Source: an uncultured Pelagibacteraceae bacterium (GTDB lineage: Bacteria > Pseudomonadota > Alphaproteobacteria > Pelagibacterales > Pelagibacteraceae). Taken from it: a stretch of DNA of 64,000 nt. The stretch spans positions 62,001 to 126,000 of the forward strand of contig CACPID010000002.1 in the NCBI GenBank assembly GCA_902633965.1, given 5' to 3'. Positions within the stretch are counted from its first letter, which is position 1, and every line of letters starts with the position of its first letter. Of the stretch, positions 1-64,000 are shown piece after piece. The notes beneath the pieces were generated by a model. It was not told the DNA's origin, searched no databases, and saw only the letters and a list, made by a program, of their open reading frames with translations. The position numbers were made by a program, and so were the translations under genes.

Positions 1-1
1 A

Positions 2-409
2 GATCTTGTACTTGGAAAAGAGCTTATAATATTTGGAAAGCAATTTTGGAGACCTTATTGTCATGTAAAGGATTTTTCAAATGCATTTATCACCGTTTTA
101 AATTCACCTAATGAAAAAGTTGCATATAATGTTTTTAATGTCGGTGATACAAAAGAAAATTATACAAAACAAATGATAGTTAACGAAATTATAAAAGTAT
201 TACCTAATTCAAAAATTAAACATGTAGTGAAAAAAGATGATCCAAGAGACTACAGAGTTAATTGTGATAAAATTAAAAATGAACTTGGTTTTAAAATAAG
301 CATGACAGTTCCAGATGGCATTATGGAAATTAAACGTGCAATTGAGGAAAATCTTATTAAGAATCCTGAAGATAAAAAATACTACAATATTCCCCATGAG
401 CAAAAATAA
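2..409 (+). CDS. NAD-dependent epimerase/dehydratase (SDR), C-terminal part
   Basis: The reading frame is open from the left window edge and only the last about 135 residues are visible. They hold the typical C-terminal half of extended SDR sugar-nucleotide enzymes: an RPYCHVKD segment, a VFNVGD segment, and a closing stretch with a DYRVNCDKIKNELGF motif, as in proteins that dehydrate or epimerise NDP-hexoses. The Rossmann domain and the catalytic YxxxK lie outside the window. The next gene starts 14 bases before this stop codon, so the two are probably translated together. Next to a LegC-type aminotransferase, a 4,6-dehydratase acting before transamination (LegB role) is the likely job; this is inferred from context, and an epimerase is possible. 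Confidence 0.85.
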   Translation, partial: DLVLGKELIIFGKQFWRPYCHVKDFSNAFITVLNSPNEKVAYNVFNVGDTKENYTKQMIVNEIIKVLPNSKIKHVVKKDDPRDYRVNCDKIKNELGFKISMTVPDGIMEIKRAIEENLIKNPEDKKYYNIPHEQK

Positions 410-1556
410 TGATAATCAAAATTTAGCTGTAATTGATTTTATAAAATCAATATATAGCAAGGATAAATTTATACCCCTTCATGAACCAAGATTTAAAGGA
501 AATGAAAAAAAATATTTAAGAGAATGTATTGATACAACATTTGTTTCTTCTGTGGGAAAATTTGTTGATCAGTTTGAAGAAAAAATAGCAAAATATACTG
601 GTGCAAAATATGCAGTTGCTACTACTAACGGTACCTCATCTCTTCATGTGTCGTTAATATTAGCTGGTGTAGAAAAAAACAATGAAGTAATTACTCAACC
701 ACTAAACTTTATTGCAACTTGTAATGCAATTAGTTATTGTAGCGCAAAACCTATTTTTATTGATGTTGATAAGGATACTATGGGCCTCTCACCATCTAAA
801 CTTAAATCTTTCTTAGAAAAAAATACATTAATAAAAAATAAAAAATGCATAAATAAGAAAACTAAAAGGGTGATTAAGGCATGTGTGCCTACGCATTCTT
901 ATGGACATCCTTGTAGAATAGATGAAATTAAAAAAGTTTGTGATGAGTATTGTATTTTTTTGATTGAAGATGCAGCTGAAAGCGTAGGTAGCTTTTATAA
1001 AAAAAAACACACTGGAACTTATGGCCAAATAGGCGCCATGAGTTTTAATGGCAATAAAATTATAACAGCTGGCGGCGGCGGATGTATTATTACAAATAAT
1101 AAAGTTCTTGCAAAAAAAGCAAAACATTTAACTACAACCGCTAAAGTTCCTCATAAATGGAATTTTAATCACGATATGATTGGCTACAATTATCGTATGC
1201 CAAATATAAATGCTGCTCTATTATTGGCGCAATTAGAAAAACTAAATGATTTTATTGATAATAAACGTAATTTAGCAAAAAGATATGAAGCTTTCTTCAA
1301 AAATGCAGATTATGAATTTTTTAAAGAACCAAAAAATAGCAAATCAAATTATTGGTTAAATTCTATTATTCTCAAAAATAAACATCAGAAAGATAAATTT
1401 TTAGAACAGACTAATTCTAGAGGTGTTATGACTAGACCAATTTGGACATTAATGAACGATCTACCAATGTTTAAAGATGCAGAGTGTCATAATTTAAACA
1501 ATTCAAAGTGGCTAGATGAAAGAGTTGTTAATATACCAAGTAGCACAACATTATGA
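396..1556 (+). CDS. legC: LegC-type sugar aminotransferase (PLP, DegT/AHBA family)
   Basis: A 386-residue PLP-dependent aminotransferase of the DegT/DnrJ/EryC1 family. Residues 192-196 (DAAES) include the Asp that contacts the pyridine nitrogen, and Lys221 in GNKIITAGGGG is the expected Schiff-base lysine. The subfamily resembles LegC, which aminates the 4-keto group of a 4-keto-6-deoxy-HexNAc nucleotide on the way to legionaminic acid. The frame extends upstream to 315, but ATG 396 is preferred because similarity begins soon after it and the longer start would bury deeply in the previous gene. The stop overlaps the next ATG (ATGA). The assignment to the nonulosonate pathway follows from the neighbours. 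Confidence 0.88.
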   Translation: MSKNNDNQNLAVIDFIKSIYSKDKFIPLHEPRFKGNEKKYLRECIDTTFVSSVGKFVDQFEEKIAKYTGAKYAVATTNGTSSLHVSLILAGVEKNNEVITQPLNFIATCNAISYCSAKPIFIDVDKDTMGLSPSKLKSFLEKNTLIKNKKCINKKTKRVIKACVPTHSYGHPCRIDEIKKVCDEYCIFLIEDAAESVGSFYKKKHTGTYGQIGAMSFNGNKIITAGGGGCIITNNKVLAKKAKHLTTTAKVPHKWNFNHDMIGYNYRMPNINAALLLAQLEKLNDFIDNKRNLAKRYEAFFKNADYEFFKEPKNSKSNYWLNSIILKNKHQKDKFLEQTNSRGVMTRPIWTLMNDLPMFKDAECHNLNNSKWLDERVVNIPSSTTL

Positions 1557-2131
1557 ATAAAATTATTCTTATAGGCGGAGGTGGCCATTGCAAGTCAGTA
1601 ATTGATGTAATTGAACAAGAAGCTAGATTTGAAATTGCTGGTATAATAGATAAACCTGAACTTTTAGGTACTAAAATTTTAGGATATCCGGTTATTGGAA
1701 ATGATTCTGACATAGAGATTTTAGCTAAAAAATATAAGTATGCCCTAGTAACAGTTGGTCAAATAAAATCACCATTATTAAGAATAAAACTTTTTGATTT
1801 AGCCGCTAAAGCTGGATTTACACTCCCCTCTATTGTCTCTCCACTTGCCCATGCATCTAAGCATTCAAAAATTGGTAATGGCACTGTTGTTATGCATCAT
1901 GCAATAATTAATGCCAATGTATCTATTGGTAATAATTGTATTATAAATTCAAAAGCATTGATAGAACACGATTGTTCAATTTCTAACAATTGTCATATTT
2001 CAACAAACGCAACCATTAATGGTGAGGTTAAAATCGGATCTAAATGTTTCATTGGTAGTAATGTGACAGTAAAAGACAACACCACAATAGAGGAAAATAG
2101 TTTCATTAAAGCTGGGACTTTATTTAAATGA
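1553..2131 (+). CDS. NeuD/PglD-type sugar O/N-acetyltransferase
   Basis: A 192-residue protein with an N-terminal nucleotide-sugar-binding fold (GGGGHCKSVIDVI, residues 8-20) followed by left-handed beta-helix hexapeptide repeats from about residue 85 to the end (for example IGNGTV, IGNNCI, IGSKCF). This is the PglD/NeuD/LegH architecture: acetyl-CoA-dependent acylation of the 4-amino group made by the preceding aminotransferase, or O-acetylation of the finished acid. It overlaps its neighbours by 4 bases on both sides. In this position the LegH role (N-acetylation before hydrolysis of the nucleotide sugar) is most economical, but the substrate cannot be read from sequence. Confidence 0.87.
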   Translation: MNKIILIGGGGHCKSVIDVIEQEARFEIAGIIDKPELLGTKILGYPVIGNDSDIEILAKKYKYALVTVGQIKSPLLRIKLFDLAAKAGFTLPSIVSPLAHASKHSKIGNGTVVMHHAIINANVSIGNNCIINSKALIEHDCSISNNCHISTNATINGEVKIGSKCFIGSNVTVKDNTTIEENSFIKAGTLFK

Positions 2132-3123
2132 GTGTATTTGTTATTGCAGAAGCAGGTGTAAATCACAATGGATCAATTGATTTAGCAAAAAAATTAATTG
2201 ATGCAGCATGTAATGCAGGAGCTGATGCTGTTAAATTTCAATCATTTAAAGCAGAAAATCTTGCAACCAAAAATTCTCAAAAAGCTATTTATCAAAAAGA
2301 AACCACAAATATAGAAGAATCACAGTTTTATATGCTTAAAAAATTGGAACTTAATCTTGAAATGCATAAAGAGCTTTTTTTATATTGTAAAAAAAAAAAA
2401 ATAATCTTCTTATCATCTCCTTTTGATCATGAAAGTATAGATTTATTAGAAAATTTAGGCTTAGACATATTTAAAATACCAAGTGGAGAGATTACAAACC
2501 TTCCATATCTTAGACACATAGGAAAACTAAATAAAAAAATAATCCTCTCAACAGGGATGTCAAACATGAATGAGATTAAGAATACTTTAAATATTTTAAT
2601 CAATTCGGGAACTAAAAAAGAAAATATAACAGTTTTACATGCTAATACTGAGTACCCAACTCCATTAGAAGATGTAAATTTAAGAGCAATGGTAACTATT
2701 GGAAATGAATTAGATGTGAGCTTTGGATATAGCGACCATACTTTAGGAATAGAAGTTGATATAGCTGCAGTTGCATTAGGTGCAAGCTGTATAGAAAAAC
2801 ATTTTACTTTAGATCGTAATATGGAAGGACCAGATCATAAGGCAAGTCTCGAGCCACAAGAGTTAAAAGCTATGGTAACAGCAATTAAAAATATAGAGTT
2901 AGCACTTGGCAGCGGTATTAAAATTCCTTCTAAGAGTGAAAAGCAAAATATAAAAATAGTAAGAAAGTCAATAGTTGCTAAAACTCAAATTAAGAAAAAT
3001 GACGTTTTAAACGAAAATAACCTTACAGTAAAAAGACCAGGAAATGGCATAAGCCCTATGAAATGGGACGAAATTATAGGTACTAAAGCTACAAAAGATT
3101 ACAAGGAAGATGAGCTGATATGA
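2128..3123 (+). CDS. legI: N-acylneuraminate/legionaminate synthase (NeuB family)
   Basis: A 331-residue protein with the NeuB TIM barrel (EAGVNHNG at residues 8-15, DAVKFQSFKAENL, SPFD, SGEITNLP, FGYSDHTLG) and a C-terminal SAF/antifreeze-like domain from about residue 275. The family condenses phosphoenolpyruvate with a six-carbon amino sugar to form a nine-carbon nonulosonic acid in the cytoplasm. NeuB, LegI and PseI are hard to tell apart by eye; LegI is favoured by the LegC, LegG and PtmE-like neighbours. A run of 13 A residues lies inside the gene (2389-2401). It overlaps its neighbours by 4 bases. Confidence 0.92.
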   Translation: MSVFVIAEAGVNHNGSIDLAKKLIDAACNAGADAVKFQSFKAENLATKNSQKAIYQKETTNIEESQFYMLKKLELNLEMHKELFLYCKKKKIIFLSSPFDHESIDLLENLGLDIFKIPSGEITNLPYLRHIGKLNKKIILSTGMSNMNEIKNTLNILINSGTKKENITVLHANTEYPTPLEDVNLRAMVTIGNELDVSFGYSDHTLGIEVDIAAVALGASCIEKHFTLDRNMEGPDHKASLEPQELKAMVTAIKNIELALGSGIKIPSKSEKQNIKIVRKSIVAKTQIKKNDVLNENNLTVKRPGNGISPMKWDEIIGTKATKDYKEDELI

Positions 3124-4289
3124 GCAAGAGGAAAATATGCGTAGTAACAGGATCACGTGCAGAATATGGATTATTATACTGGTTAATTAAGGAAGTTGAG
3201 GCCGATCTAGATCTTGAACTCCAGCTCATTGTTACAGGGTCGCATTTAAGTTCTGAGTTTGGTTTAACCTACAAAGAAATAGAGAAAGATTTTAAGATTA
3301 ATAAAAAAATAGACATACGCTTAATTTCTGACACCAGCGAAGGTATTTCAAAGTCTATGGGCATAGCCCAAACATCTTTTTCAAAAGCTTATAATAAGTT
3401 AAAACCTGATATTGTCGTGGTATTAGGAGATAGGTACGAGATTTTTAGCGCAGTAAGTTCAGCTATGATATCACGAATTCCCATTGCACATATTCATGGA
3501 GGCGAAGCTACAGAAGGAATAATTGATGAAGCTATTCGACATTCTATAACTAAAATGAGTCATTTACATTTTACAGCCGCTGAAGAATATCGCAAAAAAG
3601 TAATACAATTAGGCGAAGAACCTAATAGGGTATTTAACGTAGGAGGCGCTGGAATTGAAAGTATTAAAAGACTTAAACTTTTAAAAAAAAAAGATTTTGA
3701 AAAATCAATCAATTTCAAACTTAATATTAAAAATATTTTAGTTACTTATCACCCTGTTACTTTAGAAGACAAGACATCAAAAAAAAATTTTCAGGAAATT
3801 TTAGATGCCATTGATGAATTAAAAGATACAAACATAATTTTTACTAAAGCAAACAGTGATATGGATGGAAAAGTTATAAATCAAATGATTAAACAATACA
3901 CAAAAAAAAATTTAGAAAAATCTATTGAAGTAACTTCCTTAGGACAACTTAATTATTTAAGTGCCTTGCAATATATTGATTTTATAATTGGTAATAGCTC
4001 AAGTGGCCTACTAGAGGCACCAAGTTTTAAAACAGGAACTATTAATATTGGTGATAGACAGAATGGTAGATTGAAAGCAGAAAGTGTAGTTGATTGTTTG
4101 CCTAGTAAAAAAAATATAAAAAAAGCTATTAAAAAAATTTACTCAAATGGATTTCAAAAAATTTTAAAAGATGTTAAAAATCCGTACGATCATGGATTTG
4201 CAAGTAAGAAAATTATTAAAGTTTTAAAAAAAGTAAATTTAGATAAAACTTTAAAGAAAAATTTTTTTAAAATAAAGTTTTCAATATGA
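3120..4289 (+). CDS. legG: UDP/GDP-HexNAc 2-epimerase, hydrolysing (NeuC/LegG)
   Basis: A 389-residue UDP-GlcNAc 2-epimerase-fold protein of the hydrolysing NeuC/LegG branch. Visible family motifs are GSRAEYG near residue 11, VLGDRYE near 101, HIHGGEATEG near 127, and the GNSSSGLLEAP nucleotide-binding segment near 294. The enzyme inverts C2 and releases the nucleotide, giving the free ManNAc-like sugar used by the synthase encoded just upstream. ATGA overlaps join it to both neighbours. Whether the substrate is UDP-linked (NeuC) or a GDP- or UDP-linked 4-amino-6-deoxy sugar (LegG) is inferred from the operon. Confidence 0.92.
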   Translation: MSKRKICVVTGSRAEYGLLYWLIKEVEADLDLELQLIVTGSHLSSEFGLTYKEIEKDFKINKKIDIRLISDTSEGISKSMGIAQTSFSKAYNKLKPDIVVVLGDRYEIFSAVSSAMISRIPIAHIHGGEATEGIIDEAIRHSITKMSHLHFTAAEEYRKKVIQLGEEPNRVFNVGGAGIESIKRLKLLKKKDFEKSINFKLNIKNILVTYHPVTLEDKTSKKNFQEILDAIDELKDTNIIFTKANSDMDGKVINQMIKQYTKKNLEKSIEVTSLGQLNYLSALQYIDFIIGNSSSGLLEAPSFKTGTINIGDRQNGRLKAESVVDCLPSKKNIKKAIKKIYSNGFQKILKDVKNPYDHGFASKKIIKVLKKVNLDKTLKKNFFKIKFSI

Positions 4290-5167
4290 AAATATTATTT
4301 ATAGGGACCGTAAAGTTTTCAAAAATAGCTCTTCAAAAACTAATAGAACTTAATGCTCAAGTGGTAGGAGTATGCACCAAAGAAAAGTCAGAATTTAATA
4401 GTGATTTTGCTGAATTAAGACCCTTATGTGAAAAAAACAAAATACCTTATAAATACGTTGATAATATTAACTCAAAAGATAATTATAATTGGATCAAATC
4501 TCTAAGCCCTGATATTATTTTTTGTTTTGGCTGGTCTAATTTATTAAAAAAAAATATATTAAGATTAGCACCAATGGGTGTTTTGGGATTTCATCCTTCT
4601 GAATTGCCAAAAAATAGAGGTCGTCATCCATTGATTTGGGCACTTGCACTGGGTCTTAAAAAAAGTGCTTCGACCTTTTTTTTTATGGATGAAGGAATTG
4701 ATAGTGGTGAAATTTTATCTCAAAAAAATTTTGATATTTCAAGCAATGATGATGCACAAAGTTTATATAACAAAATGGCTAATAATGCTTTGCAGCAAAT
4801 AGAAGAATTTTTACCACAACTTGAAAAAAAAAATTATCAAACAATCAAACAAAATGATGAAGTCTCCAATATCTGGAGAAAACGAGTTAAAACTGATGGT
4901 CGAATAGATTTTAGAATGGAAAGTCAGGCTATTTATAATTTGGTAAGAGCTTTATCAAAACCTTATGTTGGAGCCCATATTAAATATAATGAGAAAGAGA
5001 TTATTGTTTGGAAAGTAGAAATAGTTGAGAATAAACAAAATAACATTGAGAGTGGAAAAGTTTTAGATATAAATGAAGATAAAATACTAGTAAAAACTTA
5101 TGATGGAGCCATAAGAATAACCCACCATGAATTTGAAAAAATCCCAAATATTGGAGAATATCTTTGA
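4286..5167 (+). CDS. Formyltransferase-family protein (sugar N-formyltransferase-like)
   Basis: A 293-residue protein with the formyl-THF-dependent transferase fold shared with methionyl-tRNA formyltransferase, including a C-terminal FMT-like domain from about residue 200. The catalytic His and Asp are recognisable as His103 (GFHPSELPKNRG) and Asp139 (DEGIDSGEI). The Asn that normally sits two residues before the His is Gly101. In polysaccharide clusters such proteins usually formylate amino sugars. The PIG-L deacetylase encoded directly downstream, with a TTGA overlap, could create the free amine. It is not the housekeeping tRNA enzyme, judging from context and motif divergence. Whether it acts on the nonulosonate or a precursor is open. 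Confidence 0.8.
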   Translation: MKILFIGTVKFSKIALQKLIELNAQVVGVCTKEKSEFNSDFAELRPLCEKNKIPYKYVDNINSKDNYNWIKSLSPDIIFCFGWSNLLKKNILRLAPMGVLGFHPSELPKNRGRHPLIWALALGLKKSASTFFFMDEGIDSGEILSQKNFDISSNDDAQSLYNKMANNALQQIEEFLPQLEKKNYQTIKQNDEVSNIWRKRVKTDGRIDFRMESQAIYNLVRALSKPYVGAHIKYNEKEIIVWKVEIVENKQNNIESGKVLDINEDKILVKTYDGAIRITHHEFEKIPNIGEYL

Positions 5168-5823
5168 AAAATAAAGTACTAGTTGTAGCCGTACATCCAG
5201 ATGATGAAACTTTAGGATGCGGAGGAACTTTGCTCAAACATAAAGCTAATGGTGACAAAATTCACTGGCTTATTTGTACAACTCTTAACAAAAAGCATAG
5301 CTATTATCGAAATAGAGATAAAGAAATAAGCAAAGTTTCAAAACTTTTTAGTTTTGATAGCGTTCATAGTCTCTTGCTGGAAACCGCTAAGGTTGATCAA
5401 CATAGCATGGTAGAATTAGTTGAAAAAATGTCAAAAGTAATTAATAAAGTGAAACCAAATATTATTTATCTTCCATTTAAAGAAGATATTCACACTGATC
5501 ATAAAAAAATTTTTCAAGCTAGCTATAGTTGCACCAAATCATTTAGATTCCCTTTTATAAAAAAAATATACATGATGGAGATCTTAAGTGAAACAGAATT
5601 TGCCCCAAGCATAAAAAAAAATAGTTTTACACCAAATACATTTGTCGACATAAGTAAATATTTAAATAAAAAAATTAAAATAATGAAAATTTATAAAAGT
5701 GAAATAAACAAACATCCCTCTCCGAGAAGTGAGAAAAGTATTAGAGCACTAGCGACTTTTCGAGGATCAACTTCTGGATGTAAGTTTGCTGAAAGTTTTA
5801 TGCTCTTAAAGGAAATTACATGA
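5164..5823 (+). CDS. PIG-L/LmbE family sugar N-deacetylase
   Basis: A 219-residue zinc-dependent deacetylase of the LmbE/PIG-L family. The metal- and catalysis-defining motif HPDDE is at residues 11-15 and a second histidine motif (HTDHKK) near residue 103. The family removes N-acetyl from GlcNAc-type sugars and related substrates. Translation appears to begin at TTG 5164, inside the stop of the formyltransferase, and the gene ends with an ATGA overlap into the next one. Its position suggests that it exposes an amine for the formyltransferase or supplies GlcN-1-P for the following nucleotidyltransferase. Both are inferences. Confidence 0.88.
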   Translation: MKNKVLVVAVHPDDETLGCGGTLLKHKANGDKIHWLICTTLNKKHSYYRNRDKEISKVSKLFSFDSVHSLLLETAKVDQHSMVELVEKMSKVINKVKPNIIYLPFKEDIHTDHKKIFQASYSCTKSFRFPFIKKIYMMEILSETEFAPSIKKNSFTPNTFVDISKYLNKKIKIMKIYKSEINKHPSPRSEKSIRALATFRGSTSGCKFAESFMLLKEIT

Positions 5824-6872
5824 AAAGTGTAAAAAATATAAAAAATATAAAAATCACTAAAGATGCAACAATTAAAAAAGCTTTAAAGGTTATTGAAAAA
5901 GGACATATTAAAATTGCACTAGTAGTTGATAACAAAAACAAGTTAATTGGCACCTTAACAGATGGTGATATTAGAAGAGGTTTTTTAAAAGGCTACAATA
6001 TTAATAGTCCTATAAATTCAATAATTAATAAAAGACCGCTTGTTGCAAAAAGGAATGACGCAAAAGAAAAGTTATTTAATAGCGCTCTATCTAGAAAAAT
6101 CTATCAAATTCCTGTAATTAATAAAAAAGGAAATGTTACAGAACTATATATAATAAATAAGCTTTTAAAAAGTAAAACAAAATTCAATAAAGTTGTGATA
6201 ATGGCTGGTGGAAAGGGAATACGCTTAAGACCACTTACTAAAAACACTCCAAAACCAATGTTAAAAGTAGGAGGCAAACCTATCTTACAAAGAATCATTA
6301 AAACATTTAAAGATTGTGGTTATAAAGATTTGATTATTTGTGTTAACTATAAATCTCATATAATTGAAAATTATTTCGGTAATGGAGGCAAGTTTGGAGT
6401 AAATATAGAGTATGTTAAAGAAAAAAAAATGATGGGCACAGCTGGAGCCTTGAGCCTTATTAAAGAAAAGTTAACTGAACCTTTTTTTATAATAAATGGA
6501 GATTTACTAACTAATCTTGATTTTGAAAAAATGTTAGATTTTCACATTAAACACAACTCCATAGCTACTATGGGTATAAAAAAATACAGCATAAACTCAC
6601 CTTATGGCGAAGTTAACTTAGTCAATGAAAGCATTTCATCTATCAATGAGAAACCAACACATAAATTTTTTGCTAACGCTGGAATTTATGTTTTAAATCC
6701 AGAATGTGTTGATTTAGTACCAAAAAAATTTTTTGACATGACCTCTCTTTTTAAAAAAATTATTTTAAAAAAAAAAAAAACAATTTCATTTCCTTTAGAA
6801 GAATATTGGAAAGATATTGGTAGGTTAAGTGATTATGAGACAGCAAATAAAGAATTTGTAAAAAAATATTAA
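5820..6872 (+). CDS. CBS-domain nucleotidyltransferase (PtmE-like)
   Basis: A 350-residue protein in two parts. Residues 1-115 form a pair of CBS motifs (TLTDGDIRRGFL near 45), a regulatory module that usually binds adenine nucleotides. From residue 124 follows a sugar-phosphate nucleotidyltransferase with the signature AGGKGIRLRPLT (129-140) and a NGDLL metal site near 223. The same domain order occurs in Campylobacter PtmE, a GlcN-1-P guanylyltransferase that starts the GDP-linked legionaminic acid route. That match, and the linked leg genes, support the same role here. Near the 3' end there is an uninterrupted run of 14 A (6767-6780). Nucleotide specificity is not visible. Confidence 0.88.
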   Translation: MKSVKNIKNIKITKDATIKKALKVIEKGHIKIALVVDNKNKLIGTLTDGDIRRGFLKGYNINSPINSIINKRPLVAKRNDAKEKLFNSALSRKIYQIPVINKKGNVTELYIINKLLKSKTKFNKVVIMAGGKGIRLRPLTKNTPKPMLKVGGKPILQRIIKTFKDCGYKDLIICVNYKSHIIENYFGNGGKFGVNIEYVKEKKMMGTAGALSLIKEKLTEPFFIINGDLLTNLDFEKMLDFHIKHNSIATMGIKKYSINSPYGEVNLVNESISSINEKPTHKFFANAGIYVLNPECVDLVPKKFFDMTSLFKKIILKKKKTISFPLEEYWKDIGRLSDYETANKEFVKKY

Positions 6873-6889
6873 ATCTAAAAATTTTAAAT

Positions 6890-7564
6890 ATGAAAATATT
6901 AGCAATTATTCCAGCTAAAAAAAACTCCAAAAGAATTAAAAATAAAAATAAAATTTTACTAAAAAATAAAAAATTGATTGAGCACACCTTTTTAGTTGCA
7001 CAAAAATCAAAATTATTTACAAAAATATTATTAACAACCGATGATAAAGAAATTATAAGATTATCAAAAAGATATGGCATTTTGGCTCCTTGGGTAAGAC
7101 CTAAAAAATTATCAGACTATTTTTCTCCTTCTTATAAAGCAGTAATTCATGCATATGATTGGTATAAAAAAAATTTTGGAAAAGTTGATGGAATTTTTAT
7201 TTTACAACCCACGTCACCCTTCCGAACAATAAAAACTTTGAAAGAAATGATAAGAATTTTTAAAATTAATAAAAAAAAATCTGTTATTAGTGTTTCTAAA
7301 TGTAGTGAACATCCAGAATGGATGTTAAAGTTAAAGAACAACAAAATATTACCATATATATCACAAAAATATTTTACAAAAAGATCACAATCGCTTGCCA
7401 AATTATATAAAATTAATGGATTGGGTTATTTAATTAATCCTTTAATTTTAAAAAAAGAAAAAACCTTAATACCAAAGAATGCAATACCCTGTATTAATAA
7501 ATCTAAAATCGAATCTATTGATATAGATGACATGCAAGATTATTTAATTGCAAAAAAAATTTAA
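6890..7564 (+). CDS. CMP-nonulosonate cytidylyltransferase (NeuA/LegF family)
   Basis: A 224-residue CMP-sugar synthase. The N-terminal CTP-binding motif is present in a lysine-rich variant (IIPAKKNSKRIKNKN, residues 6-20), followed by TTDD near 48 and a QPTSPFR motif near 105, all typical of CMP-Neu5Ac/CMP-Leg/CMP-Pse synthetases. It activates the nonulosonic acid for transfer. It is the last gene of the operon, 17 bases after the nucleotidyltransferase. The acid activated cannot be read from sequence; the LegF/PtmB role fits the operon. Confidence 0.9.
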   Translation: MKILAIIPAKKNSKRIKNKNKILLKNKKLIEHTFLVAQKSKLFTKILLTTDDKEIIRLSKRYGILAPWVRPKKLSDYFSPSYKAVIHAYDWYKKNFGKVDGIFILQPTSPFRTIKTLKEMIRIFKINKKKSVISVSKCSEHPEWMLKLKNNKILPYISQKYFTKRSQSLAKLYKINGLGYLINPLILKKEKTLIPKNAIPCINKSKIESIDIDDMQDYLIAKKI

Positions 7565-7675
7565 CGAATTAAAAATTCAGAAAAATTATTAATTTAATTA
7601 TGAGGAATATAACTGTTTAAAGCTACACAAATCATTTTTCTTAAAGTGTACAAAACTATAAATACTTAGATATAA

Positions 7676-8659
7676 ATGATAAATTCTTTTATAAATTTAA
7701 TAAAATTATCTTTTTGTAAAAAAATAATTATTATAACAAATACTTTGCAGATGTTAAATTTAGCTGAATTTTTTCATGCGCATAAACTATTTCATAGAGA
7801 ATTTAATAATTTTATAATTTTATGCCCTTACACTAATGAAAATGCTTTCAAAAAAATTAAAGTTTGCCATAGAGAGTTAATCAAAAAAAATAATCTAATC
7901 TTAAATTTTCAAAAAAAAAAAGAAATTAAGATTTTATATTTAATATTTTATATTAAGAAATTTTTTAATTTGGGAATAGATCAAATAATTATAGGTAATT
8001 ATTATTCATATTTGAATCAAAAATTTGCAAAAATCTCAAGGGAGGTATTGGTACTTGATGATGGTACAAATGTACTACTAAAAAAAAATTTACAATTACT
8101 AAAAAAATCAAATTATTCGTTTTTTTCTATTTTTGATGAAAAATTTTTTCAAAAGAAAAATTATAAAAAAAATGATTTCAAGTTTCTTAAAAATAAATTT
8201 TTTAACAAAAGAAGTTATTCAGAGAATGTATTAATTTTAGGCAAACCAATTGTTGAATCAGGTTTTTTTAAAGAACATCAGTATGATTTCCTTATAGAGT
8301 ATATAAAAAATAAATTTAAAAATAAAAATCTCTATTATTTTCCACACCCCAAAGAAAATTTAAATATTTTAGAAAAAAAATTTGGATCAATAAAATTTAT
8401 AAAATCAAAATATCCTATTGAAATTTATTTTTTAAAGATGAAAAAAACTCCAAAAACTGTAGTCAGTTTTAATTCTAGTGCGGTTATTCCATTAAAATTA
8501 TTAGATAAAAAATTGAATATATTTAATATTTATTTTAAAATAAGACTTGATAAAAATCACTCATGGAGACTAAATCTTCCTAGAGAATTAATGACTAGAA
8601 ATTATTTTAAATCACATCTATCAATAAAATCAAAAACACTGAAAATTCCAGACTTATAA
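7676..8659 (+). CDS. Sialyltransferase-like glycosyltransferase (GT38/GT52-like motifs)
   Basis: A 327-residue lysine-rich protein without a signal peptide. It has the short motifs that define bacterial sialyltransferases: an acidic DDG at residues 128-130 (VLDDGTN), His-Pro at 224-225 (YFPHPKEN), and a Ser-rich segment at 264-268 (SFNSS) that binds the CMP phosphate in those families. It follows the CMP-nonulosonate synthase by about 110 bases on the same strand, which is where the transferase for that donor would be expected. Overall similarity is too faint to name a CAZy family with certainty. The likely role is transfer of the CMP-activated nonulosonic acid to a surface glycan. Confidence 0.65.
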   Translation: MINSFINLIKLSFCKKIIIITNTLQMLNLAEFFHAHKLFHREFNNFIILCPYTNENAFKKIKVCHRELIKKNNLILNFQKKKEIKILYLIFYIKKFFNLGIDQIIIGNYYSYLNQKFAKISREVLVLDDGTNVLLKKNLQLLKKSNYSFFSIFDEKFFQKKNYKKNDFKFLKNKFFNKRSYSENVLILGKPIVESGFFKEHQYDFLIEYIKNKFKNKNLYYFPHPKENLNILEKKFGSIKFIKSKYPIEIYFLKMKKTPKTVVSFNSSAVIPLKLLDKKLNIFNIYFKIRLDKNHSWRLNLPRELMTRNYFKSHLSIKSKTLKIPDL

Positions 8660-8693
8660 TTATAAATAAATTTGCTTTAAATAAGATACATAA

Positions 8694-9644
8694 TTAAAGA
8701 TTTTTAAACAGATTTTTTTCTTTTTTATACCACTCGATTGTTTTTTTTAATCCCTCGTCAAATGTAAATAATTTTTTAAATTCAATAAAATTTTTCATTT
8801 TAGCAGTAGAGGCCTTCATCCTATGAATCTCTGTTTTTCTTTCAGGCAACCCTCCAATAATTAGTCTAGATTTAGAGGCAGTAAGTGTTTGAATTTTTTT
8901 TGCAAGTAGTTTTATTGATATTTCATTACCATCAGAAATATTTGTAATGTTGTTGAAAAACTTTTGATTTTTCATAGCATTTATTAAAAAATTGACAGTA
9001 TTACCAACATAATTAAATTCTCTAGTTTGATTTCCTTTTGTAATTTTTACTACCTTATTATCGATGAATTTTTTTATTAACTCTGGAATTACAGCCTTCA
9101 TACTTTGAGACTCCCCAAAAACATTAAATGGTCTTAATATCTTTATTGGTTTTTTCATATGGAGCATATGCATTTGCGCATACAGTTCACCTGAATATTT
9201 TCCAATCGAATATGGAGAAATTGGATGAGCCTTCATGCTCTCGATGAATAATTTTTTATTATTTTGATGTCCGTAAATTTCAGATGTTGAAACATAAATA
9301 AATTGTTTATAGTTCCTTAAGTTTTCTAAAAGATTTGAAGTACCAATAATATTGCTCTCTAGTGCTTCAGAGTAATTTGAGAAGCTACCCTTAACATCAT
9401 TATAGGCGGCTAAATGAAAAATTATATCTGGTTTAAAATTATTTATTTTATTTATTGTATTTGAATGTCTTAAATCACTTTCAATAATTGTAATTTTCTC
9501 CCATATATTAAATAGTCTGATATTTTCATAAACACTGTCATATTTTGTTGTAACAGCAACATTATACCCTTGATTTACAAGACTTTTTACTAAGTGTGAG
9601 CCTATAAACCCAGAACCCCCTGTGACTAAAATTTTTGATTTCAT
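8694..9644 (-). CDS. NAD-dependent epimerase/dehydratase (extended SDR)
   Basis: A 316-residue extended SDR. The nucleotide-binding motif TGGSGFIGSH is at residues 8-17, the catalytic serine region STSEIYG near 118, and YSIGK (catalytic Tyr and Lys) near 145. The pattern is that of NDP-sugar 4,6-dehydratases or 4-epimerases. It is the third gene of a minus-strand operon with a nucleotidyltransferase and a PIG-L deacetylase, so it likely acts on the nucleotide sugar those two provide. Its 3' end faces the sialyltransferase-like gene across 34 bases with no clear terminator. The product is not predictable. Confidence 0.85.
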   Translation of the reverse strand: MKSKILVTGGSGFIGSHLVKSLVNQGYNVAVTTKYDSVYENIRLFNIWEKITIIESDLRHSNTINKINNFKPDIIFHLAAYNDVKGSFSNYSEALESNIIGTSNLLENLRNYKQFIYVSTSEIYGHQNNKKLFIESMKAHPISPYSIGKYSGELYAQMHMLHMKKPIKILRPFNVFGESQSMKAVIPELIKKFIDNKVVKITKGNQTREFNYVGNTVNFLINAMKNQKFFNNITNISDGNEISIKLLAKKIQTLTASKSRLIIGGLPERKTEIHRMKASTAKMKNFIEFKKLFTFDEGLKKTIEWYKKEKNLFKNL

Positions 9645-9686
9645 TTAAATTTCAAATTATAGCATGTACAAATTTATTACAAATAC

Positions 9687-10367
9687 TTATTCAACTGATT
9701 TTACAACTTCGAATGCCTCAGCAGCTTTTATGTTAATTGAATTGCCCCTAAATTTTATAAGATTTTCTATAGACTTTAAAGAAAGAAAATTGGGATAAGG
9801 TTTTAACTCATCATTATAAAATTTTTTTAAGATAAATATTTTTTTTTTATATGTTTTATCTATATCAACAAAATAATTTGGGTTAAAAGCTCTATTTTTT
9901 TTTATCAATTTTTCAGAGGCTGATGGAATTTCAAATGAATAGATTTTTTTTAAAAAGGTGATATTTTTATTAGGTCTACATGCTATCATTGTTGCCTCAG
10001 TCGTGGCTCTATGGTCATGATGATTGTCATCAATACAATGAGTAAAAATCATTTGGGGTTTAAATTTTTTTATTTTTTCAAATATAACCCTGGACATTTT
10101 GGTTATATCTTTCCTTCCTATTGATAATCCATTAAAATTTAAAAATTCAGGCTCTGCAATACCAAGATATTTTGAAACCTTTTTTGCAATTTTCTGTCTT
10201 TCATTATTTTTTTTTATGCTTTTATTATTGATACGCTTATCGTAGGTTTTGCATGTAAAAATAATTTTAATTTTACACTTTTTTTTAAATTTTAAAATTG
10301 TTCCACCACATCCAATTATTTCATCATCAGGGTGGGCAGCTATAACTAAAATTTTTGAAGGGTTCAT
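9687..10367 (-). CDS. PIG-L/LmbE family N-deacetylase (second copy)
   Basis: A 226-residue LmbE/PIG-L protein with AHPDDE near residue 11-16 and a downstream HDHRATTEA histidine motif near 118. It is clearly related to the deacetylase at 5164-5823 but divergent, so not a recent duplicate. It sits 5 bases after the nucleotidyltransferase and 42 bases before the SDR, forming a compact three-gene unit. A hydrolytic N-deacetylation of a GlcNAc-like sugar or nucleotide sugar is expected from the family. Confidence 0.86.
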   Translation of the reverse strand: MNPSKILVIAAHPDDEIIGCGGTILKFKKKCKIKIIFTCKTYDKRINNKSIKKNNERQKIAKKVSKYLGIAEPEFLNFNGLSIGRKDITKMSRVIFEKIKKFKPQMIFTHCIDDNHHDHRATTEATMIACRPNKNITFLKKIYSFEIPSASEKLIKKNRAFNPNYFVDIDKTYKKKIFILKKFYNDELKPYPNFLSLKSIENLIKFRGNSINIKAAEAFEVVKSVE

Positions 10368-10372
10368 AAATC

Positions 10373-11077
10373 TTATTTTAATAACATTTCTTTAAATTTT
10401 GTATTAATTTCATTGTATTCTCTTGGATTGTCAAATGAAAAATATTTTTTATTAGTAATATTAGTAAATATTTTTTTATTTTTAATTAATTTATTTAAAA
10501 AATAAATCCAAGATTTGCTTTTATTAATTTCAGAGATAATTTTTTTTTTAAATATAAAATAACCCAAATTAATTGGATTTTTTATCAATGGTTTCTCATT
10601 AAATTGTTTTATTAAAAAATTTTTTTTGTTATATGTAATTGTTCCATATTTAAGCCTATAATAAGCACTTACAACAGATGCTGATATATTTTTTTTTCTA
10701 AAATCATTAGTATATTTTTTTAAATTTATATCTATAAAAGTATCTCCGTAGCAAACAAAAAAATCATTTCTAATATGAGCAGAACAATCTTTTAATCTTT
10801 TAATAATATCGACATTACCAGAGTCGACTAATTTTATTTTTTTATTTTTTTTGAAATATTTATTTACAAACTTTGTAACCATATGTGACTTATATCCAGT
10901 AGCTACTATTACTTGATCTACATTTAATTTTAAAAATTTATTTATAATGTAATATAAAAAAGGCTTTCTATTTACTAGTAACAATGGTTTTGGAGTGTTT
11001 AAAGTATATGGTCTTAATCTTTGGCCTTTTCCACCACACAAGAGCACAACGTCAACTTTTTTTGTTGATTTCATCAT
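10373..11077 (-). CDS. Sugar-1-phosphate nucleotidyltransferase
   Basis: A 234-residue NTP-transferase with the signature LCGGKGQRLRPYT (residues about 13-25) and the metal-binding CYGDTFID near 109. It has no CBS or left-handed-helix domain, so it belongs to the short group that includes HddC and GlcNAc-1-P or mannose-1-P nucleotidyltransferases. It opens a minus-strand operon and is divergent from the methyltransferase at 11177, with about 100 bases between them that must hold both promoters. NTP and sugar specificity are unknown. Confidence 0.86.
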   Translation of the reverse strand: MMKSTKKVDVVLLCGGKGQRLRPYTLNTPKPLLLVNRKPFLYYIINKFLKLNVDQVIVATGYKSHMVTKFVNKYFKKNKKIKLVDSGNVDIIKRLKDCSAHIRNDFFVCYGDTFIDINLKKYTNDFRKKNISASVVSAYYRLKYGTITYNKKNFLIKQFNEKPLIKNPINLGYFIFKKKIISEINKSKSWIYFLNKLIKNKKIFTNITNKKYFSFDNPREYNEINTKFKEMLLK

Positions 11078-11176
11078 TTAATTTTTTTATATCTTATACA
11101 GTTAGATACAAGAAAATACCTTAAATTTAATAAAATCATATTTTAATACTAATTAAATATAATTATATAAAAATTA

Positions 11177-12394
11177 ATGAAGCGTAAATGTGATGTATGC
11201 AAAAGAAAGTTAGCAGGACCTATTTTGTCCTTAGGTAACCAGCCATTGTGTGACGATTTACATTCTATTAATTCAAATATAAGAACAAAACTTTATAAAA
11301 TTGAATTAAGATTATGTAAAAATTGCCTTACTGTAAATCAATTACATAAAGTAGATCAACAAACACTTTTTCCAAAAAAGTATAATTATCGTGCTTCTTT
11401 AACAGTTGATGTGCAAAAAGGAATGGAAGATCTTTGTATTAAAGCAAATAAATTAATTAAAAAAAAAAAGAAAACTGTCTTAGATATTGGGTGTAATGAT
11501 GGTTCCTTATTAAATTTTTTTAAAAAACAAAAATTCAAAACATATGGAATTGAACCCACAAATGCCTTCAAAGACTGTTCAAAAAATCATACTATATTTA
11601 ATCAATATTTAAACGAAACTATTGTTAAAAAAATTTTAAAAAAAAATAAACACATAGATATAGTTACATTTACTAATGTTTTTGCTCATATTCCAAACTT
11701 TAATCAATTAATTAATAGTTTAAAAATTTTAACCTCTAAAATTTCATACTTAATAATTGAAAATCATTATCTTGGTTCTGTATTAGAAAAAAATCAATTT
11801 GATACTTTTTATCAAGAACACCCAAGAACCTATAGTTTAAATTCCTTTATTAAAGTTTCTAAATTACTAAATTTAAATATACAAAAAGTTGAATTTCCAA
11901 AAAGATACGGAGGCAACATAAGAGTTTATATGTCAAAAAATAAATTAAGAAAAAATAGAAAACTTGAATTTTTGTTAAGAAAAGAAAAAAAATTTATATC
12001 AATGTTTTCAAAATTAAAAAAAAAAATGACATTGTGGAAACAAAATAAAACAAAATTATTTCAATATTTAAAGAAAGAAAAAACTATAATATTTGGCAAA
12101 GCATTTCCTGGTAGAGCCTCTATTTTAATAAATATTTTAGGTCTAAATAGTGATTATATTAAATGTATTTTTGAACAAAACAAATCTCCAAAAAATTTTC
12201 ATTACGTGCCTGGTACGAAAATTCCAATTCTCCCTGATATAGAAATGAAAAATAAATTAAAAAAAAACAAAAATGCAATATTGATAAATTTTTCTTGGCA
12301 TATTAGCCATGAGATAAGAAAATATTTAAAAAATTTAGGTATTAAAAATACTATAATTGATATTGTTGAAAAAAATGATTTTAAAAAAAGGTAA
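11177..12394 (+). CDS. Zinc-binding C-methyltransferase-like SAM enzyme
   Basis: A 405-residue three-part protein like the NovU/TylC3-type sugar C-methyltransferases. An N-terminal putative zinc module has paired cysteines (CDVCKRK at 5-11 and LCKNC near 48). A class I SAM domain follows (DIGCNDGSLL near 103), and the C-terminal third has the Rossmann-like domain of that family (IIFGKAFPGRAS near 305). Such enzymes add a branch methyl to 3- or 4-keto deoxysugars on a nucleotide carrier. A second family member lies at 21771-22952. The substrate is unknown. Confidence 0.82.
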   Translation: MKRKCDVCKRKLAGPILSLGNQPLCDDLHSINSNIRTKLYKIELRLCKNCLTVNQLHKVDQQTLFPKKYNYRASLTVDVQKGMEDLCIKANKLIKKKKKTVLDIGCNDGSLLNFFKKQKFKTYGIEPTNAFKDCSKNHTIFNQYLNETIVKKILKKNKHIDIVTFTNVFAHIPNFNQLINSLKILTSKISYLIIENHYLGSVLEKNQFDTFYQEHPRTYSLNSFIKVSKLLNLNIQKVEFPKRYGGNIRVYMSKNKLRKNRKLEFLLRKEKKFISMFSKLKKKMTLWKQNKTKLFQYLKKEKTIIFGKAFPGRASILINILGLNSDYIKCIFEQNKSPKNFHYVPGTKIPILPDIEMKNKLKKNKNAILINFSWHISHEIRKYLKNLGIKNTIIDIVEKNDFKKR

Positions 12395-12528
12395 AAACAA
12401 GTAAAATTTACTTTTACAAACTTTATATTTCTTAAATAATCATAATAAAATTAAAGTAAATTTATTAAACAAACTCACCTATTTATTTAAAGATTTGAAA
12501 AGAGTTAAAAATACTTTAAATTAATAAA

Positions 12529-13494
12529 ATGCAATCAAAAATTACATTGTCATTGGCAGTACCAGTTTATAATGGTGCAGATAAATTAAAAAAACAATTT
12601 AATAGAATTTTTTCAGAATGTGATAATAAAAAATTCAAAAATTTTATAGAAGTTTTAATTTCAGATAATGCATCCACAGATGATACAAGAAAAGTTGTGA
12701 GTTATTTTAAAAAAAAGTCTAATAAAAAAAAAAATATAAAAATTACGTATTTTAGAAAAAAAAAAAATGAGGGCGTCTTAAAAAATATTATTGGCTTGAG
12801 TAAACTTGTCAAAGGAAAATATATATTGTTTTCTACTGATGATGATTTGCCAACGAAAGGTTATTATAAAGAGATATATAGTGAAATTTACAATAAAAAT
12901 TTTAAAGAAATGTATATTGCCCCAATCCATAATAGCAGGCAATATTACCACAGCTTATTTGGTAAAAATATTATAAGCTACATAATAAGCAGAGGTTCTA
13001 TTTTTAGTGGAATAATATTAAATACAAAATGTATAAAATATAAATCATATTTAAAAACTTTATACCCTCAAGTAGAGTTATTTTTAGATTATTATATTAA
13101 TCACGGTATGAAAGATTTAAGTATGAACTCAAAAATAAATAATATTGATTCTAAAAAAGTTCATAAAAAATTTGATGATAGATTTCAGAGAGGAAAAGAC
13201 TACGCATTTTTAGGCAGAATTAATATTTTAGAAAAGTTTTTAAAAAAAAAAAAAATTGATTTTTTTCAATTTTTTATAGCTTTTTATCATCAATATAAAT
13301 GGGGTTTGCAAATAAAATTTATGTTACGACAAGAAAAAGCTTTCAAATTAGAAAATATTTTTTATAAAGAAATTATAAAAATAGAAAGAAAAAAACTTTT
13401 AACCTTAATAATATTTTTAATTTTTATAAATAATTTCTTTTCTAAAAAAATGTTTTTTTATTTGGAGGCTTTTAAAATAAAACTTTTGAGTTAA
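12529..13494 (+). CDS. Glycosyltransferase, GT2 family
   Basis: A 321-residue GT-A fold glycosyltransferase. The N-terminal strand LSLAVPVYNGADKL is followed by ISDNASTDDT near residue 44 and the metal-binding acidic motif STDDD near 103. The C-terminal part is lysine- and aromatic-rich and may bind the membrane surface. A run of 14 A (13242-13255) lies inside the gene. It is followed after 12 bases by the PhyH-type dioxygenase. Donor and acceptor are unknown. Confidence 0.85.
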   Translation: MQSKITLSLAVPVYNGADKLKKQFNRIFSECDNKKFKNFIEVLISDNASTDDTRKVVSYFKKKSNKKKNIKITYFRKKKNEGVLKNIIGLSKLVKGKYILFSTDDDLPTKGYYKEIYSEIYNKNFKEMYIAPIHNSRQYYHSLFGKNIISYIISRGSIFSGIILNTKCIKYKSYLKTLYPQVELFLDYYINHGMKDLSMNSKINNIDSKKVHKKFDDRFQRGKDYAFLGRINILEKFLKKKKIDFFQFFIAFYHQYKWGLQIKFMLRQEKAFKLENIFYKEIIKIERKKLLTLIIFLIFINNFFSKKMFFYLEAFKIKLLS

Positions 13495-13506
13495 TTTTAC
13501 GTAAAA

Positions 13507-14307
13507 ATGTATAATACTTTTATTAAACCAGCTGGAAAAATAATTAAATATCTTTTTAGAGACTATAGAAAAAAAATACCTTTAGATGAAAAAGTTAAAT
13601 TAAATTTTAATGAAAAAAAATTATTGCATAATTTAAAAATTCATGGATATGCTGTAATTGAAAATTTTGCTTCAGAAGAAACTTGTGTGCATATTATAAA
13701 AAAAATTGATTATATTTTTGAAAATTATCCTGCAAAAATTTGGAAAGATGATCAAAAATCTGACAATAGAATTTTTGGTGCTCAAATTGCAGATAAAAAA
13801 ATTATGGAATATTTTAATGATAATTTCATAAAAAAAATTGGTGAGGCATATTTAGGTTTTAAAATAAAAAATGTTATGACCATGGCAAATAGAGTGACTT
13901 TTTCATCTAGTAATAATGGATCAGGCAATGGATGGCATAAAGATGCTTACAGAAAACAATTTAAATCACTTTTATATCTCAATAATGTGGATAAAAATAA
14001 TGGACCATTTCAATTATTAAAAAGATCTAACAAAATCTTTAATTTAATCAAAGTAGCAATTAAATTACAGAAAACTTATCCTGATACAAGATTTAGCGAA
14101 AATGAAATTGAAAAAATATCAAGATCTGAAAATGTAACTACACTAGAAGGTAGAAGAGGTACTTTAATTTTGTTTGATCCTAGTTTGACACATCGTGGCT
14201 CACCATTAAAAAGTTCAAAAAGGTATGCCTTAACTAATTACTATGAGTCCCTTCATAATTTTGACACTTATGAAAACTATTTTAAACCAAAATTTGACTT
14301 AGAATAA
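13507..14307 (+). CDS. Phytanoyl-CoA dioxygenase-family (PhyH) Fe(II)/2OG oxygenase
   Basis: A 266-residue non-haem iron oxygenase. The iron triad is visible as His144 and Asp146 (GWHKD) and His229 (THRGSP), with Arg239 placed to bind 2-oxoglutarate. PhyH proteins hydroxylate small molecules or lipids; in polysaccharide islands they are thought to hydroxylate sugars or lipid carriers, but I cannot name a substrate. It lies between a GT2 enzyme and an ABC flippase on the same strand, suggesting a modifying step in the same glycan. Confidence 0.83.
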   Translation: MYNTFIKPAGKIIKYLFRDYRKKIPLDEKVKLNFNEKKLLHNLKIHGYAVIENFASEETCVHIIKKIDYIFENYPAKIWKDDQKSDNRIFGAQIADKKIMEYFNDNFIKKIGEAYLGFKIKNVMTMANRVTFSSSNNGSGNGWHKDAYRKQFKSLLYLNNVDKNNGPFQLLKRSNKIFNLIKVAIKLQKTYPDTRFSENEIEKISRSENVTTLEGRRGTLILFDPSLTHRGSPLKSSKRYALTNYYESLHNFDTYENYFKPKFDLE

Positions 14308-14348
14308 AAATTGTTAATAAAAAAATATTCAATTAAATTATTTATAAA

Positions 14349-16073
14349 ATGGGTGATTATTCAAAAACAATAAAACTTATAGAGGAAAAATTTTTTAAAA
14401 AATATGTTTTCATAAATTTTTTAATTAGCTTAGGATCTATATTTGAACTACTTAGTATTGGCTTGATAATTCCTCTTTTCTATTTTGTACAAAATATAGA
14501 AAATAATATCATTAAAATTAATGATTTTTTTGGTTATGACTTTATTCAAGATTCATTTAATAGAACAAATTTAATTTTATTAATAATTTTATTATTTTTA
14601 TTATTTTATTTAATAAAATCTATTTATTTGGTTTTTTTATTTATCTATACGAAAAGATTCGGAATTAATCATGAAGAATTCCTGTCGCAAAATGTTTATT
14701 CAAATTACGTTTATTCAGATTTTATTGAAAGTACACATAAAGATAAGTCTAAAACATTTAGAAATATTCATGAAGTTGCAGCTCATACATCTTGTTTACA
14801 GGCGACTTTTGTAATAAATCAAGAAATTTTAACCTTTTTTTTTATTTTTCTTAGTATTTTTTTAATAGATCCAAAAATAGGTTTAATTTTAAGTCTTGTT
14901 TCAGTATTAATAGTTTTGTTTTTTTATTTTTCTACAAAAAAAAAATTAAAATTTTTAGGTGAAAAGAAAAGAGAAATAGAATCTCAAAATTTTACTAATA
15001 TTTTAGATGCCCTAGGTTCATTAAAAGAGATAAAAATTTTTCAGAAAGAAAATTTTTTTGTAACTGAGTTTCGAAAGTTAAAAATAATAATATTAAACAA
15101 TAACTTCAAATCAGATTTTTTTTCATTTTATCCAAGATTTATAATTGAATTTTTTGTTTTATCAGCTTTTATAATTTATTTTGTATTTATGTATGTAGAT
15201 TTAAAAGATTTAGACGCAGTAATACCAAAAATTATTTTTTTAATAATGGCAGTTTTTAGAATACTACCAGGCATAAATAGAATAATTACAAATACTCAAA
15301 ATTTAAGAAAGAATTCAGCATCAATAATTAACATACATAAAGAAAAAGTTAAATCAAAAACAAACAAATTATTTATCAAAGATAAAAACTTTGTTTTTAA
15401 TGATAGTTTAAAATTTAATAAAGTTAACTTTAATTATGATAATGGTAAAAAAGTATTCAAAGACATAAATTTAAAAATTAACAAAGGAGAGATAGTGGGA
15501 ATTTTTGGACCTAGCGGATCTGGAAAAACAACATTTATAAATCTCTGTTTAGGATTAATAAAACCAACCGACGGTGAAATTATAATAGATAATAAATTTG
15601 ATTTATTTGAAAATAGTTCCTTGTGGCACAAAATTCTAGGATTTGTACCGCAAAGAATTTTTATGAAAAATGACAACATTACAAAAAATATAGCTTTTGC
15701 TGTTGAAAATGAATTAATAGATGAAAAAAAAATTAATAACTTAATAGAGTTGTGTAATTTAAATACTTTTGTTGAGAATAAAGAAAAAGGTGACCATTTT
15801 TTTATTGGTGATGACGCAGTAAAAATCTCAGGAGGGCAAGCCCAGAGAATCGGAATAGCAAGAGGTCTTTATAAAAATCCCGATTTTTTAATTCTTGATG
15901 AAGCAACGAATAATTTAGATCAAAAAAATGAGGAGGAAATAATGTTCAAAATTAAAAATTTTTTAAAAAAAGAGAAAAAAACGGCAATTATTTCATCTCA
16001 TAATCTCGAAATTTTAAAGAAAAATTGTGATTACGTGTTAAGCTTTGATGACCAAACAATTACTAAATTTTAA
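14349..16073 (+). CDS. ABC half-transporter, PglK/MsbA-like flippase
   Basis: A 574-residue half transporter. The N-terminal about 330 residues hold six predicted membrane helices. The nucleotide-binding domain has Walker A GPSGSGKTT from residue 387, the signature ISGGQAQRIGIARG near 494 and Walker B FLILDEATNNLD near 515. The architecture fits PglK-type flippases that move lipid-linked oligosaccharides across the inner membrane, or MsbA-type lipid exporters. It is the only glycan-exporter candidate in the window, as no Wzx-like multi-spanning flippase or Wzm/Wzt pair was seen. Placement among glycosyltransferases supports lipid-linked glycan export. Confidence 0.85.
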   Translation: MGDYSKTIKLIEEKFFKKYVFINFLISLGSIFELLSIGLIIPLFYFVQNIENNIIKINDFFGYDFIQDSFNRTNLILLIILLFLLFYLIKSIYLVFLFIYTKRFGINHEEFLSQNVYSNYVYSDFIESTHKDKSKTFRNIHEVAAHTSCLQATFVINQEILTFFFIFLSIFLIDPKIGLILSLVSVLIVLFFYFSTKKKLKFLGEKKREIESQNFTNILDALGSLKEIKIFQKENFFVTEFRKLKIIILNNNFKSDFFSFYPRFIIEFFVLSAFIIYFVFMYVDLKDLDAVIPKIIFLIMAVFRILPGINRIITNTQNLRKNSASIINIHKEKVKSKTNKLFIKDKNFVFNDSLKFNKVNFNYDNGKKVFKDINLKINKGEIVGIFGPSGSGKTTFINLCLGLIKPTDGEIIIDNKFDLFENSSLWHKILGFVPQRIFMKNDNITKNIAFAVENELIDEKKINNLIELCNLNTFVENKEKGDHFFIGDDAVKISGGQAQRIGIARGLYKNPDFLILDEATNNLDQKNEEEIMFKIKNFLKKEKKTAIISSHNLEILKKNCDYVLSFDDQTITKF

Positions 16074-16087
16074 GAAAAATTAATTGA

Positions 16088-16189
16088 ATGAAAATTCTAT
16101 TTGCAGCCAAAAAATATCACGACGGAAATAATTATTTAATAAAAATTAAAGATTTATTTAAAGATAATAAATTAACTAAAACAAAATAA
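16088..16189 (+). pseudogene. 33-residue ORF, possible gene remnant
   Basis: A short frame between the ABC transporter and the next glycosyltransferase begins MKILFAAKKYHDG, which looks like the first beta strand of a GT-B glycosyltransferase, and then stops after 33 codons. No continuation was recognised in the remaining 13 bases before the next gene. It may be the stump of a gene lost by deletion, or chance coding. Confidence 0.25.
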
Positions 16190-16202
16190 TTAGTTTTATA
16201 AA

Positions 16203-17132
16203 ATGAGTGAAAATTTTGCACCAATTATAGTATTTACGTATTTAAGATTAGAAAAATTAAAAAAATTAATAGATAATTTAAAACAAAATCTCGATTCAAA
16301 AAAATCAGATATTTATATTTTTAGTGATAATGCAAAGTACAAAAAAGACATAAACAAAATTAAAAAAGTAAGAAAATATATTAATACAATTAGTGGTTTT
16401 AGAAAAAAAACAATTATTTTAAGAGATAAAAATTTTGGAAATGGAAGAAATATTATTGAAGGAGTTACATTTGTTTTAAAAAAAAGAGAAAAAGCAATAA
16501 TTTTAGAGGATGATTTAGAAATAGGAGATAATTTTTTGTATTTTATGAATACATGTTTAACAAAATATAAAAACCATAAAAAAATTTGGCATATAGGTGG
16601 ATGGAGTTTTGATTTAAATAGACATAGTTCATATGATATTTTCTTTTCAAAAAATATGCAGCCTTGGGGATGGGCTACATGGAGTGATCGATGGAAATAT
16701 TTTGAGAAAAATCCAAATAAATTAATTAAGTTCTTTAAAAAAGATAAAAGTAGAATTTATAAATTTAATCAAAATGGAACTATTGATAACTTTAAGCAGA
16801 TTCTCGATAACTATAATAAAAAAAAAAATACTTGGGCAATTTTTTGGTATGCACAAATTTTCATTAATAATGCTTTATGCATATCTCCTCATAAAAGCTT
16901 AGTTAATAGTAATGGCTTTGATAATTTTTCAACACATGTACATCCAAAACATTTTATAAATAAAATTTATAAAAATACTATCAATAAAAATAAAAAATTT
17001 AAATTTCCAAATAAAATATTAGAAGATAAAGAATATGATAATGATTTTAAAAAATTTTACTATAAAAAGATGGGCGCAAAGTTTGCAATTAAAAATTATA
17101 TAACGAGATTTAAAAAAGCATTATTAAATTAA
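16203..17132 (+). CDS. Glycosyltransferase (GT-A, GT2/GNT-I-like)
   Basis: A 309-residue protein whose N-terminus (APIIVFTYLRLEKL) and acidic metal site ILEDDLEIGDNFL near residue 100 match a group of bacterial glycosyltransferases related to GT2 and GT13. A tryptophan-rich segment (MQPWGWATWSDRW near 156) is typical of this group. It is probably cytoplasmic, with no membrane span. Donor and acceptor are unknown. Confidence 0.78.
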   Translation: MSENFAPIIVFTYLRLEKLKKLIDNLKQNLDSKKSDIYIFSDNAKYKKDINKIKKVRKYINTISGFRKKTIILRDKNFGNGRNIIEGVTFVLKKREKAIILEDDLEIGDNFLYFMNTCLTKYKNHKKIWHIGGWSFDLNRHSSYDIFFSKNMQPWGWATWSDRWKYFEKNPNKLIKFFKKDKSRIYKFNQNGTIDNFKQILDNYNKKKNTWAIFWYAQIFINNALCISPHKSLVNSNGFDNFSTHVHPKHFINKIYKNTINKNKKFKFPNKILEDKEYDNDFKKFYYKKMGAKFAIKNYITRFKKALLN

Positions 17133-17194
17133 AATCAGTTGGTCATCTCGTTCAATAAATATTGCATATATAACATTTTAAAATTATATTAATT

Positions 17195-17851
17195 TTGACT
17201 ATGATAAATTGGAAAATAAAACGTGAATTAAAAAATTTTATCGATGATATTGAAAACAAAAATGTCCTCGATTTTGGTTGTGGAGATTCAAGATATAGAG
17301 CATTAATTGAAAAAAAAAATAAGTATACCGGTTTAGATATTGAGGAAAATAGCTTTCCCAAAGAAAGTAAAGCAGCTGATGTTTTTTGGGATGATAAAAC
17401 TCTTCCTTTTGAAGATGAAAGTTTTGATATAATAATTTGTACCGAAGTTTTAAATCAAGTTGATGATATTGACAATACGATTAATGAACTAAAAAGAGTC
17501 TTGAAAAAAGGTGGAAAACTATTCATAACAATGGTTTTTATTTTTGGAGAGCAAGATATTCCTTATGATTTTACTAGATTTACTAGTTTTGGAATTAAAA
17601 AAATTTTTGAAAAAAAAAATTTTAAGGTAGTTGAATTTAAAAAACTTTTAAAAGGAAAGAATAGTATTATTCAAATAATTGAAAGTGAATTTAAAAAATA
17701 TATAAATGAAAAATGTAGTAAAAATTTCAAATTTTTGCTTCAATTCTTTTTTAAAATAATTTTATTAGCAATAAAATTATTATTTAAATTTCTTCCAAAA
17801 GATATTTTTTATAATCTACATACTGTTAATCTAATAATTTTAGAAAAATAA
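17195..17851 (+). CDS. Class I SAM-dependent methyltransferase
   Basis: A 218-residue methyltransferase of the Methyltransf_11 type. Motif I is NVLDFGCGDSRYRAL near residue 24, the acidic residue after strand 2 is in YTGLDIEEN, and FDIIICTEVLNQV marks motif post-II. The C-terminal 50 residues are hydrophobic and lysine-rich and may contact the membrane. It lies among glycan genes, so O-methylation of a sugar or lipid carrier is plausible, but the target cannot be read. Confidence 0.82.
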   Translation: MTMINWKIKRELKNFIDDIENKNVLDFGCGDSRYRALIEKKNKYTGLDIEENSFPKESKAADVFWDDKTLPFEDESFDIIICTEVLNQVDDIDNTINELKRVLKKGGKLFITMVFIFGEQDIPYDFTRFTSFGIKKIFEKKNFKVVEFKKLLKGKNSIIQIIESEFKKYINEKCSKNFKFLLQFFFKIILLAIKLLFKFLPKDIFYNLHTVNLIILEK

Positions 17852-17874
17852 ATATAATTTGTTGTATAATTTAA

Positions 17875-18747
17875 ATGAAAACACTAATTTTAGGATCAGG
17901 TTTTGGTTTATATGGCTACCTTCCTGCTGCATATAAAATATCCAATAAAATTTTTTTACAGAAAAAATATAAAAATTTTTTTTATTCTAGGAGTGAATTA
18001 AAAAACTTTAATAATAAAATTATTTGGTATGATAATTTAAAAGCCATTATTAATACAATCGATATTGTTATCATAGCTAAAAGACCTATAGACCAAGATA
18101 TTCAAATAAGAAAAATTTTGAATTTTAAAAATAAAATTAAGCATTTTTTTTTAGAGAAACCACTATCTTCAAATTATAAAAGAAGTTTTTTATTAGAAAA
18201 AAAAATCAGAAATAAAGGAAAATCTTTCAGTATATGTTTTATTTTTGAATATTTATCTTGGCACGATGAAATAAAAAAAATAATTAAAAGTAATTATAAT
18301 AATATTGCAATTAATTGGTTTATCAAAAACAAGAAAAAAAAAGATTGGAAATATCAAAAAAAAGATGGAGGTGGAGTTATAAGATTTTACGGAATACATA
18401 TGATAAAACTTTTTTCAGATCTTAATTTTGATAATATTGTGTATAATTATTTTGATAAAACCCACAGCAAATGGATTTTAAAAATCAAAGATAAAAAAAA
18501 TAACTTAATTACATTAAAAATTAATTCATTATCTAATAAAGATTTATTTAAGATTGATAATAATAAAAAAAAAATAGTCAATTACACAAACCCATTTAAA
18601 TACAAAATCATACCAAATAAAAGAGACCCCAGAGTGAAATATTTGAAAAAATATTTGTTATTTAACCTTAAAAATAAAAATAAAAATAAAAATGATTTAC
18701 AAAGGTTTTTAAATTTATGGAAAAATTTAGAGATCTTAAAAAAATAA
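17875..18747 (+). CDS. Gfo/Idh/MocA-like oxidoreductase
   Basis: A 290-residue protein with the N-terminal Rossmann motif ILGSGFGLYGYLPA and the family-defining EKPLS motif near residue 97, whose lysine is catalytic in the Gfo/Idh/MocA family. A GGGVIRFYGIHM segment near 164 corresponds to the conserved GGG and active-site His region. Family members oxidise or reduce sugar hydroxyl or keto groups with NAD(P). It is somewhat shorter than the usual 330-350 residues. The substrate is unknown. Confidence 0.78.
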   Translation: MKTLILGSGFGLYGYLPAAYKISNKIFLQKKYKNFFYSRSELKNFNNKIIWYDNLKAIINTIDIVIIAKRPIDQDIQIRKILNFKNKIKHFFLEKPLSSNYKRSFLLEKKIRNKGKSFSICFIFEYLSWHDEIKKIIKSNYNNIAINWFIKNKKKKDWKYQKKDGGGVIRFYGIHMIKLFSDLNFDNIVYNYFDKTHSKWILKIKDKKNNLITLKINSLSNKDLFKIDNNKKKIVNYTNPFKYKIIPNKRDPRVKYLKKYLLFNLKNKNKNKNDLQRFLNLWKNLEILKK

Positions 18748-18789
18748 AGTTTTAAAAATTTGTTAAATAGCTTGAAGTTGTATTAAGTA

Positions 18790-19956
18790 TTATTTATCAC
18801 AAGCAAGTATTTTTTGATAAAAAGATTCTGCAATAATCTCATTACCTGTAGGCAGCAAGTGTTCTGCTTCAGCAAAGAGTTCAGTTTCATTATCGTCCAA
18901 AATTTTAGACATATCGTAAAAACATCTACTACCAAATTGATCCGATTTTTCTAAAATTTTATTATAGGTAATTTTAATAAATTTTCCTTCCCACGGGCGT
19001 ATATCAATCCTATTTTGAATTGCAATTTTTTCATCTACAGTAAGTTTTTTGTTACTTATTAATGGAAAAGGTTGCAAAGCTGTTAAAACTTTGACTCCAT
19101 GCCGATTTCCAATATCATGATTTTGTTGCATATTTTCTACAAATATATTTGACACAGCGTTAGCCGATTTATTTAAATATTCATCATCTATTTTGTTTAT
19201 ATTTTTTTTTGATTTTGAATATTTTCTTCCATGATAATAAGCAACTGCAAGACGGTAACTTGCTGTTATATGTAAAAAAGTTTTAATAGATTTTTTTATT
19301 TTTTCCAAAGATGTTTTATTCTCAAAAGTATCAAAGCTTTTTGATAAAATTCTTTCTGCATATGGAGCAATACCTCCAGGCACTCCACCATAGCTAACAA
19401 CATCTAGATCATTAATACCTTCATAAAAAATTGCTATATCAGGAACTTTTCCATGTCGTAATAATTCACTAAATTTATTACTAGATTGTGATGACATCCA
19501 CCATCCTGTCCCATAGTTTATAACTTTGTAGCATTTACCATTAGCATTTAGTTTTTTTGCCAAATAAGAAGGATAAGTCATAGAGTCTGGAACAGCCACG
19601 CCGAGTGTTGTGGATCCTCCAAAAACGAATATTAATTTTGCATTTTGTTTTTCACAGTTTCCAGACGTTTTTCGAATACCATTTTTATTAATATTTATAG
19701 TCTTAGATATGTGTCCAATTTCTTTGAAAGCAACAAATTTTTCGTATTCTTTCTTCCAATTATAATTTTTGACATCTTTCTCATATTCGTCTCCATATGA
19801 TTGCTTTTTGATAATCGGAGAAATCTGACTAACATCATTTCGTGCTTTTACTTTTTCGATTATAATTGCGGCAACTTCAATTAATATTAATAATAACAAA
19901 ACTAAAAATGCTGAAAAAACAAATGTCTTTTTTAATTTGAACGAAAAATAGTTCAT
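18790..19956 (-). CDS. Membrane-anchored SGNH/GDSL-type hydrolase-like protein
   Basis: A 388-residue protein with one N-terminal membrane helix (residues about 10-32) and a large domain beyond it. The domain has SGNH features: FVFGGSTTLG near residue 108 (nucleophile block I) and FYEGINDLD near 176 (block III). A downstream HLLPTGNEI near the C-terminus may carry the block V His. Such proteins add or remove O-acetyl groups from surface glycans. Its 3' end faces the oxidoreductase, and an unusually long gap lies upstream of its start. Catalysis is not proven from the motifs. Confidence 0.68.
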   Translation of the reverse strand: MNYFSFKLKKTFVFSAFLVLLLLILIEVAAIIIEKVKARNDVSQISPIIKKQSYGDEYEKDVKNYNWKKEYEKFVAFKEIGHISKTININKNGIRKTSGNCEKQNAKLIFVFGGSTTLGVAVPDSMTYPSYLAKKLNANGKCYKVINYGTGWWMSSQSSNKFSELLRHGKVPDIAIFYEGINDLDVVSYGGVPGGIAPYAERILSKSFDTFENKTSLEKIKKSIKTFLHITASYRLAVAYYHGRKYSKSKKNINKIDDEYLNKSANAVSNIFVENMQQNHDIGNRHGVKVLTALQPFPLISNKKLTVDEKIAIQNRIDIRPWEGKFIKITYNKILEKSDQFGSRCFYDMSKILDDNETELFAEAEHLLPTGNEIIAESFYQKILACDK

Positions 19957-20258
19957 TAAGTTTATACTAAATTTTAACTAGTTATAAATTTCTGTAAGAG
20001 GTTTATCAGTTCTTTGTGTTCTTTAATCATGATTTTTAAAACATCGCCGATTGAAATAATTCTACAAACACACTTACTATTGTAGTAGAGCAATATTATC
20101 ATAATGTTGTATTAAATCAATATTATCATCATCAATTTGAATTTAACACACTTTGAATAAATATTATAAAGTTCGGGGCATCACGTAACAGAACACCCCT
20201 CTTTAATTTAATATTTTGTAGGTTTTATTTGATAATAGCTCGAAAATAAAATTAAAAA
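19957..20258. other. 302-base gap with a decayed gene fragment
   Basis: This is the longest stretch without an intact gene. Its left part carries a minus-strand CBS-protein remnant (19974-20102). The right part has a G/C-rich patch around 20174-20199 in which GGGG and CCCC blocks could pair across a loop of about 17 bases, but there is no proper stem or T-run. No transposase, inverted repeat pair or RNA gene was recognised. Confidence 0.6.
19974..20102 (-). pseudogene. C-terminal remnant of a CBS-domain protein
   Basis: A 42-residue minus-strand frame contains CRIISIGDVLKIMIKEHKE followed by LINLLQKFI. This matches the last strand-helix unit of stand-alone CBS-domain proteins, which typically end in an ISIGDVVK motif, then a helix and a short tail. 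No upstream CBS motif could be read in the preceding about 150 bases, so the front of the gene appears deleted. It is probably a scar left by gene replacement in the island. A tiny expressed peptide cannot be excluded. Confidence 0.5.
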
Positions 20259-21053
20259 TTAAGGCCTTAAAAAAGATTTAAGACATATCATTGATGAAAT
20301 TAATCCGTATAATCTATAAAATCTTATTTTGGCATTTTTAAAATTAAAAGTAAGTATTGTGGTTAGTAAAATGATAAAATCCTTTATTAAAAAAATATAT
20401 GTTTTTTTTACTGCGTAAATATAATTAAAATTTTTTTTATAAAAGTAGAACATCGACCACATGTAATGCCAAATTCTTAAACATTTTAAATCGTAGTTTT
20501 CATTTTTAATTGATGAAGCTCGATTGTGTTTAATTTTTAAATTTTGAATCAAGTAACATTTAACTTTATTAATTTTACAGCGATGTAATAAGTCAGTTTC
20601 TTCAAAATATAAAAAAAACTTTTCATCAAAAAAATTTAATTTTTTTAAATTTTGAATATTGTAAAACATCACTGCAGCTTCACCTTCATAACTTTCTAAA
20701 ATAGAATTTTTTTTTTGAAGATTACCGTGATTTGGAATTAAAATTCCAAAATTTCTAATTTTTTTTGATATATTAAAAAATTTTATTAAGAAATTTGAAT
20801 CTAATTTAATATCGATATCCATATAAATTGCAAACTTTGTTTTACATTTTTTTACAGCTAAATTAATACCACCTCCATTCCCAATATTTTTTGATCTAAT
20901 AATTTGGGTTTTTTTAGATAATTTTATTTTCGTAAAATCATAGTCAAAAGAATTATCAACTATAATAACATGAAATTTATCAGGTACTTTTTTTAAAATA
21001 TTTAAAAGTTTTTTTTTGTCACTTTTATAGACAACTATTATAATTGTTACCAT
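20259..21053 (-). CDS. Glycosyltransferase, GT2 family (rhamnosyltransferase-like)
   Basis: A 264-residue GT2 enzyme with IIIVVYKSDKKKL at the N-terminus, the GNGGGINLAVKKC segment near residue 59 and the YMDIDIKLD metal site near 77, followed by EGEAAVMFYN and a DLLHRCK motif in the acceptor region. The GGGIN and EEDL-like motifs resemble rhamnosyltransferases of O-antigen clusters. Its start overlaps the end of the upstream SDR gene by 29 bases. Specificity is unknown. Confidence 0.8.
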   Translation of the reverse strand: MVTIIIVVYKSDKKKLLNILKKVPDKFHVIIVDNSFDYDFTKIKLSKKTQIIRSKNIGNGGGINLAVKKCKTKFAIYMDIDIKLDSNFLIKFFNISKKIRNFGILIPNHGNLQKKNSILESYEGEAAVMFYNIQNLKKLNFFDEKFFLYFEETDLLHRCKINKVKCYLIQNLKIKHNRASSIKNENYDLKCLRIWHYMWSMFYFYKKNFNYIYAVKKTYIFLIKDFIILLTTILTFNFKNAKIRFYRLYGLISSMICLKSFLRP

Positions 21054-21792
21054 TTATTTTAAAATTATTTTTTTTCAATATTTTTTTTAATTTTTGTATG
21101 TTCATAGAACTGTCGCTAGGAAAATTTTTTATTTTTTTTAAATTAATTGGTTTAACTGAAGTGTCATACTTTTTTGCAAAATCATATATATCTCTTTTTT
21201 TACCCCCTACATTTAATATTCCTTTCTCTTTAATAAGTATTGGTATCATGCTTGAGACAAATTTATTAAATATGAAACTTGATTTGGCTCCTTTTATTGC
21301 TTTCTTGTGTGTAAATGGATAGTCAGTCATACATACTCTTAATATAAGGGAATTTTTGTATAAATGAACACAAGCTTCACCACCAAGCTTTGACCATGCA
21401 TAATTGTTAAATGGTTTAAGTGGACTATCTTCTCTATAATTTCCTTTATTGCCAGGATAAACATAGTTTGTTGATAAATAAATTAATTTAATCTTTTTTC
21501 TTTGACAAATTTTAACGATGTTAGCAGTACCTATAATATTTAAATCAATACTCACATCAATTTTTTTTTCATGAATACTCATAGGTCTTGAAAGACCTGC
21601 CACATGTATCAAATAATCAATTTGTTTGTTTTTTAAAAAATTATTCATTTGACGATAATTTAAAATGTTGAAATTTTTTTTATCTGTATAAATGAAATTT
21701 AAATTTGTATTCGTATTTTTTAAAAACTTGCAGAATCTGCTTGTTTTACCTGTAACTAGAACATTTCTTTTTAATTTAAGTGTGTGAACCAT
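21025..21792 (-). CDS. RmlD-like NAD(P)-dependent sugar reductase/epimerase
   Basis: A 255-residue SDR resembling dTDP-4-dehydrorhamnose reductases in length and in STNYVYPG near residue 97 and YAWSK near 122, which supply the catalytic Tyr and Lys. The N-terminal nucleotide-binding motif is unusual: VTGKTSRFC replaces the normal TGxxGxxG, losing two glycines. It overlaps the upstream methyltransferase by 22 bases and the downstream GT2 by 29. It may reduce a 4-keto sugar made by the neighbours; activity is uncertain because of the altered motif. Confidence 0.7.
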   Translation of the reverse strand: MVHTLKLKRNVLVTGKTSRFCKFLKNTNTNLNFIYTDKKNFNILNYRQMNNFLKNKQIDYLIHVAGLSRPMSIHEKKIDVSIDLNIIGTANIVKICQRKKIKLIYLSTNYVYPGNKGNYREDSPLKPFNNYAWSKLGGEACVHLYKNSLILRVCMTDYPFTHKKAIKGAKSSFIFNKFVSSMIPILIKEKGILNVGGKKRDIYDFAKKYDTSVKPINLKKIKNFPSDSSMNIQKLKKILKKNNFKINGNNYNSCL

Positions 21793-22952
21793 TTAATGTT
21801 TTTATTTTTTTCTTTTTTTAAAATTTCTTTTCTGTGATTCCAAGCAAATAAAAAAACATATTTATAAGTTGAATTTTTAAATTTTTTATAATCTTCAATT
21901 GGTATGTGCATTCCAGGTGATAATTTTCCAATTTTATCTTTCGTGGTATCAAAAATACAATCAATTATCTTATTATCAATATTGCAGTAATTCAAAATAG
22001 TTGTACTTTTTGACGTCGCTCCATATCCACAAATTCTCTCTTTTTTTGAGATAATATGTTTGATTTTTTTAAGAAGTTTATTTTTTGAAAGCTCCACTTT
22101 TCTTTTAAACATTAAACAGCCTTTAAAGCTATTTACCTTATATTTTTTTTCAATATTAATTAAGTTTTTCAATCTTTTACTTTTCTTTAAAACATTTCCT
22201 CTTTTCAAAATATATCTCATTGAACCCCCATGAGTTTTTAAAGGAGCAGCATCAATTAAGGTAAATCCAAATAATTTGTAAATTTTTTCTATAGATGCAA
22301 TTGAGAACATATAAATATGCTCATCATATATCTGATCATATGAAATTTTTTTATACATCGAACCAAGATAAGGCTCTTCAAATATTATTGTTCCATTTTT
22401 ACTTAAAACTTTATCAATTGTTTTTATTAGATCGACTTGATTTGGAATATGACAAAATACATTAGCACCATAAACCAAATCATAAAATTTATGTTTTATA
22501 TTAAGTAATTTTAAATTTTTTTTATTAAAAAAAAAATTAAAACTATTAACTTTTCTCTTTTTCGCAATTAAATGTACACTTTTTGAAGGCTCAAAACCTA
22601 ATGAAAATTCTTTTTTAAAATTTTTGAGAAATGTTCCATCATTAGATCCAATTTCTAAAACATTTGATTTTTTTTTTAAATATTTTTTCTTAATCCACTT
22701 TGCAGTATTTTTAAAATGTTTTATCATATTTTTTGAACTTGATGTGTAGAAAGGATAATGTTTGTTAAACATTTTTTGAGGACTTGGATTTCTAGATAAT
22801 TGAAATAACGACAATCTTTCGTTAAAGGCGACTTCTAGATTAAAAAAATATTCTTTTTTTTTAAAATCTTTTCTTAAAAATCCATTTGCAATTGGCATCT
22901 TACCAAAGTTTAAAAAAACTTTACACGATTTTTTATCAATTCTACATTTCAT
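21771..22952 (-). CDS. C-methyltransferase-like SAM enzyme (second copy)
   Basis: A 393-residue protein with the same plan as the one at 11177-12394: a short N-terminal module, a SAM-binding domain (VLEIGSNDGTFL near residue 98) and a C-terminal Rossmann-like domain (ICGYGATSKSTTIL near 308). The zinc-cysteine pairs seen in the other copy are largely missing; only two nearby cysteines (CRIDKKSC, residues 3-10) remain. It lies 3 bases after an FdtA-like isomerase gene, which suggests methylation of a keto-deoxysugar nucleotide. Confidence 0.8.
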   Translation of the reverse strand: MKCRIDKKSCKVFLNFGKMPIANGFLRKDFKKKEYFFNLEVAFNERLSLFQLSRNPSPQKMFNKHYPFYTSSSKNMIKHFKNTAKWIKKKYLKKKSNVLEIGSNDGTFLKNFKKEFSLGFEPSKSVHLIAKKRKVNSFNFFFNKKNLKLLNIKHKFYDLVYGANVFCHIPNQVDLIKTIDKVLSKNGTIIFEEPYLGSMYKKISYDQIYDEHIYMFSIASIEKIYKLFGFTLIDAAPLKTHGGSMRYILKRGNVLKKSKRLKNLINIEKKYKVNSFKGCLMFKRKVELSKNKLLKKIKHIISKKERICGYGATSKSTTILNYCNIDNKIIDCIFDTTKDKIGKLSPGMHIPIEDYKKFKNSTYKYVFLFAWNHRKEILKKEKNKNIKWFTHLN

Positions 22953-22955
22953 TTT

Positions 22956-23351
22956 TTATTTCGTAAAAAACTCTTTTTTAGATTGAATATATTCTCTTTT
23001 ATCATAATTATAATCACAAAGAGTTAGCAATATACTGTTTTTTATTTTAAATTTTAATTTAATCCAATTTCCTTTAGGCACATATAACATTTTCTTATTT
23101 TTTGAACTCAAAATATATTTTGTAGTTTTTTTATTTCTTCTTGTTATTTCAACTTCTAATCTTCCAAAAATTGGCACAAGTATTTGATTGCACTTTTTGT
23201 GAGCATGATCCGCTCTTGGATAAGATAATTTACCGTATACAAAGAAAAATCTTTTTAAATTAAAGTTTTTAAGATGCTTAGATTTATAGATTGGTAATAG
23301 ACTACCAGTTTTATCAGTAAATTGTTTAAATTTTTTAACTTCGAATTTCAC
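22956..23351 (-). CDS. FdtA/WxcM-type cupin, NDP-6-deoxy-hexose 3,4-ketoisomerase
   Basis: A 131-residue single cupin with RADHAHKKCNQIL near residue 46, matching the histidine signature of FdtA/QdtA/TylM3-type ketoisomerases, and FGRLEVEI and VPKGNW in the expected barrel strands. Family members shift the keto group of dTDP-4-keto-6-deoxyglucose to C3, ready for transamination. A DegT-type aminotransferase that could use this product lies at 27469-28575. It heads a minus-strand operon and is divergent from the SDR at 23451. Confidence 0.78.
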   Translation of the reverse strand: MKFEVKKFKQFTDKTGSLLPIYKSKHLKNFNLKRFFFVYGKLSYPRADHAHKKCNQILVPIFGRLEVEITRRNKKTTKYILSSKNKKMLYVPKGNWIKLKFKIKNSILLTLCDYNYDKREYIQSKKEFFTK

Positions 23352-23450
23352 TAGCGAATATTAAATAATATATTTTCAAAATAATGCAATATTAAAACAA
23401 AAAAGATGACTATCTTAAAAATTTAAATTATAAAAATAATAAATATCTAA

Positions 23451-24377
23451 ATGAATATATTAATTACCGGTGCCCTAGGTCATATTGGTTCAAAGTTAAT
23501 TACCAAACTTAAGAAAATTAAAAAATTAAATAAAGTTTATTTTATAGATTGTGCTAAATCTAATAATTTAAACGTATTATTTGGTCTTAGATATAAAAAA
23601 ATAAGTATTAAATTTATCTATGGTGATTTAATCAATAAAAAAACACTTAATCAAATAAATGATAAAATTGATGTTATAATTCATTTAGCTTCTACTACCA
23701 ATGTAGAGCAATCATTTAAAAATAAGAAAGAAATATATTCAAATAATTATGGAATATTTAAAAAAATTTTAGAATTTTCTATTAAAAAAAGGTCTAGGCT
23801 TATTCATTTATCATCCACAAGTGTTTACGGACCACAAAAATCAATTGTAGATGAGACTAGTAATAATCTAAATCCAAAAAGCCCTTATGCAGATGTAAAA
23901 CTCTTAGAGGAAAAATTATTAAAAAAAAATAATAAAAAGTTAAAATTTGTAACATTTAGGTTCGGTACTATAACAGGTTTTTCACAAGGTATGAGGTTCC
24001 ATACAGCAGCAAATAAATTTTGCCTAAATGCAATTTTAAAAAGACCATTAACAATTTGGAATAATGCCATGGACTTATATCGACCATATCTATCTTTGGA
24101 TGACGCTATTAAAACTATAATTTTTTTTATAAATAAAAAGAATTTTAATAATGAAATTTATAATGTATTGACCGCCAATTACACAGTAAGGCAAATTTTA
24201 CAACTAATAAAAAACAACGGTATTAAGATTAAAATAAAACAAACAAGATCACCCATACTAAATCAGACCTCTTATTTTGTTAGCAGAAAAAAAATTGAAA
24301 AATTAAAAATAAATTTAAGTTCTGGCGTTGATAAAGACATCAGAGAGACTTTAACAGCAATCAAAAGTTTTTATTGA
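23451..24377 (+). CDS. NAD-dependent epimerase/dehydratase (extended SDR)
   Basis: A 308-residue SDR with TGALGHIGSKL at residues 6-16, STSVYGPQ near 123 and YADVK near 144 as the catalytic Tyr/Lys. It resembles UDP-glucose or NDP-hexose 4-epimerases. The stop codon shares bases with the ATG of the next gene (ATGATGA arrangement), so the two are probably co-translated. The nucleotide sugar is not identifiable. Confidence 0.82.
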   Translation: MNILITGALGHIGSKLITKLKKIKKLNKVYFIDCAKSNNLNVLFGLRYKKISIKFIYGDLINKKTLNQINDKIDVIIHLASTTNVEQSFKNKKEIYSNNYGIFKKILEFSIKKRSRLIHLSSTSVYGPQKSIVDETSNNLNPKSPYADVKLLEEKLLKKNNKKLKFVTFRFGTITGFSQGMRFHTAANKFCLNAILKRPLTIWNNAMDLYRPYLSLDDAIKTIIFFINKKNFNNEIYNVLTANYTVRQILQLIKNNGIKIKIKQTRSPILNQTSYFVSRKKIEKLKINLSSGVDKDIRETLTAIKSFY

Positions 24378-25306
24378 TGAAATATATAATTAAAAATTTT
24401 ATTCAAAAAATAAAAAATATACTTAATTTAAAAAAAAAACGTTATGAAGAAGATTTGGTTTTGCGTGGAAAAATACTTATAGAAAAAATTAAAAATAAAA
24501 CGCCTATTGAAATTAATGACATAGAATTTAAAATTTTTTCTCAATTTGGTGACGATGGTATTATACAATATTTAATTAACAAATTAGAAATAGAAGAAAA
24601 ATATTTTAATTTTATAGAGTTTGGAGTTGAAAATTATTTAGAGTCAAATACAAGATTTTTACTAATAAACAATAATTGGTCTGGATTAATATTAGACGCA
24701 TCCGAAAAAAATATTTACCAAATCAAAAATAGCAGTTTTTTTTGGAAGTACGATTTAGAAGCAAAATCTTGTTTCATTAATAAAAGCAACATAAATAATA
24801 TTTTGCTTGAATCTAAACTAGATAAAAATAACATTGGAATCTTAAGTATAGATATTGATGGAAATGATTATTGGGTGTGGAAAGAAATTAGTGTTATAGA
24901 TCCTCTTATAGTAATAATTGAATTCAATAGTGTATTTGGGTTTAATCAGAAAGTCAGCGTCCCATATAAAGAAAATTTTTCCAGAACCAAAGCTCATTAT
25001 TCAAATTTATTTTGGGGAGCCTCTATTGAAGCCTTTAAATTCTTGGCAGCTCAAAAAGGTTATGAATTTTTTTCAACTAATAGTGCAGGAAATAACGCTT
25101 ATTTTATTAAAAAAAATTTATATAAGAAAATTAACTTTAAATTAAAAAAAAAAGTTTATCAAAGCAAATTTAGAGAAAGCCGTGATATTAGAGGAAATAA
25201 AACTTTTACTAGATATAATGAAAGATTAAGAATTATTAATGATATGGTTGTTGAAAACGTAGAAACAAATAAACTTTCCAAATTAGCTGATTTAGATTTA
25301 GAATAA
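24374..25306 (+). CDS. FkbM-like methyltransferase-like protein (uncertain)
   Basis: A 310-residue protein not recognised with certainty. The middle part has IEFGVENYLESNTRF near residue 76, LILDASEKN near 102 and LSIDIDGNDYWVWK near 158. These look like motif I, the acidic motif II and the IDIEG-like motif of FkbM-type methyltransferases, though each is divergent. N- and C-terminal extensions are charged, and no membrane helix is seen. It overlaps the upstream SDR gene by 4 bases. A role in glycan modification is inferred from context. Confidence 0.5.
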   Translation: MMKYIIKNFIQKIKNILNLKKKRYEEDLVLRGKILIEKIKNKTPIEINDIEFKIFSQFGDDGIIQYLINKLEIEEKYFNFIEFGVENYLESNTRFLLINNNWSGLILDASEKNIYQIKNSSFFWKYDLEAKSCFINKSNINNILLESKLDKNNIGILSIDIDGNDYWVWKEISVIDPLIVIIEFNSVFGFNQKVSVPYKENFSRTKAHYSNLFWGASIEAFKFLAAQKGYEFFSTNSAGNNAYFIKKNLYKKINFKLKKKVYQSKFRESRDIRGNKTFTRYNERLRIINDMVVENVETNKLSKLADLDLE

Positions 25307-25325
25307 TTGAATTTATATTTTAACC

Positions 25326-26252
25326 ATGAAAATACTCATCACTGGTTCACAAGGCTATATAGCTAAGAACCTCGCAAAAAAACTAAGTAAAAATTTTTTT
25401 TGTTATGGGATTGGTCGTGGAAATTGGAAAAGAAGTGATTTCAAAAAATGGGGATATATAAAAAATATCTCAGGCAATATAAATAATAAATCACTAAAAA
25501 AATTTAAAGATTTCAAATTTGATTACGTTGTTCATTTAGCAGGAGGTTTATCTCCAAATGCAAGTATTTTAAAGTCTGAAGCAAAAATAAAAGACTTTGA
25601 AAAAAATGTATTAAGCACCAAGAATATTCTTCGATACCTGATTACTAAAAATATAAAATCAAAATTTATTTTTTTATCTTCAATTTCTGTTTTTGGAAAT
25701 AATAAATTAAAAAAACTAGAGGAAAATAGTAAAACATCACCTATTTCAACTTACGCTAAAAATAAACTTAAAGCAGAAAAATTATGTTCAGATTACAATA
25801 AAAAATTTAATATTGATGTTTTAATATTGAGAGGAACATCTATTTTTGGCCCTGGGTTGAATAGACAAATCATTCATGATGTATGTGAAAAGATACAATC
25901 AAATAAAAATGTTTTTTTTGGGTCTGGCGAGGAAGAAAGAGACTTTTTATATATTAATGACATGTGTGATTTTATTCAAAAAGTGATTAAAAAAGGTTTT
26001 ACCGGTTTAGAAATTATTAATGTAGGCACTGGTAAAGGAACTAAAATAAAAAAAATAATTAGATATATTAATTATAAATTGGGAGGTAAGTTAAAGCCTA
26101 AATTCAATAAACAAGGTCTTGATATTAACCCAAATAGATTAATTCCCAACATGAAAAAAACCTTAAAGTACAAATGGAAACCAAAAGTAAGTTTATATAA
26201 AGGAATAGATAATTATATTAAATGGTTCTTAAGAAAAAATAAAAATGATTAA
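25326..26252 (+). CDS. NAD-dependent epimerase/dehydratase (extended SDR)
   Basis: A 308-residue SDR with TGSQGYIAKNL at residues 6-16, LSSISVFGNN near 117 and YAKNK near 140 supplying the catalytic Tyr/Lys. The third glycine of the dinucleotide motif is Ala, which is tolerated in the family. The gene ends 8 bases inside the next glycosyltransferase gene, suggesting an operon running from 23451 to 30053 on the plus strand. Product unknown. Confidence 0.8.
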   Translation: MKILITGSQGYIAKNLAKKLSKNFFCYGIGRGNWKRSDFKKWGYIKNISGNINNKSLKKFKDFKFDYVVHLAGGLSPNASILKSEAKIKDFEKNVLSTKNILRYLITKNIKSKFIFLSSISVFGNNKLKKLEENSKTSPISTYAKNKLKAEKLCSDYNKKFNIDVLILRGTSIFGPGLNRQIIHDVCEKIQSNKNVFFGSGEEERDFLYINDMCDFIQKVIKKGFTGLEIINVGTGKGTKIKKIIRYINYKLGGKLKPKFNKQGLDINPNRLIPNMKKTLKYKWKPKVSLYKGIDNYIKWFLRKNKND

Positions 26253-27426
26253 ATTAGGTTTTTTCATTCACTTCAACAAAACATGGCTAGGTGGGATTAA
26301 TGTAATATTAAATTTAATTAATCTTATTTCAGAAAAAACAAATAGCAAAATTGCATCAAAAATAAAAATAATTATTTTTACAAATTCAAAAAAAAAATTA
26401 AGAAAATTTAATATAAATAAAAAAGTAGAAATTATTGAAAATAATGAGCTTTTTGATTTTAATATTTTGTTGAGAATAATAGATAAAATATATTTAATTT
26501 TTTTTGGAAAAACATTTTTTTTTGAGAAATTTTTGATAAAATATAAATTAAATTTTATTTCACATACAACCTTTATTACTGGTAAAAATAGTTATTCAAA
26601 AAGTTTAATTTGGATACCTGATTTTCAATATCTACATTTACCAAAACTGTTTTCTCTAAGATATAAAATGTTTAAGTTTATTAATATTAGACTTTATATT
26701 AAGCATGCTTATAAAATTTTATTGAGTAGCTTTGCTTCAAAAAGAGATTTAAAAAAATATTATAAAATTTTAGATAAAAAAATTTTAGTAAATAAATTTT
26801 ACTTTAATATACCTCCAAAAAATAAATTAAAAAATTTCAACTATTTAAAGAAAAAATATAGATTATCTAAAAATTATTTTTATCTTCCTAATCAGTATTG
26901 GATTCACAAAAATCATAAAGTTGTTATCGATGCTTTGAAAAGTTTAAAAAATGATAATAGAATAAGCACGATTTCTATCTACTCAACTGGTTCAAAGTCA
27001 GATTATAGAAATCCTGATCACTTTTTTAATTTAATGAGAGAAATAAAAGAAAATAACTTAAAAAATAATTTTAAATATCTAGGATTAGTTCCTTATTTAG
27101 ATACGATGTCTCTAATTTATTATTCCTCTGCTGTAATAAACCCGTCTTTCTTTGAGGGATGGAGTAGCACAGTGGAACAAGCAAATGCATATAATAAAAT
27201 ACTAATTTTATCAAATATAGACGTCCATAAAGAGCAGAGACCAAATAAAGCAATTTTTTTTAATCCACGAAACATAAATTCTTTAAAAAAAATTTTATTA
27301 AATTTCAATGCTTCTAAAAAGAATATAAAAATTATCAAGAATAAAAAAATAAATTTTAAAGTAAAATTAAATAAATATACAGAAGATTATTTAAAAATTT
27401 TTAATAAATATTTACAAGTAAAATAA
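26245..27426 (+). CDS. Glycosyltransferase, GT4-like (GT-B fold)
   Basis: A 393-residue GT-B enzyme. The N-terminal domain carries a GGINVILNLINL segment near residue 14. The C-terminal donor-binding domain has the GT4 pattern, with FYLPNQYWIHKNHK near 212 and NPSFFEGWSSTVEQANAY near 300, in which the Glu-rich EX7E-type motif binds the nucleotide sugar. It overlaps the SDR upstream by 8 bases. Donor and acceptor are unknown. Confidence 0.82.
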   Translation: MIKLGFFIHFNKTWLGGINVILNLINLISEKTNSKIASKIKIIIFTNSKKKLRKFNINKKVEIIENNELFDFNILLRIIDKIYLIFFGKTFFFEKFLIKYKLNFISHTTFITGKNSYSKSLIWIPDFQYLHLPKLFSLRYKMFKFINIRLYIKHAYKILLSSFASKRDLKKYYKILDKKILVNKFYFNIPPKNKLKNFNYLKKKYRLSKNYFYLPNQYWIHKNHKVVIDALKSLKNDNRISTISIYSTGSKSDYRNPDHFFNLMREIKENNLKNNFKYLGLVPYLDTMSLIYYSSAVINPSFFEGWSSTVEQANAYNKILILSNIDVHKEQRPNKAIFFNPRNINSLKKILLNFNASKKNIKIIKNKKINFKVKLNKYTEDYLKIFNKYLQVK

Positions 27427-27468
27427 TTTTATGTATTTAAATAAATTATAACAAAGGGTTTAATTTAA

Positions 27469-28575
27469 ATGAAAGTAAAATTTACAGATTTATATAAATT
27501 AATTCCAGAAAAAAAAAAAGTCTTATCAAAACTTAATTATTTAATTAAAAACTCAAAATTTGTGGGGGGGGATGAGGTTAAAAATTTTGAAAAGAATTTT
27601 GCTAAATATACCGGGTCAAAATATTGCGTTACTCTTGGCAATGGTACAGATGCACTTGAGATTGCAGTGAAATCATTAAATTTGAAAAAAGGTTCAGAAA
27701 TTATTGTTCCTGTCAATACTTGGATTTCAACTGCAGAAGCTGTAAAAAATAATGGTTACAAATTAGTTTTTTGCGACATAGATTTGAGAGATTACTCATT
27801 ATCGATCCCCGACTTAAAAAGAAAAATTAATTCAAATACATCAGCAGTAATAGCTGTTCATCTTTATGGAAATCCATCAGATATGTATAATATAAAAAAA
27901 ATCACTCAAAAAAAAAATTTAAAATTAATTGAAGATTGCGCGCAAGCCCATGGATCAAGAATTAAAAAAAAACATGTTGGAACCTTTGGTGACGTCGGCA
28001 CTTTTAGTTTTTTTCCAGGTAAAAATCTTGGTGCTTTTGGGGATGGAGGCGCGATTATAACTAATTCTAAAAAGATATCTAACTTTGTATTAAGGATGAG
28101 AAATCATGGTGCATTAAATAAATATGATCATAATTTTTCAGGTAGGAACTCTAGATTAGATACATTGAATGCAGCTGTATTAAATCATAAATTAACAAAT
28201 TACAAAAAATCACTTAGCTCAAGAAACAAACTTGCAAAAATTTATTTTAGCAAACTTAAAACATTGTCAGGTATTCAAACATATAAATTAAAAAAGAATT
28301 ATGAATACTGTTACCACCAATTTGTAATTAGAACAAGCAGTAGGGATAAATTGAAAAATTTTTTAACTAAAAATAAAATAGATACAATGATACACTATCC
28401 TTACATGCTAAATGAGCTAAACTTTTTCCCAAATGATAAAAAACTTAAAAATAGTAAAAATCTTGGAAAAAAAATCTTAAGTCTTCCAATATCTGAAGAG
28501 CATACTAAAGATGAAATATTGTATGTTGCAAATAAAATTTCACTTTTTTTTAAAAAACAAATATTAAATAAGTGA
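27469..28575 (+). CDS. DegT/DnrJ/EryC1 sugar aminotransferase (FdtB/QdtB-like)
   Basis: A 368-residue PLP aminotransferase. GNGTDALEIAVKSL near residue 63 binds the cofactor phosphate, EDCAQAHG near 157 carries the Asp, and SFFPGKNLGAFGDGGA near 180 carries the Schiff-base Lys. The FxPxKNLGxxGDGG pattern fits the 3-amination subgroup (FdtB, QdtB, DesV). Together with the FdtA-like isomerase at 22956 it could make an NDP-3-amino-3,6-dideoxyhexose. The next gene starts with GTG inside its stop codon. Confidence 0.87.
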   Translation: MKVKFTDLYKLIPEKKKVLSKLNYLIKNSKFVGGDEVKNFEKNFAKYTGSKYCVTLGNGTDALEIAVKSLNLKKGSEIIVPVNTWISTAEAVKNNGYKLVFCDIDLRDYSLSIPDLKRKINSNTSAVIAVHLYGNPSDMYNIKKITQKKNLKLIEDCAQAHGSRIKKKHVGTFGDVGTFSFFPGKNLGAFGDGGAIITNSKKISNFVLRMRNHGALNKYDHNFSGRNSRLDTLNAAVLNHKLTNYKKSLSSRNKLAKIYFSKLKTLSGIQTYKLKKNYEYCYHQFVIRTSSRDKLKNFLTKNKIDTMIHYPYMLNELNFFPNDKKLKNSKNLGKKILSLPISEEHTKDEILYVANKISLFFKKQILNK

Positions 28576-29522
28576 AAAAAATTTTAATTACAGGTAGCTC
28601 AGGTTTTATTGGATTTCATCTCGCAACCTCTCTTTCGGAGTCTAATATTGTTTTAGGTATTGATAATCATAACTCATATTATTCAAAAAAAATTAAGGAT
28701 AAACGTTTAAGTATCTTGAAAAATAAAAAAAACTTTTCTTATAAAAAATTAAATCTTAAGAATGAAAAAATATTACAAAAAATTTTCGAAAGATTTAAAC
28801 CAGATACTGTTTATCATATTGCTGGGCAACCTGGTGTCTTGTATTCTTTTAAAAATCCAAAAAGTTATAAAATTAATAATACACATGTGACTAAAATAAT
28901 TTGTAAAGTTTGCAAAAAAAATAAAATAAATAACTTTATATTTGCTTCGTCTAGCTCAGTTTATGGAGACCAAAAAAAATTCCCAATTAAAGAAAATAAT
29001 ACATTAAGACCAGTAAATTATTATGCTAAAACTAAATTAAGATCAGAAGAAATTATTTATAGAACGTTTAGCCATACTAAAATAAATTTTATTATTTTTA
29101 GATTTTTTACTGTTTATGGACCGTTTGGTAGACCAGATATGTTTATTCATAAATTATTAAATGCAATTAAACTTAACAAAACAATTAAAGTTCACAACAG
29201 AGGTTTAAATTTTAGGGATTTTACATATATAGAAGATGTCATTAAAATTCTAAAAATTTGTCTAAAAAAAAAACTTAATAAACAAATTATAAATATCTGT
29301 AGATCTAAGCCTATTAGAACGGATAAAATAATAAACCTTATCTTAAAATTTCTTAAGCAGAAAAATGTTAAACTAAAAATGACAAAATTTGTTAAAGGCG
29401 AGATGCTAAAAACTCATGGTAGTAATTTAAAACTTCAAAAATATATTGGTAAATTTAAATTTACTAATTTAAATATTGGTTTAAAAAAGACTGTTGAATA
29501 TTACAAAAAATATGGATGTTAA
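28572..29522 (+). CDS. UDP-glucuronate/NDP-hexose 4-epimerase-like SDR
   Basis: A 316-residue extended SDR: TGSSGFIGFHLA near residue 7, IDNHNSYYSKKIKDKR near 34, SSSSVYGDQ near 125 and YYAKTK near 148. The DNHNSYY segment after the second strand is typical of UDP-glucuronate 4-epimerases of the CapI group. Translation starts with GTG at 28572, overlapping the preceding TGA stop. It is followed with no spacing by rfbC. The call as an uronate epimerase is moderate; another 4-epimerase is possible. Confidence 0.8.
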   Translation: MKKILITGSSGFIGFHLATSLSESNIVLGIDNHNSYYSKKIKDKRLSILKNKKNFSYKKLNLKNEKILQKIFERFKPDTVYHIAGQPGVLYSFKNPKSYKINNTHVTKIICKVCKKNKINNFIFASSSSVYGDQKKFPIKENNTLRPVNYYAKTKLRSEEIIYRTFSHTKINFIIFRFFTVYGPFGRPDMFIHKLLNAIKLNKTIKVHNRGLNFRDFTYIEDVIKILKICLKKKLNKQIINICRSKPIRTDKIINLILKFLKQKNVKLKMTKFVKGEMLKTHGSNLKLQKYIGKFKFTNLNIGLKKTVEYYKKYGC

Positions 29523-30053
29523 ATGACAAATATAAATTTATCAAAATCCCAGACTGCTATAAAGCTTAAATCAAAAAGGTTTTTTGATAAAAGGGGTTTT
29601 TTTCAGGAACTTTTCCTTAAAAAAAAATATAACTTAAATATTAAATTTACTGCATTAGCATACTCAAAAAAAAATGTAATTCGCGGTATGCATTTTCAAT
29701 TAAAAAATAAACAAACAAAACTAATTCATGTTGTAAGAGGGACAATTCTAGATGTTGTTGTAAACCTAAAAAGTAATTCTAAAAATTTTGGTAAAAAAAG
29801 TTATTTTCTTCTTAAAGAAGGTGACATATTGTTTATTCCAAAATTCTATGCTCACGGATACGAATGTTTAACAAAAAAATGTATAGTTTTATATCATTTG
29901 GAAAAGTACAGAGATCCAAAAAATGAAAGCGGAATACCTTTTGATGACAAAAAACTAAAAATAAAATGGAAAACCAAAAATCCAATTATTTCAAAAAGAG
30001 ATATGTCACATAATAGTTTTGAGATATTTGAAAAAACTGTTAAAGGATTATAA
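29523..30053 (+). CDS. rfbC: dTDP-4-dehydrorhamnose 3,5-epimerase (RfbC/RmlC family)
   Basis: A 176-residue double-stranded beta-helix protein with RFFDKRGFFQELF near residue 19 and the signature VIRGMHFQ near 58, where the His is the catalytic base. LIHVVRGTILDVVVNLK and FYAHGYECL follow in the usual order. RmlC epimerises C3 and C5 of dTDP-4-keto-6-deoxyglucose. The partner genes rfbA, rfbB and a canonical rfbD are not adjacent, and the only RmlD-like protein in the window (21025) has an altered motif. RfbC could instead serve a related 6-deoxy-sugar. It ends the plus-strand operon. Confidence 0.88.
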   Translation: MTNINLSKSQTAIKLKSKRFFDKRGFFQELFLKKKYNLNIKFTALAYSKKNVIRGMHFQLKNKQTKLIHVVRGTILDVVVNLKSNSKNFGKKSYFLLKEGDILFIPKFYAHGYECLTKKCIVLYHLEKYRDPKNESGIPFDDKKLKIKWKTKNPIISKRDMSHNSFEIFEKTVKGL

Positions 30054-30173
30054 CTACCATAAAGGATAAATATCATCTTCATGATTTTTTTTTCTATCTT
30101 TCTTTTTTTTAAAGTAATAAAAAAAAATTAGAGCCAAGAGTATTATTGGGATTAACCAAATTAGAGTTTTCAT
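30054..30173 (-). CDS. 39-residue single-span membrane peptide
   Basis: A short gene reads MKTLIWLIPIILLALIFF, then a charged tail (FKKKKDRKKN), then an acidic end (HEDDIYPLW). Residues 3-20 form one membrane helix with a positive cytoplasmic side. Its ATG overlaps the TGA of the upstream SGNH-like gene as ATGA, the overlap used by many gene pairs in this genome, which supports real translation. It fits exactly between that gene and rfbC on the opposite strand. No family was recognised; a small accessory subunit of the SGNH-like protein or a membrane step is possible. Confidence 0.6.
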   Translation of the reverse strand: MKTLIWLIPIILLALIFFYYFKKKKDRKKNHEDDIYPLW

Positions 30174-31216
30174 CTAGTTTTTATTATTTCACTTACAAGT
30201 TTATTCCCTTTATCATTTACATGTACGCTATCAAGAAAAATCCAATCATCTTTTTTTAGATTTTTTTTAAATAATTCGTTTAAATCATTAAAGTAAACAT
30301 TATTTTCATTTGAAAATTTAATACATAAATTTTTTAAAAATTCATAGTTTTCAATAGAAAATAATTTATTATAATATTGAAGTTTTTCTTTGAAAAATAA
30401 ATTCGAATAATCAAATAACTGTTGTTCTTCACTAGACTTTTCCTTCGACCAGTTAAGAGCAGGTTGTAAATAAAAGTAAACTTTACAATCAAAAAAATTA
30501 CCTAACATCCTGTAAATTTTAAAATTCCTTTTAAGTTTTTCCTCGAAGGTAATTTTAAGAGGGCTCTTGCTCTCAAAGGTTTTTCTAAAATCTTTTGATG
30601 TAAGAAATTCTATAAAATCTTCTTTTCTTAGATTATCAATATTTTTATTTTTTAGAATTTTTGGATTAAAAATATTAAATAAAAATTTTAAAATTTTCTT
30701 CTTATAATTTGAACTCTTAATATTCAAGCTATTATTAAACTCAGAATATAAATAAAAATTATCTGGATAATTTATGTCAAAAAAAGTTGATAAATAAAGA
30801 TCATTTATCCCTGAAAGAAAAATAATTTCTTTAACATTTTTTAGATGATTAAAATTTGAAAATATAGATATTAATTCTTGGAAGCCTATATGTGCACTCC
30901 CTGATAAATTAAGGCAATTGACTCCAGATTTCGACAAATAACCCGAAATTGTATTTTCATCTAAATTAGCACCAGCGCCAAATGCGAATGATCCACCGCA
31001 AAGTATGGAAACCTCCTGTTTCGGATAATGATCAAAAATTGATTTTTTATTAATAAAGTTTTTAGAATTAAATCTAAAACCTTTATCGTCAGTATTTAAT
31101 ATCTCTGATCTAAAATTAGGTATTTGATTAAACATTATAAATGGTAACCATTTATAGCCTATTCTTTCGTAAGTTTTCCACTGTGGACACAATTCATATT
31201 TGAAATTTTTATTCAT
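30170..31216 (-). CDS. SGNH/GDSL-type hydrolase-like protein
   Basis: A 348-residue protein with SGNH blocks: LCGGSFAFGAG near residue 72 (nucleophile Ser), CLNLSGSAHIG near 98, FLSGINDLYL near 125 (Asn block III) and DSVHVNDKGN near 331 (block V Asp and His). No signal peptide is evident, so a cytoplasmic or peripheral location is likely. Such proteins act on O-acyl groups of sugars or lipids. It is 3 bases after a GT2 gene and overlaps the 39-residue membrane peptide gene downstream. Substrate unknown. Confidence 0.7.
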   Translation of the reverse strand: MNKNFKYELCPQWKTYERIGYKWLPFIMFNQIPNFRSEILNTDDKGFRFNSKNFINKKSIFDHYPKQEVSILCGGSFAFGAGANLDENTISGYLSKSGVNCLNLSGSAHIGFQELISIFSNFNHLKNVKEIIFLSGINDLYLSTFFDINYPDNFYLYSEFNNSLNIKSSNYKKKILKFLFNIFNPKILKNKNIDNLRKEDFIEFLTSKDFRKTFESKSPLKITFEEKLKRNFKIYRMLGNFFDCKVYFYLQPALNWSKEKSSEEQQLFDYSNLFFKEKLQYYNKLFSIENYEFLKNLCIKFSNENNVYFNDLNELFKKNLKKDDWIFLDSVHVNDKGNKLVSEIIKTR

Positions 31217-31219
31217 TTT

Positions 31220-31957
31220 TTATTTCTTTATTGCTCTTAAAAATTTAATTGGTTTTTTCAAAATTTTTAAAATATACAAAAAAAATACAAAATATTTATT
31301 TTGACCGTTTTCAATTCTTATATTATTCAAGTCTTTTAGATGAGTTAAATAGTTTATCTTTGAAGAGAAGCCTCCTTTGCTAAATTTTCCCAAAATTTCA
31401 TTTTTCTTAGTAGAAATCCCCTTAAGTTTAAATTTTACAATCATCCTATAAAAAAAATCTAAATCAGCACTTAAGAACTTAGTATTATAATATCCAACTT
31501 CTCGATGTTTTTTATTTTTTATAAAGAAACCAATTGAGTGAGATGTGTAAAAGCCAAAACTCCACCTTATTATATTTGGATTAAAACCATGCATTAATTT
31601 GTATTTTTCAACACTTCCAAATAAAAAATCGATATTGTTTTGATTAAAATAATCATTTACTAATTTTAAAGAATTTTCGTAATAATAATCATCAGAGTTT
31701 AAAAAACCAATTATATCTCCTTTTGCTAAATTTAACCCTTTATTCATCGCGTCCCAAATTCCATTATCTTTTTCCACAACTAATCTATGTATTTTTTTTT
31801 TATACTTATCCAAAACATTTAATGTTTTATCTTTTGATCCTCCATCTATAACTATGTACTCAATTTTGTCATAATTTTGGTCTATCACACTCTTGATGCA
31901 TCTTTCAATTGTTTGTTCTGAATTTTTAACAACTGTTATAATTGTAATTTTATGCAT
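31220..31957 (-). CDS. Glycosyltransferase, GT2 family (WcaA/PssE-like)
   Basis: A 245-residue GT2 enzyme with ITIITVVKNSEQTIERCI at the start, IDGGSKDKTL near residue 37, KDNGIWDAMNKGLNLAKGD near 60 and the GFLNSDDYY metal site near 84. The DNGIWDAMNKG motif is common in colanic-acid and O-antigen GT2 enzymes that act after the first sugar. It is the first gene of a three-gene minus-strand unit ending with the 39-residue membrane peptide, divergent from the GT4 gene at 31998. Confidence 0.86.
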   Translation of the reverse strand: MHKITIITVVKNSEQTIERCIKSVIDQNYDKIEYIVIDGGSKDKTLNVLDKYKKKIHRLVVEKDNGIWDAMNKGLNLAKGDIIGFLNSDDYYYENSLKLVNDYFNQNNIDFLFGSVEKYKLMHGFNPNIIRWSFGFYTSHSIGFFIKNKKHREVGYYNTKFLSADLDFFYRMIVKFKLKGISTKKNEILGKFSKGGFSSKINYLTHLKDLNNIRIENGQNKYFVFFLYILKILKKPIKFLRAIKK

Positions 31958-31997
31958 TTTGACTGAATTTAAATATATACATAAATTAGGTTAAAGC

Positions 31998-33149
31998 ATG
32001 AAAAAAATTTTTTATTGGTCACCACATATTTCAAATGTTGCAACAGTAAAAAATGTAATAAATTCTGCAAAATCTTTGAAATTACATTCAAAAAAACCAA
32101 TTGAGGTAACATTACTAAATGCAGTCGGGGAATGGAACTCTTTCAAAGAGGAGCTCGATAGATTTAAAATTAATCTTTTTGATATGAAAGGAATTAAATT
32201 AAACAAATATTTTCCTATAAATGGATATTTTAAATCAAGAATGACTTTTTTAATAATATTTTTTGGTAAATATTTTTCTCTAAAAAAAATACTAAGAAAC
32301 CAAAAACCTGATTTTTTAATTATACATTTGATAACTATTCTTCCAATAATTTTATTAATTTTTTCAAAATTTGATACGAAATTTATTTTAAGAATTTCTG
32401 GTTTACCACGTTATACATTTTTTAGAAAAATTTTATGGAAAATGGTGGCTAAAAAAATTTATTTGGTTACATGTCCCTCTCTCCAGACAAAGATTGATTT
32501 ATCAAAACTAAATCTTTTCCCAGAACATAAACTGAAAGTATTATATGACCCCATACTGGAGATAAATAAAGTTAATAGTGAATTAAAGAAACAAGTAATT
32601 GATGTTTATAAAGAAAAAAAGTATTTTATAAATATAGGAAGATTAACAAAGCAAAAAAACCAAATATTATTGATTGATGCATTTTCAGAAGTTCTAGAGA
32701 AAGATAAAAATTTATTTCTTCTTATTGTTGGAGAGGGAGAAGAAAGAAAAAATTTGCAGAAATATATTATTCAAAAAAAATTAAATAATAATATTTTTTT
32801 AGCTGGCCATATTAAAAATGTTTACCCTTTAATCAAAAATTCCTTAGCTGTTATATCCTCTTCTTTGTGGGAAGATCCAGGAGCAGTCATGATAGAGGCA
32901 TCTTATTGCAACAAAAATGTTATTTCATCAAATTGCCCCAATGGACCAAAGGAGTTTTTATCTTCAGAATCGGGCGATTACCTTTTTGAAAATAACGACT
33001 TAGATTCCCTTATAAAAAAAATAAATTCTTTTTTAAGAGAAAATGAATATAAAAAAAATGCACAAATTTTATCCTGTAAAAAAAAAACAAGGAATTATAC
33101 AATTTTCCAACACTACAAAACATTAGTTTTATTATTAAATTTGAATTAA
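31998..33149 (+). CDS. Glycosyltransferase, GT4 family
   Basis: A 383-residue GT-B enzyme. The N-terminal domain has a central hydrophobic stretch (about 77-120) likely to contact the membrane. The C-terminal domain carries NIGRLTKQKNQILLIDAF near residue 215, LIVGEGEERKNL near 242 and SSLWEDPGAVMIEASYCN near 288, the last containing the two Glu of the GT4 donor site. It precedes the WecA-like transferase by 8 bases, so it may add an early sugar to the lipid carrier. Confidence 0.88.
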   Translation: MKKIFYWSPHISNVATVKNVINSAKSLKLHSKKPIEVTLLNAVGEWNSFKEELDRFKINLFDMKGIKLNKYFPINGYFKSRMTFLIIFFGKYFSLKKILRNQKPDFLIIHLITILPIILLIFSKFDTKFILRISGLPRYTFFRKILWKMVAKKIYLVTCPSLQTKIDLSKLNLFPEHKLKVLYDPILEINKVNSELKKQVIDVYKEKKYFINIGRLTKQKNQILLIDAFSEVLEKDKNLFLLIVGEGEERKNLQKYIIQKKLNNNIFLAGHIKNVYPLIKNSLAVISSSLWEDPGAVMIEASYCNKNVISSNCPNGPKEFLSSESGDYLFENNDLDSLIKKINSFLRENEYKKNAQILSCKKKTRNYTIFQHYKTLVLLLNLN

Positions 33150-33157
33150 AAAAAAAT

Positions 33158-34180
33158 ATGTATACAAATTTTTTATTATTTTTTTTAACTATCTGTCTTT
33201 TTTTAATTTATATATGCAGAAAAAACAATCTGATAGTAGATTATAAACTTGAAAAACATAAAAGATTCTCCTCTAAGTCAAAAAGCAACTCAATAGGTGG
33301 TATTTTTTTAATAATCTTTTTATTTTATGAATATTTGGTGATAGATCAGAATAGTTATTTATTTCTAATTTTATTTTCTATCTTTTTGATTGGTTTTTTT
33401 TCAGATATTAAAAAATTAAATAGTGTAAGTTTGAGATTCTTTCTACAAATAATTTTAATTCTTTTTTTTGTAAATATCATTGGACTTGAAATTAAAAATA
33501 CTAGAATTGAATTTATAGATACAATAATATCTAATAAAATTGCTAATACAATATTTGTCAGTTTTTGTCTCATGGTGTTAGTTAATGGCAGCAATTTTAT
33601 TGATGGATTAAATGGTTTGTTGTTAAAATATTATTTAATAATTTATTTAGTTATATTATTTAGTTTCAGCCAAACGCCATATGTAGAAACTGACTTTATA
33701 ATTAGTCTAATCTTAATTTTATCAATTATTTTATTATTTAATTTATTTGGTTTAATTTACATGGGTGACTCTGGAGCGTATTTATTATCCATATTTTCTG
33801 GGATTTACTTGATTAACTTTTCATTTAACAATCAGGATATTAGCCCGTTTTTTATAATTCTCTTGTTATGGTATCCATGTTTTGAACTTTTATTTTCTAT
33901 GATTAGAAGATTTGTAAAGAAATCTAAAACATATAAGCCTGACACGAAACACTTACATCAACTTATATATTATTTTATTAAAAAAAATCTAAAATTTAAA
34001 GTTTCTGTAGCACATTTTTTTACTTCACTTTTAATAAATTTTTTCAATCTATTTGTTTTTATATTTGCAACAAATTTTGTTTATAATTCAAAAATTCTAG
34101 TTTTTACGGTAATAGTAAATATATGTATATACATTTCATTATATGTCTTTCTAAAAAAAAAATATCAAATGGGTAATTAA
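33158..34180 (+). CDS. WecA/MraY-family polyprenyl-phosphate sugar-1-P transferase
   Basis: A 340-residue protein with about ten membrane helices. The family catalytic motifs are in order: NGSNFIDGLNGL near residue 143 (Asp-containing loop), YMGDSGAYL near 204, and KHLHQL near 270 (HxH-type motif). Such enzymes attach a HexNAc- or 6-deoxyHexNAc-1-phosphate to undecaprenyl phosphate and begin glycan assembly. MraY itself would sit in the division cluster, so this copy probably primes the surface polysaccharide made by the island. Confidence 0.87.
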   Translation: MYTNFLLFFLTICLFLIYICRKNNLIVDYKLEKHKRFSSKSKSNSIGGIFLIIFLFYEYLVIDQNSYLFLILFSIFLIGFFSDIKKLNSVSLRFFLQIILILFFVNIIGLEIKNTRIEFIDTIISNKIANTIFVSFCLMVLVNGSNFIDGLNGLLLKYYLIIYLVILFSFSQTPYVETDFIISLILILSIILLFNLFGLIYMGDSGAYLLSIFSGIYLINFSFNNQDISPFFIILLLWYPCFELLFSMIRRFVKKSKTYKPDTKHLHQLIYYFIKKNLKFKVSVAHFFTSLLINFFNLFVFIFATNFVYNSKILVFTVIVNICIYISLYVFLKKKYQMGN

Positions 34181-34191
34181 TTAAAAAGTGT

Positions 34192-35859
34192 ATGGAGTTT
34201 TTAAAATTTATAATTATTTACAGCCTACTTACTATATCAATAATTGGTTATGGATTAATTTTTTCAAAGAAGTTTACACGATACAATAATTTTAAACATG
34301 AAAATATTTCTATAGGATATGTAGGTCTTTTTGGAATTTTTTTTTCAGTAATAATATCTTATTCATCAAATCTTTTTTTTCCACATAATAATTTACACAA
34401 TTTTATTTTTATATTACTTGGAATATTTTTTTTTCTTAGTTTTCATAATGAATTAAAAAAAAAACTAATTTCTAAGTACTTCTTATTTTCTTATATTATA
34501 TCACTATTTGCAATTTTTTACTTTAAAAGCCATGATGATTTTTCATATTATCACTTTAGTTTAATCAATAATATTACTGAGAATAAGATTGAATTTGGAA
34601 TATCTCACTTTGATATAGCTTTTAATCACGTATCCTCATTATTTTATTTTCACTCTTTATTCAAAACTTTATTCACTAATGGTTATTACTATCAAATTGG
34701 ACAATTGAGTATTGTTATTTTCGTAAATACAATCTTGCTTGAAAATATCTTCAAAAAAAATTCCTCGAAATCTTTAAATGTAAGTTTTTTTTTAAACATA
34801 TTTTTATTAATTTTTATTAATATTTTCTTTTACAGATTGGCCGAGCACGGAACTGATAGATCAGCACAAATATTATTTTTTTTAGCTTTTATTTTAATAA
34901 TCAATTTAATCGAAGAAAATAAAAAAAAAAAAAATACTTTTGAATTATTAATTATTATTTTTAGCTTAATAATATCGATCAAATCTTTTTATATATTATA
35001 TTCAGTTTTATTTTTATTAATTTACTTTAAGTTTTTTAAAGTAAAAGATACCTTTGAAATTTTCTCAGTTTTTCCTGTTACTTATCTAGGATTACTAACC
35101 ATATTTCTAATGATTATAAGCAATATAGCTGCTTCTGGATGTATCTTATATCCAATTTCGTTTACATGTTTTGATAGTTTTTTTTGGGGATTTGGAAAAG
35201 ATAAAGTCGTTGGAGCTATGCAATGGTACGAAATATGGTCAAAGGCCGGTGCAACTCCAAATTATAGAGTAGATGATTTTGATGAATATCTTAGAAATTT
35301 TAATTGGATCTCTAACTGGGTTGATAAATATTTTTTTAATAAGTTTTTTGATTTTTTTCTTGGAGTGGTATTTTCAATTATTGTTTTAGGATTATGTTTT
35401 TGGCCAAAAAATATAAGTTTTAAGAATTTTAAAAAATATTTTCCCATATACTTTTTATTAATATTATTATTAATTGAATGGTTTTTAAATCATCCAGCAC
35501 TGCGATATGGAGGGTTCGTTTTAGTTTTTATAATTATGACTTTTCCATTTGCAGTCTTACTTACAAATCAGAAATTCACTTATAAAAAAAAATTTTTTCA
35601 AATTAAGTTATTATTATTAATTATTTTCGTCGTATTTTCTGCGCGAAATGTCAATAGACTTATAAACGAGTATAATGTCTATAATTATAATCTTCTCAAA
35701 AATCCATATTATTTGATTGATAGCAATTTTTATACCATGCAAAAAGCAAAGAAATACTTTTTTAAGGATCCGAGTAAGTGTAAAAAAAATAACTCTTTAC
35801 ATAAAATTAAGTGTAAAAAAATTTTGAACTATAATTTTTACTATAATTCTAAAAATTAA
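34192..35859 (+). CDS. Unidentified polytopic membrane protein (GT-C or Wzy-like candidate)
   Basis: A 555-residue protein with around a dozen membrane helices and a first large loop containing acidic and aromatic residues (FKSHDDFSYYHFSL near residue 112), a layout seen in GT-C glycosyltransferases and in some polymerases. A second soluble loop (about 330-385) is rich in Trp and Asp. I do not recognise the family. Directly after the priming transferase, a role as oligosaccharide polymerase, or as a lipid-linked-sugar-dependent transferase, is a reasonable guess. A run of 14 A (34921-34934) encodes a lysine cluster. Confidence 0.55.
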   Translation: MEFLKFIIIYSLLTISIIGYGLIFSKKFTRYNNFKHENISIGYVGLFGIFFSVIISYSSNLFFPHNNLHNFIFILLGIFFFLSFHNELKKKLISKYFLFSYIISLFAIFYFKSHDDFSYYHFSLINNITENKIEFGISHFDIAFNHVSSLFYFHSLFKTLFTNGYYYQIGQLSIVIFVNTILLENIFKKNSSKSLNVSFFLNIFLLIFINIFFYRLAEHGTDRSAQILFFLAFILIINLIEENKKKKNTFELLIIIFSLIISIKSFYILYSVLFLLIYFKFFKVKDTFEIFSVFPVTYLGLLTIFLMIISNIAASGCILYPISFTCFDSFFWGFGKDKVVGAMQWYEIWSKAGATPNYRVDDFDEYLRNFNWISNWVDKYFFNKFFDFFLGVVFSIIVLGLCFWPKNISFKNFKKYFPIYFLLILLLIEWFLNHPALRYGGFVLVFIIMTFPFAVLLTNQKFTYKKKFFQIKLLLLIIFVVFSARNVNRLINEYNVYNYNLLKNPYYLIDSNFYTMQKAKKYFFKDPSKCKKNNSLHKIKCKKILNYNFYYNSKN

Positions 35860-36603
35860 TTAAATTTTTCTTTTAATCGAGTTTATGGCTAATAATAAAA
35901 GATAATAAATAGATTTAATAAAATTGAATTTTTCATAAATCATGAAAACAGCAAAACCATCAGATAATTTTTGATAAAAGTTAGAAGATAATGAGTTTTT
36001 TGTCTTATTCCATATAACTAGGTTGTGTGGAAAATTATATGCATTTATGTTTTTTTTTGTGAGTTTTAACCATGCAACATAGTCCTCTTTAGTTTTAAGA
36101 GGCGGAAATAGTTCTTCTAAAATAATTTTTTTTTTTAATTGAACAGTTGATAATCCAATTTCATTTGAACCTAGTAAGTCACTGTAATTTAAAACAGATT
36201 TAGAGCTTTTTACTTTAATGGTTTTCTTACTCGAAATTACTTTATCATAATTACAAAATGTAAAATCGTAATTGTTTTCCTGCATAAATTTTGTTTGTCT
36301 TTCTAGTTTATCTGGTAACCAAAAGTCATCAGAGTCTATAAATGCAACTATTTCACCTTCGGCATGCTGAATCCCAACATTTCTTGCAAGACCAGCACCT
36401 AAGTTTTTTTTATTTTTAATAATTTTTATTTTAGGATTATTTTTAAAATCACCCTCTATTATGAATAAATCGTGTAAATTTTCATCATCGTAGACTAAAA
36501 TAATTTCAAAGTCTTTGAAGGATTGGCTTAAAATAGAATTTATACTTTTTTTAACATAATTTATTTTTCTAAAGTAGGGTAATATGATACTAACTAATGG
36601 CAT
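35860..36603 (-). CDS. Glycosyltransferase, GT2 family
   Basis: A 247-residue GT2 enzyme: VSIILPYFRKINYVKKSI at the N-terminus, LGAGLARNVGIQHAEGEIVAF near residue 67, FIDSDDFWLPDKLERQ near 88 containing the DxD metal site, and a KEDYVAWLKL motif near 176 in the acceptor region. It lies alone on the minus strand between two plus-strand genes, beginning immediately at the stop of the membrane protein, and is divergent from the next GT2 gene. Confidence 0.87.
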   Translation of the reverse strand: MPLVSIILPYFRKINYVKKSINSILSQSFKDFEIILVYDDENLHDLFIIEGDFKNNPKIKIIKNKKNLGAGLARNVGIQHAEGEIVAFIDSDDFWLPDKLERQTKFMQENNYDFTFCNYDKVISSKKTIKVKSSKSVLNYSDLLGSNEIGLSTVQLKKKIILEELFPPLKTKEDYVAWLKLTKKNINAYNFPHNLVIWNKTKNSLSSNFYQKLSDGFAVFMIYEKFNFIKSIYYLLLLAINSIKRKI

Positions 36604-36663
36604 TATTTTTATAAGTTAATAATGAAATACTATTATACATCTTAAATATATTAAATAATAATA

Positions 36664-37338
36664 ATGAATGATTTAACTTTAATAATTCCAGCAAAAAAAG
36701 AAGCTGAGTCTCTTCCAATTTTCTTAAAAGAAATAGAGAAATATAAGTGTAAAAAACTTGTTGTTCTTCAGAAAGAAGACTTAGAAACAAAAAAGTCAAT
36801 TGAAAATATAAAAAATATTGAAATTCATGAGCAAAATACAAACGGATATGGAAGTGCTTTAATAGAAGGCATTAATTCTGTTAAAACAGATTATTGTTGT
36901 ATAATAAATGCAGATGGTTCTATGGACCCAAAATATCTAGAAGATATGAAGCAGCAATGTACTAATCTTGATTTTGTTTTTGGCTCAAGGTATCAAAAAC
37001 CAGGTGGAGGTAGTGAAGATGATGATATAGTAACATCAATTGGTAATTTTATATTTACTTTAGCAGGTAACATTTTATTCAATTTAAAAATATCAGATAT
37101 TTTATATACTTTCATTTTAGGAAAAACTTCTTCTTTTAGAAATTTAAATTTAAGTAATTTTGACTTTAGAATTTGCGTTGAAATTCCAATTAAGGCTAAA
37201 TTTAGAAAAATGAATTATATATGTTCACCAAGCTTTGAAAGAGAGAGGATAGGTGGAAAAAAGAAAGTTAATGCATTAAAAGATGGATTGCTTATCCTTT
37301 CTGAAATTGTTAAATATTTTTTGAGACTAAAAAAATAA
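36664..37338 (+). CDS. Glycosyltransferase, GT2 family (DPM1-like)
   Basis: A 224-residue GT2 enzyme with LIIPAKKEAESLPIFL at residues 6-21, GYGSALIEGINS near 61, INADGSMDP near 80 (metal site) and FGSRYQKPGGGSEDD near 103. The set resembles dolichol/undecaprenyl-phosphate mannosyl- or glucosyltransferases, which make lipid-phosphate sugars used by GT-C enzymes such as the membrane protein at 34192. No C-terminal membrane helices. It starts a plus-strand run with gmd and fcl. Confidence 0.82.
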   Translation: MNDLTLIIPAKKEAESLPIFLKEIEKYKCKKLVVLQKEDLETKKSIENIKNIEIHEQNTNGYGSALIEGINSVKTDYCCIINADGSMDPKYLEDMKQQCTNLDFVFGSRYQKPGGGSEDDDIVTSIGNFIFTLAGNILFNLKISDILYTFILGKTSSFRNLNLSNFDFRICVEIPIKAKFRKMNYICSPSFERERIGGKKKVNALKDGLLILSEIVKYFLRLKK

Positions 37339-37347
37339 ATATTTTAA

Positions 37348-38388
37348 ATGAGAAAAGTTGCGTTAATTTTTGGTATTACTGGTCAAGATGGATCATATCT
37401 AGCTGAATTTTTATTGAAAAAAAAATATGTTGTGCATGGTGTAAAAAGAAGATCTTCATCGATTAACACTGGAAGAATTGATCATATTTATCAAGACCCA
37501 CAAATTAAAAAAAGAACTTTTATTTTACATTATGGAGATATTACAGACTCTTTACTAGTAACGAGATTGATTAAAGAAATTAAGCCTGATGAAATTTATA
37601 ATTTAGCTGCCCAATCGCATGTACAAGTATCTTTTGAGTCGCCAGAATATACCGCAAATGCAGATGCTTTAGGAGCACTTAGAATACTTGAAGCAATTAG
37701 ATTTAATAAACTTGAAAAAAAAACAAAATATTATCAAGCAGGTACATCTGAGCTGTACGGAAGAAATGAAAAAACTCCTCAAAATGAAAAAACAAACTTT
37801 CATCCTGCAAGTCCATATGGTGTTGCAAAGCTTTATGCACACTGGATTACAATTAATTATAAAGAGGCTTATAATATATTTGCTTGTAATGGTATTTTAT
37901 TTAATCACGAAAGCCCAAGAAGAGGAGAAACTTTTGTCACACAAAAAATTGTACAAGGTTTATGTAGAATAAAAAAAAAGAGGCAAAAAACTCTATACCT
38001 AGGGAATCTATATGCGAAAAGAGATTGGGGACACGCAAGAGATTATGTTGAGGCGATGTGGCTAATGTTACAACAAAAAAAACCTATTGATTTAGTAATA
38101 TCAACTGGCAAACAATCTAGCGTGAAGAATTTTGTAAACAAAGTTTCAAAAAAGTTAAATATAAAAATATTTTGGAAAGGCAAGGGCTCTTCTGAAAAAG
38201 CAGTTGACCAAAATGGAAAAACTATAGTTGCTTGTGATAAAAATTACTATAGGCCTTTAGAAGTTAATAGCCTCTTAGGAGACTCTAGAAAAGCAAGAAA
38301 AATATTAAATTGGAAACCAAAAACTGGACTCGATGAATTAATTTCTGAGATGGTAAATTTAGAAATGAATAGGTTTGACTTTAAATGA
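37348..38388 (+). CDS. gmd: GDP-mannose 4,6-dehydratase
   Basis: A 346-residue SDR with the highly conserved Gmd features: [15 protein letters not shown] near residue 7, [15 protein letters not shown] near 32 for NADP(H), [17 protein letters not shown] near 90, TSELYG near 133, YGVAK near 157 and [17 protein letters not shown] near 188. It converts GDP-mannose to GDP-4-keto-6-deoxymannose. It is followed with a 4-base overlap by fcl, giving a complete two-step GDP-L-fucose route, provided GDP-mannose is made elsewhere. Confidence 0.96.
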
Positions 38389-39308
38389 GCATTTTTTTAG
38401 CTGGCCATAAAGGTCTAGTAGGTTCAGCAATTTTAAGAAAGTTAAGAAAAAAAAATTATAAAAAAATAATTACAATTAGCAAAAAAAATCTCGATTTATT
38501 GGATCAAAAAGCAGTTTATAATTTTTTAAAAAAAAAAAAACCAAGAATAGTTATTATTGCAGCAGCAAAAGTTGGTGGTGTTTATCATAACAATACACAT
38601 GGGGCTGATTTTATCTATGAGAATTTGCAAATCCAAAATAATTTAATACATGGAAGTTTTAAAAATCATGTAAAAAGAGTTATTTTTCTTGGATCAAGTT
38701 GCATTTATCCAAAGAAGTCTAAGCAACCCATTAATGAAAAATACTTATTAACTGGAAAATTAGAGGAAACGAATGAACCTTATGCCATTGCAAAAATAGC
38801 AGGTGTAAAAATGTGTGAGGCTTATAACAAACAATATAAAACAAAATATTTAAGTCTCATGCCTACAAATACTTATGGACCAAACGATAATTATGATACT
38901 TATAATTCTCATTTTTTTCCTGCATTAATTAAGAAAGCTCATGAATGTAAAATTAAAAAACAAAAAATATTTAAAGTTTGGGGGAGCGGAAAACCGTTAA
39001 GAGAACTAATTTTTGTAGACGATATAGCTGATGCATGCATTTTTTTTATGAATAAAAATATAAAAGATACAATTATAAATATAGGTAGCGGCAAAGATAT
39101 GAGAATAAGAGATTATGTAAATTTTTTAATAAAAAGATTAAATCTTAAAGTAAAAATAAAATATGATAATAAAAAACCCGACGGTGTTTTTAGGAAAGTT
39201 CTTGACGTGCGTCTTGCTAAAAAATATGGGTGGGAATCCAAGATATCTTTAGAAAAAGGATTTGATATTACATATAAAGATTTTATAAAAAATTATAAAA
39301 AAAAATAA
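38385..39308 (+). CDS. fcl: GDP-L-fucose synthase
   Basis: A 307-residue SDR with [17 protein letters not shown] near residue 4, [15 protein letters not shown] near 103 and [19 protein letters not shown] near 130, all diagnostic of GDP-4-keto-6-deoxymannose 3,5-epimerase/4-reductase. The catalytic Tyr and Lys are in YAIAK. It directly follows gmd and overlaps the following SDR by one base. A run of 13 A (38528-38540) lies near the 5' third of the gene. Confidence 0.95.
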
Positions 39309-40189
39309 TGAGAAATATTCTTGTTGTAACAGGTGGTGCTGGATTTGTTGGGTCAAATTTAATAAGTTATTTAATTAAAAAGACTAAATATAAAATTATA
39401 TCTATAGATAATTATAGTTCTGGATCAAAAAAAAACCATTTAAAAAATTCTAGAGTTAAATATATTTTCTCACATACAAAAAATATTTCCCAAATATTAA
39501 AGAAACCAAAAACTATAAAAGCAATTTTTCATTTTGGTGAATTTGCTAGAATCTATCAAAGTTTTTTAAAAATGGATCAATGTTTAGATTCAAATACTGT
39601 AGGTACAAATGCAGTATTTAATTATTGTTTAACTAACAATATAAAACTTGTTTATAGTGCAACGTCAGCTTCTTTAGGTAATCGTGGTAAAGATAAAAAT
39701 CTCTCCCCTTATGCGTTTTCAAAATCACAAAATTTAGAATTACTTGAGAATTTAAAAAAATGGTTCAAGTTTAAATATGAAATAATTTATTTTTATAATG
39801 TTTATGGCCCAGGACAAATAAGCCAAGGGAATATGGCAACAGTAATAGGAATATTTGAAAATTGTTTCAAAAAAAAAAAATATTTACCTGTTGTAAAACC
39901 TGGCACTCAGTCTAGAAGATTTACTCATATTGATGATACAATTAAAATTTGTTATTTTGCTTGGAAAAATAATTTGTGTAGACATTACAGTATTTCCCAT
40001 AGAGAAAGCTATTCTATACTGCAAGTAGCAAAACTTTTTAAAAAAAAAATAAAATTTTTACCTAAAAGATCTGGTGAAAGATATGCATCAGCTTTAACAA
40101 ATATGAATCTCTCAAATCGTGTTTACAAATATTTTGGTAAGAAAAAATTAAGTGACTATATTGAGGATTTTGTTAAAAAATGTCAATAA
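39308..40189 (+). CDS. NAD-dependent epimerase/dehydratase (extended SDR)
   Basis: A 293-residue SDR with VTGGAGFVGSNLISYL near residue 6, DNYSSGSKKNH near 37, SATSASLGNRG near 115 and YAFSK near 134. The DNYSSG segment fits UDP-glucose/NDP-hexose 4-epimerases. It is the last gene of the gmd-fcl unit and ends about 40 bases before the 5S rRNA gene. A run of 12 A lies at 39869-39880. Substrate unknown. Confidence 0.82.
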   Translation: MRNILVVTGGAGFVGSNLISYLIKKTKYKIISIDNYSSGSKKNHLKNSRVKYIFSHTKNISQILKKPKTIKAIFHFGEFARIYQSFLKMDQCLDSNTVGTNAVFNYCLTNNIKLVYSATSASLGNRGKDKNLSPYAFSKSQNLELLENLKKWFKFKYEIIYFYNVYGPGQISQGNMATVIGIFENCFKKKKYLPVVKPGTQSRRFTHIDDTIKICYFAWKNNLCRHYSISHRESYSILQVAKLFKKKIKFLPKRSGERYASALTNMNLSNRVYKYFGKKKLSDYIEDFVKKCQ

Positions 40190-40229
40190 TTTCTTGTTGA
40201 TTTTAAGTTTTTTTTAAATATAAATCTCT

Positions 40230-40347
40230 TGCCTGGTGATTATTGCGAAGGTGTAATACCCGATCCCATTCCGAACTCGGTAGTCAAGCCCTTCTGCGCC
40301 GATGGTACTTTGTCTTAAGACATGGAAGAGTAGGACGTTGCCAGGCT
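40230..40347 (+). rRNA. rrf: 5S ribosomal RNA
   Basis: About 117 bases with the conserved 5S layout: terminal helix formed by GCCTGG (40231-40236) and CCAGGC (40341-40346), the loop A-B segment ending in CGATCCCATTCCGAACTCGG, and GCGCCGATGGTA before the last arm. The gene stands alone: no 16S, 23S or tRNA gene is in the 40 kb to its left, and ribosomal protein L36 lies to its right. Ends are set by the terminal helix and may be off by one or two bases. Downstream only an AT-only hairpin could serve as 3' processing or stop signal. Confidence 0.95.
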
Positions 40348-41122
40348 ATAAAATTATGTTAATAATTTTTGTAATTATATAATCTAAATTAATCTCATTT
40401 TTTTTTTTTAAAAAAAAATCGTATTCAATTTGCATCTTTCTCCTTTTCCAAAATGAAGTAGATATTAAATTTGAGAAGGTTTTATCTAAATTATTATTAT
40501 GTATTCTCTTCATAGTTAATCTTTTTTTTAGTGAAATTAAATCAAATTGCTTTTGGGCAAATAATATTAACTTTATATCTATAGCTAAATAGTTCCAATA
40601 AAAAGGTTTTCCTTCCTTAAAAAATTTATCAAGTATTTCTCTGCTACAAGATATTGTACTTGTTCCAAAAATTTGTGGCCAACTAATTAAAACTTTTTTA
40701 AAAAAAATATTATTTTTGTAGGATTTAATCTTAACCTTTTTTTTTAAAGCTCTTGAAAATAAAGTAGGAACATCTTGAACAATTTTATTTTTAGATTTAC
40801 CAAATATTTTTGATAAATTATTTAACTTTAAATTAGAGAATTTATCATCCCCATCTAAGAGACAAATATATTGTCCTTTAGATTTAAAAAACCCATATTG
40901 AATTTGGTACATTTGATTTAAAACAGGAAATTTTTGAAATTTTTCTTTAATATGAAAATATTTTAATTTTTTTATATATTTATATTTATCTTTCGAAGGT
41001 CTTTTTGAAGTGTCAACAACAATTATCTCATAACTAGAATAATTTTGATTTAAGCAAGTTTTTATACAATCATTCAAAAACTTTGACTGATCATGTGTAT
41101 TAATAATTATACTAAAGTCCAT
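40346..41122 (-). CDS. Glycosyltransferase, GT2 family
   Basis: A 258-residue GT2 enzyme: FSIIINTHDQSKFLNDCI at the N-terminus, SYEIIVVDTSKRPSKDKY near residue 30, and ICLLDGDDKFSNLKL near 85 with the metal-binding acidic motif. Its stop codon lies in the last bases of, or directly beside, the 5S rRNA gene on the other strand, so the two transcripts meet head-on. It is the only glycan gene on the core side of the 5S gene. T12 and A9 tracts sit next to each other near its 3' end (40398-40418). Confidence 0.82.
   Translation of the reverse strand: MDFSIIINTHDQSKFLNDCIKTCLNQNYSSYEIIVVDTSKRPSKDKYKYIKKLKYFHIKEKFQKFPVLNQMYQIQYGFFKSKGQYICLLDGDDKFSNLKLNNLSKIFGKSKNKIVQDVPTLFSRALKKKVKIKSYKNNIFFKKVLISWPQIFGTSTISCSREILDKFFKEGKPFYWNYLAIDIKLILFAQKQFDLISLKKRLTMKRIHNNNLDKTFSNLISTSFWKRRKMQIEYDFFLKKKNEINLDYIITKIINIIL
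40350..40369. terminator. AT-only hairpin directly after 5S rRNA
   Basis: AAAATTAT, a four-base loop GTTA, then ATAATTTT form a perfect 8-bp inverted repeat starting 3 bases after the 5S terminal helix. It is made only of A-T pairs and lacks a clear T-run beyond one base, so it is a weak terminator at best. It also lies within the 3' end of the opposite-strand glycosyltransferase gene. Confidence 0.35.
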
Positions 41123-41169
41123 TTATTAAATTATTCAGTATTTTATATGCTGATGCAACAATTCTTTTA

Positions 41170-41198
41170 TTGACCAAATAAATTTAAATAAGTAAAAG
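41170..41198 (+). promoter_or_regulatory. Possible sigma-70 promoter of rpmJ
   Basis: TTGACC (41170-41175) and TAAAAG (41193-41198) are separated by 17 bases, and would start transcription only a few bases before the rpmJ ATG at 41209, giving a nearly leaderless message. In such AT-rich DNA similar pairs occur by chance, so this is a suggestion only. Confidence 0.3.
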
Positions 41199-41208
41199 AT
41201 CTGAAATT

Positions 41209-41334
41209 ATGAAAATTAAAAGCTCACTAAAATCATTAAAATCTAGAGATCTCAACTCTAAATTAGTAAGAAGAAGAGGGCGTGTTTATATAATTAATAA
41301 AAAAAATCCAAAATATAAAGCAAGACAAAAATAA
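41209..41334 (+). CDS. rpmJ: 50S ribosomal protein L36
   Basis: A 41-residue protein starting [14 protein letters not shown], with the conserved core [23 protein letters not shown] split over residues 20-41. It has no cysteine or zinc-binding motif, so it is the cysteine-free L36 form found in Alphaproteobacteria. It is below usual size cut-offs but identity is clear. Its stop codon abuts the ATG of the next small gene. Confidence 0.93.
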
Positions 41335-41445
41335 ATGGATAATGAAAGTCATAAAAAAACTTGGGACACTTTCACCAAATTTGTACTTTGGGGAACTGTA
41401 ATAGTAATTGGTGTATTGGCTCTCATGGCAATTTTTTTGTTGTAA
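41335..41445 (+). CDS. 36-residue aa3-type cytochrome oxidase subunit IV-like peptide
   Basis: The peptide begins MDNESHKKTWDTFTKFV and ends in a single membrane helix (residues about 18-36). The pattern of a short polar head, an aromatic TWDTFTKFVLW segment and one helix matches the small bacterial aa3 oxidase subunit IV family, whose genes often stand just upstream of pntA in Alphaproteobacteria. It begins directly after the rpmJ stop and ends 8 bases before pntA. The assignment rests on pattern and position. Confidence 0.62.
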   Translation: MDNESHKKTWDTFTKFVLWGTVIVIGVLALMAIFLL

Positions 41446-41453
41446 AAAATTAA

Positions 41454-42542
41454 ATGATTGTAGGTTCTATTTCAGAAAATAAAGACTTAGAAAAAAGAAT
41501 TTCGTTGGTACCAGACATAATAAAAAAATACGTCAACCTTGGACTAGAGGTTAATATAGTTAAAGGGTATGGTGATCACATAGGTTTTAGTGATGAGTCC
41601 TTTAAGAATGCTGGTGCTAAAATTCTTTCATCAAAAGAGGAAGTAATGAAGAATTCGAATATCTTAATTCAGTTGGACCTGATTAATGAAAATGATTTTT
41701 CAATTTTAAATGAAGAAAAAATTTTAATTGGCTCTCTAAACTATTCTCAAAATAAGGATAAAATTGAAAAATTAAAATCCAACGGAGTAAATATATTTTC
41801 TTTAGAATTACTTCCAAGAATAACAAGAGCTCAATCAATGGATATTTTATCATCTCAAGCAAACCTAGCAGGTTATAAAGCTGTTATAGAAGCATTTGCT
41901 TTTTTTGAAAAAGCAATCCCGATGATGATGACAGCAGCTGGAACTGTTCCTGCTGCAAAAGTTTTAGTGGTTGGTGCAGGTGTGGCTGGTTTACAGGCTG
42001 TTGCTACAGCAAAAAGAATGGGTGCAGTTGTTTTTGCAACCGATGTAAGAATGGCCTCTAAGGAACAAGTGGAGAGTCTGGGAGGTAAATTTTTAACTGT
42101 AGAAGGATCGGAAAACCTTGAGACAGAGGGCGGTTATGCCAAGGAAGCTTCAGAAGATTTTAAAAAAAAACAGGAAGAACTTTTATCTGAAACTTTGAAA
42201 AAAATTGATATTGTTATTTGTACCGCCTTAATACCCGGAAAAAAAGCCCCAATAATTCTTAAAGAGAGTATGATAGAAAATATGCAATCTGGCTCAGTTA
42301 TTTATGACTTAGCTGCTATTCAAGGTGGAAATACAGCATACACAAAAGTTGATGAAATAATCGACAAAAATGGCGTGAAAATAATGGGAGAAAAAAATAT
42401 ACTTAATAAACTTCCAGTATCATCATCGAATCTTTATGCAAAAAATTTATTTAATTTTGTCTCAAATCTTTATGATAAAGAAAATAAAAAAATTAATATT
42501 AACTTAGAGGATGAAATTATAAAAAATACATTGTTAAAATAA
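41454..42542 (+). CDS. pntA: Proton-translocating NAD(P) transhydrogenase, alpha subunit part 1
   Basis: A 362-residue NAD(H)-binding subunit (domain I). Similarity to alanine dehydrogenase runs through the whole protein: RISLVPDIIKKYVNLGLEV near residue 16, RAQSMDILSSQANLAGYKA near 124 and VLVVGAGVAGLQAVATAKRMGA near 166 for NAD. It lacks membrane helices, since the enzyme is split into three proteins here as in Rhodospirillum. With the next two genes it forms the inner-membrane complex that uses the proton gradient to make NADPH. Confidence 0.95.
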   Translation: MIVGSISENKDLEKRISLVPDIIKKYVNLGLEVNIVKGYGDHIGFSDESFKNAGAKILSSKEEVMKNSNILIQLDLINENDFSILNEEKILIGSLNYSQNKDKIEKLKSNGVNIFSLELLPRITRAQSMDILSSQANLAGYKAVIEAFAFFEKAIPMMMTAAGTVPAAKVLVVGAGVAGLQAVATAKRMGAVVFATDVRMASKEQVESLGGKFLTVEGSENLETEGGYAKEASEDFKKKQEELLSETLKKIDIVICTALIPGKKAPIILKESMIENMQSGSVIYDLAAIQGGNTAYTKVDEIIDKNGVKIMGEKNILNKLPVSSSNLYAKNLFNFVSNLYDKENKKININLEDEIIKNTLLK

Positions 42543-42548
42543 TTTATT

Positions 42549-42857
42549 ATGGAAATAGATCCTTTTATATTCAGATTAAGTATATTTATTCTATCTATAT
42601 TTGTAGGTTATTATGTTGTTTGGAGTGTTACTCCATCACTTCATACTCCTTTAATGTCAGTAACAAATGCTATTTCATCAGTGATAATAGTTGGCGCTAT
42701 AATTGCCTCGTTAGCAGGAAATTCTAAAGAAGTTTTTGATTCAGCCAGTATATTTGGCTACTTGGCTATAATTTTAGCGGCAGTAAATATATTTGGAGGC
42801 TTTTTGGTAACCCAAAGAATGCTAGCAATGTACAAGAAGAAGAAAAAAGATAAATAA
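42549..42857 (+). CDS. pntAB: NAD(P) transhydrogenase, alpha subunit part 2
   Basis: A 102-residue membrane subunit with three helices, including the conserved GYYVVWSVTPSLHTPLMSVTNAIS stretch (split around residues 19-42), and the basic C-terminal end after VTQRMLAMYKKKKK. It corresponds to the N-terminal membrane part of domain II. It lies between the soluble alpha part and beta subunit genes, with 2 to 6 base gaps. Confidence 0.94.
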   Translation: MEIDPFIFRLSIFILSIFVGYYVVWSVTPSLHTPLMSVTNAISSVIIVGAIIASLAGNSKEVFDSASIFGYLAIILAAVNIFGGFLVTQRMLAMYKKKKKDK

Positions 42858-42859
42858 TT

Positions 42860-44254
42860 ATGTCAGCAAATTTATTAGCAATTTTTTACTTGGTTTCCGG
42901 AGTATTATTTATTTTAGCTCTTAGAGGACTTTCTTCACCCGAAACATCAAGACAAGGTAATTTATACGGAATCATTGGAATGATAATTGCAATAAGTGTT
43001 ACAATTATCTCAGTAGGGAATTTTTCAATTGGATTTCTATATTTAATTATTTTTTTAGTAGTAGGTGGAACAATCGGAGCATTTATAGCATTTAAAATTC
43101 CTATGACTGCTATGCCAGAATTGGTAGCAGGGTTTCATAGTTTGGTAGGTTTAGCAGCAGTGTTTGTTGCAATTTCTGCTTTTTTAAATCCTGAGATATT
43201 TAACCTTGGTTTTCCAGGAGATATAAAAATTGCAAGTTTAGTTGAAATGTCTTTAGGTGCAGCAATTGGTGCGATTACATTCACGGGCTCAATAATAGCA
43301 TTTTTAAAACTAAGAGGAATAATGTCTGGTTCTCCTATTACATTTGTTGGACAGCATTTTTTAAATCTTGTGTTAGGAATTTTAATTGTTGGATTAATAT
43401 ACTACTTATGTAAAAGCCAATCTGAAAATCTATTTTGGTCTTTAATAATAATATCATTTTTAATTGGTATACTGTTAATTATACCAATTGGTGGTGCCGA
43501 TATGCCAGTTGTCATATCAATGCTTAATTCTTACTCGGGTTGGGCAGCAGCTGGAATAGGGTTCACGCTTGAAAATACAGCTTTAATTATTACTGGAGCA
43601 TTAGTTGGTTCCTCGGGTGCTATTTTATCTTACATAATGTGTAAAGGAATGAATAGGTCATTTTTCAATGTTATATTAGGAGGATGGGGAGCAACAGATG
43701 ATGCTTCAAGTAAAAAATCTAGTGAACAAAAACCTGTAAAAAGTGGTAATGCCGACGATGCCGCATTTTTGATGAAGAATGCATCATCAGTAATTATCGT
43801 TCCAGGTTATGGTATGGCTGTTGCTCAAGCACAACATGCACTCAAAGAAATGGTAGACTCACTTAAAAAGAATGGCGTCAAAGTTTCTTATGCGATTCAC
43901 CCAGTTGCTGGAAGAATGCCTGGACATATGAATGTTTTATTAGCCGAAGCAAATGTACCTTATGACGAGGTTTTTGAACTTGAAGATATTAACAATGATT
44001 TTGCAAACTGTGATGTTGCTTATGTAATAGGAGCCAATGATGTTACAAATCCTGTTGCTAAAACAGACCCACAAAGCCCAATCTATGGAATGCCAATTTT
44101 AGATGTTGAAAAATCAAAATCAGTATTATTTGTAAAAAGAAGTTTGTCACCAGGTTACGCTGGTATAGATAACGATTTATTTTATAGAGAAAATACATTA
44201 ATGTTATTTGCGGATGCAAAAAAAATGACTGAAGAAATTACAAAAAGTTTGTAG
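42860..44254 (+). CDS. pntB: NAD(P) transhydrogenase, beta subunit
   Basis: A 464-residue subunit with eight or nine membrane helices (about residues 3-260) and the NADP-binding domain III after a linker at about 285. Domain III shows VPGYGMAVAQAQHALKEM near 313, HPVAGRMPGHMNVLLAEA near 347 and GANDVTNPVAKTDPQSPIYGMP near 395, split here for brevity. All hallmarks are present, so the complex should be functional. Confidence 0.96.
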   Translation: MSANLLAIFYLVSGVLFILALRGLSSPETSRQGNLYGIIGMIIAISVTIISVGNFSIGFLYLIIFLVVGGTIGAFIAFKIPMTAMPELVAGFHSLVGLAAVFVAISAFLNPEIFNLGFPGDIKIASLVEMSLGAAIGAITFTGSIIAFLKLRGIMSGSPITFVGQHFLNLVLGILIVGLIYYLCKSQSENLFWSLIIISFLIGILLIIPIGGADMPVVISMLNSYSGWAAAGIGFTLENTALIITGALVGSSGAILSYIMCKGMNRSFFNVILGGWGATDDASSKKSSEQKPVKSGNADDAAFLMKNASSVIIVPGYGMAVAQAQHALKEMVDSLKKNGVKVSYAIHPVAGRMPGHMNVLLAEANVPYDEVFELEDINNDFANCDVAYVIGANDVTNPVAKTDPQSPIYGMPILDVEKSKSVLFVKRSLSPGYAGIDNDLFYRENTLMLFADAKKMTEEITKSL

Positions 44255-44260
44255 GGTAAA

Positions 44261-44959
44261 TTGAGTACAAAAATATTTTGTGACATAGCAGAAATTAGCC
44301 AAATAAAAAAATTTAATAAAAGAAAAATTGTAAAGGGTTTTACTACAAACCCTAGCTTAATAAGAAAGGCTGGAGCTAGAAATTACAAAGCTTATTGTAA
44401 GAAAATTCTAAAAGCCTGCCCAAACAAACCTATTTCTTTTGAAGTTTTTGCAGATGATTATAAAAATATGATAAATCAAGCATATATACTAAATTCTCTC
44501 GGAAAAAATGTTTATGTAAAAATACCTTTTTGTAATTCTAAAGGTACATTTTGTGGGAAGGTCATTAAAGAATTAAATAAAAAAAATATTAAATTAAATA
44601 TTACAGCTGTTTATAGTTCATCTCAAACAAAAAAAATTCTTAAAAATATAAATAAAAAATCTAAGATTATAATATCTATTTTTGCAGGCAGATCTGGTGA
44701 TACAGGATTAGACCCCGTTCCAGAATTTAAAAAAAGTTTGTCGTTATCTAAAAATTTTAAAAATGTAGAAATTTTATGGGCAAGCGTAAGAGAGCCATAT
44801 AATTTCACTCAAGCAAAACAACTTAAATGCCATATTATTACTGTGCCACCATCAATAATAGAAAAAATTGAAAAATTTGGAAAAAATTTTAAAGATTTAA
44901 CTATTGAGACTGTAAAAAATTTTTTAGCCGATAGTAGAAAATCAAATTTTAAAATTTAG
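44261..44959 (+). CDS. Small transaldolase/fructose-6-phosphate aldolase-family protein
   Basis: A 232-residue TIM-barrel protein of the short transaldolase (TalC/Fsa) group. It starts with TTG, reads FCDIAEISQI near residue 6, GFTTNPSLI near 26, VYVKIPF near 82 (Schiff-base Lys) and IFAGRSGDTGLDP near 140. Full-length transaldolase activity (dihydroxyacetone transfer between sedoheptulose 7-P and erythrose 4-P) is possible for this group. Seven bases after pntB it probably shares the transcript, linking pentose-phosphate and NADPH metabolism. Confidence 0.85.
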   Translation: MSTKIFCDIAEISQIKKFNKRKIVKGFTTNPSLIRKAGARNYKAYCKKILKACPNKPISFEVFADDYKNMINQAYILNSLGKNVYVKIPFCNSKGTFCGKVIKELNKKNIKLNITAVYSSSQTKKILKNINKKSKIIISIFAGRSGDTGLDPVPEFKKSLSLSKNFKNVEILWASVREPYNFTQAKQLKCHIITVPPSIIEKIEKFGKNFKDLTIETVKNFLADSRKSNFKI

Positions 44960-44968
44960 TTTTCTGAG

Positions 44969-46231
44969 ATGATAAAAAGTGCTTTTTCAAATAATAATAA
45001 AACCTTACTGATATTTTTATTTTTATATCTATCCTTAATTTGTGGTTTTTATATGGATGAGAATCTTAACTTTGGTGCTATTGGAGATTGGTTTCATACA
45101 GATAAACCTGTTATTGAGGCCCTATCAGAAGATATTAAAAAAACACTTTTAGATTATGAAAAGTTCGGTCATAGACATTCACCATTATATTTAATTTTTT
45201 TAAGTTTTATTTATAAATTAGGTTTTTCTCTGGATTTAATTAGATTTTTACACTTAAATTTATCAATTTTATTAATTTACTATTTTTATAAATGCTTAAC
45301 TTTTAAATTTGAGCAAATAGATAAAAACATACTTTTACTAATATCTTTTTCACTATTTCTTTCACCAACTTTTCGGTCACTTTCAATTTGGCCAAGTACT
45401 AGAATAATTGGCATGATATTTTTCGTAATGGCTATTTATGAGTTTTTGAAATACAAAAAGTTTCATAAAGAAAAATATATATTTAAAAACTTAGTATTTT
45501 TAATTTTATCTTCATATGTGAGTCCGAATTTTTCAGTCTTTGCTTTATTTTTTTTCTTTCACTACATCAAAAAAGAAAGTTTTAAATTAATCATAAAATA
45601 TCTTATTTTTTGTGGAATTTTGTCATTACCCGCGTTTTACTATTTATTCATACTTGATGTTAATTTCTTAACAGCTGCCACCCCAGGTTCATCTGAAGAG
45701 GAAAAAATTGGATTGAGCTTTAACTTTGCAAATAAAATTTTAATAATTTCAAGTATAATCTTATTTCATTTATTACCATTTTTATTTAATAAATCTATTT
45801 TTGATGAATTTAAAAAAATAAAAAATTTAAACTTACTTTTCTTTTTAATAATTTTTTTAACAAGTCTATTTTATTTTGATTATGTTATAAATTATACTGG
45901 TGGAGGTGTTTTTTTTCAAATTTCTTATTATATTTTTAATAATAATTATTTTTTTTATTTTGTAAGCTTAATATCAATGTTAGTTTTATGTTTTTTTTCA
46001 AACAATAATTTAAATAATTTTTTAGTTTTTTTAATTTTAGTTGTTTCTAACTTACAAAATACAATATATCATAAATATTATGACCCACTTATATTGATTA
46101 TCTTTTTTACAATTATTTCAAATTATCTAGTTAAAGATTTTTTAATAAAAAAAAACAATACTTATTACTTATATTTTTTTTATTTATGTTTTATTTGTAT
46201 GAGATTAGTAAAGAACTATATTTATGTTTAA
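44969..46231 (+). CDS. Unidentified polytopic membrane protein
   Basis: A 420-residue protein with about ten hydrophobic helices. The first extracytoplasmic loop carries charged and His residues (KFGHRHSPLYLIFLSF near residue 65), as in GT-C glycosyltransferases, but I cannot place the family. It follows the transaldolase gene by 9 bases and ends just before the opposite-strand initiator tRNA. It may be a late addition of the island type inside the core region. Confidence 0.5.
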   Translation: MIKSAFSNNNKTLLIFLFLYLSLICGFYMDENLNFGAIGDWFHTDKPVIEALSEDIKKTLLDYEKFGHRHSPLYLIFLSFIYKLGFSLDLIRFLHLNLSILLIYYFYKCLTFKFEQIDKNILLLISFSLFLSPTFRSLSIWPSTRIIGMIFFVMAIYEFLKYKKFHKEKYIFKNLVFLILSSYVSPNFSVFALFFFFHYIKKESFKLIIKYLIFCGILSLPAFYYLFILDVNFLTAATPGSSEEEKIGLSFNFANKILIISSIILFHLLPFLFNKSIFDEFKKIKNLNLLFFLIIFLTSLFYFDYVINYTGGGVFFQISYYIFNNNYFFYFVSLISMLVLCFFSNNNLNNFLVFLILVVSNLQNTIYHKYYDPLILIIFFTIISNYLVKDFLIKKNNTYYLYFFYLCFICMRLVKNYIYV

Positions 46232-46240
46232 TACAATAAT

Positions 46241-46317
<77 letters not shown>

Positions 46318-46320
46318 GTA

Positions 46321-46527
46321 TTAGATTCTATTTTTAAGCTTATTAAGCTTTTTAACCCTTTTAATATTTTCTTGAAGTATTCTTTTCTTTTTCTCAGACG
46401 GTTTTTCGTAAGTATCTTTTAATCTAATGATTTTAAAAAAACCATCTCTTTGAAGCTTTCTTTTTAAAACTCTAAGAGCCTGCTCAACATTATTATCTTT
46501 TACTTCTATTTTAATAACTACCTCCAA
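46321..46527 (-). CDS. rpsU: 30S ribosomal protein S21
   Basis: A 68-residue basic protein with VKDNNVEQALRVLKRKLQRDG at its core (split near residues 9-28) and KPSEKKKRILQENIKR near 42, typical of bS21. It sits 3 bases upstream of the initiator tRNA on the same strand, so the tRNA is probably cut out of the operon transcript. Confidence 0.93.
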   Translation of the reverse strand: MEVVIKIEVKDNNVEQALRVLKRKLQRDGFFKIIRLKDTYEKPSEKKKRILQENIKRVKKLNKLKNRI

Positions 46528-46578
46528 AAAAAATGGTTATTAACACTTTAATAATTTCTTGTCTATAGAATTTCTTTA

Positions 46579-47151
46579 TCACTCTTTCAACTGTTTTGCT
46601 TTTTCTTTCTCACGTTTTTCTCTTTTCAGACGTCTTTCAGCTTTTTCTAGCGCCAAGATTAGATCCTTTTGAGTAAATAAATTTATGGACACTGGATCTT
46701 TGGGACTAAGATTATTAAAATTCCAATAACTTTTATTTCTTATTGATGTAACTGAATTCTTTGTAATCCCTACTAGTTTTGCTATTTGAGAGTCTTTTAA
46801 TTGTGAGTGGTTTTTTAAAAGCCACAAAGCAGAATCTGGCTTATCCTGTCTTTTTGAAAGAGGAACATATTTTTTAATCTTCTCTGAATGGCTAGATATC
46901 TCTATATGATTAATTTTTATTTCCAAAGGTCTATTCTCATCTTTTGATGATAAATTTATTTCTTCTCTAGTTAATTGTCCTGCCATAATGGGATTATATG
47001 GTTTTATTCCTTTGGCAACTTCACCGTCTGCAATACCCTGTACCTCAACTTCATGTAAGTTACAAAAATTTGCAATTTGCTTAAAAGTTAATGTAGTATT
47101 TTCAACCAACCAAACAGCAGTAGCCATCGGCATTAATAGTCCATTTGTCAT
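46579..47151 (-). CDS. trcR: DUF1013 cell-cycle regulator TrcR-like
   Basis: A 190-residue protein beginning [19 protein letters not shown], with AIWLxxN-type repeated helix segments (SALWLLKNHSQLKDSQIAKLVGITKNSV near residue 108, split) that form a helix-turn-helix, and a lysine/glutamate-rich C-terminal tail from 168. This matches the alphaproteobacterial DUF1013 family, annotated as TrcR, an RNA-polymerase or DNA-associated cell-cycle regulator. Its start overlaps the rpmE stop by one base. Confidence 0.85.
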   Translation of the reverse strand: MTNGLLMPMATAVWLVENTTLTFKQIANFCNLHEVEVQGIADGEVAKGIKPYNPIMAGQLTREEINLSSKDENRPLEIKINHIEISSHSEKIKKYVPLSKRQDKPDSALWLLKNHSQLKDSQIAKLVGITKNSVTSIRNKSYWNFNNLSPKDPVSINLFTQKDLILALEKAERRLKREKREKEKAKQLKE

Positions 47152-47378
47152 TATTTTTTATCAGATCTAAAGTTTTGGAACTTTTTATTAAACTTGCTTA
47201 CTCTTCCTTTGTCTAAAATTTTTTGTTTTCCACCTGTCCATGCGGAGTGAGATATTGGATCTATCTCTAATTTAAGTATATCACCTTCTTTGCCCCAAGT
47301 TGATTTAGTTTCAAATTGTGATCCATCAGTCATCTCCACTTTAATTTTGTGATATTTTGGATGTATATCTTTTTTCAT
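47151..47378 (-). CDS. rpmE: 50S ribosomal protein L31
   Basis: A 75-residue protein beginning [16 protein letters not shown], with [25 protein letters not shown] at the C-terminal half (residues about 43-67), typical of bL31. No cysteine is present, so it is the zinc-free form. It lies 35 bases after the inositol monophosphatase gene and overlaps trcR by one base. Confidence 0.93.
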
Positions 47379-47413
47379 ATCGAGACTTATAACAAATGAT
47401 TTTTATAAAACAA

Positions 47414-48154
47414 TTAAAACTTATCTAAAATTTTAACCATTTTTTCATTAATATTCGGATTAGATGTAATAACTTCTATGTCATTAATTTTTTTTATGTC
47501 TGCTTTATTAACAATTCCTCCAGCTTCCTGAATTAATAAAATTCCTGCAGCAATATCCCAGATGTTCAAGTTCTCTTGAAAAAATCCATCAAATCTTCCT
47601 GATGCAACGTATGCTAAGTCTAACGCTGCACTTCCTGAATTTCTAGTAGCAAGCTCAACATTTCTATATTTTTTACCATTTGACGCAAATAAACATTCAT
47701 TTAAATTTTTTTTTTTTGACACCCTTATTCTTTTATTATTTAAATAAGATCCATTATTTATTTCTGCATAAAACATTTCATCTTTTATAGGATCAAAAAT
47801 TAATCCTGTTGTAATTACTTCGTAAGATTTTAAAGCTATGCAAATAGAAAAATGAGGAATACCATGAAAGAGATTTGTAGTTCCGTCGATTGGATCAATA
47901 ATCCATATATTATCTTCATCATTATTTTTTACGTATCCAGATTCTTCACTTAATATAGAGTAGTTTTTTTTTGCTTTTGAAAGTTCATCTATTAAAATTT
48001 TTTCTACTTTTTTATCAGCATTTGTAACAAAATCAGAAGGACCCTTCATTGACACTTGTAGATTTTCTATTTCACCAAAATCTCTTATTAGTGACTTTGA
48101 TGCTTTCTCTGAAGCTTTAATCATAATATTTAAGTTCGCTGAAATTGAATTCAT
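47414..48154 (-). CDS. suhB: Inositol monophosphatase family protein (SuhB-like)
   Basis: A 246-residue metal-dependent phosphatase. The Li-sensitive motifs are in order: EESG near residue 69 (metal-binding Glu), WIIDPIDGTTNLFHGIPHF near 84 and NIWDIAAGILLIQEAGG near 200. It hydrolyses inositol-1-phosphate or related sugar phosphates, and SuhB also works in rRNA transcription antitermination in E. coli. It is the fifth-from-last gene of the large minus-strand operon, 6 bases after efp. Confidence 0.92.
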   Translation of the reverse strand: MNSISANLNIMIKASEKASKSLIRDFGEIENLQVSMKGPSDFVTNADKKVEKILIDELSKAKKNYSILSEESGYVKNNDEDNIWIIDPIDGTTNLFHGIPHFSICIALKSYEVITTGLIFDPIKDEMFYAEINNGSYLNNKRIRVSKKKNLNECLFASNGKKYRNVELATRNSGSAALDLAYVASGRFDGFFQENLNIWDIAAGILLIQEAGGIVNKADIKKINDIEVITSNPNINEKMVKILDKF

Positions 48155-48160
48155 ATAGTT

Positions 48161-48721
48161 TTAAATTTTTTTTACGTATTCAGATGTTCTTGTATCAATG
48201 ATAATTTCATCTCCAATTTCAATAAACGGAGGGACTTGAATTTTAATACCATTCTCTAAGGTTGCGGGTTTATAAGAGGATGAAACGGTTTGGCCTTTTA
48301 AAGCAGCATCTGTCATATCAACTTTACAAGATAACTGGTTAGGTAACTGAACAATAATTGGATTTTCGTTGTGAAAACTTACAGTCACCTCTAAATTCTC
48401 TTTTAACATTTTACCCTTCTCACCAACAATTTCTTTTTTTATTTCTACTTGCTCAAAGGATTTTGTATTTATGAAATAATAATTTCTATCGTCCTCATAT
48501 GAAAAATTATATTTACTTTCCTCAACTGAAGCTTTTTCAATACTTTCACTAGATCTAAATCTCTCATTTAATTTAGTATTTTTATTTATACTTTTCATTT
48601 CTACCTGAGCAAAAGCTCCACCTTTACCAGGTTTAACATGTTGTGTTTTCAGAACTTCCCATAAATCATTTTTATACTCCAAAAGCATTCCAACTCTAAT
48701 TTCATTAGCCGTTATTTTCAT
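48161..48721 (-). CDS. efp: Elongation factor P
   Basis: A 186-residue protein with three beta-barrel domains. The tip lysine that is normally modified is Lys33 in KPGKGGAFAQVEMK. The C-terminal OB domain ends IIDTRTSEYVKKI, the usual ending. It relieves stalling at poly-proline. The gene overlaps thiE by 4 bases. No lysine-modifying EpmA/EpmB genes are seen in the window. Confidence 0.96.
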   Translation of the reverse strand: MKITANEIRVGMLLEYKNDLWEVLKTQHVKPGKGGAFAQVEMKSINKNTKLNERFRSSESIEKASVEESKYNFSYEDDRNYYFINTKSFEQVEIKKEIVGEKGKMLKENLEVTVSFHNENPIIVQLPNQLSCKVDMTDAALKGQTVSSSYKPATLENGIKIQVPPFIEIGDEIIIDTRTSEYVKKI

Positions 48722-49344
48722 AATAATTTTTCTATTGCCTCTCTTGGTTTGTATTTTTTATTTTTCCAAACGTAGCCTGAGATAGCTAAAAAGTTTGATT
48801 TATTCAATAAGAGTTTTTTATAATTGTTAAAGTTTATTCCTCCAATTGAAATAATTGGTATTTTTGTAATTTTTTTTGCATATTTTAAAAGACTTAAATT
48901 TGCTTTAAATTTTGTTTTTTTTGTTTTGGATGAAAAAAAGGCTCCAATAGCAATATAGTCAGCTTTATTTTGAATAGCTTTTTTTATTAATTTTTTGGAA
49001 TTATGACAAGTTACTCCAATAATTTTCTCTTTCAAAATCTTCCTAGCTTTTTCAATATCAATATCCTTTTGTCCAATATGACATCCATCCGCATCAATTT
49101 TTTTTGCCAAAAACGGATCGTCGTTAATTAAAAATTTCACTTCATACTTACTACAGATTTTTTTAATTTTTTTTCCAATAGCCAAAATCTTTTTTTTTGG
49201 TGTCTTTTTTAATCTTAATTGGAAAAAAAATATTTTTTTTGTTTTAAAAATTTGTTCTAAATATTGATAAAAATTATTGTTATTTATTATATTTGGCGAG
49301 ATTAAATATAAAAATTTTTTCTTGGAATTTTTAAATTTTTTCAA
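48718..49344 (-). CDS. thiE: Thiamine-phosphate synthase (ThiE family)
   Basis: A 208-residue TIM-barrel protein with FQLRLKKTPKKK near residue 41, LINDDPFLAKKIDADGCHIGQKD near 80 (split), GVTCHNSKKLIKKA near 115 and IISIGGINFNN near 160: the pyrophosphate- and thiazole-binding motifs of ThiE. It joins HMP-PP and thiazole phosphate. No TPP riboswitch-like element was noticed near it, as expected inside an operon. It overlaps fba (14 bases) and efp (4 bases). Confidence 0.85.
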   Translation of the reverse strand: MKKFKNSKKKFLYLISPNIINNNNFYQYLEQIFKTKKIFFFQLRLKKTPKKKILAIGKKIKKICSKYEVKFLINDDPFLAKKIDADGCHIGQKDIDIEKARKILKEKIIGVTCHNSKKLIKKAIQNKADYIAIGAFFSSKTKKTKFKANLSLLKYAKKITKIPIISIGGINFNNYKKLLLNKSNFLAISGYVWKNKKYKPREAIEKLL

Positions 49345-50341
49345 GATCCTCTGACCATTTACCTTTAGAAGCTAATGAGCACATTTTTGCTCTATGATTA
49401 AACATTTCTTGCGTACCTTTAATATTCTGAATGTCTTTTGCCCAAAATTTCAAAGCACTTTGTTGTAATGCTCTACCATATGAATACGTCATTATGAAAT
49501 TTGTATCATTAATTAAATTTATACTATTTAAGTTTCTCGCAGCGTCAAATTCTGATTGACCACCTGATAAAAAAGCAATCCCAGGGACTTCAGATGGTAC
49601 TGACATTTTTAAGCATTTTAAAGTAAGCTCTGCAATTGTTTTTGTATTTACCTCTCTTTTAGAACTTGACCCTGGTAAAATCATATTTGGTTTTAAAATT
49701 ACACCAGCAGGATCTACTTTATGTTTATTGAGTTCATCAAAACATTTTTTAATTACCTCAGAAGTTTTATTAAAACATTCTTCTGCACTATGATTACCAT
49801 CCATAAGAACTTCAGGCTCCACAATTGGGACCATCCCACACTCTTGAACTAGTGCAGAATATCTTGCAAGAGCATGCGCATTGGAATAAATAGATAGTTT
49901 GCTTGGATAATTATCCGAAATTGTATATACCGCTCTCCACTTTGTAAACCTAGCACCTAATTTATAATACTCTTTTAATCTTTCTCTTAAACCATCTAGA
50001 CCTTCTGTAATTTTCTCATCAGGTGAATTGGCAAGAATTTTTGCACCAGTATCCACTTTAATGCCTGGAATAGCGCCAGAACTAGATATTAATTCTGGAA
50101 TTTTTTTGTTTGTAAAAGTTTTTTGTTTGATTGTTTCATCGTATAAAATTACTCCACCAACAAAATTTTTCATAGCTTCAGAGGAGAAAAGTGTTTCTCT
50201 AAACAATAACCTATTTTCAGGGCTTGAGGAAACCCCAACTGCTTCAAGGCGTTTAGTCATTGTACCGGTGCTTTCATCAGCAGCCAAAATTCCTTTACCT
50301 TTTTCTAAGATTTTTTTTGCTATTTGATTTAATTCTGTCAT
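49331..50341 (-). CDS. Fructose-bisphosphate aldolase, class I
   Basis: A 336-residue class I aldolase of the type also found in animals and plants. GKGILAADESTGTMTKRL near residue 15 and the Schiff-base lysine Lys217 in GVILKPNMILPG are clear, with SGGQSEFDAARNLN near 266. No zinc ligands of class II enzymes are present. It splits or forms fructose-1,6-bisphosphate. Overlaps of 4 and 14 bases tie it to pgk and thiE. Confidence 0.95.
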   Translation of the reverse strand: MTELNQIAKKILEKGKGILAADESTGTMTKRLEAVGVSSSPENRLLFRETLFSSEAMKNFVGGVILYDETIKQKTFTNKKIPELISSSGAIPGIKVDTGAKILANSPDEKITEGLDGLRERLKEYYKLGARFTKWRAVYTISDNYPSKLSIYSNAHALARYSALVQECGMVPIVEPEVLMDGNHSAEECFNKTSEVIKKCFDELNKHKVDPAGVILKPNMILPGSSSKREVNTKTIAELTLKCLKMSVPSEVPGIAFLSGGQSEFDAARNLNSINLINDTNFIMTYSYGRALQQSALKFWAKDIQNIKGTQEMFNHRAKMCSLASKGKWSEDLEKI

Positions 50342-51519
50342 GAATTAAGTGCCTTTATACCAGGAAGCTCTTTTCCTTCAAGAAATTCTAAAAATGCTCC
50401 ACCAGCAGTTGAAACAAAATCAAAATCCTTTGCTAATCCAAAATTATTTAGAACTGCAACAGTATCTCCTCCACCAGAAACACAATAAATTTTATTTTCT
50501 TTTTTTCTGACTATAATTTGTTCAGCAATCTCTTTACTACCTTTTGAAAATTCTGGACTTTCAAAATAACCAGCTGGGCCATTCCAAAGTATTGTATTTG
50601 AGTTATTGATTATATTTTTAATCATTTTAATGGTTTCAGGTCCAATGTCTAAAATCATATCATCATCAGATATTTCAGTTAATTTTTTTATTATAGATTT
50701 TTCTTCAACGCTCTTGCCAGTGCTTACATCCAATGGAAAAAAAATTTTACAGTTTTTTTTCTGAGATAATTCAAAAATTTCAGAAACTATTTGATCGACA
50801 TTTTTTTCATATATTGATTTTCCAATTTGATATTTTTTAAATTTAAGAATGTTATTAGCCATGCCACCAACAAAAATTATATTATCAAACTTATCTATTA
50901 AATTTTTAATAACAGTTATTTTTGTTGAAATTTTAGACCCCCCAATTATGCAAGATATTGGTCTTTTAATATTTGAAGTTATTTTAATTAATGAATTTAC
51001 TTCTGCTTCCAATTGTATACCTGAGTATGAGGGAATAAACTTTGTAATTGAATGAACCGAAGCATGCTTTCTATGTGAGCACGAAAAAGCCTCATTAACA
51101 TAAATATCAGCTAGATTTGCAAGATTTTCAGCAAAAATTACATCATCACTTTCTTCCTCTTTAAAAAATCTTAAATTTTCAAGCATTACCATTTTATTTC
51201 TTTCACTAAAAAAACTCTCAATTTTTATTTTATTAATTGTATCATTTATGAATAATATTTTTTGATTTAATTTTTTTTCCAATTCATTACAGACAGGTTT
51301 CAAAGATAGTTCATTTATAACTTTTCCTTTAGGTCTTCCAATATGAGAAAGTATAATTATTTTTGCTTTATTTTTTAATAAATATTGCAATGTAGGAATA
51401 GTTTTATCAATTCTGTTTGTATCAATTATATTTGTACCATTTAAAGGTACATTTAGGTCTAATCTGATTAAAATTTTTTTATTATTTAAATTTAAACCTT
51501 TGCTTTGTATGCTTTTCAT
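50338..51519 (-). CDS. pgk: Phosphoglycerate kinase
   Basis: A 393-residue two-domain kinase: KKILIRLDLNVPLNGTNI near residue 14, SHIGRPKG near 59, MLENLRFFKEEESDD near 112 and the ATP-loop GGGDTVAVLNNFG near 355. It converts 1,3-bisphosphoglycerate and ADP to 3-phosphoglycerate and ATP, reversibly. The gene overlaps gap by one base and fba by 4. Confidence 0.97.
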   Translation of the reverse strand: MKSIQSKGLNLNNKKILIRLDLNVPLNGTNIIDTNRIDKTIPTLQYLLKNKAKIIILSHIGRPKGKVINELSLKPVCNELEKKLNQKILFINDTINKIKIESFFSERNKMVMLENLRFFKEEESDDVIFAENLANLADIYVNEAFSCSHRKHASVHSITKFIPSYSGIQLEAEVNSLIKITSNIKRPISCIIGGSKISTKITVIKNLIDKFDNIIFVGGMANNILKFKKYQIGKSIYEKNVDQIVSEIFELSQKKNCKIFFPLDVSTGKSVEEKSIIKKLTEISDDDMILDIGPETIKMIKNIINNSNTILWNGPAGYFESPEFSKGSKEIAEQIIVRKKENKIYCVSGGGDTVAVLNNFGLAKDFDFVSTAGGAFLEFLEGKELPGIKALNS

Positions 51520-52526
51520 TAGATTTTTTTATGAATGTATTCTGCTAGATCGCACATTCTACAAGAAAAACCCCATTCATTATCATACCAAGCTGAAATT
51601 TTTCCCATATTTTTGCCAATTGTATTTGTTAGGCTAGCATCAACAATAGCTGAATGAGGGTTGTGATTGAAATCAACTGATACTAATTTTTCATTTGTAA
51701 TATCTATTATCCCTTTGAATGATTTTTTAGATGCATCTAAAAAACTTCTGTTTATTTTTTGAACTGACAAATCTTTTTTTGTACAAAAAACTAATTCGAT
51801 TAAGGAGACATTTGGAGTCGGCACTCTCATCGCTACACCTTCTAACTTACCTTTTAAAGAAGGCATGATCTCTCCAATTGCTTTTGATGCACCTGTAGAT
51901 GTTGGTACTATTGATTGTGATGCAGATCTCGCTCTTCTCGCATCCTTATGAGAATTATCCAATAATCTTTGGTCAGTAGTAAAAGCATGAATTGTTGTCA
52001 TAAAACCTCTCTCGATTTGATAATTCTCATGAAGAACATTCACTACGGGTGCTAAACAATTGGTAGTACAAGATGCTGCAGAAATTACTTTATCATTTTT
52101 ATTTATAGATTTTTGGTTAACGCCGTAAACTATAGTTTTATCGGCATTTTTACAAGGCGCCGAAACAATAACTTTTTTTGCGCCATTTTTTATATGAAGT
52201 AAAAGTTTTTCTTTTGAATTAAATTTTCCTGTACACTCAAAAACGTAATCAACACCATACTTTCTCCAATTTATATTCTCGATATTTGTTTCTTGAGAAA
52301 ATGATATTTTATGTTTTCCAATTGTAATTTTATTTTTATTAAACTTAATTTTAGAATTAAATTTACCATGAATTGAGTCGTACTTTAGCAAATTTGAGCT
52401 TACTTCAGGTCCTGTTCTATTGTTAATATGTTTAATCTCAAAGTTACTATGTTTACCTTCAATAATTGATCTAATGACCATTCTACCAATTCTACCAAGT
52501 CCATTAATTCCTATTTTTATTTTCAT
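51519..52526 (-). CDS. gap: Glyceraldehyde-3-phosphate dehydrogenase
   Basis: A 335-residue GAPDH with [15 protein letters not shown] near residue 6, the catalytic Cys153 in [10 protein letters not shown], and the STGASKAIG phosphate-binding segment near 211. The residue that selects NAD in most GAPDH (Asp after the second strand) is replaced: HINNRTGPE gives Asn36-Arg37. This suggests broadened or NADP preference. Overlap with tkt is 4 bases and with pgk one base. Confidence 0.96.
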
Positions 52527-54526
52527 ATCCTCTTTTTTATAGCTTTAGTTATAGCCGTCGAATTAAGTTTAAAGTGATCATAAATATCTTTGTAGGGAGC
52601 ACTTTTACCAAAATCATTAATACCAAAATTCATTCCATTAGAACCTGTATATTTTTTCCAGAATTCAGTTTCAGAAGCTTCTATAGAGACCAAAAGTTCT
52701 GTTCCAGAGAAAATTTCTTTTTTGTAGATCTCATCTTGTTTGTCAAACAACTCTTGACAAGGCATTGATATAACTTTTGAATAAATATTTTCTGTGGCTA
52801 ATTTATGGCTAACTTCGCACGCTAAGCTAGTCTCAGAACCGCTTGAAAGTAATATTACTTTTATATTTTCTCCCGTTCTCATTATTTCATATGCTCCTTT
52901 AGAGCACTTATTAATTTTACTATATTCTTTCCTTAAAGGATTTATTTTTTGTCTAGATAGTGCAATTACACTTGGTGACTCATTACTTTCCAGTGCTAAT
53001 TGCCAACACTCAAAAGTTTCAATTGTATCTGCAGGTCTAAAAACATTCAAATTAGGAATTGATCTTAAACTAGCTAACTGCTCAATTGGTTGATGTGTTG
53101 GACCGTCTTCACCAAGTCCAATCGAGTCATGAGTGAAAATATAAATCACTCTTTGTTTCATCATTGCAGCTAATCTAATTGAGGGTTTACAATAATCACT
53201 GAAAATTAAAAATGTTCCACCATAAGGTATTAAACCACTATGCAAAGACAAACCATTCATAATACCGCACATAGCGTGTTCTCTTACTCCATAATGAATA
53301 TAATTTCCTTTAAAATTTCCCGGTTTAATTATTTCATGTTTTTTAGTTTTGGTATTATTTGAACCAGCTAAATCAGCTGATCCCCCAATTAAGTTTGGCA
53401 AAGTTGAAACTAATTCTAAAAACATTTCAGATGATTTTCTTGTTGCAATAGGATTTAAATTTTTTAGATAGCTTTTTATTGCTTTTTCAATTGATTGATT
53501 AATCTGATCCTTATGATTTTTGAAACCAGGGGGGTAATTATTTTTAGAATGTCTTGTAATTGACCATCCCAACCAACCAAACTTTTTTATTTCTTTTTGA
53601 TTTTTGGATTCATCTTTTTCAGCTTTCACAGATGCTTTATAGCCAATTTCTTTCCACAATTTTCTAATCTCACTTGGAATTTCGAAAGGTTTATAATTCC
53701 AATCTAATTTTTTTCTTACCAAATTAATTTCTTCTTCACCTAGTGGACTTCCGTGAGAAGATGCTTTTCCACCTTTGTTTGGAGAGCCATAACCAATTGT
53801 TGTTTTACACGAAATAGCAAAAGGTTTTTTTGCTTTTTGTGCTTTTTTAAGAGCTCTAAAAATTTGTTTTTCATCATGTCCATTTATATCTAGATAATCC
53901 CAACCATAACTCTCAAATCTTTTTTTTGTATTATCAGATACTGCTAAGTTAGTTGGCCCATCAATTGATATTGAATTATTATCAAATAATAAAATAAGAT
54001 TTTTTAACCTAAGGTGACCTGCAAAACTTAATGCCTCATGGCTTATTCCTTCCATTAAACATCCATCCCCAGCTAAAACATAGGTCTTATGATTTATAAT
54101 TTTTTTACCTACTTTATTTTTTAAAATTTCTTCAGCTAGTGCAAAACCAACAGCATTTGCTATGCCTTGACCCAGTGGGCCAGTTGTAGTTTCAATTCCA
54201 GATCCTGGGTGATATTCAGGATGTCCTGCACAAATAGAGTCTAGTTGTCTAAAACTTTTTATATCCTCTAGAGAAACACTTTTGTAACCTGTAAGATAAA
54301 GAAGTGAATAAAGAAGCATTGATCCGTGCCCAGCCGATAAAACAAATCTATCTCTATTTAACCAATCAGGTTTTTTTGGATTAAATTTTAAAAAATCTTT
54401 AAATAGAACTGTCACTACATCAGCCATTCCCATGGGCATTCCTGGATGGCCAGAATTTGCTTTTTGTACTGCATCCATTGATAAAAACCTGATGCTATTT
54501 GCTAATTCTCTGTGTTGTTTGCTCAA
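52523..54526 (-). CDS. tkt: Transketolase
   Basis: A 667-residue thiamine-diphosphate enzyme. [11 protein letters not shown] near residue 26, [16 protein letters not shown] near 63, the ThDP motif [13 protein letters not shown] near 153, and the pyrimidine-domain [14 protein letters not shown] near 405 are in place. It moves two-carbon units in the pentose-phosphate pathway and opens the minus-strand operon; its promoter must lie in the 54-base gap to the divergent gene at 54581. Confidence 0.97.
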
Positions 54527-54580
54527 AAATTATCCTATCTAGACTAAGAAGACTCAATTTAATAATATAAGTATATATAT

Positions 54581-54895
54581 ATGAAAACTTTTAATGAAAA
54601 AGAAGAAAAACTTAATTCTTCACTTCAGAAGTTAAAAAAATTAAAATTTGAAAATCCACAGTTAGCAGAACAGACTAAAAATTTAAAAGATCAAAAAAAT
54701 CAATTAGAAATTGAAAAAAGGGATATAGAGGAGAAGTATAGAGTTCTTGTAACTGAACATGAGACTTTAAGGAAAAAAATAAAAGACGAAAAACTCTCGC
54801 AAAGACATAAAGAATTAAAATTTAACGAAAAAATTGATGAATTAAATCAAGAAACAGATATTTTGTTAGAAGAGATTGATAAATGGCAAATGTAA
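54581..54895 (+). CDS. Coiled-coil protein upstream of zapA
   Basis: A 104-residue, almost entirely charged helical protein with heptad-like spacing from residue 5 to 100 (for example KNQLEIEKRDIEEKYRVL). No catalytic motif or membrane span is present. Other Alphaproteobacteria carry a small coiled-coil gene (DUF4164 type) at the same position before zapA, which may be the same protein, but similarity is not provable by eye. It overlaps zapA by 13 bases, so a partner of ZapA in division-ring assembly is plausible. Confidence 0.6.
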   Translation: MKTFNEKEEKLNSSLQKLKKLKFENPQLAEQTKNLKDQKNQLEIEKRDIEEKYRVLVTEHETLRKKIKDEKLSQRHKELKFNEKIDELNQETDILLEEIDKWQM

Positions 54896-55329
54896 ATATT
54901 AAATTTAATGGTAAAGAATTTTTGCTATCCTGTGATGACGGCCAAGAGGAGCATTTAGAGGAATTATCAAACCTTCTTAGCAAAAAATTCGAAGAATTAA
55001 AATCAAGCTTAGGAAATATAGGTGAAAATAAATTGTTATTGATTACATCAATTAAAATTATTGATGAATATTTTGAAACAATGAAAAAAGTCGATAATAA
55101 AAAAAAAGAGCTTCAGTTATTAAAAGATAAATTTTTAGATTTAAAAAAATTAGTCTATAAATATAAAGATGAAAAAGAGAGTGAAATTCAAACTTTGGTA
55201 AATGAACACGAAAACTTAAAAAAAGAAATTAATAAAATCCATGAAAATTACTCAAGAATTATTGAAAATACGACCAAACAAATAGATGATTTTGTCGAAA
55301 AAATTAGCACAGAAAACTCAGTACAATAA
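54883..55329 (+). CDS. zapA: Cell division protein ZapA-like
   Basis: A 148-residue protein. The first 50 residues (VNIKFNGKEFLLSCDDGQEEHL onward, split) match the ZapA head that binds FtsZ, followed by LLITSIKIIDEY near 55 and a long coiled coil that is extended compared with the roughly 100-residue E. coli protein. The usual 6S RNA gene between zapA and the cyclo-ligase is absent, because only 3 bases separate them. Confidence 0.82.
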   Translation: MANVNIKFNGKEFLLSCDDGQEEHLEELSNLLSKKFEELKSSLGNIGENKLLLITSIKIIDEYFETMKKVDNKKKELQLLKDKFLDLKKLVYKYKDEKESEIQTLVNEHENLKKEINKIHENYSRIIENTTKQIDDFVEKISTENSVQ

Positions 55330-55332
55330 ATT

Positions 55333-55878
55333 GTGTTAAAACATCAAATCAGAAAAAAAATATTAAAAATTAGAGACAAAAAATATTCTAAATCATTAAA
55401 CATTGATAAAAAAAAAATTTTTAGAATTATTCAAAAAGCTAATATAAAAAAACCAGTAGTTGGTATTTATTATCCAGTTAATTCTGAAGTTAGCACAAAA
55501 AAAATAATGGAGTTTTTAGAAAAAAAAAAATTTATATTATCACTTCCAATTTTAAAAAATAATATTGAAATGGAATTTTATAAATATAAATTAAAAGATC
55601 CCCTTTATATTAATAAATATGGCATACCAGAGCCAAAAAAGAAAATGAAAGTTAAGCCAAATATTTTAATAATACCCTTAGTTGCGTTTGATAAAAAACT
55701 AAATCGTTTAGGTTATGGTGGAGGTTTTTATGATCGTTTTTTATGCAAGATGGGAGAAAATATAATTATTAAATTGGGTTTAGCCTTTTCGTACCAAATG
55801 ATTAAATACGTACCTGTTGAAAAATTTGACAGAAAATTGGATGTTATTTTAACTGAGAAAGAGATATTTGAAATATGA
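55333..55878 (+). CDS. 5-formyltetrahydrofolate cyclo-ligase
   Basis: A 181-residue protein that starts with GTG at 55333. YYPVNSEVSTKKIM near residue 49 and the ATP/folate motif RLGYGGGFYDRFL near 132 are the family signature. It converts 5-formyl-THF, a side product that inhibits folate enzymes, back to 5,10-methenyl-THF. Neighbours overlap or abut: zapA 3 bases before, the phosphodiesterase gene overlapping by 4. Confidence 0.9.
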   Translation: MLKHQIRKKILKIRDKKYSKSLNIDKKKIFRIIQKANIKKPVVGIYYPVNSEVSTKKIMEFLEKKKFILSLPILKNNIEMEFYKYKLKDPLYINKYGIPEPKKKMKVKPNILIIPLVAFDKKLNRLGYGGGFYDRFLCKMGENIIIKLGLAFSYQMIKYVPVEKFDRKLDVILTEKEIFEI

Positions 55879-56681
55879 GGATATTATTTTTAGGAGATGT
55901 AGTAGGTGAACCAGGGTGCAATGCAATAAAAAAAAATTTAAAAAATCAAATTAAATTAAAAAAAATTGATTTTGTAATTGTCAATGGTGAAAATGCAGCT
56001 AAAGAAGGAGTGGGGATTACAGAAAAAATCTCTAAAGATTTTTTTAATTGTGGTGTTGATGTAATCACAACTGGAAATCATGTTTGGGATCAAAAAGAAA
56101 CTGCGGAATATATAGATAAAGAAAAAAGACTACTTAGACCTTATAATTTAATACCACCATCACCTGGAAAAGGATTTGAAATATTTGAAACAAAAAATAA
56201 ATCTAAAGTAGGTGTTTTAAATTTAATGGGAAATGTATTTATGAAAAAGTGCGACAATGTCTTTGAGTCTATAAAAAAATTTAATTCACAAAATAAATTA
56301 AAAGAAAATTACGATTATTTGATTGTTGATTTTCATGGAGAAATAACAAGCGAAAAAATGGCGGTTGGACACTTTATGGATGGTATTGCTACTCTCGTAA
56401 TTGGTACCCACACTCACATTCCAACAAGTGATACAAGAATATTAAAAAAGGGAACAGGTTATCAAACTGATGCAGGAATGTGTGGGGATTATGATTCAGT
56501 CATTGGAATGAACAAAGAAAACTCAATTAAAAAATTTTTTAAACTGGATGCAAAAAAACATTTCCCTGCAACAGGACAAGCAAGCCTTTCAGGTGTAATT
56601 GTAGATTGTAATAGAGATACTGGTTTAGCTGATAAAATTAATAACTTTATCTTTGGTGGAGATTTAAAAAATACAAATTAG
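55875..56681 (+). CDS. YmdB-like metallophosphodiesterase (TIGR00282 family)
   Basis: A 268-residue metallophosphoesterase: GDVVGEPG at residues 6-13, VNGENAAKEGVGI near 35, TTGNHVWD near 67, DFHGEITSEKMAVGHFMDG near 152 and GTHTHIPTSD near 178 give the full set of metal ligands. Bacillus YmdB and relatives are cAMP/2',3'-cyclic nucleotide phosphodiesterases. The gene lies between the cyclo-ligase and yebC with 4- and 2-base junctions. Confidence 0.9.
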   Translation: MRILFLGDVVGEPGCNAIKKNLKNQIKLKKIDFVIVNGENAAKEGVGITEKISKDFFNCGVDVITTGNHVWDQKETAEYIDKEKRLLRPYNLIPPSPGKGFEIFETKNKSKVGVLNLMGNVFMKKCDNVFESIKKFNSQNKLKENYDYLIVDFHGEITSEKMAVGHFMDGIATLVIGTHTHIPTSDTRILKKGTGYQTDAGMCGDYDSVIGMNKENSIKKFFKLDAKKHFPATGQASLSGVIVDCNRDTGLADKINNFIFGGDLKNTN

Positions 56682-56683
56682 TT

Positions 56684-57409
56684 ATGGCAGGTCATTCACA
56701 TTGGGCAGGAATTAAACACAAGAAAGGTAGAGCAGATAAACAAAGATCAAAAATTTTTTCAAAAATATCCAAAGAAATTACCGTTGCTGCCAAATTAGGT
56801 GATAAAAATCCTGATATGAATTCTAGACTGAGATCAGCCATACAATCAGCACGTTCAGCTAATATGCCAAAAGAAAATATTGAGAGAGCAATTGATAAAT
56901 CCACAAACATAAATTCCTCAAATTTTCAGAGTATGAGATACGAGGGTTTTGGACCAAAAAATATTGCAGTTATAGTAGAAGCATTAACTGATAATAAAAA
57001 TCGAACTGCATCAAAAATTAGAACTATTTTTCAAAAGAATGGAGGTAGCCTTGGCTCCTCTGGCTCTGCATCTCATAATTTTAAACAAATTGGAGTCATT
57101 AAAATTCCAAAAAATGAAATTTCAGAGGAGAAAATTTTAGATATTGCTATTGATGCAGGCGCAGAAGAGTGCCATTCTGATAATGAAATTCATGAGATAC
57201 ATTGTGAAAAAAATAAAATATACGAAGTAAAAAAAAAATTAGAGATGACTGTTAAAAATTTTATATCAACAGAAATTGAATGGATACCTATTAATAATGT
57301 AATTATTTCCAAAGATATTTTTGACGAAATAAGTAGTTTTTTAGATTCACTTGATAATGATGATGATGTACAAAATATTTTTACGAATCTAAAAATTGGG
57401 AGTAACTAA
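56684..57409 (+). CDS. yebC: YebC/PmpR-family transcription/translation factor
   Basis: A 241-residue protein beginning MAGHSHWAGIKHKKGRADKQR, the near-invariant start of the YebC family, with GGSLGSSGSASHNF near residue 124. The family was described as a DNA-binding regulator and more recently as a factor aiding ribosomes on proline stretches. The last base overlaps the first of the resolvase gene. Confidence 0.95.
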   Translation: MAGHSHWAGIKHKKGRADKQRSKIFSKISKEITVAAKLGDKNPDMNSRLRSAIQSARSANMPKENIERAIDKSTNINSSNFQSMRYEGFGPKNIAVIVEALTDNKNRTASKIRTIFQKNGGSLGSSGSASHNFKQIGVIKIPKNEISEEKILDIAIDAGAEECHSDNEIHEIHCEKNKIYEVKKKLEMTVKNFISTEIEWIPINNVIISKDIFDEISSFLDSLDNDDDVQNIFTNLKIGSN

Positions 57410-57900
57410 TGCTGATTATTGGAATTGATCCAGGAATTTCTGGCGCAATTTGTTTTATGGAAGATGGAAAAGTAACCGATGTAATAGAAATGCCAAGTAT
57501 GGCTGAAGGAAAGAAAAATAAAAAACAAGTCAACAGTTCTCAAATATTTAATGAAATTTCCTCTAAAATAAAAAATTACAACAAGAATGAGATTAAGGTA
57601 GTCATAGAACATGTAACGGCTATGCCTGGACAAGGAGTAACGAGCATGTTTAATTTTGGTCAATCATTTGGTGTATTAAAGGGTATATGCTCAGCAATGA
57701 ATTTATCAATGTATTTTGTTAGGCCTGCTAAATGGAAAAAATATTTTAATTTGATTAACTCAGAAAAAGACGCTAGTAGAACTAGAGCGATCGAAATATT
57801 TCCCTATTTTTCAATGAATTTATCAAAAAAAAAAGATGCAAATAAAGCTGATGCCATGCTTATTGCCAGTTATTTCTTCGAAAATTTAAGATCAGAATAG
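57409..57900 (+). CDS. RuvC-like Holliday-junction nuclease, phage-type
   Basis: A 163-residue RNase-H-fold nuclease. Asp7 in IIGIDPGISG, Glu67 in VIEHV and the C-terminal acidic residues Asp143 and Asp148 (DANKADAMLIA) can supply the four catalytic positions. The segment TAMPGQGVTSMFNFGQSFGVL near 70 and the VRPAKWKKYF near 104 are those of the short RuvC-like resolvases common in phages and some Alphaproteobacteria, not of canonical RuvC. It stands between yebC and tolQ, where ruvC, ruvA and ruvB normally are; ruvA and ruvB are absent here. Confidence 0.78.
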   Translation: MLIIGIDPGISGAICFMEDGKVTDVIEMPSMAEGKKNKKQVNSSQIFNEISSKIKNYNKNEIKVVIEHVTAMPGQGVTSMFNFGQSFGVLKGICSAMNLSMYFVRPAKWKKYFNLINSEKDASRTRAIEIFPYFSMNLSKKKDANKADAMLIASYFFENLRSE

Positions 57901-57955
57901 ACAATTTTGAAATTTAAGACAAATTGATGACACAATTAAGTGACAAGTAGATCGA

Positions 57956-58630
57956 ATGGAAGCAGATATAACATCACAAGCAGTAGGTTTAGCAAGTAAC
58001 ACTGACTTTTCACTTGTTCAACTATTTATACGTGCAGATTTTGTAGTCAAGTCTGTAATAATTATTCTAATAGCTTGCTCAGTATACTCATGGGCAATAA
58101 TAATTGAAAAAGTAAAATTATTTAAAAAAATAAATGAATCCTCTGAGATTTTTGAAGAACGATTTTGGAAATCAAAGTCAGCTGAATCTTTTTATAATAC
58201 TATTCCAAAAAATATAGAGGATCCAATGGCGCTGGTTTTTAGATCGTCTATGGAAGCAGCACTAAAAACAAGATCAAAAACTCAACTCAATGAAAGACTT
58301 TCAAACATGCTTGAAATAAATATAGAGAAACAGATGAATAAAATTGAAAAGAGTTATACTTTTCTTGCAACTGTAGGTGCAACAGCTCCTTTCATTGGAT
58401 TATTTGGTACAGTTTGGGGAATAATGAATTCATTTCAATCAATTGCTATATCAAGAAATACTAGTTTAGCAATTGTTGCCCCAGGGATTGCAGAAGCTCT
58501 TTTTGCAACTGCACTTGGCTTGTTAGCTGCCATACCAGCAGTAATAGCTTATAATAAATTTAATAGTGACTCAAAAAAATACTCGCAGAAATTAGAAAAT
58601 TTTTCAAAAAGATTTCTAACAATAATTTAA
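57956..58630 (+). CDS. tolQ: TolQ
   Basis: A 224-residue inner-membrane proton channel with three helices (about residues 27-50, 130-155 and 175-200). ATVGATAPFIGLFGTVWGIM near 135 and ALFATALGLLAAIPAVI near 180 are typical of TolQ/ExbB. It powers the Tol-Pal envelope system with TolR. The next gene follows by one base. Confidence 0.94.
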   Translation: MEADITSQAVGLASNTDFSLVQLFIRADFVVKSVIIILIACSVYSWAIIIEKVKLFKKINESSEIFEERFWKSKSAESFYNTIPKNIEDPMALVFRSSMEAALKTRSKTQLNERLSNMLEINIEKQMNKIEKSYTFLATVGATAPFIGLFGTVWGIMNSFQSIAISRNTSLAIVAPGIAEALFATALGLLAAIPAVIAYNKFNSDSKKYSQKLENFSKRFLTII

Positions 58631-58631
58631 A

Positions 58632-59048
58632 ATGGCTTTTAATCTTAAAAGATCAAAAAATGATCCAATGAGTGAGATCAATGTCACTCCTTTCGTTGAT
58701 GTTATGCTTGTACTTTTAATTATATTCATGGTTACGGCACCCTTATTAACAGTAGGAGTTCAGGTTGATTTGCCAGAAAGTTCAGCCGACTCTCTTCCAG
58801 AGGAACAAGAGCCTTTGACACTAACAATCAATTCTAAAGGAGAAATATTTATCCAAGAATCTAAAGTGGAATATGAAAAAATTATAGCGAAAATTTTAGC
58901 AGTCTCAAAAAATAGAACTGATACCAGAATATATGTCAGAGGTGACAAGACAATAAATTATGGTAGAGTTTTAGAGGTGATGGGAATGCTTTCTGGTTCA
59001 GGCTTTACAAAGGTAGCCCTGATATCCGAACCTTACAAAGAAAGGTAA
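58632..59048 (+). CDS. tolR: TolR
   Basis: A 138-residue protein with one membrane helix (residues about 16-38) preceded by the conserved PMSEINVTPFVDVMLVLL, whose Asp carries the proton. The periplasmic domain has YVRGDKTINYGRVLEVMG near 101. It forms the motor with TolQ. It ends 4 bases before tolA. Confidence 0.95.
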   Translation: MAFNLKRSKNDPMSEINVTPFVDVMLVLLIIFMVTAPLLTVGVQVDLPESSADSLPEEQEPLTLTINSKGEIFIQESKVEYEKIIAKILAVSKNRTDTRIYVRGDKTINYGRVLEVMGMLSGSGFTKVALISEPYKER

Positions 59049-59052
59049 AATC

Positions 59053-59865
59053 TTGGTTAGAAATGTAATAATCTCATCTGGATTCCATATCATAATGATA
59101 TTTATAACAGCAATAAGTCTCCCTTTTTTAACAAAAGAACCAATAGACTTACCCCCTCTTGTGTCTGTAGAATTAATACAAATATCAGATAAGACTAATA
59201 TTCCTTATGCGCCAAAAGCAAAAAAAATAATTGAAGAAGTAAAGAAAAAAGAAGAGGAAAAACTAACATCTGAACAAGCGCCACCAAAAAAAGTTAAAAA
59301 AGAAAAACCAGATGCAGTTCCCTTGCCTGACGAAAATATTGAAAAAGTAAAAAAAATTGAGGAAAAAAAACAAAATCCAGAAAAGCTCGATGAAGAAATT
59401 AAACAAGTTTCTGAATTTGAAAAAAAAGAATTATTTGATCCAAATAATATAGCCGCTTTAATTGATAAATCAAAAGAAGAATTCGCTGAAACTACAAAAA
59501 AAACTAATAAAATATCGCAATCTCAAAAAAAAGATCTAAGTATTACAAGTCTTACTTTGAGTGAAGAGGATGCATTAAAAGCACAAATTTTTGGTTGCTG
59601 GAGTATTCCTTTAGGATTACCATATAATGAAAATTTATTAGTAAGAATTAAATTACAGTTAAAACCAGATGGAACGGTTGTTAAATCTGAGATATTGGAT
59701 CATGCAAGGATGAATACACCAGGTCAGGGATTTTATAAAGTTTTGGCAGAAAGTGCGCTTAGAGCAATTAAAATGTGTCAACCCTTAAGGGTACCCACTG
59801 AAGGTTATGAAAGATGGAAAGAACTTCAATTAAATTTCGATGCAAGAGAGATGTTAGAGGGATGA
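59053..59865 (+). CDS. tolA: TolA
   Basis: A 270-residue protein starting at TTG 59053. One N-terminal membrane helix (residues about 4-24), a lysine/glutamate-rich linker to about 165, and a C-terminal TonB/TolA-like domain with [20 protein letters not shown] near 187. TolA links the TolQR motor to Pal in the outer membrane. The linker is much shorter than in E. coli TolA (421 residues). The stop overlaps tolB as ATGA. Confidence 0.88.
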
Positions 59866-61205
59866 TTAAATATTTTAAATATATTGTAATTTTTTTGTTT
59901 AGCATCACACATGCAAATGCTCTAATTGAAGTTGATATTACAAGAGGAAATTTAAATCCTCTGCCTATTGCTGTATCTCCATTATCAATTGATAGTAATT
60001 CTAACGAAGCACTCCAAAAAACATTGAAAAAAAAAAATATTGGATCTGAAATCTCAAAGGTTGTTGAAAATAACCTGCAAACTTCTGGTTTATTTAATCC
60101 CTTGAGCAAAGATGCTTTTCTTCAGAAGCCAGATATAGCACATTTAAAACCAAGATTTGAAGATTGGTCTTTGATTAAAGCTCAAGCGCTCATCACAGGA
60201 AAAGTATTTTATCAAAATGAAAAACTAAGAGTAGAATTTAGATTGTGGGACGTGTTAGCAGGTAAAGAAATGATGGCATTAGCTTTTACTACAGTGCCAA
60301 CAAATTGGCGAAGAGTTGGACATATAATTACCGACAAAGTTTACGAGAGGTTAACTGGAGAAAAAGGTTATTTTGATACAAGGATAATTTATGTTTCAGA
60401 AGAGGGACCAAAAACCAAAAGAATTAAAAAACTTGCGATAATGGATCAAGATGGATTTAATACAAAATATTTAACATTAGGAAATGAGTTAGTTTTGACC
60501 CCAAGATTTAATCCTACAAATCAAATGATTACTTATTTGTCTTATTTTAGAAATCTTCCTAGGGTTTATCTTTTAGATATTGAAACAGGTATACAGGAGG
60601 TAGTAGGTGATTTTCCAGGAATGACATTTGCACCAAGGTTTTCACCAAATGGAAAAAAAATTATCATGAGTTTTGCTATGGATGGAAATTCTGACATATA
60701 CACTATGGATTTAGAGAATAGAGTAGTTGAAAGAATTACAAATCATCCTTCAATTGATACGTCTCCATCTTATTCACCTGACGGAAAATATATTTGCTTT
60801 AATTCTGACAGAAGTGGTTATCAACAGATATATGTTATGAAGAGCGATGGTACAAAAGTAAAAAGAATTTCATTTGGCAAAGGTTTATACGGTACACCCG
60901 TATGGTCTCCAAGGGGGGACTTAATAGCATTTACAAAACTTCACAAGGGAAAGTTTTATATTGGCGTAATGAGAACGGATGGTTCTGGTGAGAGGTTATT
61001 GACGGAAAACTTTTACCAAGAAGCACCCTCGTGGTCACCTAATGGTAGAGTGCTTATATTCTATAGAGAGACCAAGTCAGACTCTGAAGGTAAGGGGTTT
61101 TCTGCTAAATTATGGTCAATTGATTTAACGGGCTATAATGAGAGATTGGTGGACACTGAAACCGATGCTTCCGACCCATCTTGGTCGTCTTTATTAAGTA
61201 ATTAG
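59862..61205 (+). CDS. tolB: TolB
   Basis: A 447-residue periplasmic protein. A signal peptide ([20 protein letters not shown]) starts at ATG 59862; the longer frame from 59814 would hide this signal and overlap tolA by 52 bases, so 59862 is chosen. A small N-terminal domain precedes a beta-propeller with repeated [18 protein letters not shown]-type blades (residues about 220-430). It binds Pal and TolA. Confidence 0.95.
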
Positions 61206-61215
61206 GATTAAATAG

Positions 61216-61244
61216 TTGATTTTTATACTTGAAAGATTTAATTA
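61216..61244 (+). promoter_or_regulatory. Possible promoter upstream of pal
   Basis: TTGATT (61216-61221) and TAATTA (61239-61244), 17 bases apart, lie in the 78-base gap between tolB and pal, the largest gap in the tol-pal cluster. The -10 match is weak. Confidence 0.3.
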
Positions 61245-61271
61245 GTTGTGAAAAACTTAAAATATTCAAAT

Positions 61272-61277
61272 AAGGAG
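61272..61277 (+). promoter_or_regulatory. Strong ribosome binding site of pal
   Basis: AAGGAG ends 6 bases before ATG 61284. Most genes in this window begin in overlaps with no purine-rich leader, so this clear Shine-Dalgarno site stands out and fits the need for abundant Pal lipoprotein. Confidence 0.65.
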
Positions 61278-61283
61278 TAGTTA

Positions 61284-61760
61284 ATGATTTTAACGAAAAT
61301 TTTCAAAAATGCATTTTTGATAATGCTAGCAAGTTTAGTGCTTTCTGCTTGTGCAACTAAAAAAGTTACGAATCAAATGCAGGGCGATGTTTATACTGGA
61401 AAAGATACAGTTGAATATTTAGCTTCAGGAGTTGCAGATAGAGTTTTCTTTGCAACAAATGAATCAGTCTTGACTACTGCTTCAAGAGAAACTTTGAGAA
61501 AACAAGCAGCTTGGTTAAGAAAAAATTCAAAAATAAATGTTGTGCTAGAAGGTCATGCTGATGAAAGAGGAACAAGAGAATATAACTTAGCTTTAGGTGA
61601 AAGAAGAGCAAATTCAGTTAAAGACTATCTTATGACTTACGGAATTTCTGGAAATAGAATTTCAGTAATCAGCTATGGTAAAGAGAGACCTGTTGATTCA
61701 GGTTCAAATCCTTTAGCTTGGTCAAAAAATAGAAGATCAGTAACAGTTAAAGCAAACTAA
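61284..61760 (+). CDS. pal: Peptidoglycan-associated lipoprotein Pal
   Basis: A 158-residue lipoprotein. Signal peptide to residue 22 with lipobox LSAC (lipidated Cys23), then an OmpA-like domain with VLEGHADERGTREYNLALGERRAN near 92 (split), the diaminopimelate-binding motif, and SYGKERPV near 132. It anchors the outer membrane to peptidoglycan. A terminator-like hairpin follows. Confidence 0.96.
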   Translation: MILTKIFKNAFLIMLASLVLSACATKKVTNQMQGDVYTGKDTVEYLASGVADRVFFATNESVLTTASRETLRKQAAWLRKNSKINVVLEGHADERGTREYNLALGERRANSVKDYLMTYGISGNRISVISYGKERPVDSGSNPLAWSKNRRSVTVKAN

Positions 61761-61777
61761 TTTACAAAAAACTAAAA

Positions 61778-61809
61778 GGCCCTGATTAGATAATCAGGGT
61801 CTTTTTTTT
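61778..61809 (+). terminator. Rho-independent terminator after pal
   Basis: GGCCCTGATTA and TAATCAGGGTC pair across a short loop and are followed by eight T (61802-61809). Stem with GC base and T-run make this the clearest terminator in the window; it separates pal from cpoB. Confidence 0.85.
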
Positions 61810-61837
61810 GCCATCATTATAATTACAAATAATCTTG

Positions 61838-62815
61838 ATGACTAAACAAAATTTTTTTTTATTTTCTTTTGTAATATTTTTTTGCATTTTTATTCCAAAA
61901 AAAGTATTTGCTGAAAGTCATAATTATGAGGAAATTATTAAAATTATTCAACAAGATTTAAAAACATTAGAAAAAGCAGTTTATTCAAATTCACAGAATG
62001 AAATTCTTAATGAAAGTTTTACAGAATTAGATCAGAGTTCTGAAGAAGTACTTACAAGACACTTATTAAAACTTTCGGAAATTGAAAAACAATTTCAAGA
62101 ACTTACCAACCGTTTTGAAGAAATAAATTTTAAATTAGACAAGTTATCTAATAGGCTTTCTAAAGTGCAATCTGATAATCAGATGAGATTTCAACAACTT
62201 GAGACATTGTCAGTGGGTGAAAATAATAATAAGAAAATAAGTTCTTCAAGTGATAAAAAAAAAATTTTACCAGGTTCATCAGAACCACAGGATCTGGGGG
62301 CAATATCTTACAAAGATACTGAGACAAATAATCAAGAACAAGAAATTCAATCAATTGATACCACAGGTTCGGTTGTTACTGAAACTTTTGTATCAGAAGA
62401 GAAGATACTTCCAGATGCAAATCCAGATAAACAATATGATTTTGCGACAAGCTTTTTAAAAAATGGTGATTACAATATGGCTGAAAGAGCTTTCAGAGAG
62501 TTTGTAAATACAAACCCTGATCATAAACTTGCAGGCAACGCACAATATTGGTACGCAGAAACATTTAGAATAAGGCAACTTTTTACAGATGCGGCCTCTG
62601 CATATTTAGAAGGTTATCAAAAATATCCTAAAAGTGAGAAGGCACCTATTAATTTATTAAAACTCGGTGTATCACTAGTACAAATTGGAGAAAAGGATCA
62701 AGGTTGTCTGATGATAACTGGTGTGAAACAACAATATCCAGAAGCTAATCAGTCTGTTCTTCAAAAAGCAAAATATGAAGAGAAAAAGTTTGAATGCTCA
62801 AAAGATAAATCATAA
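61838..62815 (+). CDS. cpoB: CpoB/YbgF-like Tol-Pal coordinator
   Basis: A 325-residue periplasmic protein with a signal peptide (residues about 1-25), an N-terminal coiled coil (about 35-120), a low-complexity linker and a TPR region from about 205 (YDFATSFLKNGDYNMAERAF, then two more repeats). This is the YbgF/CpoB plan, linking Tol-Pal with septal peptidoglycan synthesis. TTG 61835 directly precedes ATG 61838, which is taken as start. Its end overlaps tilS by 41 bases. Confidence 0.88.
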   Translation: MTKQNFFLFSFVIFFCIFIPKKVFAESHNYEEIIKIIQQDLKTLEKAVYSNSQNEILNESFTELDQSSEEVLTRHLLKLSEIEKQFQELTNRFEEINFKLDKLSNRLSKVQSDNQMRFQQLETLSVGENNNKKISSSSDKKKILPGSSEPQDLGAISYKDTETNNQEQEIQSIDTTGSVVTETFVSEEKILPDANPDKQYDFATSFLKNGDYNMAERAFREFVNTNPDHKLAGNAQYWYAETFRIRQLFTDAASAYLEGYQKYPKSEKAPINLLKLGVSLVQIGEKDQGCLMITGVKQQYPEANQSVLQKAKYEEKKFECSKDKS

Positions 62816-63809
62816 TTTTATTAGCAACTTATTAAATAAAGATTTTATCAAGCCTATTTTCAGTAAGTTTGAAAAAAAATTAGATAATAGAGAAAGTTTC
62901 TTAGTCGCAGTCTCAGGTGGACCTGATAGTTTAGCGCTTGCTTTTTTATCCAAGTGTTATGAAAAAAAATATGGTGCCAAATTCAATTATTGTATTATTG
63001 ACCACAACTTAAGAAAAGATTCATCAAAAGAAGCTAAGGATGTATGTAAAATCCTAAAAAAAATCAACATTAAATGTAAAATTATTAAATGGACAGGTTC
63101 AAAACCTTCATCAAATATTCAGGCTATCGCAAGAGTAAAAAGATATTCATTATTAAGCGGAGAATGCTCAAGACTTAAATTAAATAATATTCTTCTTGGG
63201 CACCATAAGAATGATTTAAATGAGAATTTTTTTATCAGAATGACCAGGGGAAGCGGCTTGAAGGGTTTAGTTTCTCTAGACGAAAAGACCAAAATAAATA
63301 AAATCAACTATATTAGACCCTTATTAGATTTTGATAAAAAACAACTTGAAAAAATAACTTTAAAAGTCTTTAAAATTTTTGTTAAAGATCCATCTAATTT
63401 TAACAAAGATTTTAAAAGAGTAAGAATTAGAAAATTAATTGAAAATCTTAAAAATGAAGGTTTAGATGAAAATAAATTAATTTTAACTATTAAAAATTTA
63501 AAAACTGCAAATAACGCATTAGATTTTTATGCTAATCAAAATATTAAAAATAATCTAAGTTTTGTTTTAAATAAAAAAAAAGCTACGTTAAATCTTAATT
63601 TCTTTTTACAGCCGGATGAGGTGATTATGAGGTCTCTGAATATTGTAATGAGAAAGATTAGTAAAAAATACTACCCTCCAAGGGGCAAAAGTACAAATTT
63701 ACTAATCAAGGAGATTAAGTCACATCCAAAATTTAAAAAAATGACACTTGGAGGCTGTTTATTTCAAAAAATCAACCAAACTGTTATAATTTCATGTGAA
63801 AGTGGTTAA
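62775..63809 (+). CDS. tilS: tRNA(Ile)-lysidine synthase
   Basis: A 344-residue N-type ATP pyrophosphatase with the PP-loop VAVSGGPDSLALAFLS near residue 44 and GHHKNDLNENFFIRMTRGSG near 140. It makes lysidine at C34 of the AUA-reading tRNA-Ile. The C-terminal domain is shorter than in E. coli TilS (432 residues). The 41-base overlap with cpoB makes the start uncertain; TTG 62790 would also work. Confidence 0.9.
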   Translation: MKRKSLNAQKINHNFISNLLNKDFIKPIFSKFEKKLDNRESFLVAVSGGPDSLALAFLSKCYEKKYGAKFNYCIIDHNLRKDSSKEAKDVCKILKKINIKCKIIKWTGSKPSSNIQAIARVKRYSLLSGECSRLKLNNILLGHHKNDLNENFFIRMTRGSGLKGLVSLDEKTKINKINYIRPLLDFDKKQLEKITLKVFKIFVKDPSNFNKDFKRVRIRKLIENLKNEGLDENKLILTIKNLKTANNALDFYANQNIKNNLSFVLNKKKATLNLNFFLQPDEVIMRSLNIVMRKISKKYYPPRGKSTNLLIKEIKSHPKFKKMTLGGCLFQKINQTVIISCESG

Positions 63810-63852
63810 AATAGATACTTGTTAAATCAATAATAATTCTTATCTTATATTC

Positions 63853-64000
63853 ATGAATTTTAAAAATCTAGCAATGTGGGCGATAATAGTATTTTTGACT
63901 ATTGGTCTATATAATATGTTCAAAAATCCACAGGGAACACTAAATAACAATATTGAAAAAATTAACTTCTCAACTTTTTTAACTGAAGTTGAAAATGGAA
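63853..64000 (+). CDS. ftsH: ATP-dependent zinc metalloprotease FtsH, N-terminal part
   Basis: The gene runs off the right edge after about 49 codons. It begins MNFKNLAMWAIIVFLTIGLY, an N-terminal membrane helix, followed by INFSTFLTEVENG, matching the start of the periplasmic domain of FtsH. tilS followed by ftsH is a common proteobacterial order, which supports the call. Confidence 0.85.
   Translation, partial: MNFKNLAMWAIIVFLTIGLYNMFKNPQGTLNNNIEKINFSTFLTEVENG

Follow-up and report, generated by a model that had tools for sequence, protein, structure and literature searches.

Gene content and arrangement of the locus

The stretch analysed here (64,000 nucleotides, hereafter the window) comes from the 73.6% complete genome of a Pelagibacter-like, SAR11-type marine bacterium. 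Its first 7,564 positions carry eight nonulosonate genes, arranged one behind the other in the + orientation, within a 40-kb sugar island between the 23S and 5S rRNA genes. Few-base overlaps join the genes from the LegC-family aminotransferase to the CBS protein, and a gap of 17 bases precedes the CMP-sugar synthetase. The features of the locus and of its immediate surroundings are:

2..409, +: 3' end of a galE-like extended-SDR gene, motif STCSNYG (whole gene in locus L002, 15411-16409, 332 aa)
396..1556, +: LegC-family aminotransferase (TIGR04181, 558 bits, cut-off 420)
1553..2131, +: NeuD/PglD-type acetyltransferase, proposed LegH (TIGR03570, 182 bits, cut-off 160.8)
2128..3123, +: NeuB/LegI nonulosonate synthase (TIGR03569, 508 bits, cut-off 399.65)
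3120..4289, +: NeuC/LegG hydrolysing 2-epimerase (TIGR03568, 480 bits, cut-off 235.9)
4286..5167, +: formyltransferase-fold protein, FMT1 (PF00551, Formyl_trans_N, and PF02911, Formyl_trans_C), with G-x-H (Gly101-His103) and Asp139
5164..5823, +: PIG-L/LmbE-type deacetylase, TTG start (PF02585)
5820..6872, +: CBS and nucleotidyltransferase protein of the PtmE plan (PF00483, NTP_transferase, and PF00571)
6890..7564, +: CMP-nonulosonate synthetase, LegF/PseF-like (PF02348, CTP_transf_3, above its cut-off)
7676..8659, +: protein of no assigned family that carries DDG, PHP and SS motifs, possibly a further gene of the operon
8694..9644, -: SDR with motif STSEIYG, candidate LegB (TIGR04180, 171 bits, cut-off 475)

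A first-pass annotation of this DNA had named the eight genes, their order and the operon, and profile searches, which it had proposed as a check, recover all of them; the LegC, NeuD, NeuB and NeuC models score above their cut-offs, with TIGR03568 and TIGR03569 matching Leg and Neu substrates alike. For the CMP-synthetase, PseF is the best named model, with 138 bits against a cut-off of 205.7. The LegC gene probably starts at the ATG at 396 rather than at 315.

The SDR gene in front of the eight, absent from that annotation, starts upstream of the window, and a gene 81% identical to it occupies the equivalent position in locus L028. An acidic residue in the motif marks 4,6-dehydratases, and since STCSNYG lacks it, the protein is more likely an epimerase; its assignment as LegB is doubtful on this motif reading. 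No LegB (4,6-dehydratase) at the curated level of TIGR04180 was found in the operon, and the best match in the incomplete genome is the SDR on the opposite strand at 8694-9644. In many other operons a dehydratase of 395-400 aa precedes LegC; a search of the window's own genome, run without a positive control, gave no match to it.

The protein encoded at 7676-8659 may, tentatively, be regarded as a candidate CMP-nonulosonate transferase. It has no NCBIfam or Pfam match at E 0.001, a scan of viruses yielded no relative, and a profile search of the PDB gave a single match (E 0.048) to a different kind of protein. Three relatives from the SAR11 order retain D-x-G and P-H in the alignment, with HR replacing HP in two of them, and the predicted structure is unusable (pLDDT 38.5).

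The formyltransferase-fold protein and the deacetylase

ArnA, which formylates a UDP-amino sugar (UDP-Ara4N), is the nearest solved relative of FMT1 (E 2.2e-31, 27% identity), and the predicted model (pLDDT 96.5) superposes on it with a Z of 34.5 and an rmsd of 1.7 over 285 residues. Sugar N-formyltransferases of the ArnA/WlaRD/VioF type usually possess a catalytic Asn-His-Asp triad. By fold and homology FMT1 belongs with these enzymes, while its triad is incomplete: His103 and Asp139 are retained, but Gly101 aligns with the Asn of ArnA. This Gly, which lay outside the search patterns, occurs in 89 of 89 FMT1 rows (88 distinct). Other motifs are partly ascertained, as the 80 loci considered below were found with patterns including NRGR[HN]P[LI]IW and PDx..C.GW.

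Because the usual active-site Asn is missing, catalysis by FMT1 is unproven. The protein might transfer another group or be non-catalytic, leaving N-5 of the product free or otherwise acylated, and the uniform Gly, together with invariant Asn110 and Arg113 and a nearly invariant His114 in an alignment of 43 sequences, speaks for such a departure. We nevertheless regard it as very unlikely: His103 and Asp139 are likewise invariant in the 43 sequences, the whole two-domain fold matches ArnA, and Halorubrum, whose leg cluster has a predicted formyltransferase that may be of either the Gly or the Asn type, produces N-formylated legionaminic acid (PMC6137143).

The metal-site motifs HxDDE and HxDH of PIG-L are invariant in the eight sequences aligned; at the x position of HPDDE, L024 has Ala instead of Pro. 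Their residues serve as zinc ligands. PIG-L scores far below the cut-offs for BshB1 (70 vs 182.5 bits), BshB2 (39 vs 195) and MshB (27 vs 224).

The gene pair across bacteria

A scan returned 229 relatives of FMT1, and the best 80 loci of these 229 were analysed; their sequences are related, so that the locus counts are not independent, and L045/L020, L060/L022 and L077/L023 are duplicates on the same contigs, while L058 and L161 share a genome. In 76 of the 79 readable loci, from 13 named phyla, the gene immediately after FMT1 is PIG-L (adjacency in L045 was read from L020, on the same contig), and the two genes overlap at start and stop in 54 of the 71 loci counted by script. An adjacency so regular rules out chance or misannotation of the pair. 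The exceptions are L076, in which FMT1 has no PIG-L, and L057 and L064, in which PIG-L lies elsewhere in the locus. NeuB or NeuC is present in 76 of the 80 loci; L050, L091 and L092 combine the pair with a more distant NeuB, two of these being long loci with no NeuC match.

The first-pass annotation had supposed the resulting sugar to be uncommon. At the level of genes this does not hold, as FMT1, PIG-L and NeuB or NeuC occur together in 73 of the 80 loci, from 14 named phyla. Within the genus of the window's organism, nonulosonate operons of this kind are rare (2 of 300 genomes, including its own). Mobile elements offer no close member of the FMT1 class among the matches listed: in tblastn searches the best listed plasmid match is 34% identical (234 records matched, at least 60 listed, many annotated arnA), and the best listed phage match 30% (17 records).

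NeuD, a second formyltransferase and the amine at C4

Some operons harbour a second formyltransferase, of the Asn type (FMT2), which mostly lies between LegC and NeuB, mostly replaces NeuD and mostly has no PIG-L of its own. Asn is present in all 16 FMT2 rows of more than 180 residues, although L079 (23%) is hardly an FMT2, and L161 and L058 belong to one genome. We tabulated 67 operons with LegC and NeuB matches within 6.5 kb of a formyltransferase, leaving out L161 and L045. NeuD accompanies FMT2 in 2 of 14 operons, as against 45 of the 53 operons devoid of FMT2, the other eight of which have neither; PIG-L is found in all 61 operons with FMT1 and in none of the six without (Fisher p-values 1.4e-6 and 1e-8, ignoring relatedness). 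L070 was entered as having FMT2 but no NeuD; its gene is a fusion in which the match spans only 87 residues, too short for motif scoring, and L162 was scored as FMT1-negative owing to a broken contig, FMT1 and PIG-L of the same genome lying on another (L020). There are also counter-cases: L158 and L162 hold both NeuD and FMT2, L036 adds a weak NeuD-like gene (23%), and L160, outside the 67, has FMT2 (40%) and PIG-L without FMT1.

Since FMT2 mostly takes the place of NeuD, the two would seem to be interchangeable means of acylating the C4 amine, which points to a different site for FMT1. That PIG-L tracks FMT1 fits a swap of the 2-N-acetyl group, because only an amine that is already acetylated needs a deacetylase. 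Known sugar formyltransferases use freshly made amines, which would favour formylation of the C4 amine (N-7) by FMT1, with PIG-L undoing NeuD acetylation or repairing side products; L019, whose G-x-H formyltransferase adjoins an aminotransferase and has no PIG-L match, would agree. Yet NeuD is kept in most FMT1 operons that have no FMT2, which would amount to a futile cycle, and FMT1 and PIG-L persist beside FMT2 where NeuD is undetected (L036, L058, L068, L070, L078, L082, L101, L157). We therefore judge formylation at N-7 by FMT1 to be very unlikely, and favour its action on the 2-amine.

The NeuC type and the timing of the swap

The reaction of NeuC takes place at C2, next to the 2-N-acyl group. 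In three operons of Bacteroidota with FMT2 and without FMT1 and PIG-L (L154-L156), NeuC is of another type and NeuB is not, according to quick trees (L020, L022 and L023 left out; L161 and L115, a duplicate of L024, kept). Compared with six chosen FMT1 operons, NeuB of these three is 55-68% identical and NeuC only 34-39%, whereas NeuC pairs within the six reach 56-69%. Their CBS protein (35-68%) and CMP-synthetase (38-65%) likewise vary in identity to the FMT1 operons compared, and both are close to those of L048. NeuC of the window (3120..4289) is of the type that mostly accompanies FMT1 and PIG-L, although L036 combines the pair with the other type, and L158, L159 and L113 carry the FMT1 type with no FMT1 nearby.

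This pattern bears on when the acyl group would be exchanged. In Campylobacter, legionaminic acid is known to be modified late at N-5, and PIG-L and FMT1 might similarly act after NeuB, on the complete nonulosonate, free or as its CMP derivative. Gene order by itself does not fix the step, the pair lying between NeuB and NeuC in, for example, L037, L038, L044 and L052. A late exchange appears rather unlikely, however, as it is NeuC and not NeuB that differs in type where the pair is absent (L154-L156), and as no more than 250 bp separate NeuC from the FMT1/PIG-L block in 67 of the 71 loci having NeuC.

Proposed pathway

With an early exchange at the 2-amine, we infer the substrates, the order of steps and the product from the gene content, the pairing, the motif and the phylogenetic pattern described above. 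The CBS nucleotidyltransferase would supply an NDP-hexosamine (GDP), from which a LegB-like dehydratase would make NDP-4-keto-6-deoxy-GlcNAc. LegC would place an amine on C4 of this NDP-4-keto-6-deoxy sugar, and NeuD (FMT2 in other operons) would acylate it, NeuD with acetyl; this amine would become N-7 of the product. Before NeuC acts, PIG-L would strip the 2-N-acetyl group inherited from GlcNAc, and FMT1 would formylate the freed 2-amine, the later N-5. NeuC, of a type matched to the formylated substrate, would epimerise and free the sugar, NeuB would add pyruvate, and the CMP-synthetase encoded by the last gene would produce the CMP-sugar.

On balance we favour a CMP-activated nonulosonate of the legionaminic type with formyl on N-5 as the operon's product. 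The earlier suggestion of an N-formyl nonulosonate thereby gains comparative support and is sharpened to a position. Judged from the genes, the compound is most likely Leg5Fo7Ac, or an epimer of it, which is considered because the operon carries the SDR.

There is, in our estimate, an even chance that these operons represent an undescribed, horizontally spread branch of nonulosonate synthesis, present in at least 14 phyla, including the ocean groups SAR11, SAR86 and Prochlorococcus, in which acetyl is swapped for formyl at the NDP-sugar stage by PIG-L and formyltransferases of a new, G-x-H class. If so, 5-N-formyl nonulosonates would be a common, overlooked surface sugar, and operons with FMT1/PIG-L and FMT2 would give 5,7-di-N-formyl sugars. 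The acylation of N-5 and N-7 in sialic-acid-like sugars could then be read from the content of NeuD, FMT2 and FMT1/PIG-L, and a formylated sugar for which the only accounts we met concern a haloarchaeon and its virus would become a predictable surface feature in many bacteria. In marine bacteria, formylated surface sugars may affect phage binding and grazing. The FMT1 class, in addition, offers a test of how essential the usual Asn is.

Comparison with known systems

Campylobacter jejuni makes CMP-legionaminic acid from GDP sugars with LegB-C-H-G-I-F and PtmE. Judged against this gene set, at the level of gene content, the operon shares LegC, a NeuD/LegH-type gene, NeuC/LegG, NeuB/LegI, the CBS-nucleotidyltransferase and the CMP-synthetase. 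It differs in having FMT1 and PIG-L inserted behind NeuC and ahead of the CBS protein, and in beginning with an SDR in place of a clear LegB. The likeness drawn in the first-pass annotation thus stands for the gene set, and is qualified by a LegB that is not recognisable in the operon and a formyltransferase devoid of the usual Asn. The CMP-legionaminic pathway is outlined in PMC6137143, according to which 5-N-formyl-legionaminic acid is known from Halorubrum sp. PV6. The leg cluster of this archaeon includes HrrPV6_1050, a predicted formyltransferase, and NeuD (HrrPV6_1051); neither 'deacetyl' nor HrrPV6_1052 occurs in the main text. By description rather than by sequence, this system shares with ours the leg genes with formyltransferase and NeuD, and a product formylated at N-5. 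Similarly, the flagellin islands of Geobacillus combine nonulosonate genes with formyltransferases, one of them noted in the place of an acetyltransferase (PMC5109656, in whose main text 'deacetylase' is absent); here too formyltransferases stand among sialic-acid-like genes, the fmt1 of these islands being comparable to FMT1 by description only. Literature searches on legionaminic, nonulosonic and pseudaminic acids and formyltransferases, which covered few subscription journals, found no description of the FMT1/PIG-L route.

Among individual enzymes, the N-terminal domain of ArnA has the same two-domain fold and the same site His and Asp, and FMT1 differs from it in the Gly and in its partner genes. 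BshB, MshB and diacetylchitobiose deacetylase share with the PIG-L protein the common domain with HxDDE and HxDH, which here is tied to nonulosonate operons.

Organization and genomic setting of the operon

The source genome (903,680 bases, 73.6% complete) contributes bases 62001-126000 of contig C2 to the window. Judged by its composition and the order of its genes, this genome appears Pelagibacter-like. The operon runs in the order MarR-like gene, SDR, LegC, NeuD, NeuB, NeuC, FMT1 (a formyltransferase-fold protein with a G-x-H site), PIG-L (deacetylase type), CBS-nucleotidyltransferase and CMP-synthetase. The eight gene identities proposed for LegC to CMP-synthetase in the first-pass annotation are all backed by family scores, that of the CMP-synthetase at domain level only. 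Genes from LegC through the CBS protein overlap, and GC content drops along the operon from 29-31% (LegC to PIG-L) to 26% (CBS protein), 23% (CMP-synthetase) and 19% in the next gene.

Features of the operon and its surroundings
Ahead of LegC: MarR-like gene, identified by eye
Upstream stretch L002, 15411-16409: SDR, heading the operon with the MarR-like gene, ahead of LegC
Window 4286-5167 (+): FMT1
Window 5164-5823 (+): PIG-L
Window 7676-8659: unclassified gene with DDG, PHP and SS motifs, some 110 bp past the CMP-synthetase
Window 8694-11077 (-): second small cluster of a LegB-like SDR, another PIG-L (36% to that of the operon) and a nucleotidyltransferase called by sequence
Window 40232-40346: 5S rRNA
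L002 10359-14999 and window 1-40346: 40-kb sugar island of low GC

As 16S, two tRNAs and 23S rRNA lie upstream and the 5S rRNA follows at 40232-40346, the operon sits at the start of a 40-kb island bounded by 23S and 5S rRNA, an interval that corresponds to SAR11 hypervariable region 2. Family-model scores revealed no recognisable LegB within the operon; because the host genome is incomplete, LegB may be absent from the assembly or may be the SDR at 8694-9644. The motifs of the unclassified gene resemble those of bacterial sialyltransferases, and its three distant relatives occur in SAR11-order genomes.

An unusual formyltransferase active site

The nearest solved relative of FMT1 is ArnA (E 2.2e-31; by profile 3.8e-49), and a model built from 43 sequences (pLDDT 96.5) superimposes on the ArnA domain with Z 34.5 and rmsd 1.7 over 285 residues. 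Formyltransferases usually possess the catalytic set Asn-His-Asp, but the Asn of ArnA (N-L-H) aligns with Gly101 of FMT1. Glycine occupies this position in 89/89 FMT1 rows (88 distinct, L018 and L019 included), and Asn in 16/16 rows of FMT2, a second formyltransferase of some nonulosonate operons, one of these rows being doubtful and one coming from a genome counted twice; the distant protein of locus L070 (24%) has Val. His103, Asp139, Asn110 and Arg113 are invariant among the 43 FMT1 sequences and His114 nearly so. FMT1 is thus a predicted formyltransferase of an unusual kind. Members of this class may have roles beyond nonulosonate operons, as in L019, a locus of another SAR11 genome, where a G-x-H formyltransferase (8675-9505; 34%) stands beside an aminotransferase and an SDR and a search for PIG-L, NeuB and NeuC nearby gave no match.

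FMT1 and PIG-L form a widespread unit

FMT1 matches are present in 3/300 same-genus genomes (E <= 1e-40), namely the source genome, G022 (44%, inside a nonulosonate operon) and G078 (34%, where NeuB and NeuC were looked for nearby without a match), and in 8/385 genomes of the class (E <= 1e-45). Searching genome contigs with the FMT1 alignment yielded 229 relatives, the best 80 of which, sharing ancestry, were fetched as loci; 77 of them fall into 15 named phyla and three are unplaced. Among these best 80 of 229, FMT1, PIG-L and NeuB or NeuC occur together in 73 loci (14 named phyla), PIG-L is present in 77 and NeuB or NeuC in 76, the exceptions to the latter (L075, L088, L095, L097) having contigs that are short or start at FMT1.

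The pair is a unit: of the 79 loci that could be read, 76 (13 named phyla) have PIG-L directly after FMT1 in the same orientation, 71 scored by script, L063, L089, L096 and L100 by reading tables, plus L045; L056, whose contig stops no more than 70 bases from the gene, was left out as unreadable. PIG-L lies elsewhere in L057 and L064 and is missing from L076. Start and stop overlap in 54 of the 71 script-scored loci. Of the 71 loci that contain NeuC, 67 have it at most 250 bp from the pair.

The closest operon among the best 80 is that of L028, a Pelagibacteraceae single cell (65-81% per protein). Placement of the window's NeuC in the tree indicates horizontal transfer, since its set of 10 (SH-aLRT 98%) mixes Campylobacterota, two gammaproteobacteria and L028.

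Some operons contain further genes. In L027 (Sulfurimonas), NeuB is separated from NeuC by a gene with an ORF6N domain (6948-7841), and PIG-L from the CBS protein by a gene for a DUF1016/YhcG nuclease (10535-11542); in L034 (Arcobacteraceae), the gene separating NeuB from NeuC encodes a B12-binding radical SAM protein (6447-7832). Identical NeuB copies, with PIG-L/FMT1 pieces oppositely oriented towards both ends, characterize the Prochlorococcus contig L096, perhaps a single-cell amplification artefact.

Assignment of the two nitrogens

In a nonulosonate of this type, N-5 corresponds to C2 of the hexosamine and has carried its acetyl group from the GlcNAc stage onwards, and N-7 corresponds to C4, where LegC introduces the nitrogen. 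Where present, FMT2 mostly lies between LegC and NeuB. LegC and NeuB both occur close to the formyltransferase in 67 operons; among these, NeuD accompanies 2/14 with FMT2 versus 45/53 without it, and PIG-L 61/61 with FMT1 versus 0/6 without it, although one of these six (L162) lies on a broken contig and its genome carries the pair on another. In the simplest reading of this comparison, NeuD and FMT2 would be alternatives for N-7 while FMT1 and PIG-L would serve N-5, from which an acetyl has to be taken off beforehand. The activities, substrates and product of the operon are likewise predicted by comparison.

An FMT2-led search of 395 genomes from the phylum of Flavobacterium suaedae (L048) gave seven carriers (E <= 1e-60), each read over about 18 kb. 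Four (L154, L155, L156, L159) show neither NeuD nor the pair, L157 has the pair without NeuD, L158 NeuD without the pair, and L160 PIG-L without FMT1; L158, L160 and L162 fit the scheme imperfectly. In L070 (5573-7996), LegC and NeuB are separated by an 808-aa protein that fuses a formyltransferase-like domain to a carbamoyltransferase.

Order of the steps

In 74/75 FMT1-linked rows NeuC shares 44.8% identity or more with that of the window, compared with at most 35.8% in 15/18 others, and the NeuC tree requires 5 changes of this label versus 16.8 in shuffles. NeuB is clustered by FMT1 linkage too, given 12 changes versus 28.9. L154-L156 are the informative case: their NeuB nests among NeuB proteins of flavobacteria that are linked to FMT1 (55-68% identity with six such proteins), and their NeuC is of a different type (34-39%). 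As NeuC thus tends to accompany the pair and NeuB need not, we place the acetyl/formyl swap before NeuC, the weakest part of the predicted route. Contrary cases are L036, which combines the pair with the other, non-adjacent NeuC type, and L158, L159 and L113, with window-type NeuC and no pair nearby. In L158, an FMT2 operon without the pair that yet retains the matching NeuC, 1.4 kb between NeuB and NeuC (10550-11927) carry no ORF above about 110 aa on the operon strand, perhaps a recent loss.

Comparison with known systems

The same logic appears, in one instance, to operate within another nonulosonate pathway: in L087 (Brocadia; 452-3562) two small formyltransferases flank a synthase of the pseudaminic type (486 bits for PseI, cut-off 340), and next comes a PIG-L-like gene that matches the second PIG-L of the window at 29%. 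No description of the FMT/PIG-L pair was found in the literature searched. Halorubrum sp. PV6 and its virus carry 5-N-formyl-legionaminic acid, and the leg cluster, in the portion of the account consulted, comprises a predicted formyltransferase and NeuD, with no deacetylase named there (PMC6137143). Against this background the predicted sugar is of a known kind, while the putative route and formyltransferase class look new.
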